Shown: piece by piece, positions 1 through 42,126 of the stretch
How positions within the stretch are numbered: position 1 is the stretch's first letter
Layout: every line of letters begins with the position of its first letter
Assembly: GCF_022693705.1 (NCBI RefSeq)
Contig: NZ_CP094288.1
Coordinates: 442,267 to 484,392, forward strand
Length of the DNA: 42,126 nt
Reading direction: 5' to 3'
DNA from: Infirmifilum sp. NZ
Lineage (GTDB): Archaea; Thermoproteota; Thermoprotei; Thermofilales; Thermofilaceae
Notes under the pieces: model-generated
What the model was told of the DNA's origin: nothing
The model's input: only the letters and a program-made list of their open reading frames with translations
The model's database searches: none
Position numbers and translations under genes: made by a program

Positions 1-734
1 ACTATGCCGCCCGAGTAAATCCTCGAGTAGTACGTGAGCTCGCGGTACGTGTGGGTCTTACCCGTGGCTCTCGGGCCTAGCTCCAGGATGTTCACGTTCG
101 ACTCGGCCAGCGGGATGAGCCTGGCTAGCAGGAGGAGCTTCTGCTGGAACGTGTACGCTTTAGGGTTAAGCCCAGCGCTTCTAACGATCAGGTCAACCCA
201 CTCGTCCAGGCTCAGCGCCTCCCTGGCCTCGCTGAAGAGCTTAAGGTCAATCTCGTAAGCCTGGAAGGGCTCGAAGTCCTCCATAATAACCGGGGTGACG
301 CCCGGGTACCGGGTCTGGAGGGAAGGCTCGTAAGCGAGCACCCCCACGCCCCAAAGGCCTGAGTAGAGCCTCTCGTTGGCACGGATGATCTCCTCGCGCA
401 CCAAGGCGTCGTTGATGCTCAGGGACGGGACTTGGAGCAGGAAGACGTTCTTCTTGAGGTTAACGAGAACACGGTACTCGTCCAGCAGCTTGAGCCGGCC
501 CTCCCCCTTCAGCTTACCCAGGAACCTTTCCCGCGACCTGGGGTCGGGGTAAAGCTCGCTCACCGTGCTGGCAACCTCTTTGAGGCACTCGGGTGAGGGC
601 TCAGGGCAGTGGCGAGCCACGAGGTATTCCCTGATGAAGGCCGGGATTCGCGGGATGATCCCTAGCCTGGCGACTCGCTTGTCGACAGCGTACTCGCCGA
701 AGAGCTTCTTTACTTTCACGTCCAGCTCGTCCAT
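1..734 (-). CDS. brxL: BrxL-like Lon-related ATPase/protease, C-terminal part cut by window edge
   Basis: The reading frame starts at ATG 734 on the minus strand, after a good ribosome site (GAGGTGAG), and stays open to the window edge, giving 244 residues. The N-terminal layout (a start like MDELD, then PRIPAFIREYLVARHC near residues 28-43, then a beta-rich domain) followed by ELGPRATGKTHTYREL near residue 218 matches the BrxL family (TIGR02653-type Lon-like proteins of BREX phage defence). GPRATGKT is the Walker A loop. The Lon-type Ser-Lys protease domain would lie beyond the window and cannot be checked. It follows the PH-domain membrane protein by about 12 bases, so they form one operon. 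No PglX, PglZ or BrxC is visible here, so a full BREX locus cannot be claimed. Confidence 0.8.
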   Translation of the reverse strand, partial: MDELDVKVKKLFGEYAVDKRVARLGIIPRIPAFIREYLVARHCPEPSPECLKEVASTVSELYPDPRSRERFLGKLKGEGRLKLLDEYRVLVNLKKNVFLLQVPSLSINDALVREEIIRANERLYSGLWGVGVLAYEPSLQTRYPGVTPVIMEDFEPFQAYEIDLKLFSEAREALSLDEWVDLIVRSAGLNPKAYTFQQKLLLLARLIPLAESNVNILELGPRATGKTHTYRELTYYSRIYSGGI

Positions 735-746
735 GGGCTCTCACCT

Positions 747-1592
747 CTAGAGAAGCCTCTCGATGCGGTTCCTCCTGCGGCCCCTGGAGGCCTCCTCTTC
801 TTTGGGCTTGGCTTCGCTCCCCTCGATTCCAGCGGGTTGACCGGTAGCGGAGTGCTCGAGTCTGAGGCTGGCCCTGTGCTCCCACGAGAAGAACTTGATG
901 AAGCGGTAGAAGTCGGCTAGAGCGGAGCCGGCCAAGCTCGGGTTGAACGTGCTTTTTACCTCGAACCCTTCGCCGACGGAGGTTATGCTTACGCTGCTCG
1001 AAGCGACAGTGGGAGGCTGCTCGTCAAGCGCCTTGACAGCCCGTGCGGGGAAGTCGGAGGCTGAGGGAATACCCTTTAGGACGACCTTCCCGTGCTGCGT
1101 TCCTACAATTAAGTCCACGTACCTCCTCCCTAGAATCCTCGAGAGGAGAGGGTAGTGGGTTTTAACGCTCGTGACGGTGTGCGCTAGTACCCTTCTCGTG
1201 TCGAGGCGCGGGAGCAACGAATCGGGCCTTACACCCCGAACCTCAACCCCCACCTCTGACACCCGGTACTCCGTGAACGCTCTCTCAACCTCGATGGTCA
1301 CCAGGGTGACTGGCGCTACTAGGAGCAGTGAGAGCCTCAGGGATTCTTCAAGCGTTGCTAGGCCGGTGATGTAGAGGGCTAGCGCGTACGCGTACGTTAC
1401 TAGGGTGAAGAACCTCTCGCTCCACCCGAGCTGGAGGCCGAGGAGGCTGTAAGCGCCGTAGGCTAGCAGAGGGTTGAGCCAGTCGTGCGCCTCTAGAGGC
1501 CTAAGCTGGGTCAGAAGGAGTAGCAGAGGCGGGAAAGAGTACCTTGAAAGCATTGACAGCCTCGAAGGCCTGATCGTGTCGGAAAACGCCAT
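747..1592 (-). CDS. Membrane protein with PH-like (bPH_2-type) domain
   Basis: A 281-residue protein. Residues 15-102 hold about four hydrophobic segments (for example 38-57 and 61-102). Residues 108-190 read like a bacterial PH domain of the DUF304/bPH_2 type: a strand carrying YRVSEVGVEVRG, then a leucine-arginine rich stretch, then SRILGRRYVDLIVGT and a final helix after LKGIPSASDFPARAV. The C-terminus (from about 245) is charged and basic, RGRRRNRIERLL. A TATA-like element (GAATAAAAG, 1624-1633) lies upstream of ATG 1592. It is the first gene of the operon with the BrxL-like gene. Its function is unknown; a membrane anchor or sensor for the downstream ATPase is an inference from operon position. 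Confidence 0.6.
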   Translation of the reverse strand: MAFSDTIRPSRLSMLSRYSFPPLLLLLTQLRPLEAHDWLNPLLAYGAYSLLGLQLGWSERFFTLVTYAYALALYITGLATLEESLRLSLLLVAPVTLVTIEVERAFTEYRVSEVGVEVRGVRPDSLLPRLDTRRVLAHTVTSVKTHYPLLSRILGRRYVDLIVGTQHGKVVLKGIPSASDFPARAVKALDEQPPTVASSSVSITSVGEGFEVKSTFNPSLAGSALADFYRFIKFFSWEHRASLRLEHSATGQPAGIEGSEAKPKEEEASRGRRRNRIERLL

Positions 1593-1727
1593 GAGCGTTC
1601 AGCCAATAAACTGGCCTGTTGCACTTTTATTCTTTCCCTTCCCTCAGTCAACGTCATCACGGCGCAGCAGCCTGTAATCACAGCCCATGTGACAAGATTT
1701 TTATCCCGGCGCCTTCTCTTCGGAGTG

Positions 1728-2069
1728 ATGGTGGAGGTCGACGGAGAGGTTTGGGGCAGCGTTGCTAAGTGGCTGGAGCTCACCGGCCTCGTGAAGCAGC
1801 TGCTGCGGCTGAAGCAGCCTAAGCCCGTGAGCCGGGCTTTCGGCACGAGGAACATGGCTCACATCGCAAGAACACTTGATAGGCTCCGCTCCCTGGGACT
1901 CGTGGAGGAGGCTACTCTCGGCAATGTGCGCTACGTTTACCTCACCGAGAGAGCTTGCAAACTTCTAGTGCTGCTGGGCTGCAAGCCTGAGGAGCTTGCG
2001 TGCGGTGACGCCGCATTGAAGCTACTCAAGAGCGCGGTGACGCGTGAGGAGATCAGTAGCGTACGCTGA
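1728..2069 (+). CDS. Small winged-helix transcriptional regulator
   Basis: About 113 residues. The middle part (residues 20-90) reads as a winged helix: helices around VAKWLELTGLVKQLLRLKQP, a recognition-like helix in RNMAHIARTLDRLRSLGLVEE, then a wing ending in VRYVYLTERACKLLVLLG. I place the start at ATG 1728 (or GTG 1725) because a TATA-like run TTTTTATC at 1698-1705 is centred about 26 bases upstream, as for a leaderless transcript; the frame is open further upstream to 1689. It is divergent to the PH-domain/BrxL operon with about 135 bases between starts, so control of that operon is plausible but inferred. The exact HTH family was not assigned. Confidence 0.6.
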   Translation: MVEVDGEVWGSVAKWLELTGLVKQLLRLKQPKPVSRAFGTRNMAHIARTLDRLRSLGLVEEATLGNVRYVYLTERACKLLVLLGCKPEELACGDAALKLLKSAVTREEISSVR

Positions 2070-2138
2070 GCGGGGATATAGCGTGTCAAGGCACAAAAAG
2101 ACGGGGGCTGAAAAGTTGCCCTAAACTCTTAGCTAGCG

Positions 2139-2675
2139 CTATGAAGCTTGTCCTGCTCTGAGCGGGCTTCCCCTGATTGATCTCTCGACGGCTAGGGAAA
2201 GCGGGAAACCTAGGACTACTATCGAGATTAACGACCCCGGTAGTACACCCGCTACGGACAAGAGGAGCGGGATATCGGTTCCGAAAGCCCACAACAACAG
2301 GTACTTGAGGTAGGACCCGACACCCACCGACACGACCAGGGATTGAGCGATCAACGCCGCTAACCTTCTTCTCCTGCCGCCTTTACCGGAGATCCTGTAG
2401 CCCGCGTACCCGGCTGCGAGGTTCACGAGGCTTCCCAAGACGGCGTCGAAGGCGCTTAGGGCTGGGCTTCCCCAAGGCGCGGCGAGGATGTTGCCTATAA
2501 AGCACCCAACAGCAACGCCCAGCACCGCTGGGTATCCCAGCACGGTGGACAAGGCGATAAGGGCATCTGCAACCCTTACCTGCCACAAAAGGAACGAGGT
2601 GAAAGGTAGCACGTAGACTAGAACCGCGTATAGCGCCGCCACTATCCCGGCTAAGGCCATGTCTCTCGAGCGCAC
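2139..2675 (-). CDS. queT: QueT-like ECF transporter substrate-binding membrane subunit
   Basis: A 178-residue protein that is almost entirely membrane segments (about six). The block VRVADALIALSTVLGYPAV, followed by a glycine-rich GCFIGNILA and AFDAVLGSLVNLAAGY, matches the QueT family, S components of energy-coupling-factor transporters linked to queuosine-type precursors. In archaea the cargo may be a precursor of archaeosine; that is inference. GTG 2675 is favoured as start: TTTTTAAA (2698-2704, minus) is about 26 bases upstream, while the first ATG is at 2660. No intact ECF ATPase or EcfT gene is adjacent; a relic ECF ATPase lies far away at 35005-35261. Confidence 0.72.
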   Translation of the reverse strand: MRSRDMALAGIVAALYAVLVYVLPFTSFLLWQVRVADALIALSTVLGYPAVLGVAVGCFIGNILAAPWGSPALSAFDAVLGSLVNLAAGYAGYRISGKGGRRRRLAALIAQSLVVSVGVGSYLKYLLLWAFGTDIPLLLSVAGVLPGSLISIVVLGFPLSLAVERSIRGSPLRAGQAS

Positions 2676-2713
2676 AGGTTCCCCTCGGAGCCTTAGGTTT
2701 AAAAATTTCGTGG

Positions 2714-4510
2714 TCAGAAATCCATAACCGTCAGAATCTCCTCCGGGAGCCTCATGCCGAGTTGCTGCAGGACAAGCTTGCTGTACTCCACCTGGGTCTT
2801 GAGCAGCTCCCTGAACTCGTCCATCGAGAGGTAGTAAGTGGGGTCCAGCTCTCTGAGCCTGTCGGCTGGTATGCCCGGGACCTCAGCTGGGACGAGGACT
2901 CGCTCACCCCAGACTGGGTGGGGCTTCCACTTAACGGCTCCGCGGCTCGCCTGTAGGAGGAAGAGCTCCGTCTCCTCTATCGTGGGGCGCGTGCCCCCGA
3001 CAGGCTTAGGGATGCCATCCCGTACCTCGAGCACCGGTTCAGGCACCCTAACCGTTCTGTCTCCGACCCTGACCTCCCCCCACCTGTACTGCGCCACTAT
3101 CCTCCCGGTTGTGTTCCACATGTAGACGTCCACCCTGTGACCGCTCTCCTGCCACTTCTTGAGGAAGCTGTAAAATCTCAAGACGTGGGCGTCGTCGCCC
3201 ACCCCGATTGTGAACTCCGAGTACCGGGGGACGAACCTCACCTTGCCTACGAGCTCGCGCGCCTGCGCCGGGTGCCCGACGGTCCTGCCGTCAGCGAGCG
3301 CCTTGGCTATGAATTCCGGAGTGTTCAGCTTGACCCAGGCGTAGTCTGTGAAGTAGCCTGGGGACAGGAAAACGGCTGTGTTCATGGGTCCGTCGGAGTC
3401 GACCTGGCCGTCGAAGTAGCCTGTGTCGTCGAGGTACACCACGGACCTCGCGTTCCTGTTCGGCATTCCGAAGTACTGGAAGAGCTTCCCCTCAAAGCTG
3501 GGGGTTCCGTCGCTGGAGAACTCCGTGTTCTCATGCAGAGCCCGCGGGCTCATGCAGGCGTTCCACATCGCCTCCTGCTCGGGTGTCAGGTCCTCGGTTT
3601 TCACCCAGGCGCCACGCTCCGAGCCGTAGACCCTGTCCTCGCATATCGCGACTATGTCGTCGTTGCGTATTTTCTGGTCCCTCACGTAGTCCAAGGGGTT
3701 CACGCCGAACTTCTCCACGTACACTCGAGCGTTCCTTGGGGTCCACGTGTAGAAGCCGTGCGTGGACTTGCCTGAGCCCGTCAGGCCCCAGATGACAAGC
3801 GTGATCCTCCTCCAAGAGCCGTCAACCGTCTTCACCGTAAACTCCCTGAGGGCTGCGTGCTCGCCGGTGCAACCCTTCTTGTACACGTGGTAGATCCAGT
3901 GGCGCAGGGCTCCCTTCTTTATCTCCCCTTGGTAGCTAGACAGGGTGATTATCGTAAGGTTGTGGTGGGGGAAGACGAGGATAGCCATCAGCCTGTTAGT
4001 GCCGGGTATGAGGGGGTTGCCGAGGTAGTGCGGCACGACGATGAGCTCTGCTTCGGGCTTCTCGTCCGGCGGGGCTGGGAACACGAGCTGCTTCCACCTG
4101 TAGGCGAGGTCGGGGAACTGGGGGTCGACGTACACCGTCGTGTGCATCTGCACCTTGCTGCCAGGCCTCCCGTAGTAGCCGTCCACCTTGATGAGTGGGC
4201 CCTGAGCTAGGACGTGCTCGAGCACTCTCTGCATGAGTAGCTTGTGCTCCTGCCTGAGCTCCGCGTCGCTGTTCACCACAACCGTGTTCGCCGCGGACCT
4301 GCTCCAGATGTTGCTGGCCCAGCCCAGAGCACCGTTTCTGAACTTTGTCGCGTAGAGCTTGGCTCTCTCGAGGAGGTCGGGCGGGTTGTCCAGAAACGCT
4401 TCCAAGCCAATGCTCTCCTTGAACGCAAGTATGCGCCTGAAGGACTCCCTGAATGTTGAGGGGTTCAGGTCCTCCAGAGGGGGGATCAGCTTAGAACGAG
4501 TCTCTGCCAC
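2714..4510 (-). CDS. pckA: Phosphoenolpyruvate carboxykinase, ATP-type related
   Basis: A 598-residue protein. The P-loop GLTGSGKST at residues 242-250 resembles the kinase-1a motif of ATP-dependent PEP carboxykinase (GLSGTGKTT) rather than the GTP-type motif (SACGKTN). Further matching blocks follow: NDDIVAICED (a counterpart of the acidic kinase-2 region), a W-x-K-T-E-D-L-T-P-E-Q-E stretch, RALHENTEFSSDG, and NARSVVYLDD. Family role: interconversion of oxaloacetate and PEP, in gluconeogenesis or anaplerosis. At 598 residues it is longer than the usual ~530, and the N-terminal 200 residues align poorly to my memory of the bacterial type, so it is a divergent member. Start GTG 4510 is preceded by a TATA box centred 27 bases upstream. 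Confidence 0.78.
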   Translation of the reverse strand: MAETRSKLIPPLEDLNPSTFRESFRRILAFKESIGLEAFLDNPPDLLERAKLYATKFRNGALGWASNIWSRSAANTVVVNSDAELRQEHKLLMQRVLEHVLAQGPLIKVDGYYGRPGSKVQMHTTVYVDPQFPDLAYRWKQLVFPAPPDEKPEAELIVVPHYLGNPLIPGTNRLMAILVFPHHNLTIITLSSYQGEIKKGALRHWIYHVYKKGCTGEHAALREFTVKTVDGSWRRITLVIWGLTGSGKSTHGFYTWTPRNARVYVEKFGVNPLDYVRDQKIRNDDIVAICEDRVYGSERGAWVKTEDLTPEQEAMWNACMSPRALHENTEFSSDGTPSFEGKLFQYFGMPNRNARSVVYLDDTGYFDGQVDSDGPMNTAVFLSPGYFTDYAWVKLNTPEFIAKALADGRTVGHPAQARELVGKVRFVPRYSEFTIGVGDDAHVLRFYSFLKKWQESGHRVDVYMWNTTGRIVAQYRWGEVRVGDRTVRVPEPVLEVRDGIPKPVGGTRPTIEETELFLLQASRGAVKWKPHPVWGERVLVPAEVPGIPADRLRELDPTYYLSMDEFRELLKTQVEYSKLVLQQLGMRLPEEILTVMDF

Positions 4511-4530
4511 GTGATCTAAGCGCCGAAAAG

Positions 4531-4541
4531 TGTATTAAAAA
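4531..4541 (-). promoter_or_regulatory. TATA box of PEP carboxykinase gene
   Basis: On the minus strand this reads TTTTTAATACA and is centred about 27 bases upstream of GTG 4510. This is the spacing of an archaeal TATA box to the transcription start of a leaderless mRNA, and it supports the GTG start. Confidence 0.55.
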
Positions 4542-4569
4542 CCTTTTAGTTAAGAGTTTAAGCATGCGC

Positions 4570-5343
4570 TTAGAGCAACATCTCGAATATCGTTTTAGCC
4601 TTTTGGGAAGACGCCCTGGGGCACAGGTATAGGGTCTCGCTGTCCACTGAAACCTTCACGCACGTTTCCACGTCCAAGAACGTGGCGTTAACCCCTAGCC
4701 TTTCAAGGGATTTCAGCAACCCCTCTCTCCTGCTTCGAAGAAGGCAGGGGAGGTGGACCTTACCTGTGAAGCTTACCTGACCGAAGAGCTCAGGCCTCTC
4801 AAGCGCAAAAGGTATTCCTAGAGCGTGCGCGACTTCAGGCGACAGAGCGAGCGGTTCATGCGGGCGGAGCTTCTTTAACGTTTCCGACAACGACCTGGAC
4901 TCGAGCGGTTTCCCTAGATTGTAGCGTTCCTCGACGCCGCTCACCACCGCAAGCCCCAGCCCGTACCTTTCAGCCAGCTTAGCGCCGAGCTCGCTCTCCA
5001 GCCTCTCTGAGGCGACCAGCAGAGGTTTTCCTTCCTTGAGGATTTGGGCACTTAGCTTTACCGGGGTGTCGCAGTAGGTTTCTGGGAGGGGGAAGTGCAG
5101 GGGACACTCGTCCACGCACCTCCAGCACTTCACGCACCTCTCCACGCCGAGCTTCCTGTCGCGTGCGTAGCCGAGGGGGCTCAGGGCAAGGCTACCCGAG
5201 TGAGTGAACGTCGGGCATGCGGTGAGGCATATCCCGGGGCAGTATAGGCAGGGGTTTTTGACCTTTCTTAACGGGAGGGTGGCGAACCGTGCAACAAGGG
5301 TGGGGGTGAGCTTGATGGCTCGCAGCGTTGTGAGGCTCACCAA
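4570..5343 (-). CDS. Short GlpC/GlcF-like iron-sulfur subunit
   Basis: A 257-residue protein with two [4Fe-4S] sites near the N-terminus: C32, C35, C39, C43 (CX2CX3CX3CP, with one residue more than usual in the middle gap) and C70, C73, C76, C80 (CX2CX2CX3CP). The family (GlpC, GlcF, LutA) passes electrons from a flavin dehydrogenase to quinone. Normal members have about 400 residues and two CCG domains; here only one weak remnant is seen (HLPCLLRS, then CVKVSVDSETLYLC), with no CCG motif. It starts at TTG 5343 or GTG 5340, two bases after the stop of the flavoprotein upstream, so it is probably the electron acceptor of that protein. Last gene of the glycerol operon. Confidence 0.68.
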   Translation of the reverse strand: MVSLTTLRAIKLTPTLVARFATLPLRKVKNPCLYCPGICLTACPTFTHSGSLALSPLGYARDRKLGVERCVKCWRCVDECPLHFPLPETYCDTPVKLSAQILKEGKPLLVASERLESELGAKLAERYGLGLAVVSGVEERYNLGKPLESRSLSETLKKLRPHEPLALSPEVAHALGIPFALERPELFGQVSFTGKVHLPCLLRSRREGLLKSLERLGVNATFLDVETCVKVSVDSETLYLCPRASSQKAKTIFEMLL

Positions 5344-5345
5344 GG

Positions 5346-6746
5346 CTAATCACCCATCCACTTCCCCGGGTTCGCGAGGCCTTGGGGGTCTAGGCACCGC
5401 TTTACCTTTTTGAGGTACTGCAAGCCTGCCCCCAGCTCCTCAGCGACCCACTTGGCCCTCAGGAGGCCGACGCCGTGGTGGTGGCTTATAGTCGCACCGG
5501 TCTCGAGGAGGGTTCTCATGGCTTCCTCCCACATACGCCAGTACGTCTGCTCGTCCGCTTCGTAGGTCAGCGTGAAGTATATGCAAGCGCCTGTCGTGTA
5601 GAAGTGTGATGCGTGCGCCAGCACAGCGTAGACTCCCTTAACCCTCTTCACCCTGTCCTTGAATGCTCGGTACACCTTGGGTAGCGCGCTCCACGTGGCA
5701 GCGGTCTCGATCGTGTCGAACCATAGGTTGAGAGGCACGACGAGCTTCTTCAGCTCGGATATCACGTCGAAGCGCGTTTCTAGCCACTTGTCCACGGGTG
5801 CTGCCCCGACCTCCTTGCCCCCGTGCTTCGCGACGATTCTCCGCGCTTCAGACACCTTAGCATTGAGTATCTCCTTGGAGTTCTCCTCGAATACCAGGAT
5901 CAGCGTGTCCCGGGCGTCGTGGAACCTGGCCGCGGAGTCGTCTTTGTCGTAGAGCCTCGCGACCGCCGGGACGGCACCAGTGAGCATCATCTCTCGAACC
6001 GCACGTAGACCGGACTCGAAGTCTGGGAAAGCGTACGCGTTCTTCCACTGGTGCTCTGGCAGGGGGAAGACCTTCAGCACGGCCTTCGTTATGATTCCAA
6101 GCTGCCCCTCGCTCCCAATGAAAAGTCGTTTAAGCTCCGGGCCTGTCGCTGCCCTCGGGACGATATTTCTCCTCAAGGGGACGATGCCTCCGTCGGGGGC
6201 CACGACCTCGAGGTCCATCACGAGCTCCTCTATCCCCCCGTACTTCGTGCTGAACTGGCCGGTGCTCATTGTAGCTATGAGCCCGCCTACAGCCGCCTCG
6301 GGGAAGGATTGCGGAATGTGCCTTAGCGTGAAGCCCTTGGAGTTCAAGTACTCCTCCAGCTTTTTGAGCATCACGCCCGACTCGACAACGACGAGCGCGT
6401 CCTCCTCTGAGAAGCGGAGGATCCTGTTCATCCTCTTTACGTCGATGACCACACACCCCTCGCACATCGTACCCCCTATGACGCCTGAGCCTCCAGCGTA
6501 CGGGACGAACGGCACCCTGTACTCGTTGCAGAGTTTCACAAGCTTCGAAACCTCCTCCGCGGACTCGGGCCACACAACCAGGAGTGGCCTTGGGAGAGCC
6601 TCGCCTCTCGTCTCTCGTAGCAAGGCAAGAGGCCAGTAGTCCCTAGAGTAAAGCTTGAGGGTGGTCTCGTCCTTAGAGACTCTGCCCGGGAACTCCCTCT
6701 CAACCGCTTCTACCAACTTCTCCTTAGAAAGATGTTCTCCTCCCAT
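5346..6746 (-). CDS. FAD-linked oxidase of the alkyl-DHAP synthase / GlcD superfamily
   Basis: A 466-residue protein. The FAD-binding PCMH domain shows VVWPESAEEVSKLVKLC (about 58-73), PYAGGSGVIGGT (82-93) and IGSEGQLGIIT. The C-terminal half ends with ISHHHGVGLLRAKW (three His at 422-424), the His-triad signature of alkyl-dihydroxyacetonephosphate synthase, also kept in bacterial FAD oxidases of this branch, then CLDPQGLANPGK, the usual FAD-oxidase C-terminus. Its reaction cannot be told from sequence: oxidation of a 2-hydroxy acid or of a glycerol phosphate are both possible. The start overlaps the glycerol kinase end by 37 bases; a TTG at codon 11 would shorten the overlap. The partner Fe-S protein directly downstream suggests a dehydrogenase rather than an ether-lipid synthase. 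Confidence 0.75.
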   Translation of the reverse strand: MGGEHLSKEKLVEAVEREFPGRVSKDETTLKLYSRDYWPLALLRETRGEALPRPLLVVWPESAEEVSKLVKLCNEYRVPFVPYAGGSGVIGGTMCEGCVVIDVKRMNRILRFSEEDALVVVESGVMLKKLEEYLNSKGFTLRHIPQSFPEAAVGGLIATMSTGQFSTKYGGIEELVMDLEVVAPDGGIVPLRRNIVPRAATGPELKRLFIGSEGQLGIITKAVLKVFPLPEHQWKNAYAFPDFESGLRAVREMMLTGAVPAVARLYDKDDSAARFHDARDTLILVFEENSKEILNAKVSEARRIVAKHGGKEVGAAPVDKWLETRFDVISELKKLVVPLNLWFDTIETAATWSALPKVYRAFKDRVKRVKGVYAVLAHASHFYTTGACIYFTLTYEADEQTYWRMWEEAMRTLLETGATISHHHGVGLLRAKWVAEELGAGLQYLKKVKRCLDPQGLANPGKWMGD

Positions 6747-8152
6747 TCGGGAAGCGCCTCCACAATATCTTTAAAATTCGACATATATTCTTTCCGAGCG
6801 TCCTCGTCGAGCTTGGGAGCGAACACCGCGGAAGCTGGCATGGGGTGCCCGAGAGCTTCCTCGCCTGAAGACCCATCGGCGAGCATGAGGAGCTTCAGCA
6901 CTCCTCGGGAGCTGGCTTCGATATCGGCTGGCCTCGCGACGGTTAGGCCCGTAGCGTCTGCGAGGAACTGGAGGAAGACGTCCGACTTCGAAAAGCCTCC
7001 AGCCGCCCACAAGGGCTCTTCGGGGCGTCCGGCTACCTGCTCCATCATGCGGAGAATGTACCCCATGTAGAGCGCAACCCCCCAAGCTAGCCCGGCTACC
7101 ACGTCGCTCCTCTTTGTCCCCAACGTGAGGCCCAACATCATGCCCGCAGCGTTCTGGGCTTTAGGGACCCTCAAGCCTCCGAAGGATGGGAGGATCAGCG
7201 TGCGGCGCGAGCCCTCGCCTGCCAGCTTCTCCATCTCCTCGTAGCTGCTGTAGAAACCGATGTCTCGAAGCCAGTCCACCACTGAGCCAGAGGTCCTGAG
7301 GAAGCCTTCTACACCGTACCTCAGAGTTTTGCCTACTTTCACCTGCACGACTGGTATGAGGCCCGCCGGAGGCATGACAAAATTCCCTGTGCAGAGCTCC
7401 ATGAAGCTACCTGTCCCGTGGACGCTCTCCACCCTCCCCCTCTCGACCGCGCCGAGGCCCAGGGCGGCGGACTGCTGATCCGCTATGAATGCTTTTAGCT
7501 CCAAGCCCTCGATGCTACCGAAGTCCCCCACGTTGTCGACGAGCTCGGGGCGGATGCGTGGAAGCCTCAGGATGTCGTAAACCAGGCCTATTTCATCGAA
7601 GTTCTTCGGGTGGACGAGGCCGGTAAGGGTTATGTTCGACGGATCCGCGATGAACTTTCCCGAGGAGGTGTACAGCAGGTACGAATCGAGGGTCCACACG
7701 AACGCGTCTCCGCTCTTCACCCTCTCGTACAAGCCTGGTATGTTCTCGTAGACCCACTTCATGAGCACTGCTGGGGAGTCTGGGCTGAGTATGTAGGCGA
7801 GGGGTCTGCTCAGCCGTGAAAGCATCTTAGCTGTGATGGGCAGTTTTTCCACCACGCTCCTCCCTCTGCCGTCAATCCACGTGATGACGTTTGTCAGCGG
7901 TCTACCGCTCCTGTCCCACGCGACGACGGATGCCCTGTACACGGAGACCCCGAGGCTCTTGGCGCCCAGCTCTCGCGCCTTCCTCGCTAAGCCTTTAACG
8001 GTCCTGACGAGCTCTTGGGAGCTCTGCTCGACCAGACCGCCTTGGAGCCTCTCGAACCCCAAGACAACTTTTTCATAGTGAACGTGGTTACCCTGAGAGT
8101 CGTACACCGAGAGCTTCACGCCCGTCGTTCCGACGTCTATCACACCGTACAC
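6710..8152 (-). CDS. glpK: Glycerol kinase (FGGY family)
   Basis: A 480-residue FGGY sugar kinase. The ATP-binding phosphate 1 motif DVGTTGVKLSVYD sits at residues 6-18, and WIDGRG near 92 is the substrate-side loop. ADQQSAALG, HGTGSFMELCTG and FLRTSGSVVDWLRD follow in the order seen in glycerol kinases, and AAGGFSKSDVFLQFLADATG is the C-terminal FGGY signature. It makes sn-glycerol 3-phosphate from glycerol and ATP. GTG 8152 overlaps the TAG stop of the preceding FAD oxidoreductase by one base (TAGTG). It lies between a GlpA-like dehydrogenase and an FAD oxidase, which strongly supports glycerol over other FGGY substrates such as xylulose or gluconate. Confidence 0.85.
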   Translation of the reverse strand: MYGVIDVGTTGVKLSVYDSQGNHVHYEKVVLGFERLQGGLVEQSSQELVRTVKGLARKARELGAKSLGVSVYRASVVAWDRSGRPLTNVITWIDGRGRSVVEKLPITAKMLSRLSRPLAYILSPDSPAVLMKWVYENIPGLYERVKSGDAFVWTLDSYLLYTSSGKFIADPSNITLTGLVHPKNFDEIGLVYDILRLPRIRPELVDNVGDFGSIEGLELKAFIADQQSAALGLGAVERGRVESVHGTGSFMELCTGNFVMPPAGLIPVVQVKVGKTLRYGVEGFLRTSGSVVDWLRDIGFYSSYEEMEKLAGEGSRRTLILPSFGGLRVPKAQNAAGMMLGLTLGTKRSDVVAGLAWGVALYMGYILRMMEQVAGRPEEPLWAAGGFSKSDVFLQFLADATGLTVARPADIEASSRGVLKLLMLADGSSGEEALGHPMPASAVFAPKLDEDARKEYMSNFKDIVEALPEWEENIFLRRSW

Positions 8153-9102
8153 TACACCACCCTGATGACCACTTTCCTCTCGGGCGGCAACTCCACGACA
8201 GGATATGGCTCTTCCGCTGAGAACACTCTGCCAGCCACCTCAAGCTTGACGCCGGAGGGTACGCCGACCATCACGTACGGGTGCTTCACGGAGAACACGC
8301 TCGGGACCGCGGGGACCTCTCCGTGGACTCTCCCTAGTTCACCCCCCTCGGTGAGCGTGAGCGCGAGGAGCCTCGCGCTCTCAGCAACCTTCGCGGGATC
8401 TTCGATCACCATCCCAGCGTTGCCTACGGCGAGCTCTGCGTTAAGCAACCTTAGAGGGGCAAGCTTGGCTAGCACCAGCGTATCTGCTTCAACGTAGCCA
8501 GCAGATGTTCTCAGCCTCTCGACGCGCTGCCTTCCCTCGACGTACAGGACCCTTCCTTTTACCAACTCAGCGCCGTAGTCCCCGGCTTCCTCCGGCTTGT
8601 GAACGTAGCTCTCCTCGTCGTAGACGACGACCAGCTTCTCGCAGACCTTGTGGATCTTGGCTATGAGCGAGAGCGAGTAGTGGTTGAAGCCGTACACGAC
8701 AACTCTCTCGCCGATAGAGTACCCCATGTTCACGAGGTCCCATGCGGCTGTTAGGGGGAAAACACCTGCGGGCCGAAAGCCGTATACCCCCAGCTCCACA
8801 GGGGTTTTCTCTCTGAAGCCTGTAGCCAGCACGGGTAGGCCTTCGTGGAACTCTGCGCCGTTGACGCCCACGCTCCACACACCGTTGCCCTCAGACTCGA
8901 AGACCGTTTCCCCTAGTAGTGCCCGCACGCGACCTGCTAGCCCCTCGACGAGCTCCCTGCCGCTGTGTTCACCCACCTTCAATTCGTCGCTCGCGAAGAA
9001 GCCCCCTAGCTGCTTCCTAGCCTCGAAGACCACGGCGTCGCCGTAAGTCGCCGCGAAGGCCATGCCAGCGAGGCCGCCTCCAACTACAAGGGCCCTCCTC
9101 AT
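8152..9102 (-). CDS. FAD/NAD(P)-type oxidoreductase, accessory subunit of glycerol-3-phosphate dehydrogenase
   Basis: About 316 residues from ATG 9102, which overlaps the GlpA-like stop as ATGA; the frame also runs back to TTG 9120 inside glpA. The dinucleotide fold GGGLAGMAFAATYG opens the protein. VLATGFREKTPVE is the second FAD-contact motif of pyridine-nucleotide-disulfide-type flavoproteins, and a second Rossmann segment around GERVVVYGFNHYSLSLIAKI follows. No redox-active CxxC is present. In several bacteria a GlpA/GlpO-like protein with a BFD domain is followed by such a small FAD oxidoreductase; I infer the same pairing. The electron acceptor (NAD or another carrier) is unknown. Confidence 0.68.
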   Translation of the reverse strand: MRRALVVGGGLAGMAFAATYGDAVVFEARKQLGGFFASDELKVGEHSGRELVEGLAGRVRALLGETVFESEGNGVWSVGVNGAEFHEGLPVLATGFREKTPVELGVYGFRPAGVFPLTAAWDLVNMGYSIGERVVVYGFNHYSLSLIAKIHKVCEKLVVVYDEESYVHKPEEAGDYGAELVKGRVLYVEGRQRVERLRTSAGYVEADTLVLAKLAPLRLLNAELAVGNAGMVIEDPAKVAESARLLALTLTEGGELGRVHGEVPAVPSVFSVKHPYVMVGVPSGVKLEVAGRVFSAEEPYPVVELPPERKVVIRVV

Positions 9103-10490
9103 CTCTTCCTCACCAGCCAAGACCCCTCACCCCTTAAGGTCACCTCCTCCGGGTCAACGCCCAGCTCGTCCGCTATTATCCTTAGAACCTCGGCCATGCA
9201 CTTTGAGCCTTGGCACAGCCCCATCCCGGCCCCGGTCCTGAACATCACTCCTTGAAGCGTCCTTGAGCCTCTCCTGACGGCCTCCCTGACCTCCTCCTCG
9301 GTCACGAGGTTGCAGGGGCAGACAACCCTCCCCTTACCTGCCTTGGGGTTGTCCCTGAGCCTCCTGAAGGGGGCTCTCTCGACGACGTGCTCCTTTTTCT
9401 CGAGCTTGAGGCCCGCCTCCCTGAGCATTTCGAGGATCTTCTCGGCTATCACAGGAGATGCCGTGAAGGCTGGAGACTCCGTACCGACAGCGTGCACAAT
9501 CCTCTTCGTCCTAGAGGAGTAGGTAATCCTGAAGTCGTTCTCGGGAGGGATCGGCCTTATGCCAGCGTAAGCTTTAATCGGAGTACCCGGAGGTGCTTCG
9601 AGAAGCGGAGAGAACTTCTTCAGCAGAGCCTCCACATCCTCCTCGTCAACCGAGACGTCGCTCTTGTCTCTAGCAGGCCTGAGGTTCGGCCCCCAGAGCC
9701 CCTTCCCGTCAACTGTGAACATTATAGCACCCCCCTTCGTCTTCGGGTCGGGTTTTAGGTAAAGAGGGGCGACGAAGCGGCTCGTAACCTTCCTGTCAAA
9801 AACCAGCATCGCGCCCTTCCCTAGCTCGAACTCCACGCTGTCGCCCAGCTTGTTGTACAGCTCGTCCGCCCATAGACCGGCAGCGTTCACGAGGAACTTC
9901 GCTCTGAAGGCGTTGCCCTTATCCGTGCGCAGCTCCAGCCCGTCCACCCTGTCTTCAACGCTGACAACCCGCTCCCCGAACCTGAACTCGACGCCGTTGG
10001 CCTTCGCGAACTCGTACAGCCCATAAAGCAAGTCAAAGTTGTCCACGCAGCCGTACCCGAACACCTCGATAGCGCCGAGAGCCTTCCTCGTAAGGTTAGG
10101 CTCCGCCTGCCTAAGGTACCGCCTTCCTCTCAGCTTGACTGGGAAATCTCTCCCGAGGTTGAGCCTCAGGTACAGGGCGACGAACGGCATCGCCAGGAGG
10201 TGGTGCAGTTTGGTAGCCACCACGAGGGTGCTGGTTTTTACGTACCTGACTCCCAGCCTCTCTGCTATCAGGAACATTTTCCTGTTTCCCTCGCGGGCCA
10301 TCCTGCTCTTCACGGACTTGAAGGGTAGCTGGACCACGTGAACGATCGCCGCGTGCGCCTTCGAAACCCCCCACCCCGGCTCGGGGTTTGCTTCCAAAAC
10401 CAGCGTCCTTAGCTTGTAGTGGGCGAGGTTGTAGGCGACCATGAGGCCGACGACTCCACTACCCACGACGGCTACGTCGTACTCCTCCAT
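9099..10490 (-). CDS. glpA: FAD-dependent glycerol-3-phosphate dehydrogenase with C-terminal BFD [2Fe-2S] domain
   Basis: About 463 residues. The N-terminus DVAVVGSGVVGLMVAYNLA is the FAD-binding Rossmann motif of the DAO/GlpD family. Middle blocks include FLVNAAGLWADELYN, AYAGIRPIPPENDFRI and VGTESPAFTASPVIAE. The last 75 residues form a BFD-like [2Fe-2S] domain with the pairs CPC (near 391-393) and CQGSKC (near 426-431). Family reaction: sn-glycerol 3-phosphate to dihydroxyacetone phosphate. Start: GTG 10493 or ATG 10490, both about 26-30 bases after the TATA box at 10515-10524. It is the first gene of a five-gene operon whose members overlap or nearly touch, so the whole glycerol set is probably one transcript. 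Confidence 0.85.
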   Translation of the reverse strand: MEEYDVAVVGSGVVGLMVAYNLAHYKLRTLVLEANPEPGWGVSKAHAAIVHVVQLPFKSVKSRMAREGNRKMFLIAERLGVRYVKTSTLVVATKLHHLLAMPFVALYLRLNLGRDFPVKLRGRRYLRQAEPNLTRKALGAIEVFGYGCVDNFDLLYGLYEFAKANGVEFRFGERVVSVEDRVDGLELRTDKGNAFRAKFLVNAAGLWADELYNKLGDSVEFELGKGAMLVFDRKVTSRFVAPLYLKPDPKTKGGAIMFTVDGKGLWGPNLRPARDKSDVSVDEEDVEALLKKFSPLLEAPPGTPIKAYAGIRPIPPENDFRITYSSRTKRIVHAVGTESPAFTASPVIAEKILEMLREAGLKLEKKEHVVERAPFRRLRDNPKAGKGRVVCPCNLVTEEEVREAVRRGSRTLQGVMFRTGAGMGLCQGSKCMAEVLRIIADELGVDPEEVTLRGEGSWLVRKR

Positions 10491-10514
10491 CACTTATAAG
10501 GGTTGCCAGAAATC

Positions 10515-10524
10515 ATTATATAAA
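10515..10524 (-). promoter_or_regulatory. TATA box of the glycerol operon
   Basis: The minus strand reads TTTATATAAT, centred about 27 bases before GTG 10493/ATG 10490. It lies in the 54-base gap between the stop of the radical SAM gene (10545) and glpA, so the glycerol operon is likely separately transcribed. Confidence 0.6.
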
Positions 10525-10544
10525 CTTTACTCATGTTCACCTTT

Positions 10545-11318
10545 TTATATAAGCTCCTCGGGAATCGCGTCCGGGTGGTAAGCAACCCTGGGTGTGAGGC
10601 CGGCCTTCTTAAGCCTCTCGACGACATGGGGGTACAGAAACACGTACTCCTCCTCTAACTCGCGCGCGTAGCTCTGGTGTATCTCCCCCAACTCCTCCAC
10701 GAGGCGCTTAACGGACTCCTGTGAGGAGAAGGAGAGCATGACCGCTGGGTGCGCGGGCACGCCGTAGTCCGCCAGGTGCCTTAGCGCGCTGAGCTGCAGG
10801 TCGAAGAACTCCGGCCTCGCCCCCGTGAGCTTGTGGAACTCCTCGCGAGAGGCGCCCTTGAGCGACACGCGCACGTGAACCCTGGTGAACCTGGATAGGT
10901 CCCTCGCCTTTCCCTTGTCGGCGCCCAGCTCGATGCCATTCGTCTCGAGTATAAACGTGAAGAGGCCGTCCTCCTCCACGAGCTCGAGCACACGCAAAAG
11001 GTGTTGCCACGCTAGGGTGGGCTCGTTCCCCGAGATCCTGATCTGGCTGTACCGCCTTCTCAGGGCGATCGAGCGGAGCCTTCCGTACACCTCCTCTGGA
11101 GTATAGAACCTCCACACGCTCAGCCACGGCCTGTCCCTCGGCTCCCCGCTCCAGCAGAAAACGCACCTCAAGTTGCAGCCGACGCAGTCCGCGGTGGCGA
11201 TTCCCCCGTACCACTTTCCGCCCCTGAACCTGTAGTACTTCCTCTCTTCACCGCGGGAGACCATGCGCCTGACCCCTTCCCCGAGAAGCAGGGGGTTGTA
11301 CCCGGAGTCAAAATCCAC
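10545..11318 (-). CDS. Radical SAM protein of unknown function
   Basis: A 257-residue protein. The radical SAM cluster motif CNLRCVFCW is at residues 48-56 (C48, C52, C55), preceded by another Cys at 45. GNEPTLAWQH and FILETNGIELG are the second and third strands of the SAM barrel (GEP and TNG type motifs), and FTRVHVRVSLKGASREEFHKLTG resembles the substrate-side loop of small PflA/MoaA-like enzymes. There is no C-terminal SPASM cluster. Start GTG 11318 has a TATA-like ACATATTTC centred about 27 bases upstream. Nothing in the sequence names a substrate, and the gene is alone between the protease and the glycerol operon. Confidence 0.75.
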   Translation of the reverse strand: MDFDSGYNPLLLGEGVRRMVSRGEERKYYRFRGGKWYGGIATADCVGCNLRCVFCWSGEPRDRPWLSVWRFYTPEEVYGRLRSIALRRRYSQIRISGNEPTLAWQHLLRVLELVEEDGLFTFILETNGIELGADKGKARDLSRFTRVHVRVSLKGASREEFHKLTGARPEFFDLQLSALRHLADYGVPAHPAVMLSFSSQESVKRLVEELGEIHQSYARELEEEYVFLYPHVVERLKKAGLTPRVAYHPDAIPEELI

Positions 11319-11355
11319 AAGAGAGAATTTCAGAGTAGAGAAATATGTGCTTTTT

Positions 11356-12585
11356 TTAGGGCAGGCTTAAGGCTTTGTTCACCGCCGCTATCGCGTCTAC
11401 GAGGCCGTAACCCGTGAAAACGTCGAAGCCCTTGGCGTTGATGTCAACCGCCGTGCTCGTCAGCACGTCGTAGACCTGGCTAGGCGTCAGCAAGGACTTC
11501 CCGCTGGCCAGCCGCAGAGCCTGGATCAGCGCCACAACGCCCGTGACGTGGGGGGTGGCCATTGAGGTGCCGCTGAGGGTAGCGTAGCCGTTCCTGAGGT
11601 AGGTTGACAGGATGTTCACGCCAGGCGCGGCTACGTCGACCTCCGGCCCGTCGCTGCTCCAGCTGGCGACGTTGTAGGAGCTGTCTACCGCCGCGACTGC
11701 GATGACCTCCGGGTACCTAGCGGGGTATGAAACGTTGTCGGTGGAGGGGTCTCCGTCGCCGCTGTTACCAGCCGCCACCACCAAGACGGCGCCGTTCTGG
11801 TAGGCCCACGTCACCGCGTCGCGGAGAACGCTGCTGTCGCTCGACCCTCCCAGCGACATGCTGAGGATCTTGGCGTCGTCAGCTGTGCCCACTACCCCGT
11901 CTGGGCCTTTCACAGCCTCGATGATCCCCTCGGCGATGTCCGTGTAGGTTCCGGAGCCGGCGTCGTTAAGGACCTTGACGATGTATATCGTGACGTTTGA
12001 GGCTACCCCGGCTACGCCCGCGTTGTTTATTAGGGCCGCGATGATGCCGGTCACGTGGGTTCCGTGGCCGTTCCTGTCGGTGCACTTGGATAGGTCTGTG
12101 CCCTTGTATGTCTTCGTGAGGACGGTGTTCACGCACCACACGACCCTTCCCTTCAGGTCCGGGTGGGTGTACAGGACGCCGGTGTCGAGGACTGCGACCC
12201 TCACTCCTTTACCGAGCGCGGCGCCGTTGAGGGAGGGGTAGAAGGTGTCCCAGACCTTGGTCGCGTTGATCATCTTCATGTTCCACTGGACGTCTGAGTA
12301 GGAGCTCAGCTCTAGGGCTACGGCGGTTTTCTCCTCCTCCACGTACCTTAGCCCTTTCCCTACGTGCCCTCTGAGGTCTTCTGACTGGGGTATCTGGAGG
12401 ACTGCGACCTTTATTTCTGGTATCGTCTTCACGACTACTCCGCCGTGCATCGAGGCTATCGTGGAGAGAGCTGAGGGGTCCGTGTAGCCTACCGCTACGC
12501 GCTTGTACTGCGGTGGGGCATGCGCTACCGCTGAAAAGGTTGCCAGGACTACGAGCAGTGCTAGAGCCAGGGGTACGGCTCTCAT
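11356..12585 (-). CDS. Secreted subtilisin-like serine protease
   Basis: A 409-residue preproprotein. Residues 1-23 are a signal peptide. A propeptide of the I9 type follows (about 28-90, starting KRVAVGYTDPSALST). The catalytic domain has Asp134 (AVLDTG), His174 (NGHGTHVTG), oxyanion Asn274 (AAGNSG) and Ser341 (SGTSMATPH), so all active-site residues are present. Cys151 and Cys168 may form a disulfide. Several acidic loops (GPDGVVGTADDAK, GDGDPSTD) look like calcium sites. It probably degrades proteins outside the cell for a peptide-eating organism. A TATA box (AAGTATAAG, 12617-12625) lies about 35 bases upstream of ATG 12585, giving a short leader. Confidence 0.9.
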   Translation of the reverse strand: MRAVPLALALLVVLATFSAVAHAPPQYKRVAVGYTDPSALSTIASMHGGVVVKTIPEIKVAVLQIPQSEDLRGHVGKGLRYVEEEKTAVALELSSYSDVQWNMKMINATKVWDTFYPSLNGAALGKGVRVAVLDTGVLYTHPDLKGRVVWCVNTVLTKTYKGTDLSKCTDRNGHGTHVTGIIAALINNAGVAGVASNVTIYIVKVLNDAGSGTYTDIAEGIIEAVKGPDGVVGTADDAKILSMSLGGSSDSSVLRDAVTWAYQNGAVLVVAAGNSGDGDPSTDNVSYPARYPEVIAVAAVDSSYNVASWSSDGPEVDVAAPGVNILSTYLRNGYATLSGTSMATPHVTGVVALIQALRLASGKSLLTPSQVYDVLTSTAVDINAKGFDVFTGYGLVDAIAAVNKALSLP

Positions 12586-12695
12586 GTCTTTTCCAGGCGG
12601 CTACGGAGCATTTCTACTTATACTTTACGGCTTCTTGAGGTGAAGGCTTTTCATCTTTTAAAAACTACGCGAGACTCGCCTTTGAAATTTTTACA

Positions 12696-13208
12696 TCACA
12701 GCCTCCTCGTCTGGGGTAGCACTCCGATAATGAGGACGGCTAGAGCCAGGATGAGCGCTAAGCTTCCCTGTATCCCGGCGGCGAGGAGACCCTGGTAGAC
12801 CATCCCTGCCCCGAGCAGGGCGAAGCCGATGGCCAGAGCCTTATCCATGAGGGCGTAGATTATCGCCGCGAAAGCCAGCGCTAGGACGAGGACAGCCGTC
12901 TCCCCGCTTGCCACGTAGCCTGTTGAGACGAGAAGCTGCGCGAGGATGTAGCCTGAGAGCAGGGATACAACCATCTTGAAAGCCGAGAAGCCGATCATTG
13001 CCCCCACGATGAAGCCTACGAGGAAGAGGACGAGCGGCGTAAAGGTGGCTTGGAGCGCTGGGGTGGAGTAAGCGTAAAGCACGTACCCCATCGCGAAGCC
13101 GAACACCAGGGACGCTACTAGCCGCGCGAGCTTAACGCCCCAGATAGCCGTGAACACTCCGAGCAGGATGAGCAGAACCGAGTCCCAGAAGCCGAGCAGG
13201 TGCACCAT
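12696..13208 (-). CDS. Small polytopic membrane protein
   Basis: About 170 residues from ATG 13208; the frame continues upstream but that part is arginine-rich overlap with the neighbour and not convincing. Six or seven hydrophobic helices rich in Gly, Ala, Leu and Val with small-residue packing (LVFGFAMGYVLYAYS, LFLVGFIVGAMIGFSAFKMV, ALAFAAIIYALMDKALAIGF). The glycine pattern recalls DUF4203/TMEM198-like proteins, but I am not sure. A promoter-like TTAATTTA at 13244-13250 lies inside the end of the upstream gene. Function unknown. Confidence 0.55.
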   Translation of the reverse strand: MVHLLGFWDSVLLILLGVFTAIWGVKLARLVASLVFGFAMGYVLYAYSTPALQATFTPLVLFLVGFIVGAMIGFSAFKMVVSLLSGYILAQLLVSTGYVASGETAVLVLALAFAAIIYALMDKALAIGFALLGAGMVYQGLLAAGIQGSLALILALAVLIIGVLPQTRRL

Positions 13209-13246
13209 ATCCCTTGCGCCACTACAGATGACACGTACGCCGTAAA

Positions 13247-13906
13247 TTAACTTTTGCGCCTTGCTAAGAGCCTCCACGCGACGAGGGCCGCTACAACTGC
13301 ACAGGCGGCTAAGGCCAGGAAGGTTAGAGAGCTGAAGTCGGGTTCCGCCGGCCAAACCGGGAGAGAGGAGTAGTCCGTGACGGGTTGCACAAGGCAACCG
13401 CGCTGAGGGGTGTACAGCGAGGACTCGTTGAAGGGCCTCCAAGCGCCGCCGTCGAACACGAGCCTCCTGTCCCAACCCGCGAGGCCCAGACGGGCAGTGG
13501 CGACGAGAGCAGACCTCTTCTCCTCGCTGACCCCCTGGATGATGCCCTTGCCCGTCAGCCTGTCGAGCTCCAGACCCAGCACCCTCTTGATGTCGGAGTC
13601 CGTGACCCCTTGAGCCTCGGGCATCGCCTGTACACGTATCACAGGGTACTGCTTACCCGTTGCAGGTAGCACCTCCAAGCTCAGGATCACGGCGAACCTC
13701 TCGTCAAACCCGCTCCTGTAGGCGTAAACGCCGGGAGCCGCTTCCCTCACCTGGGCTACAGCAGTAAGCTTAAGGGCGTCGAGCCTGGCCCCAGGAATGC
13801 TCAGAACCACCTCGCATGCCTTAGCGTCTAACGGCTCCGGGCACTGTGCCTGAACGAGGATAGCCCATGCGACAACCATAGTAACCAGAGCTACTGCGCA
13901 CCTCAT
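13247..13906 (-). CDS. Surface-exposed, C-terminally anchored hypothetical protein
   Basis: About 219 residues from ATG 13906 (GTG 13915 is in frame). The first 21 residues are a signal peptide ending near VQAQC. A folded extracellular part follows with Cys residues near the N-terminus (QCPEPLDAKACEV) and another (RGCLVQPV) before the anchor, so one disulfide is possible. A single membrane helix (LTFLALAACAVVAALVAWRLLA) and a short basic tail RRKS close the protein, giving type I topology. No enzyme motif is seen. It is followed by the small polytopic membrane protein, which may be its partner; that is inference. Confidence 0.6.
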   Translation of the reverse strand: MRCAVALVTMVVAWAILVQAQCPEPLDAKACEVVLSIPGARLDALKLTAVAQVREAAPGVYAYRSGFDERFAVILSLEVLPATGKQYPVIRVQAMPEAQGVTDSDIKRVLGLELDRLTGKGIIQGVSEEKRSALVATARLGLAGWDRRLVFDGGAWRPFNESSLYTPQRGCLVQPVTDYSSLPVWPAEPDFSSLTFLALAACAVVAALVAWRLLARRKS

Positions 13907-14188
13907 ACCCGCCACTGGTTTTCAAACAAGTAGCGACTCATTAGCTTTTACCCGCTGGTCCGGCTCTCGATCCTCCGCGCTTCTTGTAGCAGTGGTACTC
14001 AGTGCTCACAGTTTTGCCTACCTCCGATAGACTTTCGGGGCTTTAAAGCAGATTAAAGTGAGGATAGAGGAGCGCTGGCCGGACCGAGTCGCAGAGAACT
14101 TTCAACCTAATACAAGGGCTTACAAGCTGCGTCCTGCCCTGGAGAGCTTTGAACTAAATGCTTTAAATGCAAGCTGTGTTCTTCGTCA

Positions 14189-14794
14189 ATGATGTCGGGA
14201 GATAACGTTGCCGGTAAGATTAGGGGTAGCATTGTAAACCTTGTTTCCTGGATAGCGGCTTACATCGTCGTGAGCGCTTTGATTTTCGCAACGCTACCGT
14301 CGGTCATCCCGCAGGTGAAGCCTCTCCTGGACCCGTACTCCTCCTATGTAGCTATAGGTCTCGCCCTGTTCTTCGGCTACATGATAATTAGGAGCTTCTC
14401 CAACCTCGTCTACTGGATGCTGAGGGTTAAGTACCCGCACAGCACAGCCGCGGCTGTGAGGAGCATATTCACGATCCTGGGCATAGGGGCCCTTGCGGCG
14501 GGGATAGCTGGAGGGGCCGCTGGTGGAGCGGCTGGCGTAGCGCTGGGAGGCTTCATAGGAATGGTTATCGGTTTCGCGACGCAGCAGGTTCTCGGCCAGG
14601 CTATTGCGGGCCTGTTCGTTCTCCTCGTGCGGCCAATAAAGATAGGCGACTACGTGAATGTTGCAGGGGAGCAGGGGATCGTCGAGGATATTTCGACGCT
14701 GTTCACCTTCATTAAGAAGGACGACGGCACTCTGGCTTTAGTCCCAAACAACCAGCTTATCGGTTCGAAAATCTACATCATTAAAAGATCCTAA
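14189..14794 (+). CDS. Short MscS-family mechanosensitive channel
   Basis: A 201-residue protein. Two membrane segments (about 15-38 and 50-72) are followed by a long Gly/Ala-rich pore helix, with the MscS signature GFATQQVLGQAIAGLFVLL and then the beta domain RPIKIGDYVNVAGEQGIVEDI and LVPNNQLIGSKI. It ends right after the beta domain, so the C-terminal alpha/beta vestibule of E. coli MscS (286 residues) is absent; this is complete, not cut, since the stop is clean. Its role is likely osmotic release. A TATA-like CTTTAAAT (14161-14168) is 24 bases before ATG 14189, as for a leaderless transcript. Confidence 0.8.
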   Translation: MMSGDNVAGKIRGSIVNLVSWIAAYIVVSALIFATLPSVIPQVKPLLDPYSSYVAIGLALFFGYMIIRSFSNLVYWMLRVKYPHSTAAAVRSIFTILGIGALAAGIAGGAAGGAAGVALGGFIGMVIGFATQQVLGQAIAGLFVLLVRPIKIGDYVNVAGEQGIVEDISTLFTFIKKDDGTLALVPNNQLIGSKIYIIKRS

Positions 14795-14809
14795 GGGGGC
14801 TGAGCCGTT

Positions 14810-15262
14810 TTACGCGTTTCTGAGCAGCTCGAGAATCCGCGTCGCCACGCTTTTCTTTTTAACTTCCACGACGGCAACCAGCTCCTCTTGGAATACCTCT
14901 CTTAGCACCACCTTGACGCTGTAGCCCCTGGACTCAAGGTACGTTTTCAGGGACGCTGCGAGGCTTAAGACGTAGCCCTTGAAGTCTACGGAGCGGAGCT
15001 TTCTGATGAGTTTACCCTGGGGGGTTAGCAGGAGGCCTGCCCCCGCGCTCCACGAGTACACGAGGCCGAGCACCTCTCCCCTGACCCTGGGCTCCACTAC
15101 CACCTTGCCGGCTCCGGGGGCTATAAGCAGCACGCCGTCGGGACCAGCCTCCATGAGGTTCAGTAGGGCTTTGATCGGCATCACGAGTACAACGTAGAGT
15201 AGGGACCCGGCGACAATCAGTGCGGTTCTGAGCGTGCTGGGCAAAGCCCCTCGCGTCCACAC
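14810..15262 (-). CDS. Membrane-anchored hypothetical protein
   Basis: The frame opens at ATG 15319, but I prefer GTG 15262 (about 150 residues): no TATA-like sequence lies 26 bases before 15319, while TATTAAAG at 15302-15309 on the minus strand fits a start near 15280. One membrane segment near the N-terminus (ALIVAGSLLYVVLVMPIKALLNL) is followed by a soluble part with a strand-rich region (GVLLIAPGAGKVVVEPRV) and a C-terminal alpha/beta stretch ending KKKSVATRILELLRNA. No family recognised. It is divergent to the PhoU-like regulator. Confidence 0.45.
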   Translation of the reverse strand: MWTRGALPSTLRTALIVAGSLLYVVLVMPIKALLNLMEAGPDGVLLIAPGAGKVVVEPRVRGEVLGLVYSWSAGAGLLLTPQGKLIRKLRSVDFKGYVLSLAASLKTYLESRGYSVKVVLREVFQEELVAVVEVKKKSVATRILELLRNA

Positions 15263-15300
15263 TTGCGCGGAGCAGTAATATGCTTTGCGATGAGAGCCAA

Positions 15301-15310
15301 ACTTTAATAG
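15301..15310. promoter_or_regulatory. Near-palindromic TATA box, possibly bidirectional
   Basis: ACTTTAATAG reads as CTATTAAAGT on the other strand, so it is TATA-like both ways. It is centred 26 bases before GTG 15332 of the PhoU-like gene on the plus strand. On the minus strand it would start RNA near 15280, just upstream of GTG 15262 of the membrane protein gene. Confidence 0.4.
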
Positions 15311-15331
15311 GCTAAACATGTTTAATCAACT

Positions 15332-16225
15332 GTGGAAACTCGTCGCGTAGTGAAGATAGGTGGTAGCTACTACGTTGCCTTGCCGAGGAGCTGGGTGTCA
15401 GAGAACATTGGAGACAGGGGTGTAGTGGTCCTCGAGGCTGAGGAGGACGGGTCGCTACGAATCACGCCCTTGAAGATCAGGGACAGGAGGGAGGGAGTGA
15501 AGAGCATCAGGGTCACTTGCGGAGGCGACTTACACAGGAAGCTCGTCTCCGCGTACCTGAGGGGGTTTGAGGTCGTGGAAGTAGCCGTTAGCGATGAGTG
15601 CCGCGATGAGGTTCTAAGGGTCGTGGAGCGGGCTAGGCAGATACTGCTCGGATTGGAGGTGGTTGGAGAAGAGCCAGGCACGATCACTCTTCAGTGCTTC
15701 ACGAGACCGGACTACGACTTGAACTCCATCGTGCAGAGGATGAGCTCGATAACCCTCGCGATGCTTAGGCTGACCTTTCAGGTGCTGGAAACCGGGGACC
15801 CCTCTCTCGCTGAGAAAGTCCTTGCCATGGACGACATCGTTGACAGGCTTTACTTTCTGGCTGTCAGGATAATCAGGAGCAGGGTCTCGGACCCTCTGTA
15901 CCCGAGCTCTGAGAAGCCGCGCCTCGTGGACATCAGGCTTGTTGTGCGCAACCTCGAGAACATCGGCGACCTATACGAGAGGCTGCTCCGGGGCGGAATC
16001 GAGCCCGAGAAGGTACCAGGTGACCTTCTAAGCCTGCTGGAAAGCCTCCAGAGGAGCGCTGTGGCGCTAGTTTTAGGCGAGAGCGGCAGCAGAGAGAATG
16101 CGCTCGAGCTTTACAGTAAGCTGGAGAAGGCGCTAGAGGGTAGCAGGACGTCTATCTCGCCTAGAGTGCTGGAGACTCTTGACGGCGTGTCATCGCTCCT
16201 CCGGGACATACTGGACCTTGCTTGA
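15332..16225 (+). CDS. phoU: AbrB-PhoU phosphate uptake regulator-like protein
   Basis: A 297-residue protein with two parts. Residues 1-50 are an AbrB/SpoVT-like swapped-hairpin DNA-binding domain (TRRVVKIGGSYYVALPRSWV, then VVVLEAEEDGSLRITPL). Residues 90-297 form two PhoU helical-bundle halves, with the metal-contact pattern in VLAMDDIVDRLYFLAVRII and VRNLENIGDLYERLL. Such fusions are common in archaea as phosphate regulators. Start GTG 15332 fits the TATA box centred 26 bases upstream. Its stop overlaps a TTG in the phosphodiesterase frame, and a phospholipid phosphodiesterase next door fits a phosphate theme. No pst transporter genes are in the window. Confidence 0.82.
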   Translation: METRRVVKIGGSYYVALPRSWVSENIGDRGVVVLEAEEDGSLRITPLKIRDRREGVKSIRVTCGGDLHRKLVSAYLRGFEVVEVAVSDECRDEVLRVVERARQILLGLEVVGEEPGTITLQCFTRPDYDLNSIVQRMSSITLAMLRLTFQVLETGDPSLAEKVLAMDDIVDRLYFLAVRIIRSRVSDPLYPSSEKPRLVDIRLVVRNLENIGDLYERLLRGGIEPEKVPGDLLSLLESLQRSAVALVLGESGSRENALELYSKLEKALEGSRTSISPRVLETLDGVSSLLRDILDLA

Positions 16226-16272
16226 ACGCAAGCGATATATTCTCCCAATGTGAGGTTAGGAAACGTAGCGGT

Positions 16273-16929
16273 ATGCCCGTTATCGTGGCCCACAAGGCCA
16301 ATAAGAGAAGCCTTCTTCTGAAGTACCTTAGGGAGGGAGCTAAGGTTATAGAGTTCGACGTGGCTCGCAGGAGTGACGGAGCCCTGGTCGTCAGGCACGG
16401 GACCGAGACAGCATCCCACGGGATTAGGAGGATGATAATGGGCTACGGGTACCTCCTCATAGAGGGCCGCGACCCCTTGCTAAGGCCCAGCACTCTTGAA
16501 GAGCACTTGACGATTGTAGACGGCAGGAGCGGCGTTTGGCTGGACCTGAAGTCCCGGGGGATAGAGAGGGGGGCTGTAGCTCTCGCCCGCCGGTTCGGCG
16601 TAAAGGAGGTGATAGTCAGTAGCGGCTTCCACCACACTCTACGCCACGCCAAGGAAGCAGACAGCGCGGTTCTCGTGTTTCTCGGGAACGTCCAGTACCG
16701 CCCCGCTGACCCCGTGAAGGAGGTTGAGCTGGCCGGCGCTGACGGGGTATCCATACACTACGACTTCATCGACGGGGGGCTCGTCGAGGAGCTCCACTCT
16801 GCTGGGTACAAGGTGGCGGTCTGGACCGTGAATGACCCGGCGAAGGCGCTAGAGCTCTCGAATCTCGGAGTGGATTACATTATAACAGATGTGCCAGAAA
16901 AAATAAGAAACGTTGTTCGGGAGGCGTAA
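16273..16929 (+). CDS. ugpQ: Glycerophosphodiester phosphodiesterase
   Basis: About 218 residues from ATG 16273; a TTG at 16222 would overlap the PhoU stop, but GATATATT at 16233-16240 looks like an own TATA box placing RNA start near 16262. GDPD-family features: VIVAHKANKRS (the catalytic His of the usual AHRG motif kept, Arg-Gly replaced), EFDVARRSDGALVVRHG (metal-binding Glu/Asp and second His), GVWLDLKSRG, and the C-terminal block YKVAVWTVNDPAKALELS followed by DYIITDVPEKI. It hydrolyses glycerophosphodiesters to an alcohol and glycerol phosphate, which could feed the glycerol-3-phosphate pathway at 4570-10490 (inference). Confidence 0.85.
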   Translation: MPVIVAHKANKRSLLLKYLREGAKVIEFDVARRSDGALVVRHGTETASHGIRRMIMGYGYLLIEGRDPLLRPSTLEEHLTIVDGRSGVWLDLKSRGIERGAVALARRFGVKEVIVSSGFHHTLRHAKEADSAVLVFLGNVQYRPADPVKEVELAGADGVSIHYDFIDGGLVEELHSAGYKVAVWTVNDPAKALELSNLGVDYIITDVPEKIRNVVREA

Positions 16930-16933
16930 AATC

Positions 16934-17896
16934 CTATAGGGGCGTCACGATTCCGGGGATCCTCGGGAAAGGCTGAACCTCCGCGATGTGCGACCGCTTC
17001 GTGAGCCAGAGAACAAGCCTCTCCACACCTATCCCCGCTCCGGCACTCGGTACAAGTACTCCCCTCTTCGCGAGCTCTAAGTAGTACCTGTAAGAGTCCA
17101 TGCTCACGCCGTCTCTCCTCATCTTGTAAGCTATCTTGTCGTACTGCCACTCCCTCTCAGCGCCCGACAGCACCTCCCCGTATCCTTCAGGGAGAATCAG
17201 GTCGTAGTTGTGCCACTCCCCCCTCTCGAGGTCCTCGTAGTCGTAAAACTCCCTCGGGATGTCCGTCACCCAGAAGGGCTCGCTCGACTCGATTGAGGCC
17301 AGTGTTTCCCAATCGGGGCCGTACTTCTCTTCAAGCTCCTTCATCCTGTAAACCTTGAACGGGGCTCTGAACTTCTCCAGCTCAGCGCCGAGCTCCAATA
17401 GCTGTTTCTCACAGCACTCCTCCAGGTGCTCTACAACCTCCGACAGCACACCCTCAACTAGCCTGAAAATGTCCTCGCGCTTGGCTCCTTTTACCTCGAA
17501 GTCGAGCTGCGTGAACTCGTACGCGTGCCTCCCGGTTTTCGCGCGGTCGCGCCTCTCGACTCTGACGTTCGGTGAGAGAACGAATACCTTCTCGTAACCG
17601 GCCGCCACCAGTAGCTGCTTGTGGAGGATCATGCTCTGCGTCAGCCTCACACGCTCCCCGTAGAGTTCCAGCTCTGGGCGCGCCTCAATGCTTGCCACGG
17701 GATCGGGCCATAGGGGGTCTGTCGCTTTACTCGTCACTACCGGTAGTAGCCACGTGAAACCCCTCCTTAGGAAGGATGATGTTAAGGCGCGTAGGGTTTC
17801 TGAGAATACGTGGAGAACGAGCCTCTTTTGGGCGCTTGAAAGAGACTCGAACAAGTCGGAGACCTGTATGTTCTCGAGGAGAACCTGGGTCTTCAT
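16934..17896 (-). CDS. AsnA-like archaeal asparagine synthetase (AspRS/AsnRS paralogue)
   Basis: About 320 residues from ATG 17896, chosen for the ribosome-site-like GGGTGA just upstream; the frame opens at 17995. It is the class II aminoacyl-tRNA synthetase core alone: motif 2 in NVRVERRDRAKTGRHAYEFTQ with QLDFEV after it, and motif 3 GAGIGVERLVLWLT near the C-terminus. The N-terminal OB-fold anticodon-binding domain of AspRS/AsnRS is missing. This matches the archaeal asparagine-synthetase-related protein, which amidates free aspartate with ATP and ammonia. It ends 5 bases from the convergent phosphodiesterase stop. A tRNA-modifying role cannot be excluded from sequence. Confidence 0.82.
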   Translation of the reverse strand: MKTQVLLENIQVSDLFESLSSAQKRLVLHVFSETLRALTSSFLRRGFTWLLPVVTSKATDPLWPDPVASIEARPELELYGERVRLTQSMILHKQLLVAAGYEKVFVLSPNVRVERRDRAKTGRHAYEFTQLDFEVKGAKREDIFRLVEGVLSEVVEHLEECCEKQLLELGAELEKFRAPFKVYRMKELEEKYGPDWETLASIESSEPFWVTDIPREFYDYEDLERGEWHNYDLILPEGYGEVLSGAEREWQYDKIAYKMRRDGVSMDSYRYYLELAKRGVLVPSAGAGIGVERLVLWLTKRSHIAEVQPFPRIPGIVTPL

Positions 17897-18044
17897 GTTT
17901 TCACCCTTCTGCGGTTTGAGTCCATGAACTACACTCATAAAAGCGTTCTGAGCTTTATCCGGAAAAAGTTGCAAGTTAAACAGGTTTCTCCACAAATATC
18001 ATGAAAAATTTTCCGCTAGACCTTTTGTATGCTTGAAATTTCGC

Positions 18045-19883
18045 CTAGGAGGAGAGTAGCCTTAGCACGGACTCCAGCTCCCCTTTCCTCGTGAGAGACG
18101 CCAAATCCACGCGCGATGCATTTACCACGGGTTTACCGCTGACTTGGATGACCTTGACCGGGGTCGCTATGGGACCTACAGCCTCGCGCACCGCCCTAAT
18201 CACCTCCTCCTCTTCAGCGTCACCGTGATAGATGAGCACGGGGGCCTCCAGCCTATCAGGGTTCCTCAAGGGCAACGCTAAAGCCCAGTCCGCGCCGGCT
18301 AGTCGTGCAGCCTCCTCTAGAGCCCCGGGGCTGAGCCTGTAACCGCTGACCTTCATCACCTCGTCCCTCCTGCCGAGAGGATACACGTAGCCCTCCGGGT
18401 TCATCAACGCGAGGTCGCCTGTGTCGTAGTACCCGTTCCTCCACGCCTCGTAGAACTCCTCAGGGGCCTCCACGGGCACAGAGACCCAGGGCTTCCTGAG
18501 TACTAGCCTTCCGGGCTTTCCTCTAATACTGTTCCCAAGATCGTCGACCACGTCTACGTGGAAGCCTGGGAATGGTGGGCCCGAGGAGCCGGGCTCGATG
18601 TGCGTGAAGGTGTAGTTCACTAGGTTTCCTGTGAAAAACGTCCCGACCTCGCTTTGTATGAACATGCTTAGGACGGGGATGCTTCCACCCTTCCCGGGGT
18701 TCGAGTCGACGACGGGGTAGGGGAGGGTGCCTATGGTGGTGTACGCCCAGCGCCAGACCTCTGGCTCGAGGGGCTCGGCGGTGACGATGATCTCCCTCAG
18801 GGTGTCGTTCTTACCCGCGAAGATCGTAGAGTCCTGCTTCGAGAGCATGCGGAGGGCGCTGCTCGTGGTCAGGAACACCGTGACGGCGTAGGAGTCGATC
18901 ATGTCAATCCACCTGCTCCAGCTTGGCCAGTCGGGTGCCCCGTCGTAGAGCAGAATGGTTGATCCGAGCATCAGAGAGCCGAAGAACTGGTACGTCACGC
19001 TTGTGATCCACCCGGGCCAGACCGTGCAGAAGACCGTATCCCTGGGCCTGAGCCCGACCCACCTCGAAGTGGCGTAGGTCTGAACAAGAAAGCCTCCGGC
19101 TGGGTGGGTTATGGGCTTGAACCCGTCCGCATATGCGCTGTGGAGCCCGAAAAGCGGGCTACTCGACTCCAGGCTTTCAGCCCCAGCGCTACAATTCTCG
19201 AGGATGTCTGCGAAGCCTGTGAAGGACTCGTACGCGCCGGCAGGGTCGTTGACAATCACCTTGATTCCCGCTTCAGCGAGCTTCTCGAGCTGGGTCTTCC
19301 CCGAGCCCATGAAGTCCACGAGCCTCCCCCTCCTGAGGTAGCTGGGAGTCACGAAAAGCGCCTTAGCCCCTCTTCTGAGCACTCTGCGCGCCATCTCCGC
19401 CGGCGAGAAGCCCGTGAATATTGGTTCGAAGGGTAGCCCCGCGCGGAGCGCTCCCAGCATGAAAGCGAAGCTCTCGACGTTCGGGGGGCTGTAGACGGCC
19501 ACCCAGTCACCCTTACTCAAGCCGAGCCCCCTGAGGCCGCAGCTCACCCTTTCGGCCAGCGAGTCTAGGTCGCTGTAGGTCAGGGTGTGGCCTTCGCCGT
19601 TCTCGTTCACGTAGAGGATTGCAGTTTTGGACCACACGTTCGTCTCCTTGTGCCTCAAGATCACGTTCTCGTACGGGCTCAGCTCCCCGCCGACGAACCA
19701 CCTGGTGCTCGGCCCAAGCCCCGCTACGGCCGCTGCCCACTCGCGCTTCCACACAAGCCCCTTAGCCTGCTGGCTCCAGAAGCCCTGAAGGTCGTCGATG
19801 CTCGCCGCGTAGGCTTTGCGGTACTCCTGGAGGCTGATAGCCTTAAACCTCATGGACGGAGGGACAATCCTCTCGACACTCAT
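18045..19883 (-). CDS. Acetyl-CoA-synthetase-like protein with eroded catalytic motifs
   Basis: A 612-residue protein with the overall shape of acetyl-CoA synthetase: the N-terminal cap (DLQGFWSQQAKGLVWKREW), WFVGGELSPYENVILRH, RDTVFCTVWPGWITSVTYQF, YDTGDLALMNPEGY and GRRDEVMKVSGYRLSP. The phosphate-binding A3 loop (normally TSGTTGKPKG) is replaced by HSAYADGFKPITHPAGG, the A5 motif reads IQSEVG, and the C-terminal A10 lysine motif (PKTRSGK) reads GKPVVNASRVD. The frame is clean over all 612 codons, so this is not decay by frameshift. It follows the MBL-fold gene by 5 bases and the hypE gene before it. Activity as an acyl-CoA synthetase is doubtful. Confidence 0.7.
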   Translation of the reverse strand: MSVERIVPPSMRFKAISLQEYRKAYAASIDDLQGFWSQQAKGLVWKREWAAAVAGLGPSTRWFVGGELSPYENVILRHKETNVWSKTAILYVNENGEGHTLTYSDLDSLAERVSCGLRGLGLSKGDWVAVYSPPNVESFAFMLGALRAGLPFEPIFTGFSPAEMARRVLRRGAKALFVTPSYLRRGRLVDFMGSGKTQLEKLAEAGIKVIVNDPAGAYESFTGFADILENCSAGAESLESSSPLFGLHSAYADGFKPITHPAGGFLVQTYATSRWVGLRPRDTVFCTVWPGWITSVTYQFFGSLMLGSTILLYDGAPDWPSWSRWIDMIDSYAVTVFLTTSSALRMLSKQDSTIFAGKNDTLREIIVTAEPLEPEVWRWAYTTIGTLPYPVVDSNPGKGGSIPVLSMFIQSEVGTFFTGNLVNYTFTHIEPGSSGPPFPGFHVDVVDDLGNSIRGKPGRLVLRKPWVSVPVEAPEEFYEAWRNGYYDTGDLALMNPEGYVYPLGRRDEVMKVSGYRLSPGALEEAARLAGADWALALPLRNPDRLEAPVLIYHGDAEEEEVIRAVREAVGPIATPVKVIQVSGKPVVNASRVDLASLTRKGELESVLRLLSS

Positions 19884-19888
19884 GAGCC

Positions 19889-20482
19889 TCAGGCCTCCAT
19901 TAAGACGACTTGAGTGTAGGGCTGCGCCAGCCTCTTGAACGTGCGGGCTTGAGAGATGGTCTCCTCGTGCACGGGGACCGCGATGGCGGGCCTCAGCGTC
20001 CTCACGGCCTCCGCGGCCTCCTCCGGGTTCATTACTCCCCTCCCGGAGACCGGGAGGAAAGCCACGTCGACGAGGCCCCTGAGCTCGAGCACCTCGTCGA
20101 CGAGGTCCGTGTCCCCGGCGTGGTAGACGCGGAGCCTGGTGGGGAACTCGAGCAGGAAACCCACCCCCACGCCCTTGGGGTGGGCTTCAGCGCCGCCGTA
20201 GCCGAGGCTGTACGCGTGGACCGTGAGAAGCTTTACGCCAGCAACCAGCTCTAGCCGCTCACCGGGGGCTACCCTACGGCCAGCGAACGGGGAGTAAACG
20301 GGCACTTGAGGAGGGGTTTGGGGCGCGTGCCTCGGGTGGTTATGCGTGTAGAGAGCCGCAGTGCAGCCGTCAGGCTGAGGCACGTCAATGCATATGGAGG
20401 ACTCCATGTACGAGAGCTTGACGCCCGCGAAGCCGCTCCTGGTCAGGGTAACCCCTCTGAACTTGAGCGTTCTCAGGCTCTT
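19889..20482 (-). CDS. Metallo-beta-lactamase-fold protein, UlaG/UPF0173-like
   Basis: About 197 residues from GTG 20482, which has GAGGGA just upstream and lies after the hypE stop; TTG 20512 is also in frame. The first metal motif, normally HxHxDH, reads THNHPRH: the three His are kept but the Asp is Arg. HAGDTDLVDEV holds the later metal Asp, and VPVHEET the C-terminal His of the fold. Small MBL proteins of this group are lactonase- or hydrolase-like. The operon order is hypC, hypE, this gene, then the ACS-like gene. The Asp loss suggests at most one metal bound, or a changed function. Confidence 0.68.
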   Translation of the reverse strand, partial: KSLRTLKFRGVTLTRSGFAGVKLSYMESSICIDVPQPDGCTAALYTHNHPRHAPQTPPQVPVYSPFAGRRVAPGERLELVAGVKLLTVHAYSLGYGGAEAHPKGVGVGFLLEFPTRLRVYHAGDTDLVDEVLELRGLVDVAFLPVSGRGVMNPEEAAEAVRTLRPAIAVPVHEETISQARTFKRLAQPYTQVVLMEA

Positions 20483-20492
20483 CACCTCTCCC

Positions 20493-21542
20493 TCAGCATA
20501 TCCTTGGCACAAGCACGCCGCGCGGGGGCTCGATGACCCTAAAGCCGCCCACCGGCGTTCTGGAGAGAACGTAGCCCCTGTACTTCTCGCTGGAGCGAGC
20601 CTCGCCTATGATCCTCGCGTTGGGGAAACCTCTCGCCCTGAGCTCCCTCAGGAGCTCCTCCGCTACCTCGGGGTGCACGCTGAGCACAGCGACTCCCTCG
20701 CTGGCGAGGTAAACGGGGTCCACGCCCAGCATCTCCGCGTACCTTTTCACGTGCTCCCGGATCGGCAGCTCAGCGTCCTCCACCACGAAGACGAGGCCAG
20801 ACTCCTGAGCCCACTCGTTTAGGACACCCGCTAGGCCACCTCGCGTGGGGTCGCGGGCGGCGTTAATGTAGCCGTGGAACTTCTCTAGAACGGGGAGGAG
20901 GGGGGTTAGTGGCTTCGAGTCGCTTTTCAGGAGGCCGCTGGCTATCTCCTCCACGTCTCCGAGGCCCAGCTGCGACATGAGTATCACTGTCCCGTGGTCT
21001 CCGACGTAGTCGGTGACGATGATCTTGTCACTCGGTTTGGGCTCGTCGACTATTGGGTGCTCCGCTACCCCGAGCCCGACTGTGGTTATCACGATCCTGT
21101 CGACCTGGCCCTTCGGCATGACCTTGAAGTCCCCGCCTATCAGGGCGATGCCCTCGCTCCTCAGGACGGAGATGAATGAGTCCACTATCCTCTCGAGGCT
21201 CTCCATGGGTAAGCCCTCCTCGGCGATTATCGAGTCGAGCATTGCTAGGGGCTTTCCGCCCATCATGACCACGTCGTTGATCGACCCGTGCGCCGCGAGG
21301 CTCCCGATGTTCCCACCGGGGAAGAAGGGCGGGTTGACGGTGTAGGAGTCGACGGTCGCCACCAGGTAGCGGCCGTCCGGCAGGGGTATTAGGGAGCCGT
21401 CGTCGGGCTTGTCGATGCCCAGCCCCCTGGGAACCTTCTTCAGGCTTTCATCCACCTTGGAGAAAACGAGCCTCCTTAAGAGCTCGAGGGTCTCCGAGCC
21501 CCCCTGGCCGTGGGCGAGCGTGACTGCCTCTTCGAGGCTCAT
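20493..21542 (-). CDS. hypE: Hydrogenase maturation protein HypE
   Basis: A 349-residue protein of the PurM/HypE ATPase fold. Motifs are intact: LAHGQGGSETLELL at the N-terminus, DDGSLIPLPDG and ATVDSYTVNPPFFPGGNIG (nucleotide site), GGDFKVMPKGQVD, and RDPTRGGLAGVLNE. It ends in VPRIC, the C-terminal Cys that HypE carbamoylates and dehydrates to thiocyanate, giving the CN ligands of [NiFe] hydrogenases. ATG 21542 overlaps the hypC stop (ATGA). No hypA, hypB, hypD, hypF or hydrogenase subunit genes are in the window. Confidence 0.9.
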   Translation of the reverse strand: MSLEEAVTLAHGQGGSETLELLRRLVFSKVDESLKKVPRGLGIDKPDDGSLIPLPDGRYLVATVDSYTVNPPFFPGGNIGSLAAHGSINDVVMMGGKPLAMLDSIIAEEGLPMESLERIVDSFISVLRSEGIALIGGDFKVMPKGQVDRIVITTVGLGVAEHPIVDEPKPSDKIIVTDYVGDHGTVILMSQLGLGDVEEIASGLLKSDSKPLTPLLPVLEKFHGYINAARDPTRGGLAGVLNEWAQESGLVFVVEDAELPIREHVKRYAEMLGVDPVYLASEGVAVLSVHPEVAEELLRELRARGFPNARIIGEARSSEKYRGYVLSRTPVGGFRVIEPPRGVLVPRIC

Positions 21543-21832
21543 CGGCCACCCCTTTTCAGCTCATCGGCTAGCCTCAGGATGTTCTCGTACATGCTCGTCC
21601 AGGCTGAGGCCTCCTCGCCAACCACGCTCTTGATGAATTCTATCTGCTCGAGAATCCCCTCGGGGGTCAGCTTCGTAATGATGACGCCAGCGTGCACCAT
21701 CACGAGGTCTCCGGGCTCGATCCGGCCCTCGGATATGCCCACGAATACTTCCCGGATCACGCCGTCGCCGTAGTCCACCTTAGCGATCGACCCACTGGAC
21801 TCGACGACAACCGCGGGCGCTCCCCAGCACAT
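21539..21832 (-). CDS. hypC: Hydrogenase maturation chaperone HypC
   Basis: About 97 residues starting MCWGAPAVVVE, the HypC/HupF signature whose Cys2 binds the Fe(CN)2CO precursor; VMVHAGVIITKL carries the conserved His. I set the start at ATG 21832 because Cys must be residue 2; the frame opens at 21877. CTTTATTAAG (21859-21868, minus) is a TATA box about 30 bases upstream. The C-terminal helix (EQIEFIKSVVGEEASAWTS and beyond) is a little longer than in the common 75-90 residue form. It starts the operon with hypE and is divergent to the ferredoxin/aldehyde oxidoreductase pair. Confidence 0.88.
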   Translation of the reverse strand: MCWGAPAVVVESSGSIAKVDYGDGVIREVFVGISEGRIEPGDLVMVHAGVIITKLTPEGILEQIEFIKSVVGEEASAWTSMYENILRLADELKRGGR

Positions 21833-21944
21833 GCTAACCACCCTGACTGTATTATGACAGCTTAATAAAGGTTGCACAGCTTGTGGGCAACTCCGCGCGG
21901 TAAACGGAAAAGAATAATTGCGCGTAGTGAGACTTCCCTAGTCA

Positions 21945-22448
21945 ATGGCTCAGCACATATTCATCCTCAGGGACCCCCTGAAGTGCTCCGGTTGCAGGCT
22001 CTGCGAGGTTGCCTGTAGCCTGAAGCACGAGGGGACCGTGTGGCCCGAAGCCAGCAGGATCAGGGTCTTCGAGCTCTTCCCGGGTGTCGACGTCCCCCAC
22101 ACGTGCGCTCAGTGCAGAGATTACCCCTGCGTAAAGGCGTGCCCGGAGGGTGCCCTCAGGGCCGACGAGCGGACAGGCGCCGTCCTCGTCGACGAGACTA
22201 AGTGCACGGGCTGCGGGGCCTGCGTGCGCGCCTGCCCCGGGAAAGTGATGCGCCTGCACCCCAGAACTCGGAAGGCGATGGTCTGCGACCTGTGCGGAGG
22301 CGAGCCTGAGTGCGTTAAGGCCTGCGAGGAGGCCGGGTACTTTGCGCTCAAGGTGGTTCCCTACGAGAGCGTCGCCTACAAGGTCTACTCGGCCTTCCCG
22401 GAGGAGGTCTCGAGGAGGCTCTTCGAGACAATGTTCGGAGGCCCATGA
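21945..22448 (+). CDS. Polyferredoxin subunit with four [4Fe-4S] clusters (AOR partner)
   Basis: A 167-residue electron-transfer protein of the HycB/CooF/DMSO-reductase-B type. Four Cys groups are seen: CSGCRLCEVAC (near 14), CAQCRDYPCVKAC (near 53), CTGCGACVRAC (near 87) and CDLCGGEPECVKAC (near 113). Cytoplasmic, no signal peptide. Its stop overlaps the start of the aldehyde ferredoxin oxidoreductase gene (ATGA), so it most likely takes electrons from that enzyme. AGAATAATT at 21911-21919 is a TATA-like element placing the RNA start close to ATG 21945. Confidence 0.88.
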   Translation: MAQHIFILRDPLKCSGCRLCEVACSLKHEGTVWPEASRIRVFELFPGVDVPHTCAQCRDYPCVKACPEGALRADERTGAVLVDETKCTGCGACVRACPGKVMRLHPRTRKAMVCDLCGGEPECVKACEEAGYFALKVVPYESVAYKVYSAFPEEVSRRLFETMFGGP

Positions 22449-24322
22449 GGTGGTCTGGAGTGGTGTACGGCTACAACGGGAGGCTCTTAGAGGTGGACCT
22501 CTCCAGGGAGAAGGCGACGGTCAGGGAGCTCGAGGAAGAGGTCCTGAGGATGTTCCTCGGTGGGCGCGGGCTAGCGGCGTACCTCCTTCTCCGCGAGCTC
22601 GGGGATCGCTGGCGCGACCTTGACCCTCTCGGGGAGGAGAACATCCTCCTCTTCCTCACAGGCCCCTTGACGGGCTACTACCCTGGTGTGAAGCTGGCGG
22701 TCTCAGGTAAGTCACCGCAGAGCAACGGCATACTGGGCAGCGTCCTCTCGAGCGAGGTGGCGATAGACCTCAGGGCCGCCGGCTACGACGGGATCGTGGT
22801 CAGAGGCAGGGCGCGCGACCCCGTGTACCTGTACGTGGAGGGCGACAACGTCGAGATACGGGGTGCGGAGCACCTGTGGGGGCTTAGGGGGCGCGAGACT
22901 TACGAGAAGCTGATGAGAGAGGTGTGGTCTGAGCTCAAGCGCAAGCACCTCGCGCGGGAGGGCCTCACGAAGGAGCCAAGCTTCCTGTACATTGGCCCAG
23001 CGGGGGAGAACCTCGTGAGGACGGCGGCGGTCATGGCCAAGCTCACCCACGCCGCGGGCTACGGTGGCTACGGCGCGGTCATGGGCTCGAAGAGGCTTAA
23101 AGCCGTGGTTGTCAAGGGCTACGGGCCCATGCCCCGCGCCAAGCACCCCGATTGGGTGAAGCTTCTGATTAAGGAGGCTTGGGCGCGCCTCAACAGGAAC
23201 ACGACGTTCAAGCAGTGGGGGACCGGGTCGGGCGGCTACGCTACGGGCGCTTTGACGAGCAGCGAGCCTGTCAGGAACTGGCAGGAGGAGTGGCACGACA
23301 ACCGCTCCATGGGTCAGCAGAACTTCGAGGCCCACTGGGTTAAGCGGTACTGGGGCGACTACGGCTGCCCGTCCACCTGCATGAAGATATCCTATCTCAG
23401 GTCCGGGGACAGGAAAGGTGCCCTGACCGATACGCCTGACTACGAGCTACAGGCGTACATGGGGACCAACCTGGGCGTCTTCGAGCCGCGCGCGTGCATA
23501 TACCTCTCCTCGGTCGCAGACGACCTGGGGCTGTGCGGCATACAGACCGGCAACCTGCTGGGGTTCGTGGCCGAGCTGTACGAGAAGGGTATCCTCACCA
23601 GGGAGGAGCTTCACGGGATAGAGCCCAGGTGGGGGAACGCGGAGGCGTTCGCTAGGCTCATGGAGCTCATTGCGAGGCGGGAGGGCATAGGAGACCTTAT
23701 GGCCGAGGGCACCCTGCGATTCGCGCTGGCGGTGAGCAAGCGGAAAGGAGTTGACGCGACGAGGTACGCGGTCCACTCCAAAGGCGTTGGAATCGGCGCG
23801 CACGGCGTGAGAAGTGGGAAAGACTACCTGCCGCACTTCTCCTATGCGACGAGCACTCAGGGTGGGGACCACACCTCGGCCCCCAGGAAGCCCTTCGACG
23901 CCCCATGGGGAGAGCTATGGATGACGTTCCCTGACTCCGCAGTCATATGCGCATTCAACGCGATCGACGACCTGATGTTCCAGTTCCTCGAAGCCATAAC
24001 AGGCTTCGGGATAACCCGCGAGGAGTGGATGAGCGTGCACGGCAAGAGGATACTCGCGCTGCAACGCATCGCGTTGCTCCTCGGTGGCCCCGACGTCAGC
24101 TGGAGGCCACTCGTAGACGACGACCTGCCCCCGCGGTTCTACGAGCCGCTACCCTCAGGCCCCTTCAAGGGTAAGGCAGTTGACAGGGGTGAGCTGGAGA
24201 GGGCGCGTGCCGAGTACTTTGCCTTCATGGGTTGGGATGAGCGCGGCGTGCCGACCCCAGAGACGCTCGACGCCCTGGGCTTGGGGTTCGCTAAGAGCTT
24301 AATTCCCCTTGTTGGGGCCTAG
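22445..24322 (+). CDS. aor: Aldehyde ferredoxin oxidoreductase family, tungsten-pterin enzyme
   Basis: A 625-residue AOR-family protein. N-terminal pterin-binding domain: GGRGLAAYLLLREL (39-52), LTGPLTGYYPG and SGKSPQSNGILG. Then PAGENLVRTAAVMAKLTHAA and GYGGYGAVMGSKRLKAVVVKG, typical of AOR. The cubane cluster motif CX2CX3C reads D305-Y-G-C308-P-S-T-C312, so its first Cys is Asp; the distant ligand Cys502 (SAVICAFN) is kept. Family reaction: oxidation of aldehydes to acids with ferredoxin; the substrate is not readable from sequence. The dedicated polyferredoxin upstream suggests a two-subunit form. Its stop overlaps, tail to tail, the end of the hemerythrin relic. Confidence 0.87.
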   Translation: MRWSGVVYGYNGRLLEVDLSREKATVRELEEEVLRMFLGGRGLAAYLLLRELGDRWRDLDPLGEENILLFLTGPLTGYYPGVKLAVSGKSPQSNGILGSVLSSEVAIDLRAAGYDGIVVRGRARDPVYLYVEGDNVEIRGAEHLWGLRGRETYEKLMREVWSELKRKHLAREGLTKEPSFLYIGPAGENLVRTAAVMAKLTHAAGYGGYGAVMGSKRLKAVVVKGYGPMPRAKHPDWVKLLIKEAWARLNRNTTFKQWGTGSGGYATGALTSSEPVRNWQEEWHDNRSMGQQNFEAHWVKRYWGDYGCPSTCMKISYLRSGDRKGALTDTPDYELQAYMGTNLGVFEPRACIYLSSVADDLGLCGIQTGNLLGFVAELYEKGILTREELHGIEPRWGNAEAFARLMELIARREGIGDLMAEGTLRFALAVSKRKGVDATRYAVHSKGVGIGAHGVRSGKDYLPHFSYATSTQGGDHTSAPRKPFDAPWGELWMTFPDSAVICAFNAIDDLMFQFLEAITGFGITREEWMSVHGKRILALQRIALLLGGPDVSWRPLVDDDLPPRFYEPLPSGPFKGKAVDRGELERARAEYFAFMGWDERGVPTPETLDALGLGFAKSLIPLVGA

Positions 24323-24678
24323 CGCAGCATAGGGATGAGCTGCTCGTTCTCTGTTTTAACGTGGATCCTGAAAACCTAGAGAAAGGTCTTCAGCATCTGA
24401 ACCTTCCTCACGGGGTTTACCTCGCTTTTCGCCCCCGAAAGCAGTTGCTCAAACTCCCTGTGCTGTGAGGTGAGGGCGTTAACTAGCGGGTGGCCGCGGA
24501 ATAGGGGAAACGCCTTCTCCTCCTCCCGCCGATTGTGAGGGTACAGGAGGCCTTCAACCCTCTCAATGAAGTCGTTGATGTGCCTCGAGTACTTCTCCGG
24601 ATCTTTCCCGTAATCGCTCAGGACGTAATCCGCGTAGCTGATAACGTTCTCCTCTACTGCCCGTGCTGCCTCAGCCAC
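24319..24678 (-). pseudogene. Hemerythrin-like HHE protein interrupted by an in-frame TAG
   Basis: The frame from GTG 24678 gives 100 residues and stops at TAG 24376-24378 after VQMLKTFL. In the same frame the codons continue as VFRIHVKTENEQLIPMLR and stop at TAG 24319-24321. That extension is just what the last helix of a hemerythrin (HHE) domain should be (H-x3-E-N-x2-L-x-P). Upstream iron ligands are visible in PHNRREEEKAFPLF and TSQHREF; the first His of the domain is not obvious. So either a point mutation (for example CAG to TAG), a sequencing error, or amber read-through. A TATA-like GCTTTAATAC (24731-24740) and the run GGGAGGAG precede the GTG. Confidence 0.7.
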
Positions 24679-24793
24679 TCCTCCCTAACCGCTTCCCTTC
24701 TCTCCGAGGCCTTTTGAGTACTGGACACAGTATTAAAGCGTAAACAAAAATAAACATTATGTTGCTCGTGCGGTGTTTCCGATGAATTTTCCG

Positions 24794-25588
24794 TTAGAAG
24801 ACCGACACTTGCTTGCCTCCGTCTACGGGTATCATCGCGCCGTTGATGTACGAAGCGTAGTCGCTGGCAAGGAAGGCTACAAGGTACCCTATCTCCTCAG
24901 GAGTACCCAAGCGGCCAGCCGGCACGTCGGAGGAGAGCCTCCTGAGCGCCTCGTCGTAGCTCACCCCTTCTCTGCGTGCGGTATCTCTGGCGAGCTCCTC
25001 GACTCTTGGCGTCTTGATGACGCCGGGCATGATTCCGTTCACGGTGACTCCGTGCCTCCCGACCTCCCTGGCTAGTGTTCGGACCAGGCCTGCCAGGCTT
25101 ATCCGCACGACGTTGCTGAGAGCTAGGTTCGGCATCGGCTCCTTTATGGCGAGGCTCGTCAGGTAGATGATCCTGCCCCACTTCTGCGAGATCATGTGCG
25201 GGAGTAAGGCTCTCGTTAGGTACAGGGCTGGGTAGACGAGGAGCCTGAAGGCGTCGACCCAATCCTGCATCTGCATCTCGAGGAATGCACCGGGCTTGGG
25301 ACCGCCGGTCGAGTAGAAGAAGATGTCGGGGAGGCCTGCCTCCTCGAGCTTCCTGACGACCTCAGTGAGGTCCTCCTCCTTCGTGAGATCGGCTTTGATC
25401 GCGAAGGGCTCTTGCCCCGAAAAAGCCGCAACCTCCCTTTTCGCCCTCTCCAGCCGTTCTGGATTTCTCGCCACGATCACAACACTGGCGCCAGCCGAGG
25501 CGAGGACTTTCGCCACACCTAGGCCGATGCCGCTCGAGGCCGCGGTGACCAGCGCTCTCCTACCCTTAAGGCTTATCTCCAGCGTCAT
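24794..25588 (-). CDS. Short-chain dehydrogenase/reductase lacking the catalytic Tyr-Lys
   Basis: A 264-residue SDR fold. The dinucleotide motif VTAASSGIGLGVAKVL (14-29), the acidic ADLTKEEDL loop, and the late block GVTVNGIMPGVIKTPR are present, with SYINGAMIPVDGG at the C-terminus. Ser145 of the active site is kept (YLTSLAIKEP), but the YxxxK motif reads S158-N-V-V-R162, so both catalytic Tyr and Lys are replaced. A subgroup of FabG/BKR-like SDR proteins with such a site is known, so this is probably ancestral for the subgroup, not decay. The substrate is unknown. ATG 25588 sits directly after a 14-base inverted repeat. Confidence 0.8.
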   Translation of the reverse strand: MTLEISLKGRRALVTAASSGIGLGVAKVLASAGASVVIVARNPERLERAKREVAAFSGQEPFAIKADLTKEEDLTEVVRKLEEAGLPDIFFYSTGGPKPGAFLEMQMQDWVDAFRLLVYPALYLTRALLPHMISQKWGRIIYLTSLAIKEPMPNLALSNVVRISLAGLVRTLAREVGRHGVTVNGIMPGVIKTPRVEELARDTARREGVSYDEALRRLSSDVPAGRLGTPEEIGYLVAFLASDYASYINGAMIPVDGGKQVSVF

Positions 25589-25602
25589 GCATCTAGAGAT
25601 GC
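25589..25602. promoter_or_regulatory. Inverted repeat at the SDR start codon
   Basis: GCATCTAGAGATGC consists of GCATCT and its perfect reverse complement AGATGC with AG between. It abuts ATG 25588 of the SDR gene, where the RNA start would be if CGTTATCTG (25612-25620, minus) acts as the TATA box. It is probably a repressor site. Confidence 0.45.
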
Positions 25603-25611
25603 GGGTGGTCT

Positions 25612-25681
25612 CAGATAACGGTTTCTACGGCTCAAGGTGTGCAGATAACGCTTAAGGCTCTCGAGGGACGGGGAGATAATG
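25612..25681. repeat. Three phased 9-base direct repeats upstream of the SDR gene
   Basis: CAGATAACG occurs at 25612-25620 and again at 25642-25650; GAGATAATG, seven of nine bases the same, is at 25673-25681. Steps are 30 and 31 bases, close to three DNA turns. The first copy is also at the TATA position of the SDR gene. They lie in the gap between the SDR start (25588) and the AbiEi-like stop (25719). Confidence 0.4.
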
Positions 25682-25718
25682 TTTGTGAGAACGATACATT
25701 GGTGACGCAGTTCCAAGT

Positions 25719-26339
25719 TCATAGCTCAAAGGAGCTTGCGGAGTTAGCCTTTAGGGCTTTGAGTACTTTCCTCTTCACGCTCCGCGGGTACGGGTACTCT
25801 TCTAGAATAGCTTTGACGGCTTCTGGTCGGGTTTTCTCTAACAGGTGGGGTAGGATCTCGTCCAGGAATGGGTAGTCGAAGTAGTAGAGGTCCGTGAGCG
25901 TCTTCTCGGGGGTGGAGACGGGCAGGCTCCAGTCTCCGTACCTGACGAGAGTGTAGGAGCCGAAGAGTTTCCTGGATATGCGGCGAACGACGAGCGGTGT
26001 ATCGAGCACGGTGTAGACGCCGGCTCTCACCTTCCTAGGCGCGGCGTAGGTGAGCACCTCGGGGTTCGGCACCTGGTCCCAGGCTCCGTGGAGGTAGGCC
26101 GCAAACCCGAGGCCATAGTACGCTGTGTGCGGTGGCAGAGTGTATATAAAGACGAGTGGGTCTTTGTGGAAGCTGTACCACCCTTTTCTCAGCCTGACGA
26201 CCTCACCCCTCGACAACAGGGTGTGAACTAGCACTTTGGCGTAGGAGGGGGGTATTCCGAGCGCGTAGAGCTCGTGCACCGAGAAAGCCGGTTTGTCGGG
26301 TCTGTTGAGGTAGGTTCTCACCTTATCCACGTGCCTCAT
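25719..26339 (-). CDS. AbiEi-like antitoxin / transcriptional regulator
   Basis: A 206-residue protein. Residues 1-60 form a winged helix (FSVHELYALGIPPSYAKVLVHTLLSRGEVVRLRKGWYSF), the N-terminal domain of AbiEi-type antitoxins; the rest matches the AbiEi C-terminal part (THTAYYG-like PPHTAYYGLGFAAYLHG, APRKVRAG, and STPEKTLTDLYYFDYPFLDEIL). In type IV AbiE systems this protein neutralises AbiEii and represses its own operon through inverted repeats. Its ATG 26339 overlaps the toxin stop by ATGA. The order is toxin first, then antitoxin, opposite to the classic abiEi-abiEii order. Confidence 0.78.
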   Translation of the reverse strand: MRHVDKVRTYLNRPDKPAFSVHELYALGIPPSYAKVLVHTLLSRGEVVRLRKGWYSFHKDPLVFIYTLPPHTAYYGLGFAAYLHGAWDQVPNPEVLTYAAPRKVRAGVYTVLDTPLVVRRISRKLFGSYTLVRYGDWSLPVSTPEKTLTDLYYFDYPFLDEILPHLLEKTRPEAVKAILEEYPYPRSVKRKVLKALKANSASSFEL

Positions 26340-26977
26340 TTCAAAGCACCTACAATCCTCTCCCTTACAGTCTCGAAGCTCGGGGGAAGGCCCTTCAGTA
26401 TTAAAACCCTGAGCTCCCCCCAGTCCCGAGGAGGTTCGTCGAGGTGAGCTGAGAGCCTCTGGAGCTCCTCCCGCACCGAGCAGGGGTCCAGGTGGCTCAA
26501 GAGGTAGTACACGTCGTAGAGATCCCGGGCCTTACGCCTTTCGATGTAAGCTTGGACTTTCTCCCTTAGCAGAAGCTCCGGAGGGAGTGTGCGAACGACG
26601 ATAAAGCCCCCGTCAACCAGCTCGAACTCCGCCTCAACGGAGACACTGCTCATATCACGTTTAGTGAACTCAACCCTAACCTCGCGGCGGTCGCCGACGA
26701 CCATGAAAACCGCGTTTGCCGTTTCGCGCAACTTCCTAAGAGTCAGCTCAAACGACTCCACCTCTCTCTCAAGCTGGCTCCGGTACAGCGTCGGATTCTC
26801 GTGGTACAAGTCCAAGTCCTCTGAGAAACGTGGGGATTTGTACACTCTCCAGATCACAGTCCCCCCGTGAAGCACGGGCGGCGGCTTGAGCACCCTGTAT
26901 AGGACGCTGACGACTATGTCCTGAAGCTCGGCGATCTCCCTTTGCTCGCGCCTTCGTATGTAAATCCTTATGCTCAT
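26336..26977 (-). CDS. AbiEii-like nucleotidyltransferase toxin
   Basis: A 213-residue protein of the AbiEii/AbiGii nucleotidyltransferase family. HGGTVIWR (37-44) is the glycine-rich nucleotide loop, and SPRFSEDLDL (48-57) carries the metal-binding acids D54 and D56. KVQAYIERRKARDLYDVYYLL is the conserved RDLYD helix that follows. All key residues are kept, so it should be active. Family members add nucleotides to targets such as tRNA and stall growth, in phage defence or plasmid stabilisation. ATG 26977 lies inside the left arm of a perfect 15-base inverted repeat that also holds the TATA box. Confidence 0.85.
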   Translation of the reverse strand: MSIRIYIRRREQREIAELQDIVVSVLYRVLKPPPVLHGGTVIWRVYKSPRFSEDLDLYHENPTLYRSQLEREVESFELTLRKLRETANAVFMVVGDRREVRVEFTKRDMSSVSVEAEFELVDGGFIVVRTLPPELLLREKVQAYIERRKARDLYDVYYLLSHLDPCSVREELQRLSAHLDEPPRDWGELRVLILKGLPPSFETVRERIVGALK

Positions 26978-27014
26978 ATACCTAGGTTATGAAAAACCGT
27001 AACCTAGGTATATG
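26975..27014. promoter_or_regulatory. Perfect 15-base inverted repeat operator over the AbiE promoter and start codon
   Basis: Left arm CATATACCTAGGTTA (26975-26989), 10-base spacer, right arm TAACCTAGGTATATG (27000-27014): a perfect match over all 15 positions. The CAT of the left arm is the ATG (26975-26977) of the AbiEii gene on the minus strand, and GCATATAC in the right arm is in the TATA position. A dimer bound here would cover promoter, RNA start and start codon. Autoregulation by the AbiEi winged helix is the natural reading. Confidence 0.75.
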
Positions 27015-27038
27015 CTTTCCCCTCTTCTTACACCTGGA

Positions 27039-27821
27039 TTAGAGTATGACAAGCCCTCCCTCAGCTGAGCAGATCTCTTTGAGCACTCGGACGGCAGAGA
27101 GGGCTGCGAGGTAGCTCGTCTTGGGGTTCTCGGGAGAGGGGACGTTCTCGAGGGTCACTCTAACCCTGCCCGCGGGAGACTCCGCCACGACCTCGTGCAC
27201 GTTCCTGCTGAGGCTGGGGTCCGCCACGACCTCGACCTCCGCTTCGACGCCTGCCGCTAGCGAGAGGGTGGCTGCGACGTTCAGGCTTTTCGGGTAGGCT
27301 TTAACCGCTTCGCTGGCCCTCCCCCTGAAGACCACCGTGGGCCCCTGCACCTCCGCCCCCAGGGACTTCGCCGGCTTGCGCGTCACCAGCTTAAGCCTGC
27401 TGACCCCCACCTGCGAGTAGGCCTTCAGCACGTCGAGCCCGCCAGCGGCCCCCGCGGGTACGTAGATCCTTCTACCGCTCCTCCGCGCTACCTCAAGGAG
27501 CTCGCGGAGGGTCTGCTCCTCCATGAGGGCCCCTACGCTCAGCACGAGTAAGTCCGAGCGCTCGAGGATCCTCTTGGCGTACTCCCTAACCGCCTCCTGG
27601 CTCGCGGCTTCAACGACAATGTCGGGATTCAGGGCCAAGACGTCCTCTAAGCGGGAAGTGATCGCGGGTCTGCTCCTTTCGAGCCGGCTAGCCAGCTCCC
27701 GGCAGGCGTCGGGCCTCGCGTCCATGAGCGCTACGAGTTCAGCCCTAACCGAGCCCTGGTCGACCGCGCGGGCTATCACGCCGCCGATCGCGCCGCAACC
27801 GATGATCGCGACTCTCTTCAC
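27039..27821 (-). CDS. nadX: L-aspartate dehydrogenase
   Basis: A 260-residue protein. The Rossmann motif VAIIGCGAIGGVIA is at the N-terminus, then VVEAASQEAVREYAKRIL, the conserved YVPAGAAGGLDVLKA, KSLNVAATLSLAAG, and NVHEVVAESPAGRV with the catalytic His, ending NPKTSYLAALSAV. It oxidises L-aspartate to iminoaspartate with NAD(P), replacing the aspartate oxidase NadB used by many bacteria. Start GTG 27821 lies one base after the nadC stop, so it is the third gene of nadA-nadC-nadX. All recognised residues are present. Confidence 0.9.
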   Translation of the reverse strand: MKRVAIIGCGAIGGVIARAVDQGSVRAELVALMDARPDACRELASRLERSRPAITSRLEDVLALNPDIVVEAASQEAVREYAKRILERSDLLVLSVGALMEEQTLRELLEVARRSGRRIYVPAGAAGGLDVLKAYSQVGVSRLKLVTRKPAKSLGAEVQGPTVVFRGRASEAVKAYPKSLNVAATLSLAAGVEAEVEVVADPSLSRNVHEVVAESPAGRVRVTLENVPSPENPKTSYLAALSAVRVLKEICSAEGGLVIL

Positions 27822-27822
27822 G

Positions 27823-28671
27823 CTAGACCACCTCTAGGCTTATGTCTACGGGCAGAGGCCTCATCGTTATAACGCTGGAGCTTAAGACGTCGGGACCCGC
27901 GCTAGCGTACTCCGCCACGTTCTCAAGCGTTATCCCTCCGCTCGCCTCCACGAGAACCCTGCCCCTCAGGCCCTCGGATTCAAGGAGCCTGACCGCCCTC
28001 CTGACCTCAGGGGGGCTTAAGTTGTCGAGCATGACGACGTCCACCCCCAGCCTCGCGGCTAGAACGGCCTCCTCAGGCGTGCGAACCTCGACCTCGAGCT
28101 TGTGGATGAAGCTCTTACCGCTTAGAGCCCTCCTCACGGCCTCCTCGAGGCTACCCGCGACAGCGATGTGGTTGTCCTTTATCAGCACCGCGTCGCTCAG
28201 AGAGAGCCTGTGCGTGTCCGCCCCTCCCGCCGCCGCTGCGAGCTTCGCGAAGTCCCGCAGGCCGGGTGGGGTCTTCCTCGTCACTGCTACCCTGACGGCG
28301 GGGTTGGCTCTCCTGGCGGCTTCCACGAACATCTTGGCAGTCATCGCGACCCCCATGCAGTAGTTTAGGATGTTGAGAAGGGTGCGTTCCACGAGCAGGA
28401 TTCCTCTTGCATCCCCTTCCAAGCGCATGACCGCCTGCCCTTTGCGCGCCACCGCGCTACTGGGCATAAGCGAGGTGACTCTGAAGCCGAGTAGTTCCAG
28501 TGCCTCGGCTAAGTCCTCCGTGCACGCGACCACGGCCTCCTCGCTCTTAAGCACGACCTCTGCCGCCACGGTTTTCCCCCGCGGCACCACGAGGCTGGTG
28601 GTCAGGTCGCCGTGGGGCGCGTCCTCCTCCACCCACCTGAGTATTTTATCCGCAAGTAGCCTAGCCATCAT
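27823..28671 (-). CDS. nadC: Quinolinate phosphoribosyltransferase (decarboxylating)
   Basis: A 282-residue protein typical of NadC in length. EDAPHGDLTTSLVV at the N-terminus, RTLLNILNYCMGVA, VTRKTPPGLRDFAK, the catalytic-region block HRLSLSDAVLIKDNHIA, LEVEVRTPEEAVLAA, VMLDNLSPPEVR and VEASGGITLENV are all in family order. It makes nicotinate mononucleotide from quinolinate and PRPP. ATG 28671 overlaps the nadA stop (ATGA). Confidence 0.93.
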   Translation of the reverse strand: MMARLLADKILRWVEEDAPHGDLTTSLVVPRGKTVAAEVVLKSEEAVVACTEDLAEALELLGFRVTSLMPSSAVARKGQAVMRLEGDARGILLVERTLLNILNYCMGVAMTAKMFVEAARRANPAVRVAVTRKTPPGLRDFAKLAAAAGGADTHRLSLSDAVLIKDNHIAVAGSLEEAVRRALSGKSFIHKLEVEVRTPEEAVLAARLGVDVVMLDNLSPPEVRRAVRLLESEGLRGRVLVEASGGITLENVAEYASAGPDVLSSSVITMRPLPVDISLEVV

Positions 28672-29588
28672 CCGCGCCTCACCAGCTCCAGGCTCCGCTC
28701 AATTACCTCACGGGCCCTAGAGGCTATTCGGGGGTCGAGGGTGACCTTTGGCTCAAGCCTCTCGAGAGACTCGAGGAGGTGGCGGGGAGTGATCTTCTTC
28801 ATGTCCGCGCAGACGGCCCTCGCGTTCAGAGGGAGTATCTCCTTACCGGGCGCGAGCTTCCGCGCACGGTAGGCTAGCCCCTCCTCTGTGCCCAGAAGCA
28901 CCTTGCTGGCCCGCGTCCTCTGCACGTACTCCAGCATCTGGCTCGTGCTACCGACGAAGCTGGCCATCCGCCTCACCTCCCTAGGCGCTTCGGGGTGCAC
29001 TACTAGCTCTGCCCCGGGGTGCTCCTCGAGGGCCTTCTCGGCGTAGTAGCGTGAGATCAGAAACTCATGGACAGGACAGTGGCCGTTGGGGGGCACGGGG
29101 ATCACCTCCACCCCCGTCTTCTCGGCTACGAACTCCGCGAGGTTCCTGTCAGGCCCGAAGAGCACTCTATCAGCGCCAAGCCTTGAGACGAGCTTCACCG
29201 CGGAGGAGCTCGTGGCCACGTAGTCCGCGGATGCTTTGGCCTCGATCGGGGAGTTTACGTAGACCACTAGCGGCTCTCCCGGGAACTTGGACCTGTACCC
29301 GCTCAGCACGCCGCCATTGAGGAAGTCGGCGAGGGGGCAGCCAGCGTAGCTGTTAGGGTGAATGACCACTTTGTCTGGGTTCAGCGCGGCCACCATTTCC
29401 GCCATGAACTTCACTCCAGCCATCACTATCACGTCCGCGTCTACCTCCTGTGCCTTCAGCGCCAGCTCGAGGCTGTCGCCGACGAAGTCCGCCACGTCCT
29501 GGACTTCCGGTAGCTGGTAGTTGTGCGCCAGGATCACCGCGTTTCGGAGCTTCTTCAGCCTGGCTATCTCTTCGTAGAGCATAGCCAC
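28668..29588 (-). CDS. nadA: Quinolinate synthase (4Fe-4S)
   Basis: A 306-residue protein. AVILAHNYQLPEVQDVADFVGDS is split over residues 17-40, the family's N-terminal signature. Three Cys suit the single [4Fe-4S] cluster: NSYAGCPLADF, NGHCPVHEF (in place of the usual position) and NARAVCADMKKITPRHL. It condenses iminoaspartate with DHAP to quinolinate, so it depends on the nearby Suf-type scaffold for its cluster. DHAP is also the product of the glycerol operon. GTG 29588 (or ATG 29582) is about 27 bases after the TATA element at 29613-29620. It is the first gene of nadA-nadC-nadX. Confidence 0.92.
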   Translation of the reverse strand: MAMLYEEIARLKKLRNAVILAHNYQLPEVQDVADFVGDSLELALKAQEVDADVIVMAGVKFMAEMVAALNPDKVVIHPNSYAGCPLADFLNGGVLSGYRSKFPGEPLVVYVNSPIEAKASADYVATSSSAVKLVSRLGADRVLFGPDRNLAEFVAEKTGVEVIPVPPNGHCPVHEFLISRYYAEKALEEHPGAELVVHPEAPREVRRMASFVGSTSQMLEYVQRTRASKVLLGTEEGLAYRARKLAPGKEILPLNARAVCADMKKITPRHLLESLERLEPKVTLDPRIASRAREVIERSLELVRRG

Positions 29589-29717
29589 CGTGCATCGGGG
29601 GATGACGTTGGGATATAACGGTTCTCTGCCAAGGTTGCATAGGGGGCCAAGTTATTCTCTGCAATTAGTCACAGAGCTTTTATAACGTTTAAATCGTCCG
29701 GAGAGTCGGTTTTACAC
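29589..29717. promoter_or_regulatory. Divergent nad promoter region with paired direct repeats
   Basis: The 129-base gap between nadA and the NAD-kinase-like regulator has a minus-strand TATA (CGTTATATCC, 29611-29620) for nadA and plus-strand TATA candidates (29678-29687, GTTTAAAT 29687-29694) for the regulator. TTCTCTGC occurs twice on the plus strand, at 29622-29629 and 29655-29662, 33 bases apart; the first copy abuts the nadA TATA box. TATAACG also occurs at 29614-29620 and 29681-29687. These are candidate operator sites. Confidence 0.5.
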
Positions 29718-30710
29718 GTGGAGGTTCAACTCATCTACCCGTCGCGCCTCGAGAAGTACGCTAAGAGGCTCCAGGCTGAGCTAGCGCAGAGAGGGTACCC
29801 CCCTCAGGCGATTGCCCTCGAGAAGGTTGAGGAGCTAGGAAGGGGCCTCCTGATCGTATTGGGGCTTGACAGGGAGGTGCTCGAGGCCCTTCACCACGCA
29901 CCGTACCAGTCGACGGTTCTGCCCGTGGCGCCACCCTCGTACACAGGTTACGTGGCTTTAACCCCGTTCCAGAAATGCGCCCAGGTGGTCGAGCAACTTG
30001 AAGCTGGCAGGATCGAGCCGCTGCGTGTACCCGTCCTGTCTGCTTCGGTGGACGGTACGGCAAACGTGAGAGCAATCAACGAGGTCGCGGTGTTCCCCAG
30101 GAGGAGTGCCACTCTCATGGAGTACGACCTGGAGGTGAACGGGGACCTCCTGTGGCACGACACTTCCGATGGGGTGATCGTTGCCACCCCGCTGGGTTCG
30201 ACGGCGTACGCTCTGTCAGCAGGTGGGCCCGTGGTGCTCCTCGACACCGAAGCGCTGGTCATCGTTTCTGTCAACAGCACAGAGCCGGGTCGGAGGCCGG
30301 TTGTGGTGAGCCTGGGGAGTAGCATACGGGTGGGGGGCATCGCTTCCCGCACGGCTGTGGAGGCGGTGGCTGACGGCGTGGAGAGGGTTGAAGTGGAGGA
30401 GGAGGTTCGAGTGTTTGTAGGCGGCTACCTAAACCTCGTGGTAACCGAGAGCAGGGGTACCGCGCTGGTTAAGAGAAAGCTCACGTACGCCGAGCTGCGG
30501 GACCTGCCTCCAAGCGCTAAGCTTGTGCTTAAAGTGCTTGAGGAGGAGGGCGAGCTGGGCATAAGCGAAATCATCGACCTGACTGGTCTGCCGGAGAGGA
30601 CGGTCAGGCACGCACTGGCCCTGCTCTCGTCCAGGGGCTTCATCGCTAAGCTGGAAGACCCTGTGAACCCGAAGAGGATTCTATATAGGGTCTCTCAAGC
30701 AGTTGCATAA
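29718..30710 (+). CDS. NAD-kinase-fold protein fused to a winged helix, candidate NAD regulator
   Basis: A 330-residue protein. Residues 1-250 have the NAD kinase fold: INEVAVFPR (120-128, with the NE motif N121-E122), D151-G152, and ATPLGSTAYALSAGGPVV (156-173), the substrate-binding core. The catalytic GGDG motif, however, reads GLDR (49-52): the Asp is kept but two glycines that bind phosphate are lost, and the following NLGxxGF stretch is also changed. Residues 258-325 are a winged helix (PSAKLVLKVLEEEGELGISE, then LPERTVRHALALLSSRGF). Divergent to nadA-nadC-nadX. It may be an NAD(P)-sensing regulator, or a true kinase that also binds DNA. Confidence 0.75.
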   Translation: MEVQLIYPSRLEKYAKRLQAELAQRGYPPQAIALEKVEELGRGLLIVLGLDREVLEALHHAPYQSTVLPVAPPSYTGYVALTPFQKCAQVVEQLEAGRIEPLRVPVLSASVDGTANVRAINEVAVFPRRSATLMEYDLEVNGDLLWHDTSDGVIVATPLGSTAYALSAGGPVVLLDTEALVIVSVNSTEPGRRPVVVSLGSSIRVGGIASRTAVEAVADGVERVEVEEEVRVFVGGYLNLVVTESRGTALVKRKLTYAELRDLPPSAKLVLKVLEEEGELGISEIIDLTGLPERTVRHALALLSSRGFIAKLEDPVNPKRILYRVSQAVA

Positions 30711-30726
30711 CCCCCCTTTCGGGGGC
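30711..30726 (+). terminator. G/C hairpin between the NAD regulator and sufC
   Basis: CCCCC (30712-30716) and GGGGG (30721-30725) can pair around TTTC. It lies immediately after the TAA of the NAD-kinase-like gene and before the TATA-like sequence of sufC. No U-run follows, and archaea seldom use hairpin terminators, so the role is uncertain. Confidence 0.25.
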
Positions 30727-30762
30727 AAAATACTTTAGGTGCACCCCCTCTTTAGCTTAAGG

Positions 30763-31482
30763 ATGGCGACTCTAACCGTTGACAGCATTACCGCATCCGT
30801 GGACTCGAGTGAGGTAGTGAGGGGCGTGAGCCTGACTATTCGAGGCGGCGAGAAAGCCCTACTTTTCGGCCCTAACGGGGCCGGGAAAACCACCCTGCTA
30901 TGCGCGGTAGCCGGGCTCCCCCACGTGCGGGTGACCGGCGGCAGGGTGATCCTGGACGGGGAGGACGTGACGCCGCTCCCGGCCTACGAGAGGGCGCGCA
31001 GGGGTATTGTGCTAGCGTACCAAATCCCACCCGAGCTGACCGGTGTGAGCGTCTCCAGGCTCGCCGACCTTATTTCCAGGAGGGCTGGTACACAGGAGTT
31101 CGTGCAGCAGCTGGTGGAGATCCTGGAGATCGGGTACCTTCTCGGCAGGGACGCCTTCAGGGGGTTCAGCGGCGGTGAGCGGAAGCGGGTCGAGGTCTTC
31201 CTAACCGCCCTCATGCGGCCCCGGTTTGCCCTGCTCGACGAGCCTGACAGCGGGGTGGACGTCGACAGCGTAAAGCTGATAGCTCACGCCATCGACTTCC
31301 TCGTCGAGGAGTTCAACTCCGGCGTGCTGGTCGTCACGCACACCCGGCTGCTGGCGGAGCAGCTCGGGGGTCAGGCTACAGGCTACGTGCTGAGCGACGG
31401 CAGGTTGACCTGCACCGGGAGGGCGCTCGAAATACTCAAGAGGCTTGAGGAGAGGGGGTTCGATGGAGCGTGCTCTGATTGA
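30763..31482 (+). CDS. sufC: Fe-S cluster scaffold ATPase SufC
   Basis: About 239 residues from ATG 30763; the frame opens 24 bases upstream, but TACTTTAGG near 30731-30739 fits a TATA box for 30763. ABC ATPase motifs: Walker A GPNGAGKT (36-43), signature FSGGERKRVE, Walker B FALLDEPDSGVDVD, and H-loop VVTHT. The combination GGERKRVE plus DEPDSGVD is SufC-specific. It works with the SufB-like protein, whose start overlaps its end by 20 bases. No SufD, SufS or SufE is present, as in the minimal two-gene SufBC-type systems of archaea. Confidence 0.88.
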   Translation: MATLTVDSITASVDSSEVVRGVSLTIRGGEKALLFGPNGAGKTTLLCAVAGLPHVRVTGGRVILDGEDVTPLPAYERARRGIVLAYQIPPELTGVSVSRLADLISRRAGTQEFVQQLVEILEIGYLLGRDAFRGFSGGERKRVEVFLTALMRPRFALLDEPDSGVDVDSVKLIAHAIDFLVEEFNSGVLVVTHTRLLAEQLGGQATGYVLSDGRLTCTGRALEILKRLEERGFDGACSD

Positions 31483-32677
31483 GGACATCGTGAAGGCTCT
31501 GAGCAAGCCTTCCCCGCACGGCCCAGACCTGGACCTCGCAGCCTACAAGGTCGCGAAGCCGGAGCTAGGTGAAGGCGGGGGCGCGCTGGTGGAGGAGTCC
31601 ATCCAGAGGAAGGTGGGAGTGCGGCCCGAGCAGCTGAGCTACCTCCAGGTTGGGGAGACGGTCCTGGCCAGGGTCATGTCCGAGAGGTTCAGGTCGATCG
31701 GCGTAGTGGTTGAGCCGCTCACCAGGGCGCTTAAGGAAAACAAGCTAGCTTCCAGCCTCTCCTGGAGGCTCGTGGATCCAGCCACGGACAAGTACACTGC
31801 GCACACCTACCTCTACGGAGGAGAAGCCGGGTACTTCGTCTACGTACCGCCGGGGGTCAAGGCTCCCTGGCCCGTGTACACCTGCCTGAGCCTGTTCACC
31901 GGCGGGGAGGAGGTTCAGCACGCCCACAACATCGTCTACGTCGATGAGGGCGCTGAGGTCGTCGTGACAACCGGGTGCCTGGTCCCGCACGGGAGCAGAG
32001 GGGGATTGCACATCGGGATCTCTGAGTTCTACGTAGCTAGGGGGGCTAAGCTGGTTTACACGATGCTGCACAGCTGGGGAGAGGGGACGCACGTGAGGCC
32101 CCGGACTGTCGTCAGGGTGGAAGAGGGGGGCCAGTACATCAGCTACTACGCTGTGTACAGCCCTGTTGCCTCCATACAGACTGAGCCTAAAGTCTACCTC
32201 GCTCGAGGGGCTCACGCTAAAATGATATCGGTTGTGTCGGGCACGGGAAGCGGCATCTACGACGTAGGGGGCGTGGCGGTACTTGAGGGCGAGGGCGCTA
32301 GCGCTGAGCTTGTTTCAAGGGTGCTTGCGAGCAGGGGGGCTAGGGTGTACTCCAGGGGGATGATCGAAGCCAGGTCGGGGAAGACGAAGGGCCACATTGA
32401 GTGCCTGGGTATCCTGATGGACAACGAGTCAAGCATAGAGGCGGTGCCTGTGCTCTCCTCCCGCGCGCAGGAGGTTGAGCTGACCCACGAGGCGGCCATA
32501 GGGATGATCGCCGGCGAGAAGATCGAGTACCTGATGTCCAAGGGGTTCAGCGAGGATGAGGCGCGGTCACTTTTACTCCGAGGCTTCCTGACTGCTGAGG
32601 CGTCCGGGATACCCGACGCTGTGAAGGCGGAGATAGACCGCGTCGTCGACTACATCGTCCGCCACGCTTTAGGATAA
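31463..32677 (+). CDS. sufB: Fe-S cluster scaffold protein SufB (SufB/SufD family)
   Basis: About 404 residues from ATG 31463, with GAGAGGGGG just upstream and inside the end of sufC. SufB/D beta-helix core: HAHNIVYVDEGAEVVVTTGCL, ISEFYVARGAKLVYTMLHSW, RGMIEARSGKTKGHIECLGILMDNES (Cys and Glu candidates for cluster binding), then HEAAIGMIAGEKIEYLMSKG and EDEARSLLLRGFLT in the C-terminal helices. The N-terminal helical region is shorter than in bacterial SufB. Only one SufB/D copy exists here, so the scaffold is probably a SufB2-C2 complex (inference). Confidence 0.86.
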   Translation: MERALIEDIVKALSKPSPHGPDLDLAAYKVAKPELGEGGGALVEESIQRKVGVRPEQLSYLQVGETVLARVMSERFRSIGVVVEPLTRALKENKLASSLSWRLVDPATDKYTAHTYLYGGEAGYFVYVPPGVKAPWPVYTCLSLFTGGEEVQHAHNIVYVDEGAEVVVTTGCLVPHGSRGGLHIGISEFYVARGAKLVYTMLHSWGEGTHVRPRTVVRVEEGGQYISYYAVYSPVASIQTEPKVYLARGAHAKMISVVSGTGSGIYDVGGVAVLEGEGASAELVSRVLASRGARVYSRGMIEARSGKTKGHIECLGILMDNESSIEAVPVLSSRAQEVELTHEAAIGMIAGEKIEYLMSKGFSEDEARSLLLRGFLTAEASGIPDAVKAEIDRVVDYIVRHALG

Positions 32678-32681
32678 CGAG

Positions 32682-32699
32682 GTTACACTTAAGTGTAAC
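32682..32699. promoter_or_regulatory. Perfect 18-base palindrome upstream of the AmrS-like gene
   Basis: GTTACACTTAAGTGTAAC is its own reverse complement over 18 bases, starting 5 bases after the sufB stop. It lies within 115 bases of non-coding DNA before ATG 32793. Probably an operator for the radical SAM gene, or part of the sufB transcript end. Confidence 0.5.
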
Positions 32700-32702
32700 T
32701 TT

Positions 32703-32720
32703 GTTACATTGTTCCGTAAC
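32703..32720. promoter_or_regulatory. Second inverted repeat with the same GTTAC half-sites
   Basis: GTTAC (32703-32707) and GTAAC (32716-32720) face each other across 8 bases. They repeat the ends of the 18-base palindrome 3 bases away; copies are thus spaced 21 bases centre to centre, or two DNA turns. Confidence 0.4.
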
Positions 32721-32724
32721 ATTA

Positions 32725-32740
32725 TTTTATTCAAATAAAA
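32725..32740. promoter_or_regulatory. A/T-rich inverted repeat
   Basis: TTTTATT and AATAAAA flank CA, a perfect 7-base inverted repeat. It could serve as a TATA box on either strand but lies about 60 bases from ATG 32793; a nearer TATA candidate for that gene is CTTATCTC at 32759-32766. Confidence 0.3.
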
Positions 32741-32792
32741 CATTGTTGCACATAACAGCTTATCTCGCACAAGCACGTAATCTTCGTGAAGG

Positions 32793-33833
32793 ATGAGGCG
32801 GGCGAGGCTACAGGAGAAGCTTGATGAGGGTGTTGTAGAGTGCGGTGTGTGTGAGAGAAGGTGCAAGGTTAAACCGTGGCGTACGGGAATATGCGGCAAC
32901 TACCTGAACGTCGGCGGGGAGCTGTACCACCTTGGCTACGGCAGGTTGAGCGCCGTCGAGAGCAGGCCTATCGAGATAAAGCCTCTATTCCACTACTGGC
33001 CGAACAGCACCGCGCTGACGTTCTCAAACTGGGGCTGCAACTTCTACTGCCCGTGGTGCCAGAACCACCACATCAGCTTCAGGAAGCCGGACGAGCGCGA
33101 CGAGGTTACGCCTCCCGAGAAGCTTCTCGAGTTGGCCGGCGTTAGGGGGGATGAGGGTTTCTCGGCTAGTTTCAACGAGCCTTCAACCAACTTCGACTAC
33201 GTGGCGGACCTAGCGGAGCTGGCCGTGAAGCGGGGCTTCTACTTCATGATGGTGACGAACGGCTACCTTACCCTCTCGGCGCTCAAGCTGCTGATTGAGC
33301 TCGGGGTGGACGGGTGGAGCGTGGACCTGAAGGGGTGTCCCGGTATGAGCGTGCTCAGGGGTGTTGACCACGAGAAGGTCTTGAGGAACGCTCGCTACAT
33401 CCTCGACAGCGGGGGGCACGTGGAGATGGTCTACCTCGTCGTGACCGGTGCGAACGACAGCGAGGAATGCATCGACTGGGTTCTCAGAAGGCACCTCGAC
33501 GTGCTCGGGCCCAGCGTCCCGTTGCACATAAACAGGTATTTCCCCGCGCACGCCTGGCACAAGCCCCCTACGCCTATCGACAAGCTGATGGGCGCGAAGA
33601 GGAAATCTGAAAGCCTTGGGCTGGAGTTCGTGTACGTCGGCAACCTACACGAGCCCGAGCTCGAGTCAACATACTGCCCGAGGTGCCGGAGGCTTCTCGT
33701 GAGGCGCGAGAACTACAGGGTTACCTACTTCAAGCTGGACGTGGAGAGCGGGAAGTACAGGTGCCCGTACTGCGGCTACGAAATACCTATCCGAGGCTCG
33801 TACGTGCCCGGGAAGCCCGTGATCTGGCTGTGA
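32793..33833 (+). CDS. amrS: AmrS-type radical SAM enzyme (AmmeMemoRadiSam system)
   Basis: A 346-residue protein. The radical SAM motif CNFYCPWCQN is at C82, C86, C89. The N-terminal Cys group (C17, C20, C24, C34) and IEIKPLFHYWPNSTALTFSNWGC before the cluster are hallmarks of the AmmeMemoRadiSam radical SAM protein (COG1180, PflA-related). INRYFPAHAWHKPPTP is the family's late motif. At the C-terminus CPRC (295-298) and CPYC (324-327) form a zinc-ribbon-like pair. The partner proteins AMMECR1 and Memo are not in the window. The substrate is not established. Its 3' end overlaps the MFS gene tail to tail by 47 bases. Confidence 0.85.
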   Translation: MRRARLQEKLDEGVVECGVCERRCKVKPWRTGICGNYLNVGGELYHLGYGRLSAVESRPIEIKPLFHYWPNSTALTFSNWGCNFYCPWCQNHHISFRKPDERDEVTPPEKLLELAGVRGDEGFSASFNEPSTNFDYVADLAELAVKRGFYFMMVTNGYLTLSALKLLIELGVDGWSVDLKGCPGMSVLRGVDHEKVLRNARYILDSGGHVEMVYLVVTGANDSEECIDWVLRRHLDVLGPSVPLHINRYFPAHAWHKPPTPIDKLMGAKRKSESLGLEFVYVGNLHEPELESTYCPRCRRLLVRRENYRVTYFKLDVESGKYRCPYCGYEIPIRGSYVPGKPVIWL

Positions 33834-34905
33834 ATCCGAGTGTGATCTGAAGCACCAGCGATGCCGCAAGGAACAGAGCAATCCCCATGAGAGGGTCTAG
33901 CGACGTTGCCAAGGCAGAGCTGTAAAGAGGAGAGCCGGCGAAGTAGCCGAGAGCCCAGGCAAGGTTTGCCAGCCCTGCTCCCGTGGACTCCACCCCCTGC
34001 ATGAGCTCCGCGACCTTAGCCTGCGACCTGCTCGCCGCCTGGGCGTTGACGAAGCCTAGGAGCAGCACGCCTAGAGCTGTAAACTTCAGCGGGGTGAAGG
34101 CTAGCGCCAGCGCGGCTAGGAGGAATGAGGCTGGCACGTAGTACTCCCGCGTTACTGCGCGGGGGTTCAGCCTGATGGCAACCTGCCCTAAAAGTCCTAA
34201 GAGGTAGTAGCCTGACACTATTAACCTAGAGTCACCTAGGCCTGCTATCTCAGCGATGACAGGCGAGTACACGATGATGAGGCTCTCGGTTAGCCCCACC
34301 GTCAGGGAGACTATGAGCGGAGGTAGGATTTGCAACGACGCTGGCGCGCGGATAACCGGCTTTTCAACCCTAGCTTGACGCTCGGATCTCAGCGGGAGGG
34401 TTAGAATGAAGGATATGAGGGCGCACAGGGAGTAAGCCAGGAAAGGCAACCTGGCTGAGATCAGCGCTATCTGGCTCGCCGCAATGGGCCCCAGCGAGAA
34501 ACCCAGCGCGATGGCCGCGAAGACGCCGCTTATCCCGAGTAGCCGGCCCTCGCTTTTAGCCGCGAGGCCGAGGACACTGGTCCACACCATGGCTTCCAGC
34601 ACGCCTTCAGCAGCCCTGGCAACGGCGAAGCCAGCTACTGATGTGGAAGTGAACAACGCCAAGCCTACAGCCACGTTGGAGAGAAAGGCTAAGGGGGCTA
34701 CCCTGCCAGCGCCCAGCCTGTCCGCGAGCACGCCTGCAGGTATGTTGGAGACAAGGTACGCTAGCCCCCACACGGTAACCGCGAGGCTGACCTCAAGCTC
34801 ATTGGAGCTGATCTGCCTGAGAACGATTGGGAGAGTGGAGACCGCCGAGCCGACGCCCAGCATGAACGTGAATGAAGCGGCAACGAGAAGCCTCTGAGCA
34901 CTCAT
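33787..34905 (-). CDS. Major facilitator superfamily transporter
   Basis: A 372-residue membrane protein with about 12 hydrophobic segments. AGVLADRLGAGRVAPLAFL (near 57-75) is the MFS motif A loop between helices 2 and 3 (GxLaDrxGrrxxl); the central basic loop LPLRSERQARVEKPV separates the two halves. The 3' end overlaps the AmrS-like gene. A TATA-like ATTTTAACC (34934-34942, minus) lies about 33 bases before ATG 34905. The substrate cannot be predicted; drug or metabolite efflux is usual for the type. Confidence 0.82.
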   Translation of the reverse strand: MSAQRLLVAASFTFMLGVGSAVSTLPIVLRQISSNELEVSLAVTVWGLAYLVSNIPAGVLADRLGAGRVAPLAFLSNVAVGLALFTSTSVAGFAVARAAEGVLEAMVWTSVLGLAAKSEGRLLGISGVFAAIALGFSLGPIAASQIALISARLPFLAYSLCALISFILTLPLRSERQARVEKPVIRAPASLQILPPLIVSLTVGLTESLIIVYSPVIAEIAGLGDSRLIVSGYYLLGLLGQVAIRLNPRAVTREYYVPASFLLAALALAFTPLKFTALGVLLLGFVNAQAASRSQAKVAELMQGVESTGAGLANLAWALGYFAGSPLYSSALATSLDPLMGIALFLAASLVLQITLGFTARSRASRARTSLG

Positions 34906-35004
34906 CGAGACACCCCTTCACCGCTCGGGGCCAGGTTAAAATGCTTTTATTCGGCTGGGTGATGATATTGATGTAGAAATTCTTATAAGGGATTCCCTAG
35001 CGCT

Positions 35005-35261
35005 GTGGCAACTCACGACATGCGCTTCGTGGCAGAGGTCGCCGAGAGAACAGTCCTCGTCGCGGAAGGCCAGATCCTACTCGATGGGCCCACCGAGAGG
35101 TGCTGTACGCGGTTGACGTTCTGAGAAAAGCAGCCATAAAGCCGCCTCAAATCGTTCAACCATCCCTCATCCTGAGGGACAAGGGGGTTCACCTGAACGC
35201 GATCACCCTCGACGAAGCCATTAAGGGAATTTCGGAGGTAATGAAAAGCAAGACACATTGA
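35005..35261 (+). pseudogene. Relic of an ECF (CbiO/EcfA-type) transporter ATPase, 3' end only
   Basis: From GTG 35005 the frame reads VATHDMRFVAEVAERT and then VLVAEGQILLDGPTE, the H-loop and following strand of an ECF ATPase (usual form THDMxFVAEVADR then GxxxADG). Near 35096-35099 the frame shifts: adding one G to GAGAGGTGCTG restores GAGGAGGTGCTG and the protein runs on as VLYAVDVLRKAAIKPPQIVQ, typical of the family C-terminus, to TGA 35259-35261. Walker A, Walker B and the signature are absent upstream, where the frame is full of stops. So it is a dead fragment of about 85 codons. Confidence 0.75.
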
Positions 35262-35286
35262 AATAGCCTCGCTGTTTTAAGAGAAC

Positions 35287-36447
35287 GTGTCTAAGACCAG
35301 CCTGCTCTACATAGCCCTAAAGTTCGTAGAGAGAGACATGTTGTTCAAGAAGCTCATAGCCGCCTTGACCATACTGGCTATCGCGAGCGGCGTTGCTACG
35401 TTCATATCGCTCAGGATCCTCAGCGTCGGCAGCCGCACCGCGGCGCAGAGTATAGTAGAGCAAGTGCTTCCGGGTGAGGTCGTCGTCTACGGGCAGGGCC
35501 TCTACGACGTCTCCGAGAACGTTCTAGACGACTTCAAGAAGCTCCCGGGAGTTAAGGACGTGACGCCGGCGATCCTCGTTACAGGCTACATTGGAAGAAA
35601 CGCTGTGTTCGTTCTAGGAGTCAGGCCGGAGGACCTAAAGAACGTAGTTTCACGCTTCGACGCGGGGACAGGTTTCAGCAGTCTATCGGGACCGTATGCC
35701 ATCGCCGACATCGGCCTGGCGAAAAGGCTGAACCTGACCGTAGGGGACAAGGTTACCGTTAGGCCTCCGTACGGTGGCTTCTTCAAGCAGTACGAGGTCA
35801 TCGGCATAGCGGAAGTCACGATGAAGATCGAGGAGATAGGCGCGGCAGGAGGCTACATCATCCTTCCGCTGCGCGAGGCTCAAAACCTACTCGGAAGGCC
35901 GGGCTACGTCAGCATGGCCGTCGTGAAGGTTGAAGACGGCGTGGATCCCGCTACCGTGAAGAACCTCATATCTATGGTCTACCCGGGCTCGAGGGTCATG
36001 CTAAGGGAGGAGGTCATAGGCATTGTCTTCAAGGTTATATCTCTCATAGAGGGCCTCCTGCTATCCACGACTCTGGTCGGGTTAGCTGTGGCAGTCTTCG
36101 GCACCACGAGCACGATAACCTCCACTGTCCGCGAGCACCAGAGGGAAATCGCGATCATGCGCACTCAGGGGGCTAGCAGGGCGAGCGTCGCTGCAATATT
36201 CATGCTGGAGGCGCTGATCTACGGCATCTCAGGGGGCCTTATAGGCCTGGCGTTCGGCGTCGCTGGCGCGCGCGTCGGCATCGAAATCGTTTCCTCCTAC
36301 GGCTTCCTTGACCCTCCCCTGATACTTGAGGTCCCCACGCTCGTCCTTGGCGTGGCTCTCGCTACAGCGCTGAGCGTCCTAGCCTCAATCTACCCCGTCT
36401 GGCGAGCCACCTCGATAAGGCCTGTAGAGGTGTTGAAGAGTGAGTGA
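35287..36447 (+). CDS. FtsX/MacB-type ABC permease
   Basis: A 386-residue protein. One membrane helix near the N-terminus ([20 protein letters not shown]), a large extracellular domain (about 50-245, MacB periplasmic-core type: [28 protein letters not shown]) and three helices at the C-terminus with [20 protein letters not shown], the FtsX-domain signature. It works with the ATPase encoded next (8-base overlap). This type moves lipids or peptides or transmits force instead of bulk import. Start GTG 35287. Confidence 0.83.
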
Positions 36448-37330
36448 GGCTGCCCTGGAGCTTAAGGAGGTCAGGAAGGTGTTCAGGACCGCAACCGAGG
36501 AGATCGAGGTCCTGAAGGGGATCGACCTCACAGTCCTAGACGGCGAGCTCACCGTGATCATGGGGCCCTCTGGCAGCGGGAAGAGCACCCTCCTCTCCAT
36601 AGCCGGCGGCCTGGATAGGCCCACGTCTGGCCGCGTGGTGGTGGGGGGAGTGGACATAACGGATATGAGCGAGGAGCAGCTGACGAAAATCAGGGCCAGG
36701 AAGATAGGCTTCGTCTTCCAGTCATTCAATCTAATCCGAAACTACACGGCCCTCGAGAACGTGATGCTTCCGCTTCTCTTCACCGGGATCTACAGCGTGA
36801 AGGAGGCCAGGGAGATAGCGGCGAAGATCCTCGAGATCGTCGGGCTCAAAGGCCACGAGGACAAGTTCCCCAGCCAGCTGAGCGGGGGCCAGCAACAACG
36901 AGTCGCGATAGCAAGGGCGCTAGCCCCAAACCCCGACATCATACTCATGGACGAGCCCACCGGCGCCCTCGACGTAGACACAGCGGCGAAGGTGCTCTCG
37001 CTCGTGAAGTGGCTCAACCAGGCCTTCGGGCAGACCATCATAATTGTGACCCACAACCCCGAAATCGCCGAGCTTGCCACGCGCACATTCTACATCAGAG
37101 CTGGCAGGATATACGAGGAACCACCCAAGAAAACCCTCATGGACATTATAAGAGAGCTGAAGGCAGGTGGCGAGTCCGAGGACATTAGGAAGACGCAGAT
37201 CAGCATCCTCAGAACCAAGCTCGAGGCCCTGGAGAGGGCGGCGAAAGTCGGGAGAATAGACCAGCTACTCCTCGAGGCGGAGATCAAGGCCCTTGAACGC
37301 CGCATCAGCAGGCTTGAGAAGTACGCCTAG
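36440..37330 (+). CDS. LolD/MacB-type ABC ATPase with C-terminal coiled coil
   Basis: A 296-residue protein. Walker [10 protein letters not shown] (42-50), Q-loop [21 protein letters not shown] split at the Q, signature [15 protein letters not shown], Walker [14 protein letters not shown]-loop VTHN: all intact and of LolD/MacB type. The core ends near 225; residues 226-296 are an added helical tail ([20 protein letters not shown] and after, heptad-like leucines), likely a coiled coil. Bacterial LolD stops near 230 residues, so the tail is an extension. Start GTG 36440 overlaps the permease end. Confidence 0.85.
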
Positions 37331-37421
37331 TAGCCTTGATTTCGCTTATTGTCGAAAAATTGCATTTCATTAAGCGTTAAACTTAAATGTTTGATATACA
37401 TTCGTTTCTTCAGGTGCTCTC

Positions 37422-39194
37422 ATGTCTGTGCGGACTGCCTTGAGCGCGGTAATCCTAGCTTTGCTCATTTCCTCGCTCGTGCTAGCGTATCCTGTTGAGA
37501 CGATCACTGTCCGAAAGACGATAATCCGGGAGCTTGACGTCCTCCCGGGGTGCGGTGAGAACACGACGATTACTGTGACCCTGGTTTTCGACTCAGCCTA
37601 CACAGGTGGGCTAACCGACCACCTCGCCTTCGCCACGTCTGACGCTCTATCCGCCACTGTTCCTCCCGTGCGAGTAGGCGTGTCGCAGGGGTTCCTCAGC
37701 GTTTCATGGGAAAAGGTGGAGCTTAAGCCAGGCGACTCTATAAAGTACAGTGTTGGCGGTAAGAACCTGTTCGACGTTAACGTGCGCCTTGTGGCAGACG
37801 GCAGAGAAGTTCACGCGGACTGCTCTAGGGGTTACTGCTACGTTGTAGCGCTCAAGGCCCACACCCTCAACTACACAGTTGAAGTCGAGGCGAGAGAAGA
37901 CCTGCTGAAAAAGCAGCAGCTACCTATTTCGATTTCTTGGAGCATAGACCCCCTCTACCTGTACCCTATAAGCTACAGTGAGAGCCCGCAGAGCTTGAGG
38001 GAGAGCGGAACGGAGGTCTCGTTCCAGTGGACCTCCTTCATGAACGGTAGCTACAGGTTGAGCGTTGTCTTCGAGGTGAGGGGGGAGAACCCGTGGGGTG
38101 AGGTACTCATTCCTCCACCCACGGTAACTGTAAGCCTCGATCCGAGGCTGCAGGCGTCTCTCATTGAGAGGTACAGGGATTTCACCCTAAAGCTCCTAGA
38201 GGAGAACGTCGGGAACCTGACGGCCTTTCAGGAGAACGTCACGACCCTCAGGGACCTGCTGTACAACCTCAGCAACGGGTTCGACGAGGAGGCGCGTTTG
38301 CTCGATAACGCCTCCAGCCTAGCCGACGCCGCTTCCACCGCTATGGATAACGCGGCCGTTCAGCTGACGAGGGGCCTCGACATGATGAACTCCGTGGAGG
38401 CGAGGGTTAAACCGGTGCTCGAGAACGCTTCGCTGGCGCTTAGGAGGGCTAAGGACACCCTGGACAGGATTCAGGGGAACCTCTCGGCGCGTGAGGACGA
38501 GCTCAGAAGGCTCTTGGAGTCGTTAAACATCACGGGCCTCAACCTCACTGTGTCAGAAGTGGACTCCCTCCTCGCTGAGGCTAGAAAACAGCTGTCCCTC
38601 TTCGAGAGCGAGGTCAACGACCTCAAGATGCTTGTCGGAGAGTACGGAGCTGTCAAGTCCCAGCTGTACGCCGCAACCGAGAACATGAGAGCGGCTTCCA
38701 CAAAGCTTAGACTCATGGCTGGCGTGTTACGAGAGTCGGCGCGCAAGCTCCGCGAACTCGCGGGTGGTTTAAGGCAGGCAGCCCGGCTCATCGACTCAAG
38801 CCTCGTGAGGCTCTCAAACATGATCGAGGGGCCCCTCTACCCGGATAGCTTCAAGCAGTTCAACACCACTATCCTCTCGCAGAGAGCTATAGCGACAGCC
38901 GGGGATAAGCAGCTGAGGACGGAGCTCATGGGGGACGTGGTGTACGTGTCCCTGCCCCTGTTCAAGGTAAAGCGGAGCGAGCCACAAGTCTCGAACGTAA
39001 GCCTCGAGCCCGCGACTAAAAAGGTACAGGCTTACTGGCCCGCCGTCCTGGCTGTCTTGGCGGCTGGAGCATACTTCACGCTCAGCGGTAGAAAGGAGAG
39101 GCACCTCGCCCAAAGGGACAGCGCCGAGCTGCGCGGGCGGATCGAGGCTCTCAAGAGCAAGCTCAGGGCTCTGGAGGGGATGGGCGGTGTCTGA
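37422..39194 (+). CDS. Large surface-anchored coiled-coil protein, ABC-system partner
   Basis: A 590-residue protein. Signal peptide 1-22; a beta-rich region follows (25-240) with many N-glycosylation sites (NTT, NYT, NGS, NLT, NLS). Residues 250-480 are almost wholly helical with heptads (LTAFQENVTTLRDLLYNLS; later RESARKLRELAGGLRQAARL). A membrane helix (536-555, YWPAVLAVLAAGAYFTLSG) and a short cytoplasmic coiled coil RIEALKSKLRALEG end it. It follows the ATPase gene after a 91-base gap with its own TATA-like elements, and overlaps the next gene. No family recognised; it may be the outer part of the MacB-like machine. Confidence 0.65.
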   Translation: MSVRTALSAVILALLISSLVLAYPVETITVRKTIIRELDVLPGCGENTTITVTLVFDSAYTGGLTDHLAFATSDALSATVPPVRVGVSQGFLSVSWEKVELKPGDSIKYSVGGKNLFDVNVRLVADGREVHADCSRGYCYVVALKAHTLNYTVEVEAREDLLKKQQLPISISWSIDPLYLYPISYSESPQSLRESGTEVSFQWTSFMNGSYRLSVVFEVRGENPWGEVLIPPPTVTVSLDPRLQASLIERYRDFTLKLLEENVGNLTAFQENVTTLRDLLYNLSNGFDEEARLLDNASSLADAASTAMDNAAVQLTRGLDMMNSVEARVKPVLENASLALRRAKDTLDRIQGNLSAREDELRRLLESLNITGLNLTVSEVDSLLAEARKQLSLFESEVNDLKMLVGEYGAVKSQLYAATENMRAASTKLRLMAGVLRESARKLRELAGGLRQAARLIDSSLVRLSNMIEGPLYPDSFKQFNTTILSQRAIATAGDKQLRTELMGDVVYVSLPLFKVKRSEPQVSNVSLEPATKKVQAYWPAVLAVLAAGAYFTLSGRKERHLAQRDSAELRGRIEALKSKLRALEGMGGV

Positions 39195-39666
39195 GGCTGG
39201 GAGAATTAAGAACGTGGTGATAAGGGGGGTAGACGCGTCGGCCTACGAGGAGATGTCCCGGCTTGCCAGGAGGATGGGGCTCAGCGTGGGTGCGGTTGCG
39301 TCGCAGGCCTTCAAGCTCATCCTAGCCCTGGTGGACGCGGGCCCACAGCTCGCCGGCCTGCCGCAGGACACACCGGAGATCGTGAAGAGGCTTATACCCA
39401 TCGGAGCGCTGAAGAAGAAGCCCGTGTTTATCCGGCACATCGGCAGGCTCGTGCTCTCCCGAGAGGACTTAGAGAAAGCCCCCGGCCCCCTCTTCCTCGT
39501 GGGGATCGAGGAGCTGGTGTTCGACCCGAGCGTGGACACGAAGCTGTTCGAGGAGAAAGTCTTGAGGATCGTGGACTGCGGCCGGGTAGTGATACACCGA
39601 GGCTTAGACAAGCTCACCCTACTCTCGAGGTCGCTGTTCGTGCGAGAAGTAGTGGAGAAAATTTAG
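39187..39666 (+). CDS. Small protein with ribbon-helix-helix-like N-terminus
   Basis: A 159-residue protein. Residues 5-45 (RIKNVVIRGVDASAYEEMSR, then RMGLSVGAVASQAFKLIL) fit the strand-helix-helix pattern of RHH DNA-binding proteins of FitA/VapB type. The remainder has a beta-alpha pattern (KPVFIRHIGRLVLSREDLEK, PLFLVGIEELVFDP, LRIVDCGRVVIHRGL) that I do not recognise. GTG 39187 overlaps the coiled-coil gene by 8 bases, so it is part of that unit and may regulate it, or sit on the cytoplasmic side of the complex. Confidence 0.5.
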   Translation: MSEAGRIKNVVIRGVDASAYEEMSRLARRMGLSVGAVASQAFKLILALVDAGPQLAGLPQDTPEIVKRLIPIGALKKKPVFIRHIGRLVLSREDLEKAPGPLFLVGIEELVFDPSVDTKLFEEKVLRIVDCGRVVIHRGLDKLTLLSRSLFVREVVEKI

Positions 39667-39976
39667 GGTATGGCCGTTGTAGAGAAATTTTTACCTTAAG
39701 GCGGGCTAACATCTCAGTTTTTCTCAGGACTTTGTTCCGAGAACACCGGTTAATGAAATAATTAAATGCTTCCCAGATCAGCTGGACTAGAGTTACATTG
39801 CCTGCCTCGATGGATTGGTAGCTACGTTGATTTGTACAAAATACCTAGGTTTTTAGAATCCTATATATATCTTTATATTTAACGTTTATTTATTTACCTC
39901 GTATTAGAGTGTATATTTTAATCCAAATAGAAAACTTTATATTATACTTAATTGCAGGAACACTTGCCGAAAGGGT
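39667..39976. other. A/T-rich intergenic region with promoter of the ABC importer
   Basis: 310 bases without a gene. Just after the stop is AAATTTTTACC, a likely T-rich terminator. The right half is very A/T rich (CTATATATATCTTTATATT near 39862, then TTATTTATTTACC). CTTTATATT (39935-39943) is the best TATA box for ATG 39977. ATACCTAGGTT at 39841-39851 is an 11-base match to the arm of the AbiE operator. I see no RNA gene or repeat array. Confidence 0.5.
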
Positions 39977-41266
39977 ATGAGCACCCCTAAAGGCGCTTCC
40001 AAAACAACGCTGGCCATCGCCATAATCCTCATACTGCTTTCAGGCATTGTTGGCTTCTTCGCGGGAAGGCTAACAGCGCCCGCGCCGACAACAACGGTAA
40101 CGCCCCCCGCCGCTGCGAAGGACCTCTTCAGCATGACGTGGGATGAAATAGTGCAGAAGGCTAAAGAAGAGGGCGAGGTTACGTTCTACGGCTATGGCGC
40201 CGACTGGGACAGGATTTACTTCGAGAACATCTCCAAGGCCTTCGAGCAGAAGTACGGGATAAAGGTCAAGTACGTCCACGGGGACTGGTTCAGCACGATC
40301 CAGAAGCTTGAGGCCGACAAAAAGGCTGGGAAAGCTGTCGGTGACGTCGACGTAGCCCTCGTCTGGTCGGTTCCCTTCAAGCAGGCGCTAACTGAGGATC
40401 TGGTCTGGAACGTTCCAATAGCAGAGGTGATACCCAACGCCAAGAACCTCATCGACCCCTCGCTCCTCTACTTCAACGACCTCATACCCACTGGAGGAAA
40501 GTTCATCCCCGTAGTGTGGTGGCAGGTCGTCTTCATCTACAACAAGAAGTACGTCAAGCCAGACCAGCTACCCACCTTAGACACTCTCCTCGACTGGGCT
40601 AAGAAGAACCCTGGGCGCTTCACGTACTGCGACCCCAACAAGGGTGGCTCTGGCCACACGTTTTTAATCTCCGTGATCTACTGGCTCTACGGCTACGACA
40701 AGTTCGTCATGAGGCCCTTCGACCAGGCGTACGCTGACAGGCTTTTCAGCAGCCCGGGCAAAAACGGCATGAACCTATGGGACTACCTCAACGAACTTGA
40801 GAAGTACATGTACCAGCCTGGCAGCTACCCACCCGGTAACTCGGCGGCAATGGAGCTCTTCGCGAGAGGTGAGGTCTGGCTCGAGCCGCAGTGGATCGAC
40901 GTGGTTGCTGAGTGGATGAAGGAGGGCCGCGTCAACCCTGACGACGTGGGGGTCTACGACCCAGATCCGGGTATAGCTGTCGGCGGCTTCGACGGAGTCT
41001 TCATACCCTGGAACGCGCCGCACAAGTACGCCGCCCTGGTGTTCATAAACTACCTGCTCAGCGAAGAAGTCCAGTACCGCAACGTCGTTGAGAGAGGCGG
41101 AGTCTACCCGGTCGTCAAAGGCGTCTGGGAGAAAGTGCCGCAGACCTTCAAGGACAAGTGGAAGTACCTCCCCATCGAGGAACTCCAGAGCAAGTTCCTG
41201 CAGAGGCACGCTGACTTCATGTACTACGCCATGCAGCAGTGGGCAACTAAAGTGGGCGGAGGATAA
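39977..41266 (+). CDS. ABC importer substrate-binding protein, YnjB-like
   Basis: A 429-residue membrane-anchored lipoprotein-like binding protein. Residues 10-31 are an uncleaved signal anchor (TLAIAIILILLSGIVGFFAG), followed by a Thr/Pro/Ala linker (TAPAPTTTVTPPAA). The mature part has family-1 solute-binding features: EGEVTFYGYGADWDRIYFEN, DVALVWSVPFKQAL, WWQVVFIYNKKYVKPDQLPT, AMELFARGEVWLEPQWIDV and FINYLLSEEVQYRN. It resembles the YnjB/spermidine-thiamine-like branch more than sugar binders. The permease follows 16 bases later. The substrate is unknown. Confidence 0.8.
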   Translation: MSTPKGASKTTLAIAIILILLSGIVGFFAGRLTAPAPTTTVTPPAAAKDLFSMTWDEIVQKAKEEGEVTFYGYGADWDRIYFENISKAFEQKYGIKVKYVHGDWFSTIQKLEADKKAGKAVGDVDVALVWSVPFKQALTEDLVWNVPIAEVIPNAKNLIDPSLLYFNDLIPTGGKFIPVVWWQVVFIYNKKYVKPDQLPTLDTLLDWAKKNPGRFTYCDPNKGGSGHTFLISVIYWLYGYDKFVMRPFDQAYADRLFSSPGKNGMNLWDYLNELEKYMYQPGSYPPGNSAAMELFARGEVWLEPQWIDVVAEWMKEGRVNPDDVGVYDPDPGIAVGGFDGVFIPWNAPHKYAALVFINYLLSEEVQYRNVVERGGVYPVVKGVWEKVPQTFKDKWKYLPIEELQSKFLQRHADFMYYAMQQWATKVGGG

Positions 41267-41282
41267 AGAGCGGGATAACCCG

Positions 41283-42126
41283 ATGAACGAAAAAATAATT
41301 ATTTTTCTATTTTTAATACCGATCCTCAGCTTCTACATCCTCGTCTGGCTGTACCCGCTACTCTTAGTAGTCTTACAGTCATTCGGTATACCCGCTCTCA
41401 CGACGAGGGCCGAGGGAGAATACCCCACGCTCACGTACTATGTGACGTTCTTCTCGACGAGATACCTAGATTACTTGTGGTTTAGCTTCTGGAACAGCTT
41501 AGTGGCGGTCCTCCTAGCTCTCGTGATAGGCTACTTCACGGCGCTTATCGCGTTCATTTATGAGTTTAAAGGCAAAAGGGTCTTCAACATGATCTCCAAG
41601 ATCCCTCTATTCGTGCCCTACCTCATCGCAGCCTTCATGTGGTGGTTGCTTCTGACGCCCCGTGGCTACGTCTACGACTTACTCCTTCACCTGGGTTTAA
41701 TCAACGAGCAGGTTAAACTGGCCAACGACCCGCTCGGAATAGGCATAATATTCGCCAACGTCTGGATGCACATACCGTACGTGATGCTCATCTCCATAGG
41801 AACGTTAAAGGTCATAAACCCGGAGCTCATAGAGGCCGCGCGGGTCTTGGGCGCAAACATGCGGCGGACAATCCGGTACGTCTTCATACCCCTCTCCATA
41901 CCCGGCATCCTTGCAAGCCTCCAGCTCGTCTTCATAAGCATGTTCGGCGGCTTTTCAGTCGCGTACATCCTCGGCGCCAGCTTCCCCAACTACCTCTCCG
42001 TGAGGATCTTCGAGGACGCTGCGGTTCTCTACAAGTGGAGCTTCGCGTCGGTCGGCGCGGTCATATACCTCGTAACCTCTCTTGTGATAACCTACTTCTA
42101 CTCGAAAATCACGAGGTGGGGGTGGA
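41283..42126 (+). CDS. ABC importer permease, 3' end beyond window
   Basis: Starts at ATG 41283 and stays open to the window edge (281 codons). About six membrane segments (IIIFLFLIPILSFYILVWLY first). The EAA-loop that contacts the ATPase reads EAARVLGANMRRTIRYVFIP, followed by LSIPGILASLQLVF. This is the binding-protein-dependent permease family (BPD_transp_1). A second permease and an ATPase gene are expected downstream, outside the window. Confidence 0.85.
   Translation, partial: MNEKIIIFLFLIPILSFYILVWLYPLLLVVLQSFGIPALTTRAEGEYPTLTYYVTFFSTRYLDYLWFSFWNSLVAVLLALVIGYFTALIAFIYEFKGKRVFNMISKIPLFVPYLIAAFMWWLLLTPRGYVYDLLLHLGLINEQVKLANDPLGIGIIFANVWMHIPYVMLISIGTLKVINPELIEAARVLGANMRRTIRYVFIPLSIPGILASLQLVFISMFGGFSVAYILGASFPNYLSVRIFEDAAVLYKWSFASVGAVIYLVTSLVITYFYSKITRWGW

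Follow-up and report, generated by a model that had tools for sequence, protein, structure and literature searches.

A winged-helix protein derived from NAD kinase very probably controls transcription of NAD supply genes in Thermoproteota

Introduction

The closest described counterparts of the protein reported here, to which we give the working name NadKH, are four regulators of cofactor supply. NrtR joins an enzyme-derived sensor to a winged helix and controls nadABC together with salvage genes; it can lie divergent to a nad operon, and catalysis has been lost in some of its members (PMC6800001). In NadR of the Enterobacteriaceae, a DNA-binding domain is fused to enzyme domains of the NAD pathway, and the NAD-liganded protein is a repressor (PMC6800001). 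NiaR (YrxA) acts, depending on the genome, on the de novo nad genes or on niacin uptake (in part PMC5343564). Among the archaea, RbkR fuses an HTH to a cofactor kinase and regulates the pathway of that cofactor (table in PMC8305020). In the literature that we searched, which mostly did not cover subscription journals, we found no earlier description of NadKH, and the papers found described no regulator of NAD synthesis in Thermoproteota or in ammonia-oxidizing archaea.

Here we propose that a duplicated NAD kinase gave rise to NadKH, and that in Thermoproteota this protein acts as a transcription factor for the supply of NAD. We put the probability of this reading at roughly 0.87, there being no binding, expression or ligand data.

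Results

The window, by which we mean the whole stretch of 42,126 nucleotides that was analysed, carries NadKH as one open reading frame at 29718..30710 (+), with a GTG start and 330 codons for amino acids. Pfam, AlphaFold2 and Foldseek agree on a NAD-kinase-like domain followed by a C-terminal winged helix. The first of these, the putative sensor (residues 1-245, 29718..30452, +), matches PF20143 (NAD_kinase_C) over residues 121-233 with an E-value of 2.5e-21, and a Pfam search found no match in this protein to PF01513, the N-terminal NAD_kinase domain that bears the GGDG motif. The winged helix (residues 262-327, 30501..30698, +), with LPERTVRHAL as its recognition region, is supported by family conservation and by a match of residues 270-311 to PF09339 (HTH_IclR), at 23.9 bits against a curated cut-off of 22. 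AlphaFold2, run on a 37-sequence alignment, returned a NAD-kinase fold and a separate winged helix with a mean pLDDT of 89.3; low values are confined to a flexible linker at residues 246-255, and the winged helix is made of helices 265-277, 282-289 and 293-305 plus wing strands. When the model was compared with the PDB by Foldseek, the top matches were NAD kinases throughout, the best being 7mh7 (E 5.6e-24). The INE motif lies at residues 120-122, DG at 151-152 and the kept NAD-binding motif TPLGSTAYALSAGG at 157-170 (30186..30227, +), and GGDG is replaced by GLDR at residues 49-52 (29862..29873, +). Neither the 3H domain nor the CTP-dependent riboflavin kinase domain was found in NadKH with Pfam; with Pfam and NCBIfam, there was no match to a Nudix domain in NadKH or its nad neighbours, nor to NMN adenylyltransferase and NR kinase domains.

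A protein search of 300 Thermoproteota genomes, in which an orthologue was called as a full-length fusion with E <= 1e-35, separated two clear classes, the 112 genomes with fusion orthologues and those with ordinary NAD kinase matches only. The HTH is kept in every NadKH lineage. In an alignment of 130 NadKH sequences the fourth residue of GGDG is arginine or lysine in 120, the second position is variable and the aspartate (Asp51) is retained. The homologues also keep the NE (NE or ND), DG and TPxGSTAY motifs, with N121, D151-G152, G160-S161, Y164 and G169-G170 invariant or nearly so. W146, D148 and N186-S187 are conserved in NadKH; the corresponding residues of the NAD kinase encoded elsewhere in the genome are Y, L and G-A. 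That second copy, at L001:1372-2211 (1.03 Mb), is intact and reads VGGDGTLL. The fusion and the motif change are shown by computation, and by its sequence NadKH retains the NAD site and has an altered form of the ATP-phosphate loop of kinases.

These data bear on a first alternative, that NadKH is a bifunctional enzyme-regulator which still phosphorylates NAD and also regulates, like NadR or RbkR. In its favour, Asp51, N121, DG and TPxGSTAY show little or no variation, the ammonia oxidizers carry GGDK or GGDR forms with three of the four GGDG residues, and RbkR is entered under both roles, regulator of genes and enzyme (table in PMC8305020). Against it stand the basic residue at the fourth glycine in 120/130 sequences, the coexistence of an intact NAD kinase in the window genome and the failure of the N-terminal NAD_kinase profile to match the window protein. 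We regard this alternative as unlikely, but kinase activity is not excluded because the catalytic aspartate and the NAD motifs persist; its loss is an inference.

Divergent to NadKH, on the minus strand, lie its proposed targets nadA (quinolinate synthase, 28668..29588; NF006878, 2.5e-103), nadC (quinolinate phosphoribosyltransferase, 27823..28671; TIGR00078, 3.2e-80) and nadX (aspartate dehydrogenase, 27039..27821; TIGR03855, 3.2e-80), all three over the NCBIfam equivalog cut-offs. The divergent NadKH-nadA pair recurs in Thermofilaceae, Brockarchaeota, family f50 and the loci L035, L036 and L057, and in Pyrobaculum nadA adjoins NadKH on the same strand or divergently. In ammonia oxidizers NadKH lies away from nadA; a PfkB-type kinase gene precedes it and the gene for CTP synthase converges on it. 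Where a genome lacks nadA, a transporter is often divergent to NadKH. In G280 and G259 this is an MFS member from the aromatic acid/SV2-like branch, and related MFS proteins stand beside NadKH in Pyrobaculum; NiaP nicotinate transporters belong near SV2, and the likeness to NiaP is inferred from this. A Liv-type ABC system beside NadKH in family f35 (c105, c80 and c269) and an APC permease beside it in Sulfolobales (c104) are suggestive only, as their substrates are unknown. Across the genomes, 83 have both NadKH and nadA, 29 NadKH only, 68 nadA only and 120 neither, an odds ratio of 5 that is inflated by phylogeny; three Thermofilum genomes lack both genes.

The initial annotation had claimed GLDR in place of GGDG, kept NE and DG motifs, a C-terminal winged helix and a position divergent to nadA-nadC-nadX, and all of this held. 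Its loss of GGDG is refined, in that the aspartate is kept, the fourth glycine is lost (R/K in 120/130) and the second position varies. It had also asked whether a second, intact NAD kinase exists, as it does at L001:1372-2211 with VGGDGTLL, and whether the GGDG loss, the HTH fusion and the nad neighbourhood travel together; the fusion, the motif change and the linkage to nadA do so across families, as the computation shows.

Several other features of these neighbourhoods were recorded. In the window, a type IV toxin-antitoxin pair (AbiEi-like antitoxin and AbiEii-type nucleotidyltransferase toxin, 25719-26977, -) adjoins nadX, and genes for a SufC-like ABC ATPase and a SufBD core protein (30739-32677, +) lie directly 3' of NadKH. 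The PfkB-family kinase gene that immediately precedes NadKH in ammonia oxidizers is at L042:6793-7662, with equivalents in ~60 loci. The APC-type permease is divergent to NadKH in L117, L118, L119, L126 and L135, which represent the five Sulfolobales genomes that have NadKH but no nadA; in the remaining Sulfolobaceae sampled nadA is present and NadKH absent. Four Pyrobaculum loci (L154, L155, L156 and L160) have a NadC-matching reading frame of ~510 aa, far longer than NadC and possibly fused to another NAD enzyme. In Thermofilum sp. NZ13 (G177; L034 and L115) nadX and NadKH stand side by side, both truncated at the start, with nadC and nadA missing, an arrangement explained by a deletion across the operator or by faulty assembly there. 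In G288 the gene that follows NadKH (L116:6978-8030) was considered as a phosphoribosyltransferase and dropped, as no match in Pfam, NCBIfam or the PDB bore this out.

A 13-bp palindrome, GGCAATAATTGCC, emerged de novo from the regions upstream of NadKH across lineages. The input comprised positions -150..+40 of NadKH in 31 lineage representatives, and the palindromic model reached a log-likelihood (LL) of 58.0, compared with 19.2 +/- 2.4 (maximum 25.4) in 20 dinucleotide shuffles. A model free of symmetry returned GGCAATAATTGCA, and a 17-bp model, which converged on a TATA-like sequence, was discarded. With its own lineage excluded from training, the site upstream of NadKH ranked first or second of the whole locus in eleven loci. 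Several lineages with NadKH have no site upstream of this gene, and the ammonia oxidizers have no strong site at NadKH's own promoter.

We then applied the matrix to regions upstream of nadA outside the training set. In the Nitrososphaeria that carry a distant NadKH, the best site of the 2-kb stretch lies ~100 nt upstream of nadA in 29/29 cases. A site of >=12 bits is found at nadA in 28 of these 29 and in none of 31 genomes without NadKH (p=1.3e-11), the latter set being 31 nadA genes from 16 families. Counted by family, the site occurs in 5/6 with NadKH vs 0/16 without (p=2e-4), and none of 300 column-permuted matrices reached 28 loci. Within family f5, genus g17 has neither NadKH nor the site, and most of g9 and g10 have the site or a close variant. 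Wherever gene order was checked in these Nitrososphaeria, the site lies between nadX and nadA. In ammonia oxidizers it is ~50 nt upstream of the nadA TATA-like box; in Thermofilum and Brockarchaeota it lies just upstream of that box. Genome-wide scans, made as pattern searches, found the exact palindrome once per genome, at nadA, in G126, G102, G150 and G045; most other exact matches fall inside genes and look like chance. No site was found upstream of nadA in three genomes with NadKH (G041, G153 and G248).

The palindrome and its co-occurrence with the regulator in trans are shown by computation; direct binding by NadKH is inferred. It could be argued that another transcription factor owns the palindrome and that NadKH is a divergent NAD kinase, a mere member of the regulon with a winged helix serving another purpose. 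This is supported by the lack of a strong site at the NadKH promoter of ammonia oxidizers and by the inferred nature of the binding; opposed to it are the tracking of NadKH presence by the site at nadA, the derivation of the palindrome from NadKH upstream regions and the conservation of the winged helix in all lineages, and we consider it very improbable. In a simpler alternative, NadKH is a second NAD kinase of the usual kind, its C-terminal helical domain is incidental and it stands beside nad genes by chance. This alternative has in its favour the NAD kinase fold and the occurrence of two NAD kinases in some archaea (PMC8305020). The GGDG change, the linkage conserved in several lineages and the palindrome results with their site-regulator co-occurrence already contradict it, and we take it to be virtually ruled out.

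The window's own sites are poor. A degenerate operator copy, TGCCAAGGTTGCA (29627..29639), lies against the nadA TATA-like box (GGGATATAACGG on the plus strand; 29610..29621, -) and scores 8.5 bits with the family matrix; it ranks only 25 in the 42 kb window when Thermofilum is left out of training. A second half-site, TTCTCTGCAATTAG (29655..29668), lies upstream of the corresponding box of NadKH, TTTTATAACG (29678..29687, +). Both boxes are inferred from sequence. A second Thermofilum species has TTGCATA and TATTCTCTGCAATTA without change. The operator could not have been discovered from the window alone, its copy there being weak and degenerate.

Finally, we looked at sites beyond nadA. A perfect palindrome stands in the region between NadKH and the MFS gene of G280, and in G206 a 69% identical MFS orthologue distant from NadKH has GGCAAGTATTGCC ~73 nt from its start. 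The nadA-less genome G195 has GGCAAATTTTGCA upstream of an isochorismatase-family gene that resembles nicotinamidase; other nicotinamidase-like genes have weak sites or none. The reach of the putative regulator thus likely extends beyond the adjoining operon to nadA in trans, a NiaP-like transporter and a nicotinamidase-like gene, a conclusion from comparative genomics without binding data. Separately, GGCAATATTTGCC occurs ~80 nt upstream of orthologous radical SAM genes (MSMEG_0568-like) in two Sulfolobales (L179:2684-3940 and L180:2496-3758), which remain unexplained candidate members of the regulon.

Discussion

Comparative genomics gives good support to the role and targets of NadKH, and it is very probable that NadKH and its palindrome form a new family of NAD-metabolism regulators with its operator, direct binding being inferred. 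In the mechanism that we propose, the kinase-fold domain, with its NAD site kept and a basic residue at the fourth glycine of GGDG, would very likely act as a sensor. The winged helix, probably dimeric, would bind GGCAA-N3-TTGCC upstream of the controlled genes. The predicted targets are nadA, together with nadC and nadX, in genomes that have de novo synthesis; in some of those that lack nadA, the target would be a gene for a NiaP-like transporter or one resembling nicotinamidase. The suspected ligand, NADP(H), is a guess, with the new Arg/Lys touching its 2'-phosphate. NAD kinase structures place the 2'-hydroxyl that the kinase phosphorylates beside the GGDG loop; because of this proximity, the basic residue in the NadKH loop could hold the 2'-phosphate of NADP(H). 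Among the points that count against this reading are the 29 genomes with NadKH in which no nadA was detected and the persistence of the catalytic aspartate and NAD motifs.

The initial annotation had proposed that a NAD-kinase fold was recruited to bind DNA and regulate NAD supply. The joint occurrence of fusion, motif change and nadA linkage across families, and the palindrome that accompanies NadKH in trans, strongly support this, with direct binding inferred, and the reach found is wider than the adjoining operon that it had named, taking in nadA in trans, the NiaP-like transporter and the nicotinamidase-like gene. Its claim of a repressor is not established. In archaea, positions upstream of a TATA box are no less fitting for an activator than for a repressor, and the site at nadA occupies such a position, which leaves the sign of regulation open. 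Its NAD(P) or NAD/ATP ligand is unproven; a sensor of NAD(P) made from NAD kinase remains the best reading.

A bolder version, which we would neither back nor dismiss, is that this undescribed, phylum-wide regulator senses NADP(H), the ATP-phosphate loop having become a 2'-phosphate clamp (G-x-D-[RK]). If so, a dead copy of NAD kinase would read the product of the active enzyme and thereby control the supply of that enzyme's substrate, from hot-spring Thermofilum to marine ammonia oxidizers.

The main reading would supply a regulator, an operator and targets in organisms important to the nitrogen cycle, including the ammonia oxidizers of the ocean. The palindrome is exact, and unique in several genomes, so that binding and ligand are directly testable. 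Genes of these archaea that are now annotated as a second 'NAD kinase' would have to be renamed, and NAD kinase would join Nudix hydrolases and riboflavin kinase as an enzyme turned transcription factor.

In its parts NadKH resembles NAD kinase (NadK/PpnK) in fold, in the NE, DG and TPxGSTAY motifs and in the position of the catalytic aspartate, but it differs in having G-x-D-[RK] for GGDG, the newly conserved W146, D148 and N186-S187 and an added winged helix. That its logic is that of NadR or NrtR built from a different enzyme remains the best reading. NrtR, however, is bacterial and has a Nudix fold, whereas NadKH is archaeal with a NAD kinase fold and another operator. NadR carries its DNA-binding domain at the N-terminus, with NMN adenylyltransferase and NR kinase domains and without a NAD kinase fold; NiaR is bacterial, binds nicotinate through a 3H domain and lacks a kinase fold (in part PMC6800001); and RbkR has a riboflavin kinase fold, an N-terminal HTH and riboflavin genes as targets. 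NadKH would work like the bacterial NrtR, NadR and NiaR, shares its type of construction with the archaeal RbkR, and belongs to none of these families.
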